Positions 1-64,000 of a stretch of 64,000 nucleotides of DNA are shown here, in pieces. The position numbers were made by a program, and so were the translations under genes. Under the pieces are notes generated by a model. The model did not search any database, was not told where the DNA came from, and saw only the letters and a program-made list of their open reading frames with translations. The first letter of the stretch is position 1, and every line of letters begins with the position of its first letter. This stretch comes from Telmatactis stephensoni (lineage: Eukaryota > Cnidaria > Anthozoa > Actiniaria > Isophelliidae), in NCBI GenBank assembly GCA_029948255.1, contig JALIZF010001405.1:1-64000 (forward strand), given 5' to 3'.

Positions 1-651
1 TAAGCTAGAAAGTGCACTTATCATAGGTGCTAATAATCCAACTGCACTCATCATAACCTCGTTATTCTAGTAAGCCGAATTGAAAAATGCAGGCCGGATT
101 TCGATCTGCAGTTGTTGGCCTCTTTCTCTCTGGAACAGGGAAGCTTTTTTACAAAGTACATCTGGATGTTGCAAAAACGTCACTCTGTAATTAGGTACCA
201 AAAGAAATCAGTTGGAAAATCAGATTGACTCTTCATTAAATGCTTGACAAAACCGATAACACAAACTATTGCATGTCAAAACGTAAAACCTTTCACTGGG
301 ATAGGGTATATTTTTGTGGTACTTAATTACCCTGGAACAGGATAGCATTTTAAGCTTTTTTACTCTGGAACAGGGTCAGGGTTTGAGGGGCTCAGCGGCA
401 CGTCCCTACCCAAAACTGGAAGGAGTACCCCCGCCCCCCAGCAAAGCTGCCTTCATGTCTGCTCAATTGGCCAGTGCCCAGCCCTTATTGAACCACTAGA
501 CAATGTGGTCACTGTGGTAAGATAGTAATTGACTGTACTTAAAGCAAGTGGTACTGCCATGGAAACCATGCTCTCACTATGCTTTTACCATGCTCTCAAA
601 GACAAAGGTGCTTTGATGTGCTTCTCAAATCATTCCCTCTTGGAATTTTAG

Positions 652-3600
652 GGATACCTTAGACAACAGTTGGCACCAATATTTAAAGAACTAGGCTGGA
701 AAGATGAAGGCTCACATCTACAAAAGTGAGTAGTTTTTACTGTGTTTGTTTGTGCATCTGTCTATTGTTGTTTGTTTCTTTGTTTCTTTCTACTCTAATT
801 TTTTTCTTTAAAGCCTGGCATTCTATATGCTGCTCCTGTGATGTCCCCTACCTAATTCAATTAAGTTTTGGCAAAAGAGGGTCATATTATGAAACATTTT
901 GGGACGGCTTTTATTCATTGGTTCAACAGGGTCTGTCAGAAATAGATATGAATCACATCCCTTCCAACTAAGCTGCTCCAACTGAAATTTATTAATAATA
1001 AATTATTAGGGACAGCGCATTACTGGCATGGTGTATGGAACTGGCCTTACTTGATTCTCTTTAAATAATTGTTTTTTATCACTTTTCAATAGATACTTGC
1101 GTGTGGCAGTGATCAGGAGCGCATCAAATTACGGCAATAAGAAAGCAACAAAAGAAGCACTCAAGATGTTTAATGACTGGAAGAATAAAAATAAGCCGTA
1201 TGTATCTGCTTTATTTAGAGTGCCTTAAATAATAAATGTGTAGTTCCAGAAAATATCCATACCCCACCGTGGAGGGAATTGGAAATTCCGGAGGGGAGGG
1301 AGGGGTCAGAAAAACAAAATTACAGAGTTTGTATGGAAGAAAAATGGAAGTTCCGGAGGGTAGGGGGTCCATTTACAAATTCCCTCCTTGGTGGGGGTAT
1401 GGATATTTTTTGGAACTACACAATATCATTTCTACTGTCAGTCTTCAGAATGATTTGTTACTACTTGTGCCAGACAATGGGCAGCTGGCAGGTCTTGCGT
1501 GACATTTTAAACTTTAATCCAACAAAAACAAAAATTATAAAAATAATATTTGAAAAGAGCTCACCAAAATTTGTAAAAGTTGAGATTTTGAAGTAGTTTG
1601 GATGAATAGCGCCAAAGTTATGGGCGGCTGAAGTTTGCTTTATTTGTATAGAAACGTTCATTGGTGGGCAAGCTGTTGCCCACACCGCCGAACGTTTCTA
1701 TAGAAAAAGAACTAACTTTGGCCACCAATAACTTTGGCGCCATTTATCGAAACTGCTTCAAGATCTAAACTTTTACTAATTTTGGTGTGTTCTTTTCAAT
1801 TATTATATTTTTCTTTTTGTTGGATTAAAGTTTAAAATGTCACGGTGATGTCACGCGACACCTGCCAGCCGCCCATTGACAGTGTTGGATTCTGCATTCT
1901 GCAACATTATGTGCATGTACATGCCGCCCAGCGATGAATTTAAGTGAAGGCCAGAATACATGAAAGGTTTTGCTCTCAGGGCATGCGCTAAGGTCATACT
2001 CCTGAAGCAAAGCTTCCTCATGTGTATCAAAGATGTAATCGATATAATTCCTCCTCAGGAGCAGAATTTTGACCCTGTGAAATGCTATGCGAAATTTGAA
2101 ATTAGGGACCATGATCTGGAAGCAAATCAAACAAAATTGAGCATGTTTGTTCCCTCTATGTACTAGTTTTGTAAAATAGCCCTGAGCATATGCCTCAGTA
2201 AGCTACTTGTAGCTTTAATGGGCCCTTTGCAGGACCAGTTCGTGTGATATGTCATTGAAATATCAACTCTGATGGCAAAATGGTTGACATGATGATAAAG
2301 AGCATCTTTAACTCAGTGTTTTTGCTGGGTTTGAGCCTTCTTTGACGTATTGGGGAAGAACTCAGACTCATGAAAAATGTTAATTTGAAGGTGCTTTTTC
2401 TGATGTTGCTGTCCATTTTATGATCAAAGCTGATATTTCTGTCTTGTGTCATGTAACCAAGTCCTGCAAAGGCCTATTATGGCATTTTGGATTTTCCAAG
2501 TTTTCTCAGGATTTCTTGTTGTTGGTGCATTTCCCATGAAGGGAACTCATCTTATGAGTGGTTGCTGTATGGCCTTCTTAATTATTAAGTTAAAGGTTTC
2601 TTGACATGTTTGAATGTGTCTGTAACCAACAACTTGTATTGTTGTATTGCTTCATTAGAGTTCCTCCAAACCTACGAGGTACCATCTACTCTATGGGCGT
2701 GCAAGAAGGTGGTGAAGAAAACTTTGATTTTGTCCTGGAACAATTTCGCAAAGCTACAGTAGCAGCTGAGAAAAAGAAGCTAATGTATGCATTGACCTCT
2801 GCCAAAGACCTAAGGATACTTAAAAGGTACTCAATAGTTTGTTTATCGTAAAACAAGTTGACTATGACCCTGCATTTACCAATTCTCTATTTGACCCCTT
2901 CAATAATGGTACGTTACCTTTTCTATGTACATTTATAATATAGTTCAATTATAAGACACGTTCTGAGTAGTATACAAATGGCGGTTCTACATCAGGTGCA
3001 GGAGGTGCAAGGTGGTGCAGCACAGTAGGTGCGTCACGCAACGGAAGAGGTGCGTCACACAACGGCGACCAGGGAGTCACGCGCCGGCGATCCGCTTACA
3101 GGACAGACGTTTTATAGACCGAGGGCTTCGGGTTTTCGCACAAATCAGTTGAACCCTTCAACCATTAATGTCATTAATCTACTGGATACAAGATGAACCC
3201 AATCAAATTTATGAAAAAGCTCTTTATTTCCACGTATGCAGTGGAAGTGTGTAAACACCTCCATGAACTCGATATTAAACACTGCTGTGGTTGTCAAGTC
3301 AAAAATAGCAAAGTCGAATGCTTGATGCTAACCGAAGATGAAACCATCGAACTTTACTTCGATGAAGCCCTACGAAAGGTGAACGTGGTTAAAGTGATCG
3401 AGCGAGTAATGGATAACATGAAACCATTTGCAATAACAATCGAAACAGAGGCCGAACTTTACAGCTGGACGGAAAGAAACCCAGCATTATCGTCAGACAT
3501 GTACCAAGCAATCAAAGATACAGTTAAAGTGATCCGAATGTATTGAGAAGGGACAAAATAATACACTAAAAGGATGTAAAATCGACGAACGAAAAGGCCT

Positions 3601-6600
3601 TCATGACAAGACGCTTGGATTAATGTACACAATGAAAAAGCTTTGAATAAACAAATGAAGCAGAACTGGTCACGAATTTGCATAAGTTCTAGACACAAAA
3701 CTTTTCACAAAACATTTATACTTTACAGTTCTTTTTTATCCCGGTGCAACCGCCTCATTAAAACTTTTTCATAGATAGGATTTTTAGGGGGAAAAAGTAT
3801 AGTCATTAAACAAAACTTCTGTGAGTTCAACGTGTTTTTATTAACAGAATTCAGTATCTAAACAAAACTTTTCAGCTAAGACATTTCTTAACCTTCATGT
3901 CTTTCAACTCGATTCTTGACCTTCCTCATGATCATCATCCACGAGTTTCAATTTCTTGTTCTTCACGGACTGTTGGTGTACAGCGTTACAGTCTCGACAA
4001 CGACAGAATTTGACTTTCGTGGTCTGAGCATCTACTGGAAAGATGTAAGTGCAAACATCGCACTCGATGTATTGATTGTCTCGACAGTAATATGCCTCAC
4101 GCCACAAACATCTTGGACATTCAACCACAGGAATAGAGTAAAACTTTACAAAGTCACGGCAGACGTGGCACTCTCTGGGCTCATCTTCCGATTCCGAAAT
4201 TTCCGGTTCGGAACTCTCCTCTGACTCTAAGCTTCCACTAACACTCTCGCCGTCCGACTCTGAACTTTCTCTTTCAGAGATTTCGTCACTAGTTTCACTG
4301 TCTGTCTCGTCCTCTTCTGGTTGCCTAGCAACCAGATCCGCTAGCAACTTCTTATTACGGATCAGTTTCTTGTCAACACCGATCTCCGATAATCCTTGAG
4401 TGAACGTTTTCAACCCACGAGGCACTTTAACATCTAGATTCAAAGGTAGCATGGCATACTCGATGAGCTCTGCCATGCTGGTGACAGGAATTCTTCGCTC
4501 ATGATACATCATCTCACCATGGGAATTCCAGTATAAAATTCTTTTTGAAGCCGTCAAAGTATGGAGAAAAGCTAGAGCTTTATCTTCTGGGATACTCTGG
4601 GAGAGATCCTGTAGAACTTGGTCAATATCTTCCTTGTCCCACAAGTCCTGTTCTGAGTGAATACTTCCGTCATGAGAATGCTCTGAATCGTATTCAGTGT
4701 CAGTAGAATCACTACGAGCTCTCTTCATGTTGCTTCCTCGATGATCAATGTTTTAATGAGCTTCTTCTTTATACACAGGAATATTTATAACAAAAACAGG
4801 CTCAAAGCCGACATGAGGGGTGACATGACATCGGATACAAAACCATCGCCCCGTTGAGCCAAAATTTGTTTCTTGGTTTTAAAAGGGACGGATGGGTTGG
4901 CTAACTCACGTATGTCGTCCACATGCTCTCTAAGTCTTTCTTTTTGTGCGTCCTTTATGGGGACCAGACCTTTTGACAAATTCATGCAAACCTCACAAAT
5001 GGCATGAACCTGTTCCGGACTAGCGGTGACCAGTAAAACCTTTCTTTGGTTAGGTGAACAATTGGTTAAATGGCACAAATAGCCAAAATTTTCTCTTAGC
5101 AAATGACTCATGTTGTCTGCACAGCCGATTGCATCAAATGAAAGGACAACAAAAAAACATTCCTCTTTATCCCTTTTTCCATTGTCAACTAAAGGCAGTT
5201 GGAATTCTATTATAATTTGAAGGATGTAATCTACACTAGAATTTGGCTACTAGAATCTACACTAGCTAGACTACTAGAATCTACACCAGCTAGAATACTA
5301 GAATCTACACTAGACTACTAGAATCTACACTAGCTAGACTACTAGAATCTACTAGACTACTAGAATCTACACTAGAATCTAGCTATAGAATACTAGAATC
5401 TACACTAGCTGGAATACTAGAATCTACCTAGAATCTAGTATCTAGTAGAATCTAGAATCTAACTAGAATCTAGTAGAATCTACACTAGACTATATTTGAA
5501 ATCTAGAAGATATTAGAATCTAGTATCTAGTAGAATCTACACTAGATAGGATGTTAAATCCATTCTATTCAGATCTAGCTAAAATACTAGAATCTAATCT
5601 AATCTAATCTAATGTAGAATCTAAACTAGTATAAATCTAATCTAATCTAATCTAATCTAATGTAGAATCTAATCTAATCTAATCTAATCTAATGTAGAAT
5701 CTAATCTAATCTAATCTAATCTAGAATCTAATTGAATCTAAACTAGTATAGATCTAATCTAATCTAATCTAATGTAGAATCTAATCTAATCTAATGTAGA
5801 ATCTAATCTAATCTAATCTAATCTAGAATCTAATTGAATCTAAACTAGTATAGATCTAATCTAATCTAATTAGAATCTAATAGATCTGATCTAATGTAGA
5901 AAATAACAATCCATATAGACCATAAATAACACATACTTCTAAAATTGGTTTCATTCAGTACAAGACGCGGAATGGTGCGGATGTGTCCTATATGCGGCAA
6001 GCCGCAACAAAATTTACACACTCATTTGAGTCGAACTCATAAGTTGGACAATTCACAGCGACAGTATTGGCTAGGTCAAGAAAAATGCACAAAAGGGGGT
6101 CAGCGGTTTACTCCCTATCCCCAGGCGAAGCCTGTGGAAACCAAATGTGACCGGTTTCAATTACTGCATCCCTTCACAGCCTTAGTGTCTGGAATGACCG
6201 GCTCTGGAAAGACGGTCTGGGTTCAAAACCTACTGGAACATGCCAACCAAGTCATCCAACCTCCACCTCAACGTATTGTATGGAGTTACTCTCAATGGCA
6301 ACCGGCCTACGACCGGATGCTCAAAACGGTCACTGGGATCCAGTTTGTCAAAGGGATACCCCATGACCTGAATGAGGATTGGTATTTTGACCCCGAGATC
6401 AACAATCTGATGGTCATCGATGATCAAATGACCGAGACCTCCAACGACAAACGTATCTTGAATTTATTTACCAAGGGATCCCATCACCGAAATCTCAGTG
6501 TCGTTTTCCTCTTGCAAAATGTCTATTTCCAAGGTGAAATCATGCGTACCTTGAGTCTCAATGCAGCCTACCTCGTCCTGTTTAAAAATCCCAGAGACAA

Positions 6601-9600
6601 ACTACAAATGATGACGTTGGGAAAACAAATGTACCCAGGAAAAACAGACCAGTTTCTTCAAAAGTACGAGGCCGCTGTTCAGCGGCCTTACGGCTACCTG
6701 TTCGTCGATCTCAAACCCAACACCCCAGAGGGGTGTCGACTGCTTACCAACGTTCTTCCTAATGATGCTCACCCATCGCAGACTAGAGGTCAGACAGATG
6801 CCGTAAAGACCATCGCTAACTTTTTTGAGCGTCAGGGGTACTTACAGTCACCCCAACTGAAAGCAATGCAGGAACTAGAAGAACAGATGGACGCCATTTT
6901 GAAAGACCCCACCCTACCTTCCGAGGTGAAAATCAAAGAATATGGTCCACTGTTTAATCGTTACCTTGCTCTACAACAACAACTCTCCAATACCGGTCCA
7001 ACGATACCGAGACAGGAACCCATTTCAACCGTATCAACATTGGTCGACCAGAGTCAGCCCCCAGCTAACGTGACGACTCCGAAAAACGTGTCTCCTACAA
7101 GTATGACCAGTGACAGTGATGTTGGCATGGCAACACCTAAAACACCCTCATTCCTAGAACGCCTGACATCCAAAGTCAGAACACCTTTTAAATCTAGTGT
7201 TCCACAGGGTAGAGAGGAGATACCGTCGACTCCATTAAAAGTAGACCAACCCTCTACTTCCACTCCCATCACTCTGTCGAGTGTAGAGTTTCCACCCACA
7301 CCCCCATCCAGTAAAGAAAAACCCCAAGCTGATCCCAGGTGGATACGTTATCAAGACGAACATAAGTATAGAGGACAGGTGTTCCAACCTCCGAGACGCT
7401 CACAACGAATAAGAGCCATGATTCAGTCCATACCCGGTTGGGAAAAACTTTAAGTAGTATTTAACTCATGTGTTAATTGTAACTAAAAAAGAAAGTAAAT
7501 AAAATCATATTCAAACATTTACTGGTGTCTTGTTCTTTACGATAGCCAATAGTTTTGCAAAGTAAACTGTAGCTAGGATGAAGACAAAAATAAAAAAATA
7601 AAAAGGAGAACACACGTTTTTCTTTAAAACGTTTTTATTGTATCATAACATATCAATGTACAAATTCATACTAGTTCGAAGGACAACAAAAAGGTTGGCA
7701 TGTATATTTTTCAGGAAATTCTAATTTTTTTACATCAAAGGATTCCCAGGCTGGTAATTCTGGATGATGCCCATATTTCATAATAAAAAGTCGATCGCCT
7801 TGCTCACAACTTTTTTGGTGTCCAAGTGCAGCCCTTTTAGCTAGTTCGGGTAGGTACAGAGTCATATTTATTTCTCCCTGTTCTATTAGTTCATGAATCC
7901 GACGGACTTCTTCTTGTAGAGACTCTGGTGGGGGTGGGTGGTTGTTGACCAGTCGATCAAAACATTTCAGACATATTTGACTGTTGTGCCATCCACACCA
8001 GTCGCAGTTGTAGTATCCATACGAACAGTAATCACCTACACTTCGATCTATACATTGTGGGTTCTGAGGACACTCCTCCAACCAATCTGCTTTGTCTTGT
8101 ACACCATGACAATAAATGGGAGCACACCCGAAAGATATGTTTTCGTCGACTTCGTCTTTTCCGTCCCAAAAACATTTGGCCATCCAGTCAAAAAACTGTG
8201 GACTACACAAATGAGATAAAATGTCTGATATGTCTGGTGACTTTCGATAATTTCTTTGTTGAAGAATCCACTCGACGCGACGTCGTATCTGATAAGCGAC
8301 TTGATGAATGATTGGGTTTTCTGTGTGCTCTTCGTTTGCTTGTAACAATACGTCAAAATATAGGTATTCTGGGACTGGAGATTCTCCTTTTTTCCAACAA
8401 CGCTGTTCTCCATGTAAATCTCCTAAAATAGGAATTGTACTGACTGCAATGGCCCACGCTGTGGTGTTCTTATCTGAGGACATAGTTGTTCTTGGACTAG
8501 TCTCATGTTCTTATCCCATGACATTTATAGGTATGATGGAATCAGTGGTTTCTCAAAATAGAACCCTATACCCAAAATAGACTCCTTCCGGAAAATACCC
8601 CGGGGTAATCCTATCAAGGGGGAGGGGTCGTACCTCATCATACCTCAGAAAGGGGTAGCCCTACCGGGCTAGTAAGGGGTTTTCGTTCGTCGATTTTACA
8701 TCCTTTTAGATTATTATTTTGTCCCTTCTCAATACATTCGGATCACTTTAACTGTATCTTTGATTGCTTGGTACATGTCTGACGATAATGCTGGGTTTCT
8801 TTCCGTCTAGCTGTAATTAAACGCGTTAGTGTTTTTGACTTGTTTAATATCGAGTTGTTTGCACACTTCCACTGCATACGTGGAAATAAAGAGCTTTTTC
8901 ATAAATTTGATTGGGTTCATCTTGTATCCAACAGTAGATTAATGACATTAATGGTTGAAGAGTTCAACTGATTTGTGCGAAAACCCGAAGCCCTCGGTCT
9001 ATAAAACGTCTGTCCTGTAAGCGGATCGCCGGCGCGTGACTCCCTGGTCGCCGTTGTGTGACGCACCTCTTCCGTTGCGTGACGCACCTACTGTGCTGCA
9101 CCACCTTGCACCTCCTGCACCTGATGTAGAACCGCCATTTGTATACTACTGTTCTGATTGGCTGAGAGACCACCAAAATCTATGCTCTATTTCACCGGTA
9201 AAGACATGGTTTTCTGACGAATGATTATACCAGAAAGCCTATTCACAAATTTTACCTTAGTAAGAAACCCAAACTTAAGAATAAACTAGAAAAGTCTTTC
9301 CATAATTCCAGTTATCGTTTAAATTTACAAACTAGTGAAATAGAGAACTGATCTCGTGTGGTTAACAGTTTTCAAAGATTTTAGATTGCAGTGGAAAGAA
9401 GCTAGTGGGCAATCACTGTTATAGATCACTCTATTTCGAACTGATTGAGAGAAGGCCAAAAAAATGGCCCAAGTGAATTTTCTTGTTATTTATACACAAC
9501 AGGCTCGTAACATGGTATATGGGATCAGGGATCAAGCTCCAAATTATGGCCAGGATCAGGGATCAGAGGCCAGGGCTCAAGGATCAAATGGGTGGGATCG

Positions 9601-11562
9601 AGGATCAGGGACATTGGGTCAAGATCAGGGATCAGCTCAGTTTTTTGCACCCAGGATCAGGGATCAAAAATGTCTAAAAATATGGGCTCAGGAATCAAAA
9701 TTTCTGTAAAAACCCGGGATCAGTGAGACGAAAATATACCATGTTACGAGCCTGACACAAGTTTTGTTATTTTAACTTGAAAATATTGTCAGGAAAATCA
9801 CTTTAGCCATTTTTATTGGTAATTCAATTCCTATCAAATCTTTTTCCAGGATGTTGGCCATGAGTTTGAATAACTCAATAATTCGTTCGCAAGACTCGGT
9901 GGCTGTTATCAATTCAGTGGCTGGAAACTGTCATGGGCGTTATTTGGCTTGGGAATTTGTTATGAAGCATTGGGAAATATTATATAAGAGGTAATAGCTT
10001 ACAATTGTATATTACTCTATATTGGTCTTTCGATGGAAGAGGTGGATATTAAACGGTTTCAAAATTTGGTATTTTGCCCTTGGGGCTGCTCATATTCTTC
10101 GTCTTGAGCTATCCTATTTAATAGAATTCATTCTGTAGATCCCTTACAGCATAATATTTTTACATGCCATTGTTTGTTATATCGGGTTAATGGCATTGCC
10201 AAATGTTGAAATGAAAATTACTTAACAAAAAAGCCGGTTTGTTTGAAGCGATTATTTGCAAGACAAATATGCACGATTTTTCGTCCCTAAAAATTCGCTA
10301 AAATGAACTTTTGTTTCTGGTCTTGAATTGTCTGTTAAAAACTCCCAAATAAATCGTGGTTAATCATTGTTCAAACATCTTTAGAGTGTTTATTTAAAAC
10401 AATTCTACAGTCCGAGCAAGGCGTGCTCACTTTAAATCATTTCTCACTACGTACATGCGCATTCGGCTTGAGTGATACGCTTTGCTGAAAATTCTTTTCC
10501 TATACCCAAAGTCGTGAATTTCCTCCCCTTTTCTGTACCTCTAGCCTAAAAAAGTAACACTTTCCGGTGACACATTATTTTCTTTTCTCCCTCTTATGAT
10601 TTTCATATGTACTCTTGTGTAGAAATAGAATTGAGTGCCTCGATTCTTTACAACTTTCAGATATTCTTCTGGATCCTTTGACTTCAGTCGTTTGGTCTTG
10701 AGAACCACATCGCACTTTAATACGGAGGTCATGTTTCAAGAGGTTAGAATGTGTGTGTGTTTCAGTTGATGTGATTGGATGTCCTGTCCTTAAACCACAA
10801 ATCAGACAAATCACTTGTGGGCACTGAAAACTTTAAATATTTTTATAAAATATTTGAGATATAACGCGCGCGCTGATTGGCTGGCTTCCATGTTTATATC
10901 AGAGGACAGAGACATGGCTCGCTCAAAAAACGTCGAAAATATTTTATAAAAGCAATATAAAACGATTGCTTATGTCTCTGTACTGTGATATAAACACTCT
11001 GGAAGATGTAGAGCACTTCAAAAGCAAGAGAAACACTCGGCTACGCCTCGTGTTCCTAAGCTTGCTTTTCTCTTGCTCTACCATCGTACTCATCCATCGT
11101 GTTTATATCACAGTACAGAGACATGCGCGCGCGTTTTATATTCCTTAAATATATTATAAATATTAATTCCAAAATCCATAGGTTAAAAAGTTTTTCAATG
11201 CTCGTCCCCTTGGCTCTGCCAAACGTGCAGGAGAACAAGCCTTTGAGAGCATTAAGGCAAACATAGATTGGATGAAAGTTAACAAACAAGGTGCTATCGA
11301 ATGGTTGAGGGACCACACAAACAAACAACCTAGTGCACTTGTCGAAGAAACTCTTGTTGACGAAACTCTACAAGAAATACAAGACCTGGCTCGTGAGCAA
11401 CCGTATGATAACAGACAAGAGAGAAAGTATCCAGAAGACAGACAAGATAATCCTTATGAACGCAACTACTACTACCAGCATACCCAAGAGGAGCCCAGGT
11501 ACGATAGTGACGATTATTTCCGAGATTCAAGGGAGAATGGTGACTACTATGAATATCGTTAA
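652..11562 (+). CDS. M1-family aminopeptidase, C-terminal (ERAP1-like) part, multi-exon, 5' end outside window
   Basis: Six exons join in phase: 652-725, 1093-1197, 2659-2826, 9850-9990, 10661-10742 and 11182-11562, giving 316 residues to a TAA stop. All junctions are GT-AG. The 82-bp exon at 10661 was found because the flanking phases required a length of 3n+1; its donor is the less usual GTTAGA. The protein matches the alpha-helical ERAP1-like domain of aminopeptidase N/A-type enzymes: a VPPNLRGTIYSMG stretch, then SIIRSQDSVAVINSVAGN with GRYLAWEF, then a VKKFFNARPLGSAKRAGEQ helix. This family removes N-terminal residues from peptides, usually at the cell surface. The catalytic HEXXH exons are not in the window. 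The last ~55 residues form a Tyr/Asp/Arg/Glu-rich tail beyond the usual domain end. The 2827-9849 intron contains the Maverick-like element. ANPEP, ENPEP and ERAP types cannot be separated here. Confidence 0.85.
1237..1422. mobile_element. Foldback MITE family A, copy 1
   Basis: A 186-bp element whose ends are inverted copies of each other: TGTGTAGTTCCAGAAAATAT at the left and its near-complement ending GGAACTACACA at the right. The middle is also self-complementary (ATGGAGGGAATTGGAAATTCC-type blocks). Two further copies lie at 32425-32612 and 55048-55232. All three sit in introns of predicted transcripts. No coding capacity. Confidence 0.8.
1476..1877. mobile_element. Foldback element family B, copy 1
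   Basis: A ~400-bp imperfect palindrome. The left arm (AATGGGCAGCTGGCAGGTCT, then TTGAGATTTTGAAG, GCGCCAAAGTTATGG) is mirrored on the right (ACTTTGGCGCC, AAACTTTTACTAATTTTGGTG, CACCTGCCAGCCGCCCATT). A related copy is at 12533-12851. Non-coding. Confidence 0.75.
2960..2965. repeat. Target site duplication of the Maverick-like element, left copy
   Basis: GTTCTG directly precedes the left terminus (AGTAGTATAC) and recurs immediately after the right terminus at 9151-9156. A 6-bp duplication is the known hallmark of Maverick/Polinton integration. Confidence 0.9.
2966..3595. repeat. Left terminal inverted repeat, 630 bp
   Basis: It pairs with 8680-9150 on the opposite strand. Identity is high up to the GACGAACGAAAA boundary at 3595. 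The left copy is ~160 bp longer because the right copy has internal deletions in the gene it contains. The outer 130 bp hold clustered GGTGCA motifs and two GGTGCGTCACRCAACGG blocks, possible binding sites for a recombination or replication protein. Confidence 0.9.
3193..3546 (+). CDS. Small Cys-containing protein encoded inside the left TIR, unknown function
   Basis: An ATG-to-TGA frame of 117 codons in an AAGATGA context. The protein has a Cys/His cluster near residues 20-43 (KHCCGC preceded by C20 and followed by C43), suggesting metal binding, and a charged C-terminal half ending YQAIKDTVKVIRMY. A polyadenylation signal AATAAA lies at 3646-3651, just inside unique sequence. It converges on the 274-aa gene. 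A damaged copy is at 8729-8920 in the right TIR. I do not recognise the family. Coding in an inverted repeat means the element would normally carry two copies. Confidence 0.65.
   Translation: MNPIKFMKKLFISTYAVEVCKHLHELDIKHCCGCQVKNSKVECLMLTEDETIELYFDEALRKVNVVKVIERVMDNMKPFAITIETEAELYSWTERNPALSSDMYQAIKDTVKVIRMY
3904..4728 (-). CDS. Acidic, zinc-ribbon-like Cys-rich protein of the Maverick-like element
   Basis: 274 residues, ATG to TAA on the minus strand. The N-terminus is acidic and Ser-rich (SDSTDTEYDSEHSHD), followed by a predicted globular part (residues ~40-135), a very acidic Ser/Glu linker (~136-185) and a Cys cluster at residues 187-247 (CHVC, CPRC, C, CDVC, CRCRDC) that looks able to bind two or more zinc ions. 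The tail has a basic patch (KNKKLK) that may be a nuclear signal. TATAAA-like sequences lie 35-60 bp upstream, and a minus-strand AATAAA (TTTATT at 3837-3842) lies downstream. It follows the 108-aa gene with a 56-bp gap. No family recognised; a DNA-binding or transcription role is conceivable but unproven. Confidence 0.7.
   Translation of the reverse strand: MKRARSDSTDTEYDSEHSHDGSIHSEQDLWDKEDIDQVLQDLSQSIPEDKALAFLHTLTASKRILYWNSHGEMMYHERRIPVTSMAELIEYAMLPLNLDVKVPRGLKTFTQGLSEIGVDKKLIRNKKLLADLVARQPEEDETDSETSDEISERESSESDGESVSGSLESEESSEPEISESEDEPRECHVCRDFVKFYSIPVVECPRCLWREAYYCRDNQYIECDVCTYIFPVDAQTTKVKFCRCRDCNAVHQQSVKNKKLKLVDDDHEEGQESS
4785..5111 (-). CDS. Small basic protein with hydrophobic C-terminus, resembling a core-protein-like ORF of Maverick-type viruses
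   Basis: 108 residues, ATG start at 5111. The N-terminal half contains a cysteine-bearing segment and the C-terminal half has Lys/Arg-rich helices, ending in a hydrophobic stretch (MSPLMSALSLFLL). Small basic proteins with a hydrophobic end recur beside ATPase genes in virus-like animal elements and have been likened to adenovirus core proteins. That link is an inference from general layout, not an alignment. It is transcribed away from the satellite and upstream of the 274-aa gene, so the two might share a promoter. Confidence 0.6.
   Translation of the reverse strand: MSHLLRENFGYLCHLTNCSPNQRKVLLVTASPEQVHAICEVCMNLSKGLVPIKDAQKERLREHVDDIRELANPSVPFKTKKQILAQRGDGFVSDVMSPLMSALSLFLL
5225..5905. repeat. 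Short-unit satellite (TCTAA / CTAGAATCTA repeats) between divergent genes
   Basis: About 680 bp of degenerate tandem sequence. The left half is built from AGAATCTACACTAG-type units (ACTAGAATCTACACTAGCT); the right half from runs of AATCTAATCTAATCTAATGTAG. It separates the two divergently transcribed gene sets and so occupies the likely promoter or origin region. No reading frame of note. Confidence 0.9.
5972..7453 (+). CDS. A32/FtsK-HerA-type packaging ATPase with N-terminal C2H2 zinc finger
   Basis: 493 codons from the first ATG; the frame stays open to a TTG at 5945, which is not a likely animal start. Residues 5-23 form a C2H2 finger (CPIC, then HLSRTH). Walker A GMTGSGKT is at about 74-81, Walker B LMVIDD at about 146-151 with the second acidic residue as catalytic candidate, and a sensor-like Q in FLLQN near 182. 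The order and spacing match the poxvirus A32-like/FtsK-HerA ATPases that pump DNA into capsids in Mavericks and large DNA viruses. Residues ~340-493 are a Pro/Ser/Thr-rich tail. AATAAA at 7498-7503 follows the stop. The frame has no lesion and is more GC-rich than the host flanks. Confidence 0.9.
   Translation: MVRMCPICGKPQQNLHTHLSRTHKLDNSQRQYWLGQEKCTKGGQRFTPYPQAKPVETKCDRFQLLHPFTALVSGMTGSGKTVWVQNLLEHANQVIQPPPQRIVWSYSQWQPAYDRMLKTVTGIQFVKGIPHDLNEDWYFDPEINNLMVIDDQMTETSNDKRILNLFTKGSHHRNLSVVFLLQNVYFQGEIMRTLSLNAAYLVLFKNPRDKLQMMTLGKQMYPGKTDQFLQKYEAAVQRPYGYLFVDLKPNTPEGCRLLTNVLPNDAHPSQTRGQTDAVKTIANFFERQGYLQSPQLKAMQELEEQMDAILKDPTLPSEVKIKEYGPLFNRYLALQQQLSNTGPTIPRQEPISTVSTLVDQSQPPANVTTPKNVSPTSMTSDSDVGMATPKTPSFLERLTSKVRTPFKSSVPQGREEIPSTPLKVDQPSTSTPITLSSVEFPPTPPSSKEKPQADPRWIRYQDEHKYRGQVFQPPRRSQRIRAMIQSIPGWEKL
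7671..8483 (-). CDS. Cys/Trp-rich protein of the Maverick-like element, unknown function
   Basis: 270 residues, ATG at 8483. Residues ~120-185 are rich in Cys, Trp, Tyr and His (CAPIYCHG, EECPQNPQC, NCDWCGWHN, CLKC), a pattern expected of a zinc-binding or disulphide-rich module. The remainder is mostly helical and charged, and the end is Cys-rich again (CQPFCC). A TATAAAT element lies on the minus strand about 45 bp upstream (near 8527), and a minus-strand AATAAA (7634-7639) lies ~35 bp downstream. It converges on the ATPase. No capsid, protease or polymerase signature could be seen, and I do not recognise it. Confidence 0.7.
   Translation of the reverse strand: MSSDKNTTAWAIAVSTIPILGDLHGEQRCWKKGESPVPEYLYFDVLLQANEEHTENPIIHQVAYQIRRRVEWILQQRNYRKSPDISDILSHLCSPQFFDWMAKCFWDGKDEVDENISFGCAPIYCHGVQDKADWLEECPQNPQCIDRSVGDYCSYGYYNCDWCGWHNSQICLKCFDRLVNNHPPPPESLQEEVRRIHELIEQGEINMTLYLPELAKRAALGHQKSCEQGDRLFIMKYGHHPELPAWESFDVKKLEFPEKYTCQPFCCPSN
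8680..9150. repeat. Right terminal inverted repeat, 471 bp
   Basis: Reverse complement of 2966-3595 with about 160 bp missing internally. It ends GTATACTACT, followed at 9151 by GTTCTG. Confidence 0.9.
8729..8920 (-). pseudogene. Broken TIR copy of the 117-aa gene
   Basis: It aligns with the left copy from the ATG (8918-8920) to the TGA (8729-8731) but is 192 bp instead of 354 bp. Several internal segments are gone, including the Cys/His cluster, and the total loss is a multiple of three. In addition, a tryptophan codon of the left copy (TGG) is TAG here, which stops the frame after 37 codons. The right copy is therefore not expected to make the protein. Confidence 0.85.
9151..9156. repeat. 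Target site duplication of the Maverick-like element, right copy
   Basis: GTTCTG immediately outside the right terminus, identical to 2960-2965. Confidence 0.9.
9500..9754. mobile_element. Foldback element with GGATCA minisatellite core
   Basis: Perfect 21-bp inverted ends (CAGGCTCGTAACATGGTATAT and its complement) enclose repeated GGGATCAGGGATCA-type units. The hexamer ACACAA lies directly outside both ends (9494-9499 and 9755-9760), fitting a target duplication. Inserted in the same aminopeptidase intron as the Maverick. Confidence 0.75.
10836..11163. mobile_element. Foldback element in the last aminopeptidase intron
   Basis: Outer arms (ATAAAATATTTGAGATATAA with GCGCGCGC, mirrored near 11125-11160) enclose inner arms TGTCTCTGTACTGTGATATA (from 10974) and the complement ending 11123. 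It lies between the exons at 10661 and 11182. Non-coding. Confidence 0.6.
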
Positions 11563-12080
11563 CGAGGGGATTTAAACCACAGGAAGCCCAATTAACTGAT
11601 TTAAACATAATTATGCAAGCTCCAGTTTAAATTATGCCATGGTGTATCACTTTACATTGAATACCTGATATGTCAGTCAGTGATCCCTATATAAACTATT
11701 CTTAATTTATTTATCAATTGAGTTCATTGGACTTCTTGTGGTACACAAATTAAAGTAAACGTGCGTATATGCCTGGTTTTCACATCGACGAAAGCAGTCA
11801 GCAGCAGCAAAATACACAAACTTAGTGTTACATTTCTCACCTGTGAGTGACTAGTGAGTCTGTATATAGCTTCCGTCTGTCATGAAGGCCAGGCTTAACG
11901 ATGTACTTGTTAGTTTTGGTCCGCTTTTTACCTTAATAATATCATATTAATATAAATACTTCTACCAATGCTTAAACAAATTTTACAGGGTTTTTTTATT
12001 TAAAAGGGATTACAAATTCTAATTCCGATATTAAATTATAATAATCTGGTGCACATTAACTACAAATTGTCACTTCATTG
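11563..12080. other. 3' flank of the aminopeptidase gene
   Basis: AT-rich 3' UTR and intergenic sequence. ATTAAA near 11747 is a plausible polyadenylation signal. No other feature recognised. Confidence 0.4.
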
Positions 12081-12241
12081 CAGTGGCGGATCCAGGATTT
12101 TGTCAAGGGGGGTTCCGTTTCTTAAACCCAGCTGTGTATAATACTCTATTCTTTGGTCGATGTTTGACAAAATAATGGCTTAAAACCTCAGTAAAAGGGG
12201 GGGTTCCGTGGACCCCTTCGACCCCCCTGGATCCGCCACTG
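12081..12241. mobile_element. hAT-type MITE (CAGTGGCGGATCCAGG ends)
   Basis: A 161-bp element with perfect inverted ends CAGTGGCGGATCCAGG and CCTGGATCCGCCACTG and GGGGGGTTCCG blocks inside each end. This terminus is widespread in animal non-autonomous hAT elements. A clean 8-bp duplication was not visible. Confidence 0.75.
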
Positions 12242-12532
12242 AATTGTAGTGTAAGATACACCTCTAGTGTGTATTTTTTGTTGTTTTGCTTCAAAAAGGG
12301 TTTAAATATCTGTCCACCTTTTTTCATTTCATGCTGGTCAGGTTTAACATAGACACCCTGGAGGTGTTCTCAAATCTAAACCAATCAGCATTCAGTCAGT
12401 CAATATTTACTCATTTCTAGTCAAATCCCAAGATACGTGCCTGTTGATCAATAGAGAGTGTTTCTCATTTGCCTGTGGAACTCTTGGGCTGAAATTTAAG
12501 TACATTTTGTCCTCTTCTGTGGGTTATAGGAG

Positions 12533-12851
12533 AATGGCCTTTTGGCAGGTCTTTCGTGACAAACAAAAATGTAATATTTGAAAAGAACACACCAAAATTA
12601 GTAAAAGTTGAGATTTTGAAGCAGTTTCGATAAATGGCGCCAAAATTATCGATGGCCGAAGTTGGTTCACCAATGAACGTTTCTATACAAATAAAGCAAA
12701 CTTCAGCCGCCCATAACTTTGGCGCTATTCATCGAAACTACTTCAAAATCTCAACTTTTACTAATTTTGGTGTTTTCTTTTCAAATGTTATATTTTTGTT
12801 TTTGGTGGATTAAAATTTAAAATGTCACGCAAGACCTGCCAAAAGGCCATT
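12533..12851. mobile_element. Foldback element family B, copy 2
   Basis: Same design as 1476-1877: AATGGCCTTTTGGCAGGTCT at the left mirrored by GACCTGCCAAAAGGCCATT at the right, with shared TTGAGATTTTGAAG and ACTTTGGCGCTATTCATCG blocks. Confidence 0.75.
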
Positions 12852-14001
12852 GGAGCATGGTTTCCTTCAAAAACCAGAGTCTCACATAGTTTTATTGGGG
12901 TTTTACTGGGGTGGTGTCATTATCTAATACATGTATCCACTGGATCAGCATTTATGATCTTGATTTGACTAGGAGTCAGTTTGAATTGTAGAAAAAATGA
13001 TAAATTTTGGAAAATGAGAGTTGTTAGCATGGGGAATTACAGAACTAGAATGTGTACAAATCGTAAGGAGTGCCACGTTAGCCTGGTTTGCAGAGTCAAA
13101 TTTTCTACGCTCGAACGAAAATCTTGCCAAAATTTCTTTGGCGAGATTTCCGAGCGTGGTGAAAATTGAGTCTACAAAACAAGCTAATGCCACCATATGC
13201 CTTGAGATTCTATACTGCTTGATATAATAATGCTTACACGTCATTTGAATCAGAGAATTTCTCTTCCCTTCCCTTGTTTCATTCTCATTTTGTATTCGTT
13301 CATCCATTTTCGGGTGAGGGAGTACTTTCCGAACATTTGGGTGGAGTTGTATGTTCCCCTTGATGTAACTCTTTCCCTATTTTATGCCAGAAATAGTTTT
13401 TCTTCCTGCTTATTTAACAAATACTCAAAAATCAAGCAGAAAAATATCAAGGACATCACGGGTTTAAACGCAACACAATTTTAAAGCAATCGTTATTGAT
13501 TGCTAATACGTACAAAAAATCTGAAGGAAAAATAAGCTCATTGGTATCATGCACAAATATACATTTATCTATTACTAAGCACAATGGTAAAAATTATATG
13601 ATAAAGTAAAATTCACAATTCCTATTTATTTAATAAGTTAAAAACGGAGCCCTCGAATGACGTCGCTGAGAACGAAAAGAACTTTTACAAAAAATAACTT
13701 ATTACGTCCTATTGCATTATCCAAAATAATATGCTATTATCCCTTACCTTCAAGTAGAAATATGAAAAAAACTTCATGCTTGTTTTATTTTTGTATGACG
13801 CTCAAGAACTTTCTCTATAAATCTTTGTCGTCTCAGCGTCTGTTTCGCTTAGTTTGAAATTTGACATTTCTTAAGGGTTCCAGAGGGAGATTTTTTTCTC
13901 ACAAAGGGCTCGCTTTGCCTTTGCATGGCGGAAAATACGGTCCTTTCGGAACTCAAGGTATAAAAATGGTTGTATTTCCCATTGACCTTCGCGCAATTAC
14001 G
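12852..14001. other. Intergenic, nothing recognised
   Basis: AT-rich sequence. Short open frames have no family resemblance or consistent splice context. I see no RNA gene or repeat of note. Confidence 0.3.
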
Positions 14002-14219
14002 CAATAGTTCCCTTCACAGTTCTCTGTGCCATCTTGAAAGGTAGCCATGCCTTTGCATCGAATCGAGACGAACGGTGAGCTTGCCTTGATAGAGACCTGA
14101 GAATTGTCCTAGGTGTTAAAAAAGGTATCTATCATTGCACGCTCACCGTTCGTCTCGCTTCGATGCAACGGCACGGCTTCCTTTCAAGATGGAGCAGGGA
14201 ACTGTGAAGGGGACTATTG
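14002..14219. mobile_element. Foldback MITE
   Basis: Arms of about 78 bp (14002-14079 and 14142-14219) pair across a ~60-bp spacer. Each holds CATCTTGAAAGG and GCATCGAA-CGAGACGAACGGTGAGC in opposite orientation. Confidence 0.75.
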
Positions 14220-14498
14220 TTTACCATACTATTTAGCTGGAAGACTCAAGTTAGCTGCACTGGAGTTCGTAAAGGAGTTGGGAAAATTTACAGCCGTTTT
14301 TCTAAACAGCGATTACTCAGAAGTACTGAACGAGTATTAAATGAAATAGAAAAATATTTATTGTAATGGGATTATGTGATGCAAAGTCAACTTTATTTTT
14401 TGAATTCAAATGTATTAGGGAAGGTTAAGACACGAAACTGTACTCAGCCATTTTTCAACGTCCATTCTCGTATCCAGTCCCAATAGACTTTTCACCTA

Positions 14499-14593
14499 GT
14501 CTCCCTTGCGGTCGCTACCAGTGTCGTCACGCAACGCTTTCTGCTTAGGGGAGAAAGCGTTGCGTGACGACACTGGTAGCGGCTGCGAGGGAC
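14499..14593. mobile_element. Short foldback, CGTCACGCAACGCT family, copy 1
   Basis: Near-perfect palindrome: GCTACCAGTGTCGTCACGCA with CGCTTTCT, a ~9-nt loop, then its complement. Same core as the hairpin at 45634-45747. Confidence 0.8.
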
Positions 14594-15337
14594 ACAACTC
14601 TTCACCCTGCATATGACATACGGTCTTTAACATGTTGTAGTTCGATATTTTCCACTTAATCGGTTTTTAAGGGTTAGGTTAGAATTGGTAGCTATTTGAG
14701 GTAGCTTTTGAGGATTAAATTGAAAGTAAATTGAAAGAATTGCATGTGGATAGAAAAAACATTCTTTGAGAATTTCAACCAGTGGATAATTTCAGACTAC
14801 AACATATCTTGTGACCAAGCTCTCCCCACTTGACTATTTCTCTACTTCGTATAGTGTCTTAACCAAAGAACAGTTTTCGTATGAGTGTGAAACGCGCCGT
14901 GCCGTGCCGTGACAGTTCGGTGTCTATAAAACATTCGAAATTCCTGCTGTGACTGTGCCATGCCTTGACGGTGCTGTTGTCACAGTCATACGAAAACTGT
15001 TGTATCACAATCTTGTATAGTCGCGTCATTTAGTCGCCAATACGGCACTAATGGGTTTTAAATAATTCTTAAACAGGGAAAAATAAACCATGACAAAAGC
15101 TATTGTTTTGCGGTGGTTTTCTTTTTTTAAAGCCAAAAGCAAATATCCTTTAAAAAGTGGGAGGGTGAGGGTTTATCAGTAACAGAGAGCAGACAAAAGC
15201 AAATTAGAAGCGAGGAATTTCCAAATATATATAAATATTGCCTCAATTTGTGATTTTCGCAAAAGTGGATTTGGTAATCAATTAGGCGACGGAAATATTT
15301 TCGAAAAAGAAATAGACTGAAGAGTGCGTAGTGGAGT
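14594..15337. other. Intergenic, nothing firm
   Basis: A small inverted repeat occurs around 14874-15000 (ACAGTTTTCGTATGA ... TCATACGAAAACTGT) with GTGCCGTGCC tandem copies inside the left side, probably another MITE. No gene seen. Confidence 0.4.
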
Positions 15338-15470
15338 AAAGGCTCGTTTACATGAAGGCGAGTTGTCCCCGGTAGCAGGGATAACCCTTGTTTTCTCTTC
15401 CCTGGGGGACACAAAACAAAAGCGTTATCCCTGCTACCAGGGACAACTCGCCTTCATTTGAACGGGCCCT
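15338..15470. mobile_element. Foldback MITE family D, copy 1
   Basis: Arms AAGGCGAGTTGTCCC and GGTAGCAGGGATAAC are mirrored as GTTATCCCTGCTACC and GGGACAACTCGCCTT around a TTCCCTGGGGGACACAAA loop. A diverged copy with the same loop lies at 35783-35905. Confidence 0.75.
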
Positions 15471-16760
15471 AAAACGCGACCAAGCTACAAGTAGCAACGA
15501 AGATCTAGAATCGATACAAGGTATATGACGAAATTCCAAATCAAATGTTTATTCATAAAACCCATATACACACACTGTACATTCTATAATAGAATTGCGT
15601 ATGAGACCTAATTGTATTTCATTAATGAAAAATCGTTAAAGTTTTTGTAATCACTACAAAAATCCATCTCTGTAATTTGCATGAGGGAAAGGAGTTCTTC
15701 AGACCTCCAACCGTACATGTATTTATGCTTCTTACTATTTCTGCGCATATTAAGTTTGAATGGTGCAGCTTGTATAGCGTCGTTTTCTTTTGCGAAAACA
15801 AGTCTATTCTTACTTCATCCATTCATATTAGCCCCCGTGATTGGTCCTTGGAGATCGAGGGGGGAGGGGAAGGGTTAGGAAAGTCCCCCTTCTCCTTCCA
15901 TACCCTTCAATCTTGCCCAGGGCTGGCCACGCAGGCTAATTCAAAATTTATATGTGCAAACAAGTCAAAATTCATGTGCAAACGAGTCGAGTCGTTTGCG
16001 CGTCGCGGCGTAGGTAGTACCATGTGGAAGCTGGAATATTTGGCTTCCAAGAGACATTTTGCTTCCGCGACGCGGTACATTTCTCCACTTGCGCATATAC
16101 CCAAGGAAACGATATTGTGAATTGTATCAGGAGAGTTTAATCAGGAGACACTCGCGTCACGTGATGTGACCGAAAAGCCACTTGCCGAATAATTCGTTGA
16201 CCGAAAAATTTATCCAGGCGCGCGCGGAGTCTCCTCCTGTTTATGCTCTTCCCGACCCGCGGGTTAGGTTGTTCGAAAGCGGGTTAGCGCCACACGCGTG
16301 CAAAACAACTGCGCATGCGTAAATTTTCCAAAGCAAAATTGCACAGAAAATCAAACCTAATAGCATTGTATGTCAAAACTGTTCCCGAGTGTATTTACTA
16401 ATTTTACAAAACGTGATCATCGTGAAACCCTATAAACCTGGGATAAATCAGGTATATATTTTAAATACAAAAATTGTACAGCTTGGGCTCCCTGAGGTTT
16501 ACCGAATGAATCTATGGAAATATTCCTTAGCTTTCACACTGTTTTTCTCAGAGTATAAGAAAAACTGAGAGTGAAAACTAAAGGCAGTTGAGGCATACAA
16601 AGTGCTGCGAAGTCCACCAAAGATGAACGTTTGACACTTAAAGGATTCCTTTACTTTCGTTTGAACGTTTTGCACACGTGTGGGTTAGCACAAACCCTGG
16701 GTTAAATCAATGGTAACTCTGAGTTACGACTAACGCGCTTTCGATAAAACTGAGCCCTAG
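15471..16760. other. Intergenic, nothing recognised
   Basis: Mixed-composition sequence with a CpG-rich patch near 16180-16320. The open frame at 15677-16120 has no recognisable domain. No splice-consistent gene seen. Confidence 0.3.
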
Positions 16761-17268
16761 TTGTATATAGCTATTTCGAAAAAGGTTGACGAGGCGAATG
16801 GCGAATAGCAATTGCACGACCGAAAGAAAATTTGGGGGAACAAGAATTGCTTCATTTTCATTACAGCGAAAATCGTTGCATCGCGACCTCCAACGTCGGT
16901 AAGATTTTGGTCTTTTCTGATCCGTCCATCATTCTTGGGGGCGGAGCTTTCACGAACTCGTTCAGTGATTGGTTGATTTGAAAGAAGCTCCGCCCCCAAA
17001 CTGATTGACGGCTCAGAAAAACCCAAATTCAAAACAAAATTTGTAATTTGCTGGTCGCGATGCAACGATTTTGGCTGTAATTAAATACACAAGCAATGCC
17101 GGTATCATGCAGTTAAGACCTTATTGGACAAAGTGGTCGATAGGCGATTCATATCTCCCGCCGACCGAATAGCGATCTAATAGCGTGACCACAGTCCCTT
17201 TCGGTCGTGCATGCAGTTACCAATCGCCATTCGCCCCGTCAACCTTTTTGAAATAGCTATATATACAA
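16761..17268. mobile_element. Inverted-repeat element carrying a nested MITE
   Basis: Ends TTGTATATAGCTATTTCGAA with AAGGTTGACGAGGCGAATGG are mirrored at the right (CGCCATTCGCC, CAACCTTTTTGAAATAGCTA). A second element, 16861-17080, sits inside. Confidence 0.7.
16861..17080. mobile_element. Nested MITE family E, copy 1 (220 bp)
   Basis: Begins TTACAGCGAAAATCGTTGCA and ends TGCAACGATTTTGGCTGTAA. The other copy at 31946-32165 is also exactly 220 bp and closely similar throughout (GTAAGATTTTGGTCTTTTCT; CAGTGATTGGTTGATTTGAA). Confidence 0.85.
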
Positions 17269-17280
17269 TTCACAAGGTCT

Positions 17281-18290
17281 GATTCCTAAGACCTACTTCA
17301 GACGCCATACTTTCCATGCGTGCCGTTCTCAATTCAAATTCTAGTCAAAGCCATATTATTAGCTGGCTCTGGTGTGCTGAATATATCGCCTAGGCGTTCT
17401 AAATCGAACCAGCATGCAGTTCCAAATCTATCCAGACGCCAAGGCCGTCCTTGTATTTCATGGCAACAGTTTGGTACAGTATGCATGTCTGGTACGGCGT
17501 GTCTGAATTAGGTCTAAGGGGGTTTTCTGTTCTAACTCCCTAGCCCTCACGTTGTCAATTTACTTCAGAAATATAGGGGGTGTGGTCAATTCCTCTCCCC
17601 CAAAAAAGATCTAACCTCTAATCTTTTTACATCAAGATGAAGCTATTTTTTCTTCGGAAAAATGTTTGCATACATTTTGAATCACAGTCATTTGACGATG
17701 AATGGTTAACTACAACTAGTATTTGCTGCTTGATAATCTCTATAATCTCCTATGTCTCTTGTAACGTAAAGCGTGGAGTATGCATAGCTATTTGATATTA
17801 CGTCTACCTAAAAAATAAATAAGTTATACTTAGTAATCGCAACAAGGATGGAAAACGACCGTACGTCCTCAAAAGATCATAATTTTGAAAGAAAAAATAA
17901 CTTTGGTACAAGCGATAGAACCAGTAACCTACAACTTTTAATTCAGATACTTTGTGTTTTTTCCTTGACTTTTCAGAAACGGGCTTAATTTTTGCACTTT
18001 TGTTAAAGACTTCGTTCGTTTTTCAGCTTTAATTGTTAGAAATCGGAACACGCGCTTGTTTTAAATTAAGTCCAAATGGAGAACTTATCAAGTCCAAACA
18101 GAATTTCAGGGGGGTGGGGGTGAGGATTACAATGCGACTACACCATTCGAGACCATGCACCCAAACAAATGTTCATGAAGTTTGCTCTATACATCCGCGA
18201 TTGACAAGAAGACGAAGAAATTCGCCATCATTCTGTTGTTTAGGACGTACCTAGGGAACTTGATTGTTTGGGTGGTCTTGGTTGAATGTG
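17281..18290. other. Intergenic, downstream of the neuropeptide gene
   Basis: No gene, RNA or clear repeat recognised. A minus-strand 3' UTR or a last small exon of the neuropeptide gene could lie here. Confidence 0.3.
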
Positions 18291-18319
18291 CATGTCACAG
18301 TGTAATGAGTTTCCAGTTC

Positions 18320-21300
18320 TTATACGTACCTTGTAGAAATGTCCAGTAACGTATTGTGGTTATCAGTGGATAACAGATGGGAGCGTTTTCCATTTCCGTA
18401 GACAAATCTCTTTTCCATCCCATCTTGGTTTTCCGTGGCAGCATGGTTAGATCGTTTTCCATTTCCGTAGACAAATCTCTTTTCCATTCCATCTTCCGTG
18501 GCAGCATGGTGAGATCGTTTTCCATTTCCATAGACAAATCTCTTTTCGATTTCATCTTGGTTTTCCGTGGCAGCATGGTTGGATCGTTTTCCATTTCCGT
18601 AGACAAATCTCTTTTCCATTCCATCTTGGTTTTCCGTGGCAGCATGGTTGGATCGTTTTCCATTTCCGTAGACAAATCTCTTTTCCATTCCATCTTGGTT
18701 TTCCGTGGCAGCATGGTGAGATCGTTTCCCATTTCCGTAGACAAATCGCTTTTCGATTTCATCGTGGTTTTCCGTGGCAGCGTGGTTGGATCGTTTTCCA
18801 TTTCCGTAGACAAATCTCTTTTCCATTCCATCTTGGTTTTCCGTGGCAGCATGGTGAGATCGTTTCCCATTTCCGTAGACAAATCGCTTTTCGATTTCAT
18901 CGTGGTTTTCCGTGGCAGCGTGGTGAGATCGTTTTCCATTTCCGTAGACAAATCTCTTTTCCATTTCATCTTGGTTTTCCGTTGCAGCATGGCGAGATCG
19001 TTTTCCATTTCCGTAGACAAATCTCTTTTCCATTCCATCTTGGTTTTCCGTGGCAGCATGGCGAGATCGTTTTCCATTTCCGTAGACAAATCTCTTTTCC
19101 ATTCCATCTTGGTTTTCCGTGGCAGCATGGCGAGATCGTTTTCCATTTCCGTAGACAAATCTCTTTTCCATTCCATCTTGGTTTTCCGTGGCAGCATGGT
19201 AAGATCGTTTTCCATTTCCGTAGACAAATCTCTTTTCCATTCCATCTTGGTTTTCCGTGGCAACTTGGTGGGAGCGTTTTCCATTTCCGTAGACAAATCT
19301 CTTTTCCATTTCATCTTGGTTTTCCGTGGCAGGATGATAAGATCGTTTTCCATTTCCGTAGACAAATCTCTTTTCCATTTCATCTTGGTTTTCCGTGGCA
19401 GGATGATAAGATCGTTTTCCATTTCCGTAGACAAATTTCTTTTCCATTTCATCTTGGTTTTCCGTGGCAATTTGGTGAGATCGTTTCCCATTTCCGTAGA
19501 CAAATCTCTTTTCCAGATCATCGTCGTCTTCAGTAGCAGGGAAGGGCGATCGTTTTCCATTTCCGTACACAAATCTTTTTACAAGATCGTCTGCAACCGT
19601 TTCATGGTTTTCTGTGGCAGCATGGCGGGATCGTTTTCCATTTCCATAAACAAACCTCTTTTCTAGATCATTTGTTATCCATTCTTGAACTTTCTTTGCA
19701 GTACTGGGCGACCGTTTCCCCTTTAGTTCATATACAAGTCTTTTTACAAGATCGTTTTCCGTGGTCATTTCATGGTTTTCCGTGGAAGCATGGCGGGATC
19801 GCTTACCATTTCCATAAACAAATCTCTTTTGTATTTCATGTTCATCAAAGGGGTTTTCTTCATAGTTAACGTCATTCTGAAAATAACAAGTAAAACTCTT
19901 TTTTCAGACACACCAACGAAACATTACTCCAGGGGTATGTGAAATTTATCATACCGCGTATTCCTAGGGCCTGTTTTTCCATACATATGTATATATCGAG
20001 TCCAGATGGAAAAACGTACAGACGTACGAGAGCGCACGTACGTACTCAGTCTTATCCTGGGTGCCAGAGATTTGGCTCCCAGATAGTGATTAATAACGCA
20101 ACGTGACGCCAATAACGAACCGTACGTGGTCATCAACTGAAACTTGTGTGACCGACTCTAGGGGTGGGGAGAGGGGAGGGGAGGGGAATGGAAGGAAGTA
20201 TCCAGTCCTCCACCATTAGAGCCCATTACGCAGGCTACGTATATCGAATAAACTAAGACAAAAACATGGATTCTAGAAATTGAAAATTGCGCGCACTTCA
20301 AGAATCACCAGTAAAGCTAGTGGTAATTTTAGAGAGAATTAAGAAAATTGAGGCTGTTTTATCATAAGCGATTGTTTCCTGGACTGCAGTCCATTAAGGG
20401 CCGACGGTATACTTTATTTTCGGGTAGTAACGTTTACATGGAGATCGCGATGAGAATGCATTTATACGTTAATTAGCCTGCGTGACAGGGCTGAAAAATG
20501 CATTGCGCATGCTCGGAGGTTTTAAATAAAATCAAGAGACCATAATACTAAGAGAGCGAAACTCAGCATTGATGTCTGTGCGATGTTCGCGGCGACTAAG
20601 CCTATTTTTAGTAACTTCGCCATCGCGCGCGCAAGGCCCTCAACCACTAGAATTTGATTTTTGACGTGCGCGCGGACGGGACTGTTTGGTTTCGGCCCCT
20701 CCTTGGTTTCGGCTTTGAATTCTATTGTTTAAGAACCTTGCGCGCGCGATGGCGAAGTTACTAAAAACAGCCTTAGCCGCCACGAACATCGCACAGACAT
20801 CAATACTGAGTTTCGCTCTCTTAGTATTATGGTCTCTTGATAAAAACTATTGGAGGTTTAGTAAATCTTGAAAGTTGATGTTGTCCGTGAGAAGTTAATG
20901 GTTTTTTTCCTAAAACAATGCTTTAGTTGTTCTCTTTCCCTGGTGAAACAATACACGAGAAATTCGCATAATACACGACAGTTGAATCGACGGTACTTTT
21001 ATTTGTAAACTCGAACGCGTCCACGAATTCCCGCCGAATTTTCGAGCATGCGCAATACGTTTTTCGCTCGTGTCAGCCTGCGTAGGAAGCGTTTCTTTGA
21101 GAAAATGGGGTTTAAAGGGGATTGGGTTTCCTGTGTTACGAAAAGCAGGGTTTGGATACACAGGAAACCCAATCTCCCTTTCACATAAAAAACGTTTGCT
21201 ACGCAGGCTATTTATACGTTTACGTGAATCTCAGTCTTTTCGGTTCGCAACAACATGAAAATCCGGGCGCCTCGAACCTGCAGCCCCTGCGATACGTGTC

Positions 21301-23470
21301 CAGTTCTCTAAGAGGTTCCTCTGAAAGAATGATATATAAAATGGTCCTGTCCACCTCTTTGTTCGGATTGTAAAACGTGTGACGTTCGATCTTAGCCTCG
21401 TAACGCCTACGTGATGAGTTCGAAGTGAGTGGGAGAAAGCGTGATTGGTTTTACAGCATCACGCAGTAATCCTGCGCCGTGTCATAACCGAACTGGACTT
21501 TCAAATCAATCGTCTTTTCATAACAAAATAAAATGAAATAATTTGACCAAGAAGTTAATCTAATTTGACTTTTTATATTCACTGTCCTGATTAAAAACAT
21601 ACAAACAAGGGAGTGGTCTGGTGACGTCACGCTGTAGTCCTGCGTCGTCTCAAAACTACACTTTCAAATCGATTGCATTTTACATAACAAACAAATAAAA
21701 TGAACGATCAAGAAGTGAATCACCAATATTTCTCTTTGATTTTCATCTTTGGCAAACAAATTTTTATGCCCCTTTTTCTCTAACCTATATACCTTACCTA
21801 CTCTACTCACCCTACTACCCTTCACCCGACAGCAAATATAAATTGTCGAAGTCAAAATTCAATTAACCGGCCTGCAACCCCGGGTGGCCAGCATTTCGAC
21901 ATTTGAGACATATCATGTTCATTGATTTTGGCAGGACGCCGCGCGCTTTCATAATCTATTAAAGTATATTTACATTAAACTCAGTAACGAATTCTTAAGA
22001 ATGTGTGTAGGCGTATAGAAAGCTAGTCAGCTAGGAAAGAGCGCATGTTTAACTGAAGAGTTAAAAAAACCTAAGGAATACAAAGATTCGTATATAATGT
22101 AATTTTTAGGCAGTTACAATTTCTTTTGTTTGCTTGTTTCTTTTTTTTTTTTTTCCCATTTTTGTATTTGATGTACATTAATTAAGAAAATAGTACTATT
22201 AATTTAAATAATTAAGTTTAATGAGGTCACTTCAGAAAACATGTTTAGTTATTTTAACTTATCCTAAGCTTAATTCACTTTTGGCGCCAAAAGAAGACCT
22301 ATTACATACAAGCATTGAGTCATTGGTGTTATATAACATGAGGTCAACCAGTCAATTGCAAACAGAGAGCGGGAAAGCGCTGGAGTATGTTCCTAATTAA
22401 TCGTCGTTTGATATACACTGATACGCCTAAATGATTTCGCTAAGGGCATTGAGCATCCCCGCCGTGATAAATTCAATTCATTTTCTACGGTTCAAAGATG
22501 AAAAAGTTTTGAATTTTTGGGCGGTTTTTTGAAATATGCATTTGTGACCTCAAATAAAGATAATGAACGCGATATTTATATAAATTGATATTATTAAAGT
22601 CATATAATTTTCTAAATAAATTGTCATGGGGAAATTCGCTTGTTGCATTAAAAATTGAAAATTAGAAAAAATATACGCAGAAATATGATTTTGATCGGCA
22701 TACTCAGATATGTTCTTATAAATGGGTCTGATCTGTATGACATCAAATTTCTACCGTTATCAAATTTCATACACCGAACATTTCCCGCTCTTTTATAATT
22801 TCAATTAAGATCATTCATAGAATTAAAATCAATCTATAAAAACATTCAATTGCTTTGATTTTGAGAAAGGAAAATAGTTCGTTAGAGAATTCAACACAAG
22901 CAAACAGTAATCTCAATTTGTTTTAAAATGCCTCCAATCGCTTTGTCCGTTGTAAAGGAGACTGCCAATCGCGACGCTTACAAACAACAGACAAGCAAAC
23001 AACACAGACCCCTCGAGCTGCACTGAAGGAAAACAAAGAATACGACAGATAAGTGTTCCAATCCAAGTGATTTCTCGTCTTAACCGACCAGAGAATTCTA
23101 CTCTGTCTACTGAAAGCATTCTTTCCTCTATTAGCAACTGAATTCTAATGAGAATTTAATTAAACAAATTTCGGCTCAAAAATTAACAAATATCATATCC
23201 CTACACCAAATAAAGTTCAAGGACTACGGATCTAGAACTCGATTTTAAATGTATTTTTGCTTACGTTGATGTTAGGGCTTCTCTCCACAACACTGGTCCG
23301 CCACTCCTCCGGAATATTAAATGATTTATAAACTGTTGAGAGAAAGCAAGTAAAAAAAACTTAAGAAAAGTTTCTCGGAGTGAATTTCATGAAGCAAACT
23401 TACTTGGTTTAGCTGAAGAGCTGCAGAGAAAGAAAAAGAACAACAGTAGAGACAAACTCGTTGATTCCAT
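18320..23470 (-). CDS. Amidated neuropeptide precursor with ~20 copies of FVYGN-Gly-Lys-Arg
   Basis: Three exons in phase: 23404-23470, 23265-23332 and 18320-19876, predicting 563 residues. Exon 1 encodes a signal peptide (MESTSLSLLLFFFFLCSSSA, cleavage likely before KP) and ends phase 1 at GTAAGT. Exon 2 (23 codons) ends at GTAAGC. Exon 3 starts after TTATTTTCAG. It holds 20 copies of (K)RFVYGNGKRS, mostly in a 23-residue (69-bp) repeat whose spacer is S-x-HAATENQDGME. Dibasic cleavage and Gly amidation would release FVYGN-amide. A variant LVYELKGKR and a KKFVYGNG copy occur near the start of the array. Cnidarian neuropeptide precursors commonly have this design and act in the secretory pathway of neurons. 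The FVYGN-amide sequence is not one I recognise. A GTACGT donor just before the TAA could add an alternative C-terminus. Confidence 0.9.
18375..19545. repeat. 69-bp tandem repeat within the neuropeptide exon
   Basis: About 17 near-identical units encode spacer plus peptide. The unit is a multiple of three without stops, so long open frames also appear on the other strand and in a second minus-strand frame. These are by-products of the repeat. Confidence 0.95.
20532..20840. mobile_element. Long-arm foldback MITE with TAAAA duplication
   Basis: A 309-bp element. TCAAGAGACCATAATACTAA and a ~95-bp arm with GCGCGCGCAAGG at its inner end are mirrored on the right. TAAAA lies outside both ends (20527-20531 and 20841-20845). 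Confidence 0.85.
20850..21074 (-). mobile_element. MITE family C, copy 1 (reverse orientation)
   Basis: Shares GAAAATTCGGCGGGAATTCG, GTGGACGCGTTCG, AAATAAAAGTACCGTCGATT and CAGGGAAAGAGAACAACTAA (in reverse) with 25497-25775 and 63765-64000. Confidence 0.8.
21075..21210. mobile_element. Foldback with AGCCTGCGTAG ends
   Basis: Arms AGCCTGCGTAGGAAGCGTTT and AAACGTTTGCTACGCAGGCT enclose an inner palindrome (GATTGGGTTTCCTGTG ... CACAGGAAACCCAATC). The terminus matches the 49352-50576 element. Confidence 0.75.
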
Positions 23471-23516
23471 CTTGCTGGTTTACGCGCTCTAAATTCAAAC
23501 CAACGGTTAGTGTTGC

Positions 23517-23523
23517 TTTTATA
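23517..23523 (-). promoter_or_regulatory. TATA box of the neuropeptide gene
   Basis: TATAAAA on the minus strand (CTTATAAAAGC context), about 47 bp upstream of the ATG at 23470, a normal distance for a short 5' UTR. Confidence 0.6.
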
Positions 23524-23529
23524 AGCCGG

Positions 23530-24057
23530 ATAGAAATTCGAGAACAGTTGTCAATGCTAGCGCTTATGATAACGATCTGTCCCGAGGACTATAGAATAGA
23601 TCAACTCAGGAAAATGCAGAATACAACGCGTGACTTCCGAGTCTTTCGGTCGACAACTGATGCTGAAGTTTCAAAAACTTTTCTTTTGTTAAGTTTTGCT
23701 TGACGCTACCCACGAGCAAACAAACTAGGCTTTATAACGCGTTGTTTGGTATTTACATTTATAGGGGGTCGGAAATATGTAGAGGCTTCGTAAAATGTAA
23801 CTATAGCAACATACTGTGCCAAATGGACCTAATCATTAAAGGATTAAGATAACTGCGCTATAAAAGCTAGATTCGTTGTGAAAAATTAAAGATAGATCGA
23901 CCGCTTCGTGTTGATACTATAGTTTGCTTTTCGGATTTGTTGACGATGTGTTGTTTGTATATTTTCACTCATACAGCTTGTATTTGCTTGATCTTTTTGA
24001 ATATATGACCCCAAACTCCAATGGTGTACAGAAGCAGTTTTGGATCGTTCTACAGCT
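23530..24057. other. Upstream flank of the neuropeptide gene
   Basis: No gene or repeat recognised. It should contain the remaining promoter sequence of the minus-strand neuropeptide gene. Confidence 0.3.
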
Positions 24058-24187
24058 CTCAAGGGATGAATGGGAATTTGTAACACCGTGTAAAACAGAG
24101 AGATGACTTATTAACTAACTTACTAACTTAGTAAGTTATCTCTCTTTTTCAGTAATGTGTTACAAATTCCTAATTATTTATCCCTTG
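24058..24187. mobile_element. Foldback MITE
   Basis: CTCAAGGGATGAATGGGAAT ... AGAGAGATGACTTA is mirrored by TAAGTTATCTCTCT ... ATTCCTAATTATTTATCCCT across a ~20-nt spacer. Confidence 0.65.
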
Positions 24188-24628
24188 TATTTTGTTCGTT
24201 ATACAAGACGCAGCCCTCACTAGTCTCCTAACTCTTAGATTTCATTGCCGACCTAATCAAGTATCTGTCTTTCGACACATTTGTTCAAGAAATGATCTTT
24301 GTATCCTGTTAAATTATCTGTCGTTGTGAAATAAAACAGAAAACTACCTAACGACAAATCTCTCAAGGTTCATGACCTAGCGGTAAGTCTGAAACTTGTC
24401 GGCTCGATTGCCGATGCGAGACGAGTTTCATAAGGGGTGTTACACGCCGAAATTTCGTCCTGAAACTAATTTAATATTGCAGCAGTAGAAAGCAGTTCTA
24501 CTTTTCGTGAAACCGTCTCGTGAAACCGACCCGGAGAAAGTTTCAGCTAAATGACTATGTTACACGGTGCAATGCGTTGTGAAATTTGTCTCGCAAGTTT
24601 CAGAAAAAAGTTTCAGCGTGTAAAAGCT

Positions 24629-24755
24629 TAGCTTGCGTTGCTGGGGGTCTGTAGTTTTTGGGGGGAAGAAGAAATGAAAGCGCCCAAAAACCGCATGCAG
24701 ACCCGTTCATTTCTTCCTCCGCCCAAAAACTGCAGACCGCCAGCAACGCAGGCTA
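24629..24755. mobile_element. Foldback MITE with hAT-like GCAACGCAGGCTA end
   Basis: TAGCTTGCGTTGCTGG and TCTGTAGTTTTTGGGGGG pair with CCGCCCAAAAACTGCAGA and CCAGCAACGCAGGCTA. Just upstream (24430-24620) lies a further inverted region with CACGCCGAAA / TTTCAGCGTG, probably a second element. Confidence 0.7.
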
Positions 24756-25496
24756 GTCAGTACGCAGGCTATCAGCGCGGATAAAACGCTGAGCTATTTA
24801 CCACTCCATTTCTCAGTCATTTCTTCACAATTTTGAAGGCTGTACTATACATCTTGGGAACAAAGTTTTTACATGTAATTTTTGATACAATTTCAATAAC
24901 TTTTTAATGAGCGAGCCTATGCTTTCGATTCGCGGCTGAAGCAACGAACTGATTGATTGTTGACCCTGAAAAACTTTAATTATTAACGATTCTGAAAAAA
25001 TGTCATTTTTGAAATGGTCTGTGGTCACGCTCTCCGAAGCAGTCGCCCACGCAACAGCCTAACGACCTCGGACTGACCCAGGGCGTCAAGGAGGGGGGAG
25101 GGGAGCGGAGGTAAAAGGACGTCTCCGAGGACGAAGCTATAATGTATGAAACATAAACTCAGTAAGGACTGGAAAAACCTATAATTTAGTATTGCCGTAG
25201 CTTACCAAACGTACATTGTTTCAATGCTGAATCGCCTGATAGATCACATGATATACATTCATTGCATGCAGAAAGTGGATGAATCTCAAATATTAACTGT
25301 TAAAGGGTTTTAAGCTTTTCTTGGCAAAATGTCATGGTTAAGGATGGACTTTATATAGGCTCTCCCTCCCCTTTCCCCCTTCCACAGTGCCTTCCTCCCC
25401 TCCCTCCCCAGTGCTGAACAGGGTAGTCAGTTGCAAAGACTCATGCTAGTTTTATCATTAAAAAATTGGTCGATATAGCTGGACTAATGCACCTAG

Positions 25497-25775
25497 GCGT
25501 CGCTGACACGAGTGAAAAACGCACTGCGTATGCTCGAAAATTCGGCGGGAATTCGTGGACGCGTTCGTGTTTACAAATAAAAGTACCGTCGATTCAACTG
25601 GAGTGTATTACGCGAATTTCTCGTGTATTATTTGACCAGGGAAAGAGAAAAACTAAAGCGATGTTTTAGGAAAAAAATAACCACTAACTTTTTACGGACA
25701 GCCTTAAGGTTTACTAAAACTCTAATATTTCCGAGTATGCGCAATACGTACGTTTTCACCCGTGTTGGCGTCGCT
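25497..25775 (+). mobile_element. MITE family C, copy 2, complete
   Basis: The most complete copy. Left end GGCGTCGCTGACACGAGTGA with GTATGCTCG; right end CGAGTATGCGCAATACGTAC with ACCCGTGTTGGCGTCGC, i.e. imperfect ~45-bp terminal inverted repeats. The middle matches 20850-21074 and 63765-64000. Confidence 0.75.
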
Positions 25776-25779
25776 TGGA

Positions 25780-27064
25780 AAACCTCGTATTTGTGAAATT
25801 CATCAACGACTGACAAAGAGGTATGAAAATATTATGTACTGCAGATCCCGGATGTGCGCTGCGCTCACCTTTTCCCGCCATTCGGTTTCATGCTTCTTGT
25901 CATTTGTTCTTATATCATGTTATATTACAAGCAAATGGCGACTTCTCGACTTAATTTTCGTCGAGGTTTCGGACGCTGATTTACTTAGGTTTTCAAAAGA
26001 AAATGCAAAGGAAAGCGCGACAAGTTGAGGGTTTTTATGTCTCGTATTTCGACACCTTAACTGTTGCGCGCACCTGTTGCAGGGTCGGACACACGCACGA
26101 TGCATGTTGTGCGGTACAATGTTACAAGCTACAGGAAAAATAATATCTTGTGTTCTGGGTTTCTACAAATTAAGCAACAAGCCCCATTAACAATAGCCCC
26201 AGCGCAGGTCGCATGAGACTATGTATAGGATAATTCGTCAGGCAGAGCAGTGAACTGACTTGAAAGATTTCATCATGTAATGAAAGCACTATGAAAGATT
26301 TAAAAGGTTTACTTTTTTGTGTTATTAAGTTTCTAGGCAGAAATGGTATTTCCCAATATTTTGAATACGACAATATATAAACTTGCGCGAGTTTGGCATT
26401 CTGCATCACGAGATTCTCTGTGGAGTTTTCGGGGATACATTTTGACGAGATCGGTTATAATTTAATTTCTCGTCTACTTACACAATTAAACTCAAATCGA
26501 CCATATAACTAACAAATTTGGTGTTAATATTGAAGAACAAACGTGTACATGTAAACAATTACAACTACGAGCTTTGTTTTAAAACGATGAGCTAAAATAT
26601 CAATCCAAATTTTAAATCACCTTAACTTATAAAATAACTTACCTTTGCTGATGTCTTAATCTGATTAGCTCTAGGGATATTCCTGAAATAAGAAACGTGG
26701 ATTCCAACTGAACATCTTCAGTGAGGCCGATCATTTCACTTTGGAACGGAAATAAAAATCCATAAGTTAAAGCGTACGTAACGGCTTGAAGCTTGCTGTA
26801 CTTAAAATAATCATGGAAATTTATTGATCCCTCTTCAATCGACTAGATTTTGATTGGTTCTTCTATCTCCCTAGGGAAATGATGGAGTAAAATAATGCAG
26901 ACAAGCTCGATGTTCCCGAAAACTTATTCTTTTATTTTTTCTTTCTATTTATTTACAAAACAGCTATTTTTTGATAGCTGGACTCTGATTGGTTCATTCC
27001 TTTCCCTGGGGAGTATTAGCATTACAATGAAACTTCGCCGAATAGACTACCCCGATTAGTCATT
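25780..27064. other. Intergenic, nothing recognised
   Basis: AT-rich sequence with several short frames lacking domain similarity. No RNA gene or clear repeat. Confidence 0.3.
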
Positions 27065-27400
27065 AAATTTATTAAGTGTCTAGGTAGCGCAGCGGTCTAA
27101 GGTGATATCTAAAGGTATGGATTAGGGTCCGGATATCGTCTCCCTCCCTGGCCTTCGGGCTAAGATAACTGTAATATGTAGCAACGGGATAGCGTGGATG
27201 GGGCCGAAATCTTCATCCGTAACGTAAGTCGATTCGATGTCTCAGCTTCTCAGAATGTCTCGGGAGAATCGTCCCAAAATTTCATTTTCTTTTTTTCTTT
27301 TTACGATTACTCATTCAGTCTGTTATTTTATTTCCGGGGGTCTCTTTAAGGGGTTACAGGTTCGATCCTCGTCGACACCGGGTTCTTTTCTGACTTCTTT
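27065..27400 (+). repeat. tRNA-derived SINE-like fragment, A and B boxes split
   Basis: An A-box-like TAGCGCAGCGGTCTAA lies at about 27086-27101 and a B-box-like GGTTCGATCCTCG near 27359, ~270 bp apart, with T-rich tracts following. The spacing is too long for a tRNA, so this is more likely a SINE split by an insertion, or two pieces side by side. Confidence 0.45.
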
Positions 27401-27539
27401 TTTTCTTCATTTTTTTCGTTCTTTCCCAAGCTTTAAGTTAAAATGACATCTTTTTGAACTTGTTTTTAAATGTTTGGTGTTTTTAAATTTTTTTTCTGAT
27501 AAATTTCATTTTCATTTTTAATTTTTAATTTGAGACCTT

Positions 27540-28260
27540 TGAGACCTCTATCGCAAATGATATTCAACATGCAAAGTCTAAGCTAGAAGAATGTGCATGT
27601 ACGTGACATCGACACATGGATGTTGGAAAATAGTTTAAAACTTAACGACGACAAGACAGAAATCCTCGTCTTCCATGCCAAGCACCGCCCTGCTCCGTTT
27701 CTGGACTGTCTCCAAGTAGCAAATGCATCTGTGGTACCCTCTGATTGTGCAAGGAATATTGGAACAATATTCGACACTACTGTTTCTCTGGATAAGCACA
27801 TAGCTCAAGTATGTAAATCAGCATTCTTCTTATGTTGCCACGAAGACTTTGGTGCATGCTTTTGTCACAGCGAAGCTTGACAATTGTAACTCATTGTATT
27901 ATGGCTTACCCAAACACTTACTACAACGTCTCCAGTATGTCTTAAACAGTGCAGCAAGACTGATCACGGCCCTGTCATGCACGAAAGTCAATGTTACACC
28001 TGATTGCTAATGGAATTACACTGGCTACCAATAGCCGTGATAAGCGTGTGGATTTTCACTACCTGAAAGAGTTGCTATATCTCTACAAACCAAAACGACA
28101 TCTAAGGTCTGCTGACAAGTGTTTACTTACATCACCAAGTTACAACCTTAAGGTGGCTCGGTCGAGTTTTTCAGTAGAGCTACCAGTCGTCTTTGAGTGA
28201 AAACTGTTTGATAGTAAATTAAATATCACACCCTTATCAGACAATGATCAAAGTTTATGA
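27540..28260 (+). pseudogene. Decayed non-LTR retrotransposon (reverse transcriptase C-terminal part)
   Basis: The 27593-27880 frame reads DIDTWMLENSLKLNDDKTEI, then ARNIGTIFD and KHIAQVCKSAFF: the order at the end of CR1/L2/jockey-type reverse transcriptases. The match continues in another frame at 27991-28200 (HYLKELLYLYKPKR ... RSFSVELPVVF), so at least one frameshift separates them. No endonuclease or YADD palm motif is present; the copy is 5'-truncated. Confidence 0.75.
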
Positions 28261-30060
28261 TGACGTATGTTATATGGAGATTGGCGCTATTATGGCGACG
28301 CCTTAAAAGAATTCCCCTTTTTACATATTCTCGATTTTAATGAGTTCTAGGCTTATTCTTGTGTAGTTAACATAATTGCCTTTAGCTCTAGCGAATTAAA
28401 TCAAATTCCGAGAGAGCGTTTTCGAGATATCATTGATGAGAGATTTTAACTGCAAAAATCGAGTGTAAACAAAACAACTTTTTGAATCTTCTACAATTAA
28501 AAAGAAAGTAGCACATCTAAGTTAATTTTCGATCTCAAATTGTTGTAAAGATATCAAATTTGGCTACTGAAAGAGACGAGAGAAATCCCATTAATTGATA
28601 TCGAGAAAAGTGAGCCGAACTCATGTATGATGGACATGCTGAATTTGCTTCTGTTGCCCATATATTGCTCTATTGTTACATAAACTGCAATATTTAAAGA
28701 TCCCTTCTATAAATATTGTTTAAATATGGTTTAGTTTAGGTAATAGTTGATATGATATAGCGTTTTCAAATTCATTGAATCATTTTATGGCTGTCAAATA
28801 TAAGCCTCAAATCAGTCGGTATATTTTTCAGCCGGATACAGCGGTCGACAACTCATTGATGCATGATGTAGCTCCGGATAATTGTATACATGCTCTGCTG
28901 ACAGACAATTGACTAATCAGATATTATAGCCGATTCAAAATGTAGACCTCTATGAGGCCATGTGGTTACTGGCCTCAAATCCAAACATAGATAAAGAAAC
29001 GAAAATGCAAAAAACGACAAAGAATGATGTCAACAACGATCCTGGACAAACTGACTGCTTTGGGAAATGCAATGCATTTCAACCAAGCCCCTTAACAATT
29101 GGGCAATTAACACAGGAAGCCCAATTCATTTCAATCAAGAACATAAAAAAATATTAGAATGAAATGGGAGCTCCGCTATTAGGTAGTACCTAATTTTTAT
29201 ATATTACTTGTTGGTAGTTTTGAAGACAATTTTCAGGAATTAAAATAAACAACATTGATTTTACTCGTCGCCATCTTTGTTTTGGTTGATGATGAGTAGG
29301 CGCATGCGCATGCGTAATAGGAGTCATTTGCTGAACAATTTTCTTTCTAATTTGCGTTCATCCATTTTCCTTCACTTTCACTTCAACAACGTAAAAAAGA
29401 GATTTTTCCCCGCGGAAATGGCAAAACGATGGAATTATCAAAGTGAGGGAAGAAGAAATGGAATTTTTATCGTGCGTAATAAATTGGACTCATTTTAGGC
29501 GCGGTGTGCAACCTTCGTGCGCGTACAGCGAGAATAGATTTTGTGTTTTTAAGGGAAGAAGACGCGATTGCTTGACTTGTTACTGTATTAAGTAAATGAA
29601 GCCTTCCCGGGAGCCTTAACAGGATATTATTGTTTTGGCACGATTGTAATGAAAGCGCGCGAAAGATTATAGAGTGATTTCCAAAATCCCGCGTGAAATC
29701 AAAATTGAATGTTAGTGTACAATTATTTAATTGACACAAAAGAAAACAATGGAAATAAGGTCAGATTTTGATCATAATTGAGAGAGAAGCAACATTAGCA
29801 AAATCCGGCATTGTTTGGATGTCTGATCATGAGTTCGCATGAATTTGAAAATTGCATATGCACAGAAAGAACTTGTTGGATCTTTGTACACCGGGTAGCC
29901 TGTGTTAAAGTTTGTCCCTGTTAAAGATCCTCGTCCACCCCTTCATTTACTTCTCCTGCCAATCAAATCTCACGTCCTTGATTTTGATTGGTTCCTGGTG
30001 AAACGTCCAATTTTTCTAAGCCTGTGATTGGTTAAAACCCTGTACCACGAAGGAATGTGC
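28261..30060. other. Intergenic and likely promoter region
   Basis: No gene recognised. Three ATTGGTT-type blocks occur at about 29985-30035 just before the predicted first exon at 30061. Confidence 0.3.
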
Positions 30061-31796
30061 ACTTGAAAGGTATGCACGTTGGCGCGGTTAGTCATTTGGG
30101 GCAAGACACAAAGCTGGAAGGAGTGAGGTAAGTTCTCTTCGATTCTTGTTTGAAAATTTTCACAAAATTAACTTTTTTCATCTAATTCTACCGTTTTTAG
30201 AAAAGTTTTAGACGAAAGTTCCTAATGGCAACGTTACAGGAAGAATTTATAGACGAATTCACGGATATTTTTGATGCCAAAAGTTGGTCGACTGTCAACC
30301 CGTGCTTCTTGTGGGGTCGCGTTCTATCCGTTAAAAACAACATAACGGTAAGAAAAGTTACTCTTCTTGTGCATTCTGTAACAATTTCCTTTCTTACAGC
30401 TGTGTTTTTAGCTCAATATGGTTTTCGAAATGCACTTTTTCGAACAAAATGAAGAGAACTCGTTCGAGGGTTTGCAAAGTTGAACACGTGCCTCGGAACA
30501 AAGTTGCCAGTTAGGAAAACTGTTCTAAAACTTTTATTTATTGAGCTAAAACTTGTTCATTTTTTCCAGGAGAAGCAAGTTCTATCCAGGAAGAGAACCA
30601 AAAGCTTTTTCTTAAAAAGCTGAAGTTCTTTTAGGCGGGCGCCAAAGTGCTGACGGTTCCTCCTCCAAACAAGATTCCATTACCGAGGTAAATATTCTCT
30701 CATAATAGTTTCTGCTTTACAAAATAAACTATAAATGTAAAGGCTAATTCTTTTCTTCGCCTTTTGTCTCTTTTGGAAGAATTCGAAATTTCTTCTTAAA
30801 TATTTTTAACTCGTTATGTCAAACTAATTGTGCATTGCATGGAGGTATTTTCGCGCCTTTTTTTTCTTTTCGTGAATAAATTAGGGTGGACTATTAGAAA
30901 CCTTGGGGGAGGGGTGGGGCCGGGAAAGTTTTCAGACAAGGATGTTCTTTGCGGGAATATTTCCTGTATTTCCTGCAGGATTTTTTTGTTTTCTTTCTTT
31001 CTGTTCTTTTTTCTTTTTTTTCCAAACAGGAATTGTTTACAACATTTTTCCTCGCAGGGTAATTTGTGATATGTTTCAAGATATCCTTCTCTTTCATTTC
31101 AATATTTTTTCAAATATTTTTAATTAATTTTTCCAGGAGGCTATGTATTCCGGAAAACCATGCATGGGGCAAAATGTTTCGTTATGATGTTTTTGCCTGG
31201 CAATTGGAAATGAGTGGCAAAGGTAAATGTTATAATTTTCAAATTTCTACTACCCAAATAGATTGGAACTATATTTTTATGGATTAAAGGTCTTTAGAAA
31301 AATTACAGTGGCTTTGGTCTTTTTTTAGTAAGTGCATGTTTACATGGGAAATCAGTTCAGAACATGGGACATTAGGATGTGTAAACATGGAGAGCAAATG
31401 GTCCATCAAACTTATGAAAGATTGAATTGAGATTCTTTCATCCTCTTGGGGCCTGATTATATGAACGGAATTAGTGTGGGGAGATCCGTCTGAACCAGCC
31501 AAATCCAGCTCAGTCAACCAAAGCCAACCCTTTGTCATTCCACATTTATTTACCAATTGAGCTTATCCCTCAAATTAGAGGATTAATTATTATTATTATT
31601 GAGGAATAATCATTCCCCAAATCATTCTAACTAGTCAGGGTGGGGCAACAAAATGCAGGGGTGGGGGCAGAGCAGCTGCACTTATTGGCCCCATAGGTTG
31701 TCGAACAGATCATGTCGGACGAAAAATATTTTTGGGTGTGTTTCTTTATTTTTTTTTAGCATATTTATATATTATTTCATTCTTAAAACTCCATTT

Positions 31797-32271
31797 ATGC
31801 ACCTGTTGATATTAAGCCCCAGGGAAGGGAGGCTGGTGCCAGGCCAGGCATACCCAGGGGGTTTTGATTTTTCCCCCAGCCCTGGGTGCCTTATGCATGT
31901 CAAATTCTATAATGCCACCAGCACATTTCCTTTGTCTTGGCCAATTTACAGCGAAAATTGTTGCATCGCTACCTCCAACGTCGGTAAGATTTTGGTCTTT
32001 TCTGATCTGTCCATCATTCTTGGGGGCAAAGCTTTCATGAACTTTTTCAGTGATTGGTTGATTTGAAAGAAGCTCTGCCCCCAAACTGATTGACAGCTCA
32101 GAAAAAACCAAAATCAAAACGAAATTTGTAATTTGCTGGTCGCGATGCAACAATTTTGGCTGTAAGATGCTGACAATGTCAAATTCCACACCCAAGGGAG
32201 AGGTGTTTTTGTGAAATCCCCTGGGTTATTACTTTGCCCCCACCCCCAGGGCTTAACATTGACAGGTGCAT
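31797..32271. mobile_element. Inverted-repeat element containing nested MITE E
   Basis: ATGCACCTGTTGATATTAAG with CCCCAGGG at the left is mirrored by CCCCAGGGCTTAACATTGAC with AGGTGCAT at the right; inner TGTCAAATTC blocks also pair. The 220-bp element at 31946-32165 lies inside. Confidence 0.7.
31946..32165. mobile_element. MITE family E, copy 2 (220 bp)
   Basis: Same ends and length as 16861-17080. Many differences are C-to-T or G-to-A at former CpG sites (for example GGGGGCGGAGC in copy 1 against GGGGGCAAAGC here). Confidence 0.85.
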
Positions 32272-32424
32272 TACATATACTTAATGTTTTTGCTCATTAT
32301 TTTTTGTCAGGCCTTCATTTATTCCGGAAAACCATTAGGCGAAATGTCTTGTTTATATATGACATTTTCGCCTAGCAAATAGAGAGGAGTGACAAGGTAA
32401 ATTTTATGATATACAAATTTCTGT

Positions 32425-32612
32425 TGTGTAGTTCCAAAAATATCCATACCCCCGCCATGGAGGGAATTGGAAATTCTGAAGGAGAGGGGGGTCAGAAAAA
32501 GAAAAAAATTGCAGAGCTTGTATGGAAGAAAATTGGAAGTTCCAGGGAGTAGGGGGGATCCATTTACAAATTCTTCCATGGTGGGGGTATGGATATTTTC
32601 TGAAACCACACA
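32425..32612. mobile_element. Foldback MITE family A, copy 2
   Basis: TGTGTAGTTCCAAAAATATC at the left, GGATATTTTCTGAAACCACA at the right, with the same inner palindrome as 1237-1422. Confidence 0.8.
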
Positions 32613-33420
32613 TTACCAGAATAAGGGTGATAATAATGGGAGTAGGAACTCCCATTATAACAAAATCTTTTCTGTTGCAAATGGATGAGCTTTATGCATG
32701 TAGCCTTGTCTTGATTCTTTTCTATGTGACAAGTGAAGTGTATCTCGCAAGTTGACAACTAATTGAACAGTCCCAGAATGCATTGTTTTGGCAGACTAGT
32801 GAACAGATATAGTTTCTTTTTTTCCTTCCAGCAAAGGGGCAGGGCAGGGCTTGGCAGGGTGTAGGGGACCATGAAAAGGGAGAAGGGGGCATATATCAGC
32901 CCAGTGAGCAATATGGATAGACTATTTAACATGGGAGTAACTTCAGAATACCCATCAACCAATAATGTATTCTAGAGCAGAACTCTTTGAAAACAATGCA
33001 AGAATACAAAAGCTATTGTTATTCAAAAAGGTGGCTGGGTATTCTGAAGTTAAGCATTAACATGTTGAGAGGGTTTTTGTCATCCTTTGCTTAATATTGA
33101 CACAAAATTAAATGCATTTTTTCCTTTATTTGAATATTCATCATATATTTATCATTTTATAGATGAGTCAAGCTGACCAAACAAGATCAAGAACAGCAGA
33201 TGCAGTGTACCATAAGTACTACAACCACAACCACAAGAACTATGACACAGTGTATCATATAACAACCACAACCACAAGAGCCACAACGCAGATGAAGATG
33301 ATGACTGGGCGTGTGTAACTTCTTGTGTTGCAGAACTGTGTCAGTGTTTTAGCATACTAAAGTTATTTTGTAACTACACATTCACTAAACTGTCCGTTTT
33401 TATCTGCAACATTTTGAAGG

Positions 33421-35782
33421 CACATTGCAAGGTTGTGAAAACTTTCTTTTTTCTCCCTCCCCTAGATTTTTCAAATCAATTGGCAACCATTTGGATACCA
33501 GTATACTGGAAAATTATTGAAAATTACTAGCCTAGAGATTTTGCCTTAACATTTAGGATCCCACTATGGTGGCATGGAGGACTCTTCCTTTTTTACAATT
33601 AGTTTTTTGGATATAATTTTGTGCTCATTTCGGTCCATTTACCCCCTTTCCTCCCAAATTTATGCAAATTCTATTTGGTCTGAGCACAACCTAATAGGTA
33701 GGTAAGGAGAGTCCTTTTGGTAGCCTTCATTTCCAGCCATGAATGGGTCCCGTTCCAAGAAAGGTTTGGAACATGATCCCTTCATGGCTGAAAATCAAGC
33801 CTACTGTTGCTCCCCATGGTGATCTAAAATTCAGTAGAATGAAGTTTCCACTTGCTTAGGTTCTGATTTGCATTAGTGCGGCTGTATGGTAAGATGGTAA
33901 GTCTTGCCAATGCTAAGGTGAAATCTGTTAGTTTTTGAGGAATTGCATGTCTATCCAATCCATCATTGAGGGTGTTTACACTTGACCTACATATGGAGAT
34001 CCTGTGGATATAATCTGCGTGCATCAACATTATGTAGGGTGTGAGTGTAAACTTGCGTATATTGGTAGAAACTGGTATATGGGGTCCTTTATATGGTGGG
34101 ACTAGCCCATAAGCCATATACTGGACCTTCTCTTTAATGGATTTGATATCCTGTTGATTCCTCCTTTTGAATAATAATTATTAGTAGGATATTGCCTTAG
34201 GAATGTTGAGTAGGAACTCCCATTAGATAGATAATTAATAGACAAAAGTATGAATATTATGTATTGCAATTGAAATGTTGTTGTTAAAAAAAATCCGGCA
34301 ATCTGGCTTAAAACAAAACAAACAAATATTGGCTTGATAAACAGTTAAATAGTTTTTATCTGCAAGTCAGAGTACTAATGAGTAGGTTAGGCAAATTAAT
34401 CCGGCTTAGTTGGGATTGTGGGATTGGTGGGCCTCCAGCATGCACCCTAAACAGGGAATTAGGTAGGAACATGTTTGCGGCAGAAGTACTCTGACTACTT
34501 CGTGATTCTTCGATACTTTTATTTTGGGTTTTCAACATCAAGACTTTTCACTTTTGATGACTTTTTGTGAAAGAGGCTATTCAAGGAATGACAAAACCAC
34601 CTGCAGAATGCTCATTAGTATTTTCTTGGACTATGAAAAAGTCTGGGTTTTAAACCAATGAAGATGTTCTCATTTTTGATGATGGCTTTTTTTCCAACAA
34701 GACTTCATTCTTGATGTCATCTTTTAATGGTAGATGCTCTTCATCAGTGGAACTGGTTAACATTAATGTCTGATGCCTTTTTTCTTCCATGACAGGAACC
34801 TGCTTTTGGCCCAAATGGTATTTTCTTGCACTCATCTTATTTTCCTTTTGTCCCATCAATCGCCTGCATTTTTTTGAAATAAATGTTAGAAATTGTATTG
34901 TAAATTCTGAACAATATAAATAAAAAAGGAAAAACCACTTGATGGCGGTGTGTACTTACTACTAACTACAATGTGTTTTCTTCACCAGCTTTTACAATTT
35001 TTGGGCTCCAAATTTAATTTAATTTTTTTCAAAGTTGGTGAAACAATTTTTGTATGATAGCATTCTTTTTAATGACATGTAATTTTGAGGAGCCCAAGAA
35101 ATTAAATTGTAAATGGATTGTAAATATATTTACAATACAAACCAATTAAAGCAACAATAACAAATTAAAATGGTTTAAGTCTTCAATTTGAAGCAGCAAA
35201 TTTTCTAAATGAATTTCACTTTGTAATGATTTAAATTTAGGTAATGGCAGTTTACTGTTGTAAAAGTTGTTAAATAAATAAAGCAATAAAAACTCTGAGT
35301 TTGCCACTTCAAAACATTGAATTCTAACTGGATTTTTTGGAGCTGAAATTCTGAATGGCATCATGGCTAGGGCAACATTGAGTTCAAAGTGAAGAGGATT
35401 GTTAGAAGCTGAAATTTGCAAATGGCATCTGTGGCTATGGAGGTCATTTCCAAGGGTTCTCACCATGCTTGTGTATAAGGTTTTTGGTGAGTATGTAAGG
35501 TCTCGCCTGATTCCCAATTCTCATTTTTCTATTTCTCTATTTTTTCAGTTCCGACATTGCTTCAAGCTAAAAAATGAAAGATTGTCCATAGGTAAACACT
35601 GAATATAAAACAATACTATCAAAATGCTACAATGAAATCTACACCAGAAATTTTGGATCTTTAGATGTCCGAGTTGAAACAGGAAGTGATAAATTCTGAA
35701 ATCTTTCATATACATGTAATTATATCACTAATATCAAACAATAGAACAAGGCTATCAATTACTGTAAGGTCAAAAATGTCTT
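33421..35782. other. Non-coding, CpG-poor region
   Basis: No protein gene. A small foldback lies near 33710-33820 (TAGCCTTCATTTCCAGCCAT / GCCATGAATGG). Possible splice sites near 35548 and 35591 hint that transcripts may run through. Confidence 0.3.
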
Positions 35783-35905
35783 GGGCCCATTCACATTAGA
35801 GAGGACATGCGGGCCCCTATGTATTAGGGATAACTTTTATTTTATTTTCCCTGGGGGACACAAAGCAAAAGTTATCCCTTCTACTAGAGATAGTGAACGG
35901 GCCCT
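35783..35905. mobile_element. Foldback MITE family D, copy 2
   Basis: Shares the TTCCCTGGGGGACACAAA loop and TTAGGGATAAC / GTTATCCCTTCTA arms with 15338-15470, more diverged. Confidence 0.65.
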
Positions 35906-36129
35906 TACTTCTGCAATTCTGCAATATTTTTGATCATTTTAGAAATCAAAGTGTAAAAATCACAAACCTTTTTTATTTTTTGTTCAGGTTGCATGATGTC
36001 TTCGCTGTACAAACGTAATCACTGAATTGTGCATGGTATGGTAAAATTTTTACTTTTGAAATGAAAGCAAATTGAGAAATTCATTCCAGTCGTTAAGAAA
36101 TTCATTTTTCCAGTCATTACCAGGTTTTG

Positions 36130-36560
36130 AAAAAAGTGGCTTCATAATGCAATAATACACGGAAGGTCCACTGTGGTGAGAATTGGCAATCAACCGAGAA
36201 CAGCCATATCATGTCATTCCAGTAAGATTGAGAAATCACTTCAACAATATAGCCATTGAGCAACACCAGCAAATGACGAAATGATAGCTTGTGGTCACAC
36301 AACCAGGGTAGAGCATACAGTGGCTTCATAATGCAATAATACCCAGATGGTTAACTGTGGTGAGAATTGGCAAACTACCAAGACCAGCCATGTCATGCCA
36401 GTAAGATTGAGGAATCACTTGGACTGAGTAGTGCAATGCCAGTAAATGTGGTGCAGCCAGTGTACAGCATACAGTGGTTCATAATGAAATAATACACAGA
36501 TGGTTAACTGTGGCCGGTGAGAATCAACAAACAAATGATAACAGCCATGACCGAGAAATT
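36130..36560. repeat. Degenerate tandem repeat block 1
   Basis: Three copies of TTCATAATGCAATAATAC followed by GTTAACTGTGGTGAGAATTG, at about 36140, 36324 and 36476, so units of roughly 150-185 bp. Confidence 0.7.
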
Positions 36561-36599
36561 AGCACTTTAAAAGTATAGTAATCAAGCAACGGCAGATGA

Positions 36600-38060
36600 A
36601 AATGATGACTTAATTGTGTTGGTACAGAGTGAGAAGACCAGAATGCAGTGGATCAGTGATGACAATAGATGGATAAGTTATGACAAAGACTGGTGTCTAT
36701 TTCCTTCATCATTCATTCACAATAGAGAATTGGACTAGTCAAGGTTACATCTCCAGAGAGGTCAAAATGCAATATACAACTTGTGACGGCTACCAGTGAA
36801 AGACTTGAAAAGCAGACTATTGACTAGTGCTTTATTTCAATTTCAAATTGTTCCATGCACATGCCAGCCAATCAAGATGACACCCCCAGATAGAGGCCAA
36901 GAATATAATCATGTAATCTGCTAACCAGTACGATGACAACTGGCAATGTGCGTGGTTGATGTGGAGAGTAGACCGAGATGCAACTAGTGGAAGACTGATC
37001 TAAAATGGTTCAAAGTTCATGTCAGCTAGAGGTGATAGACTTGAAGATTGAGTTATGACTGTAGTGGTAGACTTCAAGTTCAAAAATGGTTCCATTCAAA
37101 CAACATTTCTAGATTAAAAGGTCAGGGTTGCAACCTGTTACTGATAATGGCTAGTGGTGGTAGACTTCTGGACCGAGTTTCATGCACACAATTCCCAGAA
37201 ATGTGCCAGAATGCAATGACTGCTTTTGCAGGTGACCTAGAGAGAGAGGACTGATGGTTTAGAATAATAATGACTTGACTTGGCAATTAACCAAAATGCA
37301 ATGATGCAACTGACAACTTCTGGTGGTAGACTGGAAGACTGGTGGTTTATGGTAATAACGTTAGCCTTGTCTCCTGGTGCATTCTATTATACATAAATTA
37401 TTGTAGGTATCCCTATAGAGGCCAAGAATGCAATACAACTGATCTTGTGAGTTGTGGAAAACTGGAGAACACTGAAGACCTGTGGTTGATGGTAATAATG
37501 CCTGGTTTGATCTCCCAGTGGTTCTATCAAATGCATCCAGAAAGAGGACAAAATTGTGATACAACTGTTGACAACTAGTGTACATGTGGAAGACTTATCC
37601 GAGAAGATTTACTGTTAGTATCAATGGTTTAAGGTAATGACAATGTCTGGTTTGATTTTCCAGTCACTCTCTCACATACCGATTGAACATGTATTGAAGT
37701 GATATCCCGACCATGGCTAGTGAAGAGCACTGTCAAAGATTTGTGGTTTATTGAACATTCAAATTGTCTGGTTTAATTTCCCAGTGGTTCCAGCACATAC
37801 TGATTGGACTCATATTGACATGATACTCCTACATGTGGCTTATAGTTACCAGAATGCAATACAACCAATGATGGCTAATATGGCAGACTTGGAGAACATG
37901 CACACATGATGATCGATCATGAATTACAGTGAGGACAAAAATAATATTATTCTGTGGTATAGGACCCACTTTTAACAATATTGACCTTTGACGATGTGAT
38001 GACACAGGATGGAGGCCAGAATGCATTTATTTAGTTGATGGGCTATTACTGACATGTAGT
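36600..38060. repeat. Degenerate tandem repeat block 2
   Basis: Recurring CCAGAATGCAATACAACTGA, GTAGACTTGGAAGACT and GGTTTATGGTAATAATGTCT phrases at roughly 130-150-bp spacing, heavily diverged. No open frame. Confidence 0.65.
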
Positions 38061-39359
38061 GGAAAACATTGAAGAGAAGACTTTTGGTTTGTGGTTTTTT
38101 GTTTTGTTTTGTTTGTTTTGTTGTTGTTGTTGTTGTTTTTGCTTGAATTCCATGCACATGAACACTGGCTTATTCTGCTCTGTGCTTGATTCTTGGCCTT
38201 GTACTAATTTTTACAGAATGATGCACTGTTAGTTGATCAACTATTTGTTGTGGCATTATGCCAACTGATCAGTTGAAGAGATCAATATTGAAGTTAAGTT
38301 TATGGGTTTTAGACTGTTTATGGTCTCCATTAAGCAATGGTGTTTTATCACTGCAAATTACTGAATAACAGTCTTGTGGGTTTACCAATACTTTATTATC
38401 AAGCAAAGCTTTTGGGCATATTGTCCATTTGTCTTGGTTATCTGAGCTAGTAACCAATGTGTGGAGTGAGAGTAAACTTTAAAAATAAAATAAACAAAAT
38501 ATATAGCTTTAGTTAGTATTTAGTTATTATAAATAAATTAGCCATGAATAAATTAGTACATAAATTAAATTGGGTACTACGTCATTAAATAGTTATTTAG
38601 TACTAGATTAGATAACCTTGACAAATGGGTGACATGTCTTTGAGTTCTGTTTGGTAATAAAGTATTGGTAAGTTACCCCCTTAAGACCATGCATGTATTG
38701 TCATGCTCGTTGCAAAGCACATTGATTACAAATGGACTGAATGGTGATTTCAGGTATTATCCAGGTACTGTAATGACATGAACAGAAAACTTGTTTGAAT
38801 GTATAAAACTTGTCATGGTTTACATGTACTTTGGTATACATGTTTATGGAAGGTGAAAGTGCACAAATGCATTCTATCAGGTGTGAAAATTGTTTGATGA
38901 TGGCATTTGTTTATGTTGTACGATATGAACAGGACATTTGCTTGCAAATATAAAACTGGTAATGGTTTTCTTTGGTATACATGATGCTTATGAAGATTGA
39001 ATAGTTAAATAAATGCACTCTGGAAATTGCCTGAGGATGGTGAAATCTGTTGTATGTAATCTGCCAACCAGTATGATGACAACTAGAAATGTGCATGGTT
39101 GATGTGGAGAGTTTTATGTTTATGCCTGCTTGATATGAACAGGAAATGTTTGAATGACATGCAAATGCTTTGTTTTTAGTAATCGGTGTTTATATGGTGA
39201 TCCTTGGTTGAATGTGCAACATGCACTTTCTGTAAGTTATGAAAATTATCAGATATCAACCTTCTCTGATAAGTGGAAACATCTTCTTTCAACATACTAA
39301 TAACATAACACACTTCTTGTTGGCAAGATGGTCAACATGATTACAAAATGGTTTCCTGG

Positions 39360-39960
39360 TATTGAAGACTAACTGGTATGGACAAGATTAAATCTCTTTG
39401 ACTTGTGCAATGGCAGTACACTTACATGTATATACTCCCCCAATGTATAGATGTACAATATTGGCAGAACATGACTGGAATATTTTGCAGTCCATGGTAT
39501 TGATCAGGAAATCAGTGGTATTAAGGACTGTTAACTGGTACACACCCAACAAACATATTGTCAAAGGACCTTCTTTTAAGAAATTCAGTCTACACCATGA
39601 CCAGGAAATCAGTGGTATTAGGATCAATATTGGCAGTACACACCCAACTCACATATTATTGTCCAAAGGATGGTTTTTAGAAATGTAGCCTACACCATGA
39701 CCTGGAAATCAATGGTATTTGGATCTATATTGGCAGTACACACCCAACTACATGGTTTTTAGAAATCTAGTCTACACCATGACCAGGAAATCAATGGTAC
39801 TGGGATCAATATTGGCAGTATACAGACCCAACTCACATGGTATAGTCCATAGGATGTTGTTTTCAAAAAATACAGTTTACAGCATGACCAGGAAATAAAT
39901 GGTAATAGGATCAATATCGCCAGTACACACCCAGCCAACATGGTTGTATGCTACTATGCC
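39360..39960. repeat. Degenerate tandem repeat block 3
   Basis: About five units near 100 bp, each with ACCATGACCAGGAAATCA, GGATCAATATTGGCAGTACA and CACCCAACTCACAT. Confidence 0.75.
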
Positions 39961-40429
39961 CAAAGACCCCTTTCTCATCAGGAGATCAGATGGCAAAGAA
40001 TCCCAAAAGAAATGGAACAAAATAACACCAGTAAATGGGAAAACCTAGTAAGTTTAAGAGGATAAAGAGATAAAAGGCAGTCCAATCAAGATTTCAGCTA
40101 TGTTTAAAAATACCAAACAGACAACACATGATCTCATCTGAGTATATAATTATGCATACAGCCTAATACATGTAAATGCCAAGGCAAATAACATCAAAGA
40201 GATCAAACAATAGAATAGTGGTATTAATAGAAATCCCTGAATTGCTGAACCTTTAGGAAAGACTACTAACAACAATACAGACAGATCCAATCATGGCACA
40301 TAAGCTGTAAATGATTGGTATATCTACTGACCAGTATATAGCACTCTTGTATTCATGCGTGTAAATAAATGTGTCCAACAATGGGTAAGCAAAGGAAAAT
40401 GGCAACCAACTGGATGGACTTCAAAACTA

Positions 40430-43350
40430 GACTGGTACAATGTAAATGAAACTGGGGTGTCAATTTCACTGTTGTATTCACTGGTAATGGTAGTCATCTG
40501 ACATTGTAATATGGAGTGGAAATGGGACTGTTGTGTTATGGCTGTTCGACCACATACAATTTGTAATATGGGTGGAAAATGCTAACAGACTTGACAAAGG
40601 GAATTATTGATACCTCGGAGACAGCACAATGGGAATTGGAACTAGTGATGCAGTCCAAGTTGTTCACTGGTAATTGTATTTACCCCTGACCATGTTATAT
40701 GGATGGAAATGATGGCTCAAAAATGGAACTAGTGATTGAACTTGTAATGGCAATTATCTGATGTACAGTGGATGGGTTATGGTGACTGACTCGACAGAGA
40801 ATGATGACACTTCCATCTATAGCACACTTGAAAATGGAACTGGTAAGCAGCATATTATTTCCTGGAAATTGTATTTGTATCCAACATGGATGGCGAATAG
40901 TGAAGTCTTATTTGCTGGTCTTTGCTGAACAGTTGTATACTATGGATGGGGAAATAGCACTTGCCTAGATGGAGATGAAGGACACCACAATAGCAGACTT
41001 GGAAAATAATGGTCATCATCAAGTCAAGTCTCCTTGTGAATACGAGGCAATGGCCATCCAGGATGGTCTGTACAGCATAGAGGCCTTGATCTCATCTACT
41101 AGCTACAAGCCAGTCTCGTGCCAAATTTGGTCCACATGTCGGCCTCTGTCCACAAGCAGAAGCCCAGACCCTGCTGGGGTTCCAACAGAACCAAGTTGTG
41201 CATAGTGATGAAGTTGCGTGCACAGTGACGCACTATGATGGGCACAATGCACAACCAGATGTAGTCTTCTGCAATGTACATCTTATATTTAGTCAATCCT
41301 TCCCTATTACCATATTGTGGACATGGTAAATCACAGTTACAGTCACCTCTGGTGGTATTTGTCTGGCCAATGTTATGGATAGACAATGGTAATTGACAAG
41401 ATAGTGAAGATTGGAAAATGGAGTGCCACTGGTAATGGCATTTTGTCTCTGACCATGTAATATGGATGGCAAATGGCAACTCACTGGAACTGGTAAAGCA
41501 CCCAGAGGTATTACTGGTAGTGGTATGTATGACATGGCAACTGACTGGACAGAGAATGACGCTACTTCAAAATCATTTTGGAGGACTAGGACAGATAACT
41601 AGAAATATCCCTGAATACAAATTCTAACCACTAAGTAAACCCTAATGTTCCCTAACCACTAACCCTAAGCCTAACCACTAAACCTAACCACTAACCATAA
41701 GTCTAAGCCTAGTCTGTATTTATGGATATTTGTAGAGTCAGTGCCAGTCCTCTCAAAACCAAATTTTGAAGTACTTGATTTAGTCAACACCCAAAGAATG
41801 ACACTTCATTGGCAGTCTGGAAAACGGAACTGATAAACACCTGTATCACTGATGTCCACTGGTAATGGTACCTATTTATCCAACTGTAATATGGATAGAA
41901 AATAGAGACTGGTGAGAAATGACAAATGGCATGTGGTGGTAAACATTGCGATGTTCATTGGTAATGGCATTTAGCCGATGTAAATATGGTTGGAAATGAA
42001 GAAAACACTTCAATGGCAGACTGAAAACTTGAACTTGACGTTAACACTGGTATTCACCAGTAATCATGGTACTTGTCTAACTATGTAATGTAGATGGAAA
42101 TAATGACTGGACAGAGAATGATAAATGGTATTTCAACGGCAGACTGGAAAAAGAAACTAGCAAGCTTCTTCACTGGTAATGGAATTCATCTAACAATGGT
42201 TACATGGATAGGAATGGCAACTGACTGAACACAGAATGGTGATTGATACTACAATTTATAGCAGACTGGAAAAAGGCACTGGTGCTTAGTGGTAATGGCA
42301 TTTTGTCTCACCATGCAATATGGATGGTAAATAACCCCCGAATGGACAGAGAATTGTGAATAACACTTCAATGGTAGACTGAAAATCGAACTTGTAAGCA
42401 ATGGTTGTGTTTTTTTTTCCAATGTGTGTGATGTGTATGGAGAATGGCAACTGACTAGACTGGAACTGGTAGGCACTGTTATGTTCACTGGTAATGGTAT
42501 TTGCCCAACAAAAGCTAAATGGATGGGAATGGCAACCAAAAACTGAACAGGGAATGTAAATGGAACTTGTAAGCACTGTTGCATGGTGTCATAACAACTG
42601 GTAATGTTTGTCTGGGAATTTAATATGAATGGAAAACAACACTGGCAGTATTGACTGGTAATGGTCCTTAATTGTGGCCAATGAGACATGGAATGGAAAA
42701 TAGCAAATGACTGGATAGGGCTTGGAGACTGGAAAATCAGAACTGGTGAAGCAATCGTTCATATTTACTGGTAATGGTGTGTTTGTCCAACAACTTGTAA
42801 ATATAGATGGGAAATAGCAACTGCCTGGACAGAGCATGATGAATAACACTTCAAAAGCAGACTGGAAAATGGAACTGGTAAAGCACTCTTATTTGAATCA
42901 TATTTACTGGTATTTGTCTGGCATTGTATTATATAAGGGAAATTGCCAGGAAATGATGAAGCTTTCATGTGAGACACTGGAAAACTGAGATGAAGATGGC
43001 AATTTACTAGCAATGGCACTTTTCCAATTTTTTGGTATCATGGCAGGAAATGACCCCTGTATAATGTGAATCTGATGACAATTGAAGGACACTATAGCAG
43101 TACAGTCTCTCACCTGATAATGGGTACCAATAACTCGATCTACATGGTATTTTACTCATTCTACATGGTAAGGATGGAAATGGCTAAGAACTCTCTGGAA
43201 TTCACTTGAAAAAGTATTTGTGGGAGACAGTGGTATGGGATGGTACTGTAACTGAGTGGACAATACAGTACTTTGATGACAATGACTGGAAAATGGTATA
43301 GCACTCTATGATATTCATATTTGCTTGATACTATGGAATGGAATAGAAGC
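40430..43350. repeat. Degenerate tandem repeat block 4
   Basis: Some twenty units near 140 bp built on CACTGGTAATGGTATTTGTC, TGTAATATGGATGGAAAATG, GCAACTGACTGGACAGAGAA and TTCAATGGCAGACTGGAAAA. CG dinucleotides are rare: I count six in 41881-42480. No frame is conserved on either strand. Confidence 0.75.
41640..41715. repeat. Interstitial CTAACC-type repeat
   Basis: A short run of CTAACCACTAACCCTAAGCC-like units inside block 4. It resembles telomere-like sequence but is degenerate. Confidence 0.5.
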
Positions 43351-45021
43351 AAATCCTATGCCTATGGGCAGTGGACTATGATCCAGACTTGTGATATATA
43401 GATGGAATAGCATTCCAGTAGACGGGAACATGTTACATTGACACCATTGTTCTGGGACTAACGTGCAATATCAGAAGGAAGCTTTTACTGGACTGTAACA
43501 TATTACACTGCAAATTCTAATTCCTTAAATCCCCAGAGGTACACCATAGCATTTTGGGTGGGTACATGTTCCCCGTTTTTCCACACAGTGGTTTTTTAGG
43601 GGTTTTCATGTCCAAGCTATGGTGTGAAAGCTGTACTTGGATTGCAGAACATGGTATTGATGGTACTGCACTTCTTAGAAGAATATGGCTCCATAAGTTG
43701 AATTGTACACTGATCGATGTATTATTCTATAGCATGGATGTCGAAGGATACTTGGCTGGCACAGTATGGTATAAGACAGTTTATAATATCGTTACTCCAC
43801 AGCAATGCCATGATGTACTTGGTCCATTATTGTATCAAAAATAATATCTTTTAAGGTTTCATGGTTGATAAGGTTTACATGCTTTGGTGCCTTGGAATAG
43901 ATGGAATTAACATTCACCATAATGATAGATGGAGTTGACATCTAGAGAAAATGACACCAAATGGTTTTGAACAGGAATTGATGGTACTTGACTGGTACAC
44001 AACACCAAATTGCTCAGTAGACACTTTATATGGTACTATGACGAGTTGCAGGTGAAAATGGAAAGTTTAATGGTTATATCTTCAGTGATTCTTCATTTTG
44101 TTAAAGTATGCATAGACTTTATGACCTCACAGTCTAGCAATGGAAGCATTGTAGACAGTACACAAGGGGTTAGGGATTATTATATCCCATTTCTAAGCTC
44201 ATAATTGCTTCAAAACACAACTTGTTGCTACTGTGAACAACATTGAGTGGAAAGGGATGGCTATAAGGGGAGGTTGGAGGCCATTCATTTTATTGAGCAA
44301 TGAGGCACACTGCAAACATTTACTGGTAGTATTCAGGATGAAGGTCCACAAGGACTAAGAATGTTTCGGACAATGTAAGAAGTTGGATATTCCTTTGCTG
44401 GTTTCTTAGACCTTTGGATACCAGAAGGTATACACCAATGATTAATCGAGACAGAGGTTACGAATGGATTTTACAGCAACCGCCTTGGTGATATCAAATA
44501 TATTGTGGAGATACACAGAGAGGTACCTTAACCATTGGTAAATCAAAATTCATTTGGCAGGAAATTTGACAGTTGCAGTATGGCGCAGCCCGTTCCTCAT
44601 CACCGAGGCAAACTACAATACCAATCCACACATAACATCCAGTTAGTGTAGGAGAGCACACTCGACTTCTATCTTGTGTAGTGGTTTTGAGGACTGGGTG
44701 CAATTCCCAGACTGGATTGTGTTGGATGTTAATTGTACAAGTCTCAAAAAGTGATATTGTACCTACAAAATGCGCGAAAAGTGTTTAGAATAAGCATTTA
44801 AAACTTTAAGAATTCAAAGAAGGGATGTTATTTGGTAGAAATCCGAAGAAATCCTAATTTTTCCATTGATAAACTTGGCTTCGCTTTAATGTACGTTTCA
44901 CATAAGATTCGGGTTTTTTTTAGACGAAACCAAAGTTGAAGAAAAGAACTGATAGAATGCAAAGCGAGTATACCAAGCTAACAATTAAAAGCACCTCAAT
45001 AGCATTTATTCTTTACCTTAC
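43351..45021. other. Non-coding region right of the repeat zone
   Basis: Still CpG-poor until about 44500. No gene recognised apart from the possible first exon that follows. Confidence 0.3.
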
Positions 45022-45075
45022 CTCGTGAAATTTATCATTTACACTCGAGCCATTTCTTGTTGTCTGATCCGCCAT
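45022..45075 (-). CDS. Possible first coding exon of an unidentified minus-strand gene
   Basis: An ATG in AAAATGGCGG context starts an 18-codon frame (MADQTTRNGSSVNDKFHE) ending exactly at a GTAAGG donor. The GCG-second-codon start and strong donor look like a real first exon. I could not find the next exon to the left, where the tandem-repeat zone lies. Confidence 0.35.
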
Positions 45076-45180
45076 TTTGATTCTAACCTGAACAAATGGA
45101 GTTCCTGTGTTTTTGGCGCCAAAGTGTACCACAGGAAACCCGTCGGCAACTTCTAGTGGAATCGTTGGATTTTGCGTCCT

Positions 45181-45230
45181 CGCGTCCTCGGAGACCCAGG
45201 GCGTCAGGGAGGGGGGAGGGGAGCGCGCAC
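45181..45230. repeat. Short dispersed repeat, two copies
   Basis: CCTCGGAGACCCAGGGCGTC followed by AGGGAGGGGGGAGGGGAGCG here matches CCTCGGACTGACCCAGGGCG with a similar G-rich run at 25067-25110. Confidence 0.5.
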
Positions 45231-45633
45231 TCAAAATGCGAAATCTGATTGGCTCTGGCAACTGTCCGATTACAACTGTCCGATTACAGCCAACTCTCCA
45301 ATTCTTACATTATCCAATTACAACCTACAGTTTGATTTGTGGAAAATACTAGAGCAGTCTTTCAACCAATCAGATTTGAGGAAATTGTAATATTTATGAT
45401 TACGAAAATTAATTCTTATGACAGAGTACAGTGAAAAAAATGTTTTTTCTAATTACTGGGTTTGGTCCATTCCTTTGGGAATCAAAAGACATTGAAGCGG
45501 TACACACAAATCTTTTATTCATATTCAATTTCATGTTTTCTAGTACAATTCTAACCATCATTGAAAGCATCCCTCAGAAACTGAGAAAGAAAAGTTATGC
45601 ATGCAAAAAAAGGAGCCCCAAACGTATATATGG

Positions 45634-45747
45634 TAGTCTCCCTCGCAGCCGTGTTTAGCCTCGTCACGCAACGCTCCCTCGGAAGCAGCCGTGTTTTTCC
45701 GAGGGAGCGTTGCGTGACGAGGCTAAACACGGCTGCGAGGGAGACTA
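45634..45747. mobile_element. Short foldback, CGTCACGCAACGCT family, copy 2
   Basis: TAGTCTCCCTCGCAGCCGTG, TTTAGCCTCGTCACGCAACG and CTCCCTCGGAA pair almost perfectly with the right half. It lies 70 bp past the HEBP stop codon and before the nearest minus-strand AATAAA (45514-45519), so probably in that gene's 3' UTR. Confidence 0.85.
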
Positions 45748-45817
45748 TATATATGGCGGTCTAGCTATAAGTAACCCAGGCATCGTGCAGCTATATAAAC
45801 TCATGCAATTTTCATTT

Positions 45818-48298
45818 TTACGGCTTCTTGACAAGCCAAACCTCCTTTCTCCTATTCTGAACCCACGGTGGATCATATCCAGCGGTCATGTACATTTGAT
45901 CAGGTGTGTAATACGTCCCATTCAAATTATGAGCCCTAAGATCGCGGTCCAGCTGATCAGCGTCACTTTTGGTGATTCTCTGACCTCTTCCAGTGAAGAT
46001 CTTGACCTTGACATATACAGAGAAAGACTTAATCTTCTCAAGCGTAACACCACTTTGAGGTTGTGGACGTCTGGGAGCGTTGTAATTTGAGAGGAAGAAG
46101 GACATTGTAAGTTGAAATGTCCTGGCTGTATTGGGGACTGGTTTGATGGTTTTTACGACAGGTACGCCCATGTGCATTTTGCTGAACTTCAGGTAGCGTC
46201 GAAGACGAAAGTAACACTGACGCGATATATTTCTCATATTAGGTCCTGAAGCTGAATGATCGACAAAAATATATAATTACTATACCCTAATTTAGAGAAG
46301 TTTTATGAGTACTAGCTCTAGGGGAGCGGGACGGAAGAGGGAAAAAGAAGAGGGCTCTCTCCCGTAATTTCTTTAAGTTTTTTTATAATGATTCAAAATC
46401 CTTTAATTAATTTGAACTTGCTGCATGTACAAAAGCTGATCTGATTAGCACGGTAAAGAAAGCGATCGCAGAAAATAAAGGGTAGAAAGAAGAAAATCAT
46501 CCACGATGCAATGAAAAACGATGTAAGGTTTCAGTCAATACGTACAATATATACTGCGGTCATCTGCACAGGCAGAACCAGGAACTCACGACGTTAAAAT
46601 AAAAAGACATGATCAAACACGCTAACAGTGCGTAACATTCTAGCTCACGAATTCTTGTGAGCTACCAAATGAGCTGAGCGCTAGCAGAGTCTGACCAGTA
46701 TTTAAAAGCTATATAGCTCTCTCAGTGTACCAATTTAGGAGGAGATTGTTTTCACATTTAAGCATTGGGCAGCAAATTAAAAACTATTCGGCTGAAGAAT
46801 GTCTGTTACTTTCAGAAAGTTTAGGTTGTTCATCCTAAAGTTGTAAGCGGTTTTGATTAATAACAGTTGGATACAAATGTTAATCCAAAGTGAAAATTTG
46901 AATCGAAAATGGGTTTTCGGCCTTCTTTTGCTCAATTGCCACATAATTCTTTATATTCAGCTTGAAAGTTGCTAAATTTGAATAAAAATACAGGATAATT
47001 ACTTTGTACAACTCAAAAGACTGTTTTAAACAGGTGTTTTGAGAGAAAATAACTAATAGTTTGACATATCGAATAATTAATGACTTAACTAAAACGTTAA
47101 CTTCAAATTTAGGACTCTAATGGATTGGTAAACCTTTGTATTTGCTAAGAACTTGAGTTCGTTAAAACATGTTATACTGAGTCGTAGTGATAGACATTTT
47201 ACCACAAAATGCATTAGGCTTTTAGCTATAGCTTAAGTATCTCGTATAAGATTTCTCTGTTTACGGAGCCCAGGTAAGCCACGCCTATTTGTGTACTAAA
47301 GGTGCGGTAGCCCCTATGTTCACGTTAGTACCTAGTCCTACTTAGTTTGACTTCCTTCCTTGAATACTTTAAAATAGCGGGATAGCCCTTCACTTTTGTC
47401 ATCGGTATATCTAGTTTTCCTTTTTTTCTTAGTTTTTACCTTATAGGAAATCACTGATTTATCTGTTGAATGATGACGAAGCTTCTACGATGTCCAAGCG
47501 TCACTTACTTAGTATTAGCCAATCATAGTAACACACCTAGTCTCACGTGGTTATAATAGACGTTGTCAATTATTAGTACTTAGAAACTAGTAGAAATAGA
47601 AGTGTAAAACTCTTCCTGCTGAAGAGCAGGAGTCATGAGATAATAAACCTATTCGAACGGTACCAGCTCTAATAGAGCAGTCTATCCCGTTAACACAGGC
47701 ATTGTATCTTAGTAGATCAATTTTTAACTAATAAAAATAGAATTTGAGGTTAATCCAAAAAGAAAATTTAAATTAAAACTCATGAGTTGTACAAGGGGCT
47801 AGTTTTTGGCACTTTTAGCCATTATTACTCGATATTGAAAAAAATATTGACATCCCACCGAAGCATCATTTCCGTCTCAGCGTCTATGTTCTATGTTTTT
47901 AGACCCGGCAACGTTTCTTCAATGAGCTTTTATCAGGTATTTTTAAATTCGTAAAACAGAAAAATAATTACCATAGCTGGAAAGAGCATGTTAAAATTAG
48001 CAAGATATATCGAGTGACGATAGTGAGAACATCTTTAGGGATGTACTAGATTGGAAAATACGAGAGTGTACTGATATTATTATTATTGATTTTTGCCTGT
48101 TTTTATACCTTGCTCGGTGGTGCTGGCCCACCACGAATTACCATTGTACTTTCTCTCCTCGAATTTCTTTGTGCTGCGGACCACACGATAAATGGGACAT
48201 CGGCTTCCTTTGTATAGGCAAACTTTTTTGGCTTCAGATGGCAAAATGAATATTGGCATAAATAACAAGAAACTGAAGGCAACTGTAAGCTTGAACAT
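45818..48298 (-). CDS. Secreted SOUL/haem-binding protein (HEBP2-like)
   Basis: Two exons, 48109-48298 and 45818-46251, join in phase 1 (GTATAA donor, CATTCAG acceptor) to give 207 residues. Residues 1-23 are a signal peptide (FKLTVAFSFLLFMPIFILPSE). The mature protein begins with two Cys and the SOUL opening CPIYRVVRSTKKFEERKY; the second exon carries the middle region with MHMGVPVVKTI and the typical end, VYVKVKIFTGRG ... YYTPDQMYMTAGYDPPW ... NRRKEVWLVKK. SOUL/HEBP proteins bind haem or tetrapyrroles; the signal peptide suggests secretion rather than a cytosolic role. The 1.86-kb intron shows nothing else. Confidence 0.88.
46252..48108 (-). other. Intron of the SOUL/HEBP gene
   Basis: AT-rich. 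No repeat or nested gene recognised. Confidence 0.5.
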
Positions 48299-48329
48299 CT
48301 TGGCTGAGAATAGAAAGAAAACATTTCTT

Positions 48330-49351
48330 CAGTTTTACTGCTCTTACGCGCGCTCTTCAGGTGTGGTTAGAAAGAAAGAAACTGATTTACAATGATGCTT
48401 TACCTGATCTGGATGTTTGATGATTCTTACTGCGTCCTTGCACAAGACCAATAACTTGCGCTGTGATGGTCGGGGATATTAATATACCAACGCATGCACA
48501 ATAAGGGTCAGATTATCATACTTGACTTGCGTTGTCCAATCAGCCACTAAGGAAGTTCCTCAGCGACTCTGCACGATTCTGGAACATTGCCAAAACCAAG
48601 TATCCGTTTTTCTTAGAAAACCATCAGTTCAATTCTAAAATTCCTTAAATTCAGACAACAATGCTTTTTTTTCAAATAATTATAAGTTCAGGTGAATAGC
48701 TAGATTCTTCTCTGTGTTTAGAAATTTATTTTTTTCATTCACTGACAGGATTATTTATTTTGCTGGATGATATTCAATTAGGAATTGATGACTTTGGCCG
48801 GGTTTTGTAACCTTTGCTCCTGCATCAGTTTATGTGATCAAACAGATCCAGATAGACCGTGCGGTATCTTCGTATTTCCTTTTACTTCCTGTACTAGATA
48901 ACAAAACTATAAATAACCCACCAGGAGCGCAATGTTCAAGTTCCAGTTCCAGTTGTTTATTCATACACAATTAAGATAATACAATACATAGTTTACACAT
49001 ATATTTAATAGAGCCGGAAATTAAGTATATTACTAAATTACTAGATAAGTTAATTACAAAAATAAATATATCATTATTTTAAAGAGGGGGAGTGTGTGTG
49101 TGCAATGATTCCCCTTGGACAGGATTACAAGGGTTACAAGGTGGACAAACGTAGAATTCGGCCGAGACGCGTTACGGCCTCAATCAAAAGATCTAGAACT
49201 AGCATGCAATTTGAAAAATTCGCATGCAAATAGTTTTCCATTGCAGGTCTTGTATAGTATTGCAATGCATATTGAGCAATTTTTTACCCAGAATACTCTG
49301 CGGCCTCAAATAATTGAATAAATCATCTTTATGGAACAAAGCTTAAGGCTG
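48330..49351. other. Intergenic, nothing recognised
   Basis: Contains the upstream region of the minus-strand HEBP gene and AT-rich sequence near 48950-49080. No gene seen. Confidence 0.3.
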
Positions 49352-50576
49352 TAGCCTGCGTAGCGGCCCTGGGGAGGGGAAGGGAGAGGGAAAAGGGGAA
49401 GGAGGGGAGGGGGAGGGGGACTGGGGAGGAGGGGAAAGAGAGGGAGGGCCTGCAACGAAGGCCCTAGTTTTTACGTTATTTTACGTCCAGCAAACGGACG
49501 CTAAATTCCTATTGGTCGAGGGTGATAAGGCGAAATCTCATTGGCTGAAATCTAATCCGTGACGAAAGATGCAATGCAGTCTTTGATATTCTCTATCAAA
49601 ACAAATAACAAAAACTTCGTGAACGACCTCGCGTTCCAAGGAATTCAATATTTCCAGACGAAGGAACTGGTGTCTCAAGCACATTCTTCACTCATCGCAG
49701 AAAGCACTGGCTGCGATCATTTTTACTCGCTGAGAAATTTTGAACAATAGATTTTATTCTCAACGAGTACTCGCTGGCTCGCTGCGAATAATTTCTGGAG
49801 AATAGCCTTAAAAATGCTGTTTGCTACTGTCTTCCACAAACTAACATTTTTGATTATCCTGAAACTCTCTTCGTCGAACCTTAACTACCACATTTCCACA
49901 TGGATAAACGATTAAAACTTTGATAGCACAACCTTGAGAATACACCTTGAGAATTATCTACATCGTCAATGTTCAAATTCAAGTTAACTTGATCGCTGTT
50001 GACTTCTGGATTTTTCATGGATGAAGGAAATATAGACTTCCTCCCACAGGGTTTGCAAACCACTTTTGACGAATCTTTACGATCTTCTAAAACTATTCCA
50101 ATGTCAAGGAGAGAGTTCGCAATCACTCCGTTGTAGCCTTGTCTTTCCGTAAATTTGAAAAGATTAATGTCTAGGACTTGAGGGAACCATACTTAACTCT
50201 TAAACTCACATTACATATTCGGCACACTTCGTTCACGTTATTCTCAATTGATTTTCTACCTCGATTATTATTTTTCTTCGCGGTAAAATCCTCATTCAAG
50301 CTTTCCAATGTAGACAAACATGGGCAGTATTATGATATTTTGACAAGAAACGGAAGTCATGCACTTTTTGATTCATCAAATGTGATTGGTTAATTTTGAC
50401 AGATCTAGTTTGACAACAAGCAGCGTTATGAATTTTTAATTAGGGGGCGTTTGGTAAAAACTAGGGCCTTCGTTGCAGGCCCTCCCTCTCTTTCCCCTCC
50501 TCCCCAGTCCCCCTCCCCCTCCCCTCCTTCCCCTTTTCCCTCTCCCTTCCCCTCCCCAGGGCCGCTACGCAGGCTA
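49352..50576. mobile_element. hAT-like non-autonomous foldback element, 1,225 bp
   Basis: Arms of about 120 bp (49352-49473 and 50455-50576) are reverse complements without a visible mismatch, beginning TAGCCTGCGTAGCGGCCC and carrying a G-rich GGGGAGGGGAAGGGAGAGGG tract. TAAGGCTG lies directly outside both ends (49344-49351 and 50577-50584): an 8-bp duplication as in hAT transposons. The 980-bp interior has no transposase; its short frames (for example 49881-50126, minus) have no family match. Confidence 0.85.
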
Positions 50577-51020
50577 TAAGGCTGTAGCTCAGGGCTCGTT
50601 TGTTCGAAGAGCGATTAGGCATTATTCCTGGATTAAAACCAATGGTTTAAAGGGCCAGTGCATGAAAGTAGTAGGATGACGCATGGTCACCAGATACTAA
50701 ACCCGTTTGTTTCGATATCACGTTTGATTTGTGCAGTTTGGGGTTGCAAGAAAAAAGAGCAAATTAAAAAAGGGAATAGTGTACGTTGCCACTGGGACAG
50801 ATGTAAGGAAGGACGCAGGGGTGCGCATCCCTAATTCTGAGACTATTTTTTCTTCTCGATACTTTTCCGGGATATCTTCTGGATTCCCTGGACGGTTTCC
50901 GATTTCTACAACTCATTCCTGAAGGATTATCCTGCATCATCAAAGATTGACAGCCATCAAATGTTTGATTAATCGATACTGCAATACTAACCGTCAGCGG
51001 TATACCAAAATAAAACAAAA

Positions 51021-54000
51021 ATGGCGGCGTACATGTGCGCTCCAAAGTTCTTCAATTCATGGACAAATTCTGTGCGTTGTTTACACTTATCAACGTTGCT
51101 GTCTCAAATCAAGATTCTTAAACGACCGTTGTGTACTTTAAATGACTATAATCCATTATTTGAACAAGATTATTTGCCAAAATTTAAGAAGATCGGCTCT
51201 AGTCATGTTGTACCAGCGATAGAATCACTAACAAGTGAATTCACAGAGAAATTCCAAAAGTTTGAAACCAAGATGCAAGGTGAGTTTAGAGAGACCATTT
51301 TCCTAAACAAGAAATCGGTGACTCTTGGTAAAAGCTCATGAATCATCATTGAATGAGTGCTGTGTGAACGATGAGATGGTCACCCTGTGGAGATAACCAA
51401 ATGAAGTAAATGACGGAATAACTATAGAATACCCCGCAAATGATATTCATGTAGTCGAACTTTTTGAAAACGACGCAGAAACACAATAGAAACACAATGA
51501 ATATACATGAATGTTCCCTAGTGTCACAAGTAGATATTTTTTTTGTTAAAAATTGCACACAACTATAGAATGCCCCACAAATGACATTCATGATATTCAT
51601 CCCATTGTGTCTCTATTGTGTTTCTGTATTGTTTTCAAAAAGATCAACTACATGGATATCATTATTTGCTGGGTATTCTATAGTTATTCCAAAAATTGCA
51701 AGGGACACTGGCTGTACCTGTGGTTGTTAGTTCCATGTGCTGTTTAAAGCCAAACATGATGGGGAGGTTGAAGTTGTAATAGGCCTTCAGTTGTATTTTT
51801 AACATATAAATGAAAAGAGGTTTATAGGGCGACTTTATAAAAGGGCTAGGTAAAAATTCCAAATTCCAAAAAAAGGCTCCCAAATCAAACCTTGATAGTT
51901 TACAGTCACAGCTTATCAAGTCATCTCAGGGTGACAAGGTTAGCATAGTGGTCCACGGCTTTCCTTTCACCTCTGTGGTGTGAGTTTGATTCCTGGCTTA
52001 GTCCATACATGAACTGAGCTTTTTAATGTATGTGTTGTCCTTTTGCTTGCCATGAAAGTTTTTCTCCAGGTACTCCAGTTTTTCCTCCTTCATCAAAAAT
52101 CAACTTGCGAGTTGAATGATGCATGTATAGAATATTGAATGTTAAGTGGTAGTAAGTGTGGAGTAATTGTCACTGAAAAGCCACTTCAGGGGTGCTGATT
52201 AAACTATTTTGTTGCATTTCATTTTGTTTCATTTGTCTTTAAATATATACTAAGTTGACCAATATTTGAAGATCTAGAATTTGGAAATTTATTGATGTAA
52301 AATATTTACAGATATTCCAGAGACTGATATAGGATGGCAATCAGTAGTAGAGCCATTGGAACATTTGAACAGTAGGCTTGAGTATGCCTGGGGGACAGTG
52401 ACACACTTGAATGGGGTTAAGAACACTGAAGATCTTAGAACTGCTTACCAAAAGGTAAACATACATATTAATTTGTTATCACCTGTTGCTGATTAAATAG
52501 GATTTGAATGAGTCAGTACTCTGATAAATGCACAGATAGAGATGACATCAAAATGGTGAAAGAAAAAAAGTATACTACGAGGCAAAAGCAAGACGTTTGA
52601 CTGCTGTTCTCACCACATTTTGATGTCTTCTGTTTATCTATAAGAGTACAGAAAAATTACTACAATTCTTTAAAAAAAATTAAAAATTATTAAAACTCAT
52701 AAAGTTGAAGCTTCATTAATGATGCTCCTTTTAAGCTGATTAGCCCCTGCCATCAATAATCCTTTTAAAATTCCCTTTAATTCTCTGTTAAATATTAATT
52801 ACAGGTACAACCTTCTGTAATCAAAACTTCTACTTTAGTATCGCAAAGTAAACCATTATATTCAGTTTTCCAGGTAAGAAATAATGACATTAATTATTGT
52901 ATAAAATCATGTTAGTAGTAATTTCCGTACACCATTACATGTAAGGTTACAGGCACTTGTCACATGTGGCAAATGACATTAAATCAATAACTTGAAGCAA
53001 TAAGCCCGAAGAGTGATGACAGTTTGTTCCTCTCTTTATACCACAATCCTTTTTGAGTAGCTTTTGTTCACTTATTTAAACCATTGTGTCTGTATTCTGA
53101 ATGGAATTTTACATTATTTTAGATATGAAAGGCTCTTGAAGAGAATTCTGGTATAGAGAGGGGGGGTCAAAAAGTCATCATGCTAGGGACTTATTGAGAC
53201 CTAGGGTTTTGTCTTTTGAGCTTTTATTTCTTTTAAGCAAAAGAACAAAAGAATTAAGAAAAAAAAAAAACTCCAAAATTTGGTTTTTGATCAATTTTCC
53301 AATGCCAAGATTTTGAGACATGCTGTACAATTTATGAGGACCATTTAATATCATGTATACTTATGATTGTGTCCTCATCAGACAAAATGCATTGGGAACT
53401 AAGTTGCTTTCTTTTTTTTAGAAATTAAAGAACAGTACAACTGAGCTAGATGAAGGTCAAAAAAGAATAGTTGATTCCTTTTTACGGTCTGCAAGAAATG
53501 GTGGTGTTGGTCTTGAAGGAAAAGAAAAAGAAAGATTTAATGAAATCAAATTACGATTAGCAGAACTGGGAACTAAATTCAGGTATAAACTCCCTCAAAT
53601 ACTGCTAGCAATAGTTGCCAATAGTTTCTAAATGATGTTAATGATTGTTATTATAGCAACAATGTTCTAGATGCTGTCAAGAAGTTTTCTGTATTAGTAA
53701 CAGATCCCCAACACATGGAAGGTTTACCAGACTCTCTGTTGCAGCTTACAGCAGAAGCAGCAGCTGACGATAAGACAAGGTATAGTGGTATGCAAAATAG
53801 TCTTTCTCAAACTGTGATGATTAATGATTGATTGATGTTGATTACAGTAATATTGACCCCAAGCAAGGACCTTGGAAATTGACCTTAGATTTGCCATGCT
53901 TCCAGCCTTTCATGCAGTATAGGTATGTAACTTTGAGTTAGCTTTATGTAATCATCATCTGGAGTTCTCATTTGTTTTGGGTTCCTACATTCTTCCATTT

Positions 54001-57000
54001 ATTCTTTCATTCTTTCTTCCCTTACTTCATTTAGTCAGTTAGTCGGTTGGTCAGTCAGTCAGTCAGTCAGACATTTGGTCAGTCAGTATGTCAGTGACAG
54101 TCTGTCGGTCAGTCGGTCAGTTGATTAGTCACAGTCAGTCAGTCATTTGGTCAGTTAATCTATCAGTCAGTTGGTGATCAGTCAGTCAGTCACAGTCAGT
54201 CCTTTGGTCAGTCTTTCTGTCTGTCAGTGGGTTGGTCTGTCAGTCTGTCCATGTAGAAACCTGTCTAATGATCATTCTTAGAGTTGTTCAATTGGTTATT
54301 CACTTATTCATTTTCTGTTTGTTTATAGTGAGAATAGAGAATTAAGAGAACATTTATATAAAGCATATATCACCAGAGCATCTGATGGTGAAACTGATAA
54401 CTCACATCTTATAGAAGAAATAAGAGAGCTCAGGAAAGAGAAATCAGCTCTTCTTGGTTTCAAAGACCATGCAAGCTTATCACTTGAATCCAAAATGGCT
54501 GGAAAGCCATCAGAAGTGTGGAGACTCATCCATGAGTTAAAGGATAAGAGTAAACAGGCAGCAGTTCAAGAAATTGAGAATTTGAAGGTAGGAGATAATG
54601 ATGGGTTCAATCATATAGATGACTGCTATATTCTGACAGCTTGTCATGGTTTTAGTCTTTTGCAGCATGGTATGGCTTTAGTGATGAAATCCAACTGTGG
54701 GATATCCCATATTGGGCTGAAAAGCAACGTCAACACCTTTTCAAGTACAGTTTAAATTTCTTTCAAGATTTATATAATTCTCATGATCATTCGAGATTAT
54801 ATTTTTATTTCATGGTCAACATTTGTATCTGTGCCCATGATGGGTGTTGTCAATTATATAATAATTTATTCTTCTTTTTATCTATGATCAAATGATTCTA
54901 GTTCATTAAATATTTGATTTTTGCTTCAAACAGTTTTAATGATGAGCTTCTTAGACCTTACTTCCCTTTACCAAGGTATGATGATGGAACCAGTTTTGTT
55001 TCATTTTGAATCCATTTCAATAACTCTGAGTTATTTTATATGTTTAATGTGTAGTTCCAGAAAATATCCATACCCCCATCATGGAGGGAATTGGTAAATA
55101 GACCCCTTTCCTCTGGAACTTCCATTTTTCTTCCATACAAACTGTAATTTTGTTCTTTCTCTGACCCCCCTCCCTTCCAGAATTTCCAATTCCCTCCATG
55201 GCGGGGGTATGGATATTTTCTGGAACTACACAATGAATGGGATGTGTGGTGGTAACTATGAAAAATAATTTCTATACTTTTATGTCATATAGAGTTCTTG
55301 AGGGCTTATTTAAATTCACCAGAGAATTATTTGGTATTATAATCAAGGTATGCAAGATACAGCAATTTGCAAGGAATATGATTGATTTAATAACCATAAG
55401 GCAATCTTTTTTAGCAAGCAGATAGTGAAGTAGATGTTTGGCATAAAGATGTTCGGTTTTTTAAGATCTTCAATGAAACAGGTGGGTGATAATTCATATC
55501 TGCATGAGTAGGAGGATATCATGGGTGCATAGTCCAAAATAATGTATTTAAAATTATAACAAATAATACAGAAACTTGCTCAATAAAGACCAATACTTAA
55601 TAATGACATTGGAAGATGTCGAAACGTTGTACAACATTTGCGTTTGTCTTTAAATTTAATTTCAAAGTCGAGCCTTATCAAATACAGAAACCATGCAAAT
55701 AATTATTTCATTAGGCAAGCCTGTACAACCAAAAAATATTATTCACCTTCTCTGCAGTGCTTGGTTTGGGTCGTAAGTCCCTAAAGATACAAATGGTACC
55801 CATTTGTTTATTATTTTCATTGGAATAGAATGTGTTCTGAAAAATTCCATGGGTCTGAAAGTCTCTCTTTTTGTTCAAGAGAGAAAAAACGTCCTGGAGT
55901 CTCAAATTATTGTAACAAACTAAGGAAGTCAGTGACAAATCATCTCAGGCTTGCAAACAAGTGCTTGGAGTCTTGGAAAATCTCCCTAATTGACCTTCAA
56001 CATCCTTTATATGACTGTTAAGACTTAAAAGAATGATCATTCTATGGTTATATTAGCCTGCAAAGCCTAGAGGAGGAAGATGGAGGGAGGGAGAAAGAGA
56101 GGGAGGAGAGGGGGTCTTCCTATCCCTGTCTATCTTCCTCCCAAGGGCCTGACTAGGCAGACTATGACTATGGTGTGTAAGAAACTATCATAATTTTTTT
56201 CATTGTGCCATAACCATACTGTGCTGCTTTTGTCATAGTCATATTAACTTTACTCTTGTTTATTTCATTACTTTACAGGAGAACATTTGGGTTCTTTCTT
56301 TCTTGATCCTTACTCTCGTCCTGCTGAGAAAAGAGGTGGAGCCTGGATGGACGAATGCACAGGTGCAACTTCTTAAGGGTTTAATAATAATAATAATAAA
56401 TTATGATGATGATGATGATGATAATGGTCTTAATTATAAGATTCATCAAACATGAAATAACTGTACAATATATACATATTTCTGACAGATTGTTTTTTGA
56501 ATTTCGCTTTTGAGCTTTAGCAAAGCGTATGTCTCAGAGGGGCATACTTTTTTCTACAGTTATTTCTTTTTGTTATTTGCAAGTTATACTGATGTTCCAT
56601 CCATGTTTTATATCAGGTAAAAGTAAAATGTTAAACAGAAAACCTGTGGCCTACTTGGTTTGTAACCAGTCTCCACCAAGTACCACTGACAACACACCAT
56701 CATTGATGTCTTTCCGTGAAGTCGAAACTCTCTTTCATGAGGTATTAATTCAAAAAGTTCAAAGGAGCTTAAACTCGATGGCATGAGGACAGTAAGAAAT
56801 GCCTGACCTACCATTCTAGTATGGGCTACTTTACTGATTTATTGGATCAGTATGGGTGTGCTTGTGTAATTCGACCCTAATTGTTTGTATCTTCTGTTTT
56901 AGTTTGGGCATGGACTTCAACATATGCTTACAACTGTTCAATATTCAGATGCTGCTGGAATCAGAAATGTTGAGTGGGATGCGGTAAATCACTTGCTAAC

Positions 57001-57515
57001 ATCTTATGTAAACTAGGTGTGGTTGATGGGTACTACCCCCTCTGCTCACTAAATCTCCCCCTTTCCATCAGTATTCCATCCTATAGGTATATTTGTTATA
57101 TTTTATCAAGAGAACATAAATAAGAGAGGGAAACTTGTTAATGGGGCGCGCACCGTGATGATTCCTCTCTTATTTATGCTCTCTTGATTTTATTTATTTT
57201 GAGATATTGAGTTTTTAATGCTTCAAATTGTTCTGTGGTACAGGTTGAGCTTCCCTCTCAATTCATGGAGAATTGGATGTATCACAGAGCAACTGTTGAT
57301 CTTGTAAGCAGACATTATAAAACTGGAGAAGCTCTGCCTGATGAGATATTCACTCAAGTTTGCAAAGGTACATTGATTTGAAAGAATGAAAATGACATAT
57401 TGAAAAATGGCAATACATTTATTGATCATTTCTTTTCAGCGCGTAAATTTCTAGCTGGTACAGCCATGCTACGTCAACTGTACTTTTCTGCTCTCGATTT
57501 GGAACTCCACACAAG
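51021..57515 (+). CDS. M3-family oligopeptidase (oligopeptidase A / thimet type), 16 exons, 3' end not found
   Basis: In-phase exons: 51021-51279, 52312-52454, 52805-52873, 53422-53582, 53657-53779, 53848-53922, 54329-54587, 54656-54744, 54934-54975, 55293-55347, 55415-55481, 56279-56362, 56617-56741, 56903-56983, 57244-57367, 57440-57515. They give ~610 residues. The zinc site is present: LFHEFGHGLQH, split by an intron after HE, and the third ligand in [30 protein letters not shown] is a further family hallmark. Soluble M3 enzymes cut short peptides; the N-terminal ~40 residues are basic and hydrophobic and could be a mitochondrial leader. Family members run to ~680 residues, so the last 70-120 are missing. 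The final donor (AAG/GTAAAA) is intact but no acceptor exon follows before the convergent SLC34 gene. Confidence 0.88.
51414..51690. mobile_element. Foldback MITE in intron 1 of the M3 peptidase
   Basis: GGAATAACTATAGAATACCC and the following ~65 bp (ATATTCATGTAGTCGAACTT) are mirrored at 51604-51690, ending GGGTATTCTATAGTTATTCC. Confidence 0.8.
51930..52200 (+). repeat. tRNA-derived SINE-like element
   Basis: A-box-like TTAGCATAGTGGTCC and B-box-like GTTTGATTCC about 35-40 bp apart, as in a tRNA head, followed by a non-tRNA body (TTTTTCTCCAGGTACTCCAG). Comparable to 63455-63690. Confidence 0.5.
54025..54250. repeat. (CAGT)n-type minisatellite
   Basis: Degenerate GTCAGTCAGTCAGTCAG and TCGGTCAGT repeats in an M3 peptidase intron. 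Confidence 0.9.
55048..55232. mobile_element. Foldback MITE family A, copy 3
   Basis: TGTGTAGTTCCAGAAAATAT ... ATATTTTCTGGAACTACACA with the inner palindrome, in an M3 peptidase intron. Confidence 0.85.
56055..56165. mobile_element. Short foldback, purine-rich arms
   Basis: AGCCTGCAAAGCCTAGAGGA with GGAAGATGGAGGG is mirrored weakly by CTATCTTCCTCCC and GGGCCTGACTAGGCAGACT. Confidence 0.45.
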
Positions 57516-57746
57516 GTAAAACTTGAACAGTAAAAATACCTATTGTGATTTCAATCACAAATAAATAATTTAAAACTATCTAATTAATTAGACTCTCCCT
57601 AAATCCCATTTATAAATTTCCTCAAAACCTCTAAACTGAAAAAGAAAAGATCTCCAAACTGATGCTTAAGAGCATCGAAATGTCGAGGCGACCTATTGTC
57701 ATAAATTTTATTATTTAATGTTTCTAAACTGTCCTTTGGAAGAAAG

Positions 57747-60700
57747 TCATACTGCTGTCACCTTTTTGTCTTGTGAAAAGACCCTTGTCAGCAAAAAAGG
57801 CTTCTTTCGTCGTAAGACTTTTGCAATGAAGATAAAAAGAGTTAGAAGTAAGATGGGAATGCCAACTCCAAGAAGAATTTGCCAACCAGCAACGGATAAA
57901 CCAAAGACTGATGCTGGTAGCAGGAAAAATCCAAAGATAATGTAAGCAGCTGAAAACCATCGATATTTGGCTGTGGTGTTTCCAAGGAACTTGGCAAACT
58001 TGATTGGTACTCGTCTTAAGGGTGGGATTGGATACCATAGTACAATTCCAGACACGTTGAAAAATAAATGGCATAAAGCAATTTGCAGTGCCTTGTGGAA
58101 AGAGTTCCCATGGCTGGCCATAGCGGCGAGGATACCTGTAGCGGTCGTTCCAATATTGGCGCCCAAGGTTAGAGGAAACGCTCTTTCAATGGTGACCACG
58201 TCGAGTCCAGTCAGCGGTGTGAGAACTGATGTAAAAATGGAACTGGATTGCATTAGAACTGTCATGGCAGTTCCAACAGCCATAGCAAAGTATCCTGTTA
58301 AATGGTGAAATGGTTTAGGGAAATCTGAATTGACTGTACGTCGAATAATCACAGAGACTTGCCCTTTCATCACTGAATGCAGTAATTTGACAATACACAC
58401 AAGACAGGTGCAAAGCATTGCTAGAGCTATGACCAGAATTATAACTCCAACAGAAGAATCAGATAAACCGGTTTCAGAAAACAGATAGTTGCATTCACGC
58501 GCTTCTTGTACAGTTACATTAGCCGGCCGAGTTACGTTGACCAAACCGATAGACGTATTCCAAACTTGTGTCAAATTTTCAATGACTGTTTTATTTTGCA
58601 AGCATTTCTTCAAAAGAGTACTCCGTTCAGAGTTAGCTTCTTTCAAGACGACGCTCTGCAAAACTTGTTCCGTGTCGAGTTGAACCACAAGGTTTGTCAA
58701 AGGGTTTGTTAGTTTCATAAGCAGGTCTTTATTCGCGCTTGGATCTGCAGTAATATTTATCACTTTGATGACTTGACTTGTGGCGTGATACAAGTAATGA
58801 AACACCACTTCTACTGGCAGAAAAACCAAGACAGACAGGCAGTTGAAGACATCGTGGACAACTGCACCAGCAAAGGCACGTCTGAATTGATTCCTGTCAC
58901 CTGCTTGGGCTAAAGAAACCATGGTGCTAGTCACTGATGTACCGATGTTGGCGCCCATCACGATAGGAATTGCAGGTTTGACTTCAATTACTGTGGAAAA
59001 GAAGAGAGTGGACGATTGGTTAAGAAGACGTAACCTGAGAAAACAGCCATTTTAGCACCAAGGGTGCGGGGAGCAAGTGTTTTCTCGGTTTAGACAAGAC
59101 ATAACTGTATAAACCCTTCTACTAAGGGGAGCCGCGGAAGGAAGTTCAAGGCAAATTTTGAAAGCGCATTAGTAAAATGTATGCGTTTTGCCGGAAGATC
59201 TACATTAAAAAAAACAGAACTTCTCTTTACTTTACTTCAAAACTCAGAAAAAAAGAAAAACAAACAAAATAAGAAAGAAAACGTGCTTAGTTTATTTAGC
59301 TTTCCCTTCGTTTGAAGACCTTTGAAGGCAAGGTCACCACAACATCTTTTCGCCAAGTACATCCTAAAATGTAGTAGGTAGTGTTGCATGCATTGGAACT
59401 TTGCCTTGGTCAATACAGACTTAGAAAAATACGCAGTCAAGGACTGCATGTGACTCAGGCAAAAAGGATTTTCAACGACACATTTTAGTATAGCAAAAGT
59501 TTTCGAAGAGGTCATGTGATCTGTCCTGGGAAAAGGCTATGTTAATGGGATAGCATAGCTGGAAATAAACAGTTTACAGTGGTTTTCATAAACCAGGGAA
59601 ATAATTACTAAATTGTAAAACAGTAGTATGTGTAATCCCATATAGTAAATGGTATTAATTGTTTCACGGGTTTTTAAAAACCAGTATATGGAAATAGTCC
59701 TTGATAATGAACTGTAAGCACACAAATACAACTATAAGCAATCTCCGAACATACTCCGGATGAGATCTTGACGACCGATCGCTACTCCGATCGCAGAGTC
59801 TGTTCCGATCGTATGCATTGGACAGTCTGAGGTACATTTTCTTGATCAAAAAGCAACAATATTGTTTAAATTTCATGTCAGTCGTCACTTAGTGTCTCTT
59901 TTATCTTATACATGAATATCGGCCGATATTCATGTTTATAAATCTTCCACTCGCTTCTGCTTGTCTGCAGCTTTTTCCCATCATTATTCAATCCCCACGA
60001 ATCCCTGTAAGACTTCTTACAGCTGTTGTTAATAAAATGTAGTCCTTATCTAAGGCTGATGAGAGGCAATAAAAAATAAATACACCTAGAATTGACTAAA
60101 CTGAAACACTATTTTGTTTTTTAACAGTGCAGTTTTTCTCGTACCCTGGGCTCCAGGGGTTTATTATTCGCTTTCTTTTATAGAGAGTTCTTCTCTTGTA
60201 GGCAAGTAAATAAACGTCGGAAGGAGACGATATAAAACCTCTGGAACCCAGGGTATTGAAGAATGAAGAATTCTTACAGCTGCTGTAAACAAATTGGAGT
60301 GCTTACCTAAGGCTGATGAGAGGCAAATTATCAAATAAATCAGCCTAAGAATTGACTCAAAAAAGCATTATTTTGTATTTATCAAACGTTTTTCTATGTC
60401 GCCTTGAGTTTACGTTTTACGTTAGGAACGCCTGCTACAAGTGGAGGTGGTTACGGACACTCAAGCCCGATAGCATAGTGACGAGAGGCCCCATAAGGCC
60501 TTTCGTCACAAAAATAGGATTTGATGCCGCAATCTGTGATTTTTTAAAAGCTGCTTTAAACTTGTACAGTGCACGACACAAAGTTGTCAAAATTGCAAAC
60601 AACAGTGTTCTATTTCTAATCGCTGCGAAAGAACAAGTGCCCTATTTTATGGCGCATTTCCTGAGGAGGCGGTATTTTTTTCAGGTTTACTTTTTTGTGA

Positions 60701-62369
60701 TACTGATTTGTGATAACCCTGACAGCACAGGAAGGTCGAATTATCCAAAAACATAAAAGATAAACATCAAATGAACGTCAGTTCCTTAAAAAAATATTCC
60801 AAGAGATCTCCTGTAGACAGGAAAACCAGATAACAGGGTCAAAAGGGGAGTCCACTGTCTTATCTTTCGACACCCCCAAGAGAGCTTACAGATTTAGCAT
60901 GCAAAGGGCTCATGAAATCACACACTTGTTGCTAAATTTTGGAGAGCAGTTGAAAAACATTCAAATTATCATATACTTGTCTTCTACTTCTTACTACAAT
61001 CCATATTATTCTTAAATTAACACCTTTTTAAATTTCTTTTTTCGCGCACAATGTAAATAATCTGCTCTCAAAATAGCTATATCTACCTTATTGTATATGT
61101 AATTGTAATTATATTTTAGAAAAGGACACGTAATTAGGTTTCTATATTGTTGCCCTTCTCCTAATCTATTATCATTTTATGTGTAACTCAAAAAATTTCT
61201 GGTGTGTCAATGTGTGCATTAGTTCACAGTATTAATTCAGTATTGTAGAATATCCTTGGGCTTGATTCAAAACTATATCACATTTATTGTTAAATGAATC
61301 CTGACAATTTCAACACTCGATTTCAACAAGGTTCCTCAGTACTTACTCTGTGCTGCGACCATAGTAACGATGATACAAGTGGTAGTCGATGAACTCTGAA
61401 CCAACACTGTTGCAAGTATTCCTATCATTAGCCCTGCAATGGGGTTTGTTAGGAGATTATTGGATGCAAAGGCTTCACCTGCCGCCAATCCACCAAGCAG
61501 CCTGAATGCATTGCCAAGAAAGCTTAGAGAACAAACGAACATGTACACTAAGAACACGATCAAGATAAGCTTTATAAGTATCCAGGAGACACGCTGGAAT
61601 TTTTCGGTAGAGTCGAGGATCTGAAAGAAAGCAGAAATATATAAGTAGTATCTAGATATCCGGCAGCCGGACACGATCTTAGGAAATACTCCGTGTCCGG
61701 TAGTCGATTATTTTTTAAAAATACATTGTAGATTAGCCATTTATCAGGTGAAATTCAGCTATACTTGTTTAGGTTTTTTAAAAGCCTCCTAGCAAACGTG
61801 GTTACTGAAGATCCGTGGAAGTTTCTTCGGCACTCGGCACAGTGTGCCAACGATAAGTGTCACGCATCGTTGGTGTAGCAGTGCCGAGCGCCGAAGAAAA
61901 TTATTCACCAGGAGGCTTTGAAGAACCTGAACAAAGATAGCTGGATTTTGCCTGATAAATGGCTAATCTACAGTGTATTTTAAGAAAATCGACTGCTGGA
62001 CACGGAGTATTTCTTAAGATCGTGCCAGTTGCTAAGAGATACTCTTGCTAAGAGATACTTTCAATGCATACTCCGTCCCGTGAATATCGCAGCAAATATA
62101 TTATTCAACGATAAATAAGTTTCATGTTCAGTCTAGTTTAGCAAGCATTATGTTCTTGACAAAAATCCTCGCTTATACAAAGGCTGAAAGGTCAAAAAAA
62201 TTATTATAAATATAATATTTTTTGTACCAAAAAAAATTATTTAAAACCTACCAGACCACTTTCTGCCCGATGTCTTGAATTCATGAATCTGCCATGGATC
62301 AGCACTTTCCTCAGTTGGATCTTTCTTTTCGCCGCCTCTATCCGCACAAGAATGAGGCAGTTCGTCCAT
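57747..62369 (-). CDS. SLC34-type sodium-dependent phosphate cotransporter
   Basis: Exons seen: 62252-62369 (start, MDELPHSCADRGG ... SGRKWSG), 61347-61620 and 57747-58990 (stop TGA). The second joins the third in phase 1 (GTAAGT to TTCCACAG). Both halves of the inverted Na/Pi-cotransporter repeat are present, each with its QSSS motif (VLVQSSSTTTCIIV and VLMQSSSIFTSVL) and the following GANIGTS/GANIGTT stretch. Between them lies a large predicted extracellular loop with several N-x-T/S glycosylation sites. The family imports phosphate with sodium across the plasma membrane. About 545 residues, with a shorter cytosolic tail than vertebrate forms. The first exon ends phase 1 while the next begins phase 0, so a 2- or 5-nt microexon, a missed exon or a sequence error is needed. 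Minus-strand AATAAA at 57707-57712. Confidence 0.9.
59998..60372. repeat. Direct duplication with an internal hairpin, in the SLC34 intron
   Basis: TCTTACAGCTGTTGTTAATA ... AAGGCTGATGAGAGGCAA ... AGAATTGACT at 60010-60105 recurs at about 60268-60360. Between them TACCCTGGGCTCCAGGGGTT pairs with AACCTCTGGAACCCAGGGTA (60143-60255). Confidence 0.75.
61665..62040. mobile_element. Foldback element with inner hairpin, in an SLC34 intron
   Basis: Outer arms CACGATCTTAGGAAATACTC / GAGTATTTCTTAAGATCGTG and GATTAGCCATTTATCAGG / CCTGATAAATGGCTAATC; inner arms CTTCGGCACTCGGCAC / GTGCCGAGCGCCGAAG near 61828 and 61891. It begins only about 45 bp upstream of the exon that starts at 61620. Confidence 0.75.
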
Positions 62370-62875
62370 AATAGCAGTACTGCTGATTTTAGACCTTTGC
62401 TAACTTTCCAGTAACTCGAGAATTAATACCTGGCAGGCAGGCAAGCGAACTGGGTAGAATCAAGTTGGGGGTTTGTGATCATGTTCATGATCATCTAACA
62501 AAATCAGGATATCATATCATCTTACCGTGTGGGCTCCCCTGGTGGATGACCTTGGTCACGATATAAAGGTCATAGTTGCGGCGCGGATGTATTCGCCACA
62601 GGAAGCCCACCTATTCCTTTTGAAAAATGTTCATTTATTTTGTGCTTTTTTCGAGGTTTTTTTTTAAATATTTTCCAAAAGAAATGGCTGGGCTCCCTGT
62701 GTATCTGTGTATTCGGAGTGCTTTTCTTTCTTTTTTAGAGTTCTTTTTCGCACAGGAAACTAGTCTCCTTTTCAGCCGGGAAACCGGTTCATACTAATCA
62801 CTGCTGTGGTTTTAAATTATGCTGTTTTCCTCCAGACGGAAGTCCGATTATAGTTTGACATGCGCAGTAGTGTTG
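62370..62875. other. Upstream flank of the SLC34 gene
   Basis: Likely 5' UTR and promoter of the minus-strand gene. No separate feature recognised. Confidence 0.3.
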
Positions 62876-62879
62876 TAAA

Positions 62880-63068
62880 GGCCGATTTACACGGTACGAT
62901 TTTGCCTACAACTTGTCGCATGCAACCTGCCAACGACATGTCTTAAGCACCATTCACACGCTCACGACTAGGAGTCGTAGGGGCATTCACACGGCACGAC
63001 TTTGTTCTAAGATGTGTTTATACGTCAAGTCGCGTGCGACAATCGTAGCGTACGTGTAAATAGCCTTA
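62880..63068. mobile_element. Foldback MITE with CACGACT motifs
   Basis: GGCCGATTTACACGGTACGA at the left is mirrored near AGCGTACGTGTAAATAGCCT at the right; CATTCACACGGCACGACT-like blocks lie inside. Confidence 0.55.
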
Positions 63069-63454
63069 AGACGGCCACTCTGCGGGTTCCTTTGATCAGA
63101 GGGAAAAGTCTAGAAGGAAATGATTGCCGACCTTTCAGTATAATCACAAAGCCATATGATGAACATATCAATGACAAGAGAGGACGGTCCGGATAAATCG
63201 GAAATGCATCTGTTTTTCTCCGTTTGAGCTCTGCGGTTTTTTGGGCGGAGGAAGAAACCGCTAATTAAAACTGAAATCGTTTGCAAATGCAAAACGTGAT
63301 TCTGCAAATTTGTTCATATAAAATCGTGTTTCATTAGACATAAAACTGCTGTTGTACTGTGGCGGAAGACCAAACTGTAGAAAACAAAGAACCAATTATT
63401 TTTGCACAAGTGTCCTTATTCTATTCTATCTCAGACATCTATCTCAGACGTCCG

Positions 63455-63690
63455 GGTGGCAGCATGGTCGATTGGTCAGAGCGTTGGTCTCAGTTCGAGT
63501 CCTCGTTCTGGCCATGCATTAGCTGAGGCTGAATATGTACCGGGTAGTCCCTATTCAGCTTCTCTGCCATGCTTGTAAGTAGCCGACTGGTTTGTCTCCT
63601 GCCAGTTGGGATTTGTAGTTGAGGACCAAAATGAAAAGTACTGGGTTACCAGTAATGTATGTCACTCTCTACTGTAAATAAAGTTTTTTC
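63455..63690 (+). repeat. tRNA-derived SINE-like element
   Basis: GGTGGCAGCATGGTCGATTG with GTCAGAGCG (A-box-like) and GTTCGAGTCC (B-box), then a body ending in CTGTAAATAAAG. The A-to-B distance is shorter than in a true tRNA. Confidence 0.5.
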
Positions 63691-63764
63691 AGAGGTAAAC
63701 GTGCAACGATGTCTCGTGTTCTGTTGAACCCCTTCATAGGAAACTAATAGGAAAAAAGCTTTTC

Positions 63765-64000
63765 ACGGCACGGACGAAAAACGCATTGCGCATGCTCGAA
63801 AATTCGGCGGAAATTCGTGGACGCGTTCGTGTTGACAAATAAAAGTACCCTCGATTCAACTGTCGAGTATTATGCAAATTTCTCGTGTATTATTATTTGA
63901 CCAGGGAAAGAGAACAACTAAAACGATGTTTTAGGAAAAAATAAGCACGAACTTTGCATAGACAGTCAGTCTTAACTTTCAAGATATAATAAACCTCCAA
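63765..64000 (+). mobile_element. MITE family C, copy 3, cut by window end
   Basis: GACGAAAAACGCATTGCGCA with TGCTCGAAAATTCGGCGG and ACCAGGGAAAGAGAACAACT match the copies at 20850-21074 (reverse) and 25497-25775. Confidence 0.8.

Follow-up and report, generated by a model that had tools for sequence, protein, structure and literature searches.

The question raised by this locus is whether a highly repetitive reading frame on the minus strand of the window (the whole stretch of DNA analysed here, 64,000 nucleotides) encodes a neuropeptide precursor and, if so, how its peptide relates to the described cnidarian families. A first-pass annotation had proposed a neuropeptide gene with about 20 copies of FVYGN-amide. 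The gene is read here as an anthozoan preprohormone, a neuropeptide precursor yielding the predicted FVYGN-amide, with a probability of about 0.87. The assignment to an anthozoan, probably a hexacoral, was made from a single relative, described below. As read from the sequence, it consists of three exons on the minus strand (23470–23404, 23332–23265 and 19876–18320), with the ATG at 23470 and a stop codon that ends at 18320. The features are listed below in the order of transcription, with the repeat array last.

23517..23523, minus strand: candidate TATA box (TATAAAA), located 53 bases 5′ of the ATG
23404..23470, minus strand: exon 1, coding part of 67 nt, with the start codon and hydrophobic leader MESTSLSLLLFFFFLCSSSAKP
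23333..23403, minus strand: intron 1, 71 nt, GTAAGT...CAG
23265..23332, minus strand: exon 2, 68 nt, linker YKSFNIPEEWRTSVVERSPNIN
19877..23264, minus strand: intron 2, 3388 nt, GTAAGC...CAG
18320..19876, minus strand: exon 3, with 20 FVYGNGKR, one LVYELKGKR, acidic spacers, C-terminal tail and stop
18384..19580, minus strand: 69-base tandem repeat array encoding the homogeneous units, 17.4 copies, 91% matches

Splice sites were predicted from the sequence alone; both introns have GT-AG ends, and the spliced product is a 563-residue protein whose reading frame is complete across all three exons. The coordinates, strand, phase-matched exons and TATA box of the first-pass annotation were all borne out. 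Its signal peptide was borne out by hydropathy only, with an 11-residue peak of 2.9 at residues 6–16 and values of at most 0.45 from residue 31 onward. A script scan of the 600 bases 3′ of the stop codon returned two ATTAAA and no AATAAA.

Behind the hydrophobic leader, the precursor contains 20 FVYGNG between dibasic pairs, a single LVYELKG and acidic spacers, with a regular repeat period of 23 residues. Digestion in silico at the dibasic pairs gave 20 FVYGNG, one LVYELKG and spacers such as SRHAATENQDGME. The 21 cleavage fragments starting with S had a mean charge of −3.1, in agreement with the acidic spacers that had been proposed. The 20 units had been described as KR-FVYGNG-KR throughout; the copy number stands, but in the window haplotype one unit is preceded by KK, with KR before the remaining 19. 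A degenerate pattern for FVYGNGKR gave 20 matches in the window, compared with a mean of 0.00 in 100 dinucleotide shuffles. When the window was searched for other GKR-rich frames or FVYG, only two low-complexity GKR-rich stretches and one stray RFVY were seen, none of them precursor-like.

Predicted processing and comparison with known peptide families

From its leader, the 563-residue protein would be expected to enter the secretory pathway. By the usual motif rules, a prohormone convertase would then cut after the dibasic pairs flanking each unit, a carboxypeptidase would trim KR, and peptidylglycine alpha-monooxygenase would convert the last Gly to an amide. One precursor could thereby yield up to 20 FVYGN-amide (computed m/z 598.298) and one LVYELK-amide, with the acidic spacers as probable by-products that balance the basic sites. 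Convertase, carboxypeptidase and amidating enzyme form the cnidarian biosynthesis route described in PMC9545775, and mass spectrometry in Nematostella, as reported in PMC11087051, documents KR-x and x-KR cleavage together with Gly amidation for other precursors. Release would most likely be from neurons or neurosecretory cells, a best guess made because, according to PMC11087051, the majority of Nematostella precursors are confined to neuroglandular cells, and the receptor would most likely be a GPCR, as judged by class.

The preprohormone search criteria of Koch and Grimmelikhuijzen (2020) are a signal peptide, at least three GKR, GRR or GR sites, and at least three highly similar peptides before them. 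The precursor frame contains 21 such processing sites and 20 identical FVYGNG, and by hydropathy only it has a signal peptide. The predicted ends are YGN-amide and one ELK-amide, and none of the name-giving C-termini of RFamide, GLWamide, RPamide, PRXamide, HIRamide and RWamide is found among them; the ending had already been set apart from the RFamide, LWamide, RPamide and PRG types in the first-pass annotation.

As described in PMC7523074, the GPRGamide, Antho-RFamide, GLWamide, RPamide, Q(S)ITRFamide and FHIRamide precursors likewise have a leader, many copies (up to 50 in known hexacoral neuropeptide precursors), a Gly donor and a basic site after the peptide, but in the main text of that source these peptides take their names from a common C-terminal end, and none has a YGN ending. 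Antho-RNamide / FLRNamide resembles FVYGN-amide in its Phe start and Asn-amide end, yet it is single-copy, follows directly after the signal sequence and lacks an FVYG core, again as given in PMC7523074.

Two features of the window peptide were counted against the neuropeptide reading. Its N-terminal Phe is unprotected, in contrast to the pGlu or Pro start of most hexacoral neuropeptides described in PMC7523074 and PMC9545775. A basic site also stands before every unit, which is less usual in cnidarians (PMC6756747, PMC9545775); hexacoral peptides are often described as having no basic site before the peptide, unlike the window units (PMC9545775).

Membership of the adipokinetic hormone family (PF06377) was considered and rejected. 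For the first 223 residues of the precursor, the whole-protein score was 24.4 bits (E = 4.1e-5; cut-off 22.9 bits) with 0 stretches passing alone, and the best stretch (residues 68–92) opens with the final two residues of FVYGNG and then extends across the spacer.

A secreted multi-copy precursor could also serve a non-neural product, such as a peptide of glands, mucus, cnidocytes or epithelia with a role in defence, venom or settlement. The producing cell is not readable from sequence and KR-flanked repeats are also present in other secreted peptide precursors, so that such a product has something in its favour. We nevertheless regard it as improbable, as the unit is a pentapeptide with a Gly amide donor and no charged side chain, in a precursor with no cysteine after the leader, and the design matches the hexacoral neuropeptide precursors described in PMC7523074.

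A relative in Nematostella vectensis

The exon 3 frame was compared with 5.8 billion proteins, the best 7997 candidates by shared words being scored, and a single match was obtained: Nematostella vectensis P0003 (400 aa, E = 2.7e-12), for which the NCBI name is ‘cylicin-2’. With P0003 as the query, only P0003 itself was found among the best 7990 candidates by shared words. The precursor's first 223 residues found nothing among 3540 candidates, which were proteins shorter than P0003. No coral relative was detected among the candidates of these three protein searches.

P0003 has a leader hydropathy of 3.07 and 18 FVYG units between dibasic sites, ending in FVYG-G-K[RK] (13 units), FVYG-R-KR (three), FVYGAGKR (one) and FVYGQYGGKR (one). 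Under the usual rules, its predicted products are FVYG-amide, FVY-amide or FVYG, FVYGA-amide and FVYGQYG-amide. It resembles the window precursor in a leader ending in AKP[IV][YF]K, many KR-FVYG units and acidic spacers, but its units often stand back to back, its C-terminal tail is longer, and both its spacers and their spacing are different. For the AKP[IV][YF]K common to both leaders, shuffling gave p = 0.00065, a value that applies to that anchored stretch only; free local alignment of the two precursors outside the repeats gave p = 0.05–0.06, which is not significant, the shared stretch being short.

Both the window precursor and P0003 thus carry KR-FVYG repeats in a secreted precursor, and because KR-FVYG is what the two share, an FVYG family is preferred over a lineage-private signal. 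Judged from these two sequences, the family is probably conserved at the N-terminal end of the peptide and not confined to one lineage. The suggestion that the signal might be lineage-specific can apply to no more than the final residue, N, since the KR-FVYG core is common to Nematostella P0003.

The match bears in addition on whether the locus might encode a repetitive structural or matrix protein with uncut dibasic sites. Cylicin-2 is the name of a structural protein, and the name given to P0003, together with the regular 23-residue repeat, would suit this explanation. It appears very unlikely, however, given that the residues of FVYGNGKR are invariant in 20 of 20 copies while the spacers vary, that P0003 keeps KR-FVYG though its spacers and spacing differ, and that neither the window precursor nor P0003 has a cysteine after the leader.

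Codon variation and a probable second haplotype

For the eight codons of FVYGNGKR in the 20 units (the LVYELKG unit being omitted), pairwise comparison gave 226 silent and 0 replacement differences; the 16 equal-length units alone gave 69 and 0, respectively. The 15 spacer codons, compared in 16 units of 23 residues, showed 211 silent and 475 replacement differences, a count from which five of the 21 units, among them the LVYELKG unit, were excluded for differing in length or sequence. Per site, these values correspond to 0.209 silent and 0.108 replacement differences in the spacers and to 0.211 and 0 in the peptide; some degree of constraint or homogenisation is evident in the spacers as well, although a much lower one than in the peptide.

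Seven distinct base changes were counted by eye in the peptide codons, and all seven are silent, compared with an expectation of about one in four. With a silent share of sites of 0.235, the chance of this is about 4e-5 provided that the changes are independent, a figure to be taken as a guide and not as a strict probability because gene conversion can make copies alike. Gene conversion or unequal crossing-over may account for part of the likeness among the repeats, and the codon test is weaker for it. An open frame by itself is little proof, since a tandem repeat whose unit length is a multiple of three stays open in several frames; the other long open frames over the array measure 427 aa on the minus strand, and 430 and 361 aa on the plus strand.

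Across the assembly (483.5 Mb, 1782 contigs), the FVYGNGKR pattern has 40 matches, split evenly between the window and a second contig, C190 (20 each); its reversed form, used as a control, gave 0 matches. Around the gene, on either side, C190 and the window align in pieces that sum to about 22 kb and are 98–99% identical, except for a single 600-base piece at 94%; insertions and deletions lie between the pieces. On account of this flanking match, the C190 copy is read as the other haplotype. The same match disfavours a recent duplicate elsewhere in the genome, though it leaves some room for a large recent duplication. The C190 protein is also of 563 residues, with all 20 units kept, the same exons and no frame change; its intron 2, from the coordinates, is 4392 nt long. 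Five base differences separate the two coding sequences, too few for a selection test, of which four replace a residue and none falls in the FVYGNG codons. Where the window has its single KK before a unit, C190 has KR.

A reading in which no gene exists here, the frame being open by chance in satellite DNA, is suggested by the 69-base unit, divisible by three and open in several frames, but it is scarcely credible and was rejected on the silent-only peptide codons, the 20 matches against 0.00 in shuffles and the frame kept open in both copies, C190 included, with a leader exon joined by in-phase splice sites, variation that respects the codons of the precursor frame and a protein of the same design, P0003, in another genus.

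Patterns built from the linker and spacer, and not from FVYG, detected no relatives in viral contigs or prokaryote genomes, which is a weak negative, the more so as the set searched may omit records close to the window. Two single pattern matches in viral contigs were of one copy each, with no precursor, and were discarded.

The reading of the locus as a neuropeptide gene, made in the first-pass annotation, is supported overall by the leader, the dibasic sites flanking each unit, the Gly amide donor, the acidic spacers, the silent-only codons and P0003.

Possible novelty and meaning of the FVYG peptides

Searches of the full-text literature, covering main texts as distinct from supplements, returned no description of the peptide under FVYGN, YGNamide and variants, the matches being unrelated as judged by title. 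FVYG-type terms gave no cnidarian peptide among the matches listed, as judged by title; FVYG with cnidaria gave only a mussel paper, and cylicin with Nematostella gave nothing. FVY or VYG is absent from the main texts of PMC11087051, PMC9545775, PMC6756747 and PMC9525235, and YGN, GNG and GNamide are absent from the main text of PMC7523074, its peptide table bodies apart. The supplement of PMC11087051 is stated to list 33 Nematostella precursors, 15 of them new. This 2024 list may include P0003, and the method behind it would be expected to catch a P0003-like protein. FVYGN-amide is likely to be undescribed, as first proposed, in that no description of it was found in the main texts searched, and the Nematostella FVYG form may be listed already in that supplement.

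The architecture of the precursor is known, and the peptide family appears to be new. Tentatively, and at slightly less than even odds, we propose the FVYGx-amides as an undescribed family of the window's anthozoan and sea anemones, in which an N-terminal FVYG message is conserved, the C-terminal residue varies (G, A, N or QYG) and excision is at dibasic sites on both sides. Such a family would be conserved N-terminally, in contrast to the C-terminally defined families known from cnidarians.

If the FVYGx-amide family is real, a receptor of its own would be expected, conserved between the two groups. The locus would represent a many-copy precursor of a kind that peptide catalogues may have missed, and it would correct the misleading database name ‘cylicin-2’. 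FVYGN-amide and FVYG-amide would provide defined synthetic ligands for orphan receptors of Nematostella and corals, and a peptide family conserved at its N-terminal end would be added to those of cnidarian signaling.

Structure and affinity of an inserted element

2966-9150: insertion with terminal inverted repeats, 6185 bases

The terminal inverted repeats that bound this insertion are each roughly 310 bases long (first bases AGTAGTATAC), the target-site copy is six bases (GTTCTG), and frames are carried on both strands. The insertion was missing from the corresponding stretch of C190, a second contig of the same assembly read as the other haplotype. One frame showed a weak likeness to the poxvirus A32 packaging ATPase (Pfam profile, E = 1.5e-4; 21.7 bits, below the Pfam cut-off of 22.8). 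AG ends and six-base target copies are reminiscent of Polinton/Maverick-like elements, although at 6185 bases the insertion is short.

Intron length in the two haplotypes

Intron 2 of the predicted FVYGN-amide precursor gene (19877-23264) measures 3388 bases in the window versus 4392 in the other haplotype, about 1 kb more.

Other features of the window

49364-49501 and 50439-50564: GKR-rich low-complexity stretch, two copies in opposite orientation
54282-54755: M3 family oligopeptidase exon (Pfam, E = 2.9e-18)
57747-59051: sodium-dependent phosphate transporter (TIGR01013, E = 2e-106)

The two GKR-rich copies are similar along most of their length. For the oligopeptidase exon, the closest solved chain was cytosolic oligopeptidase A.
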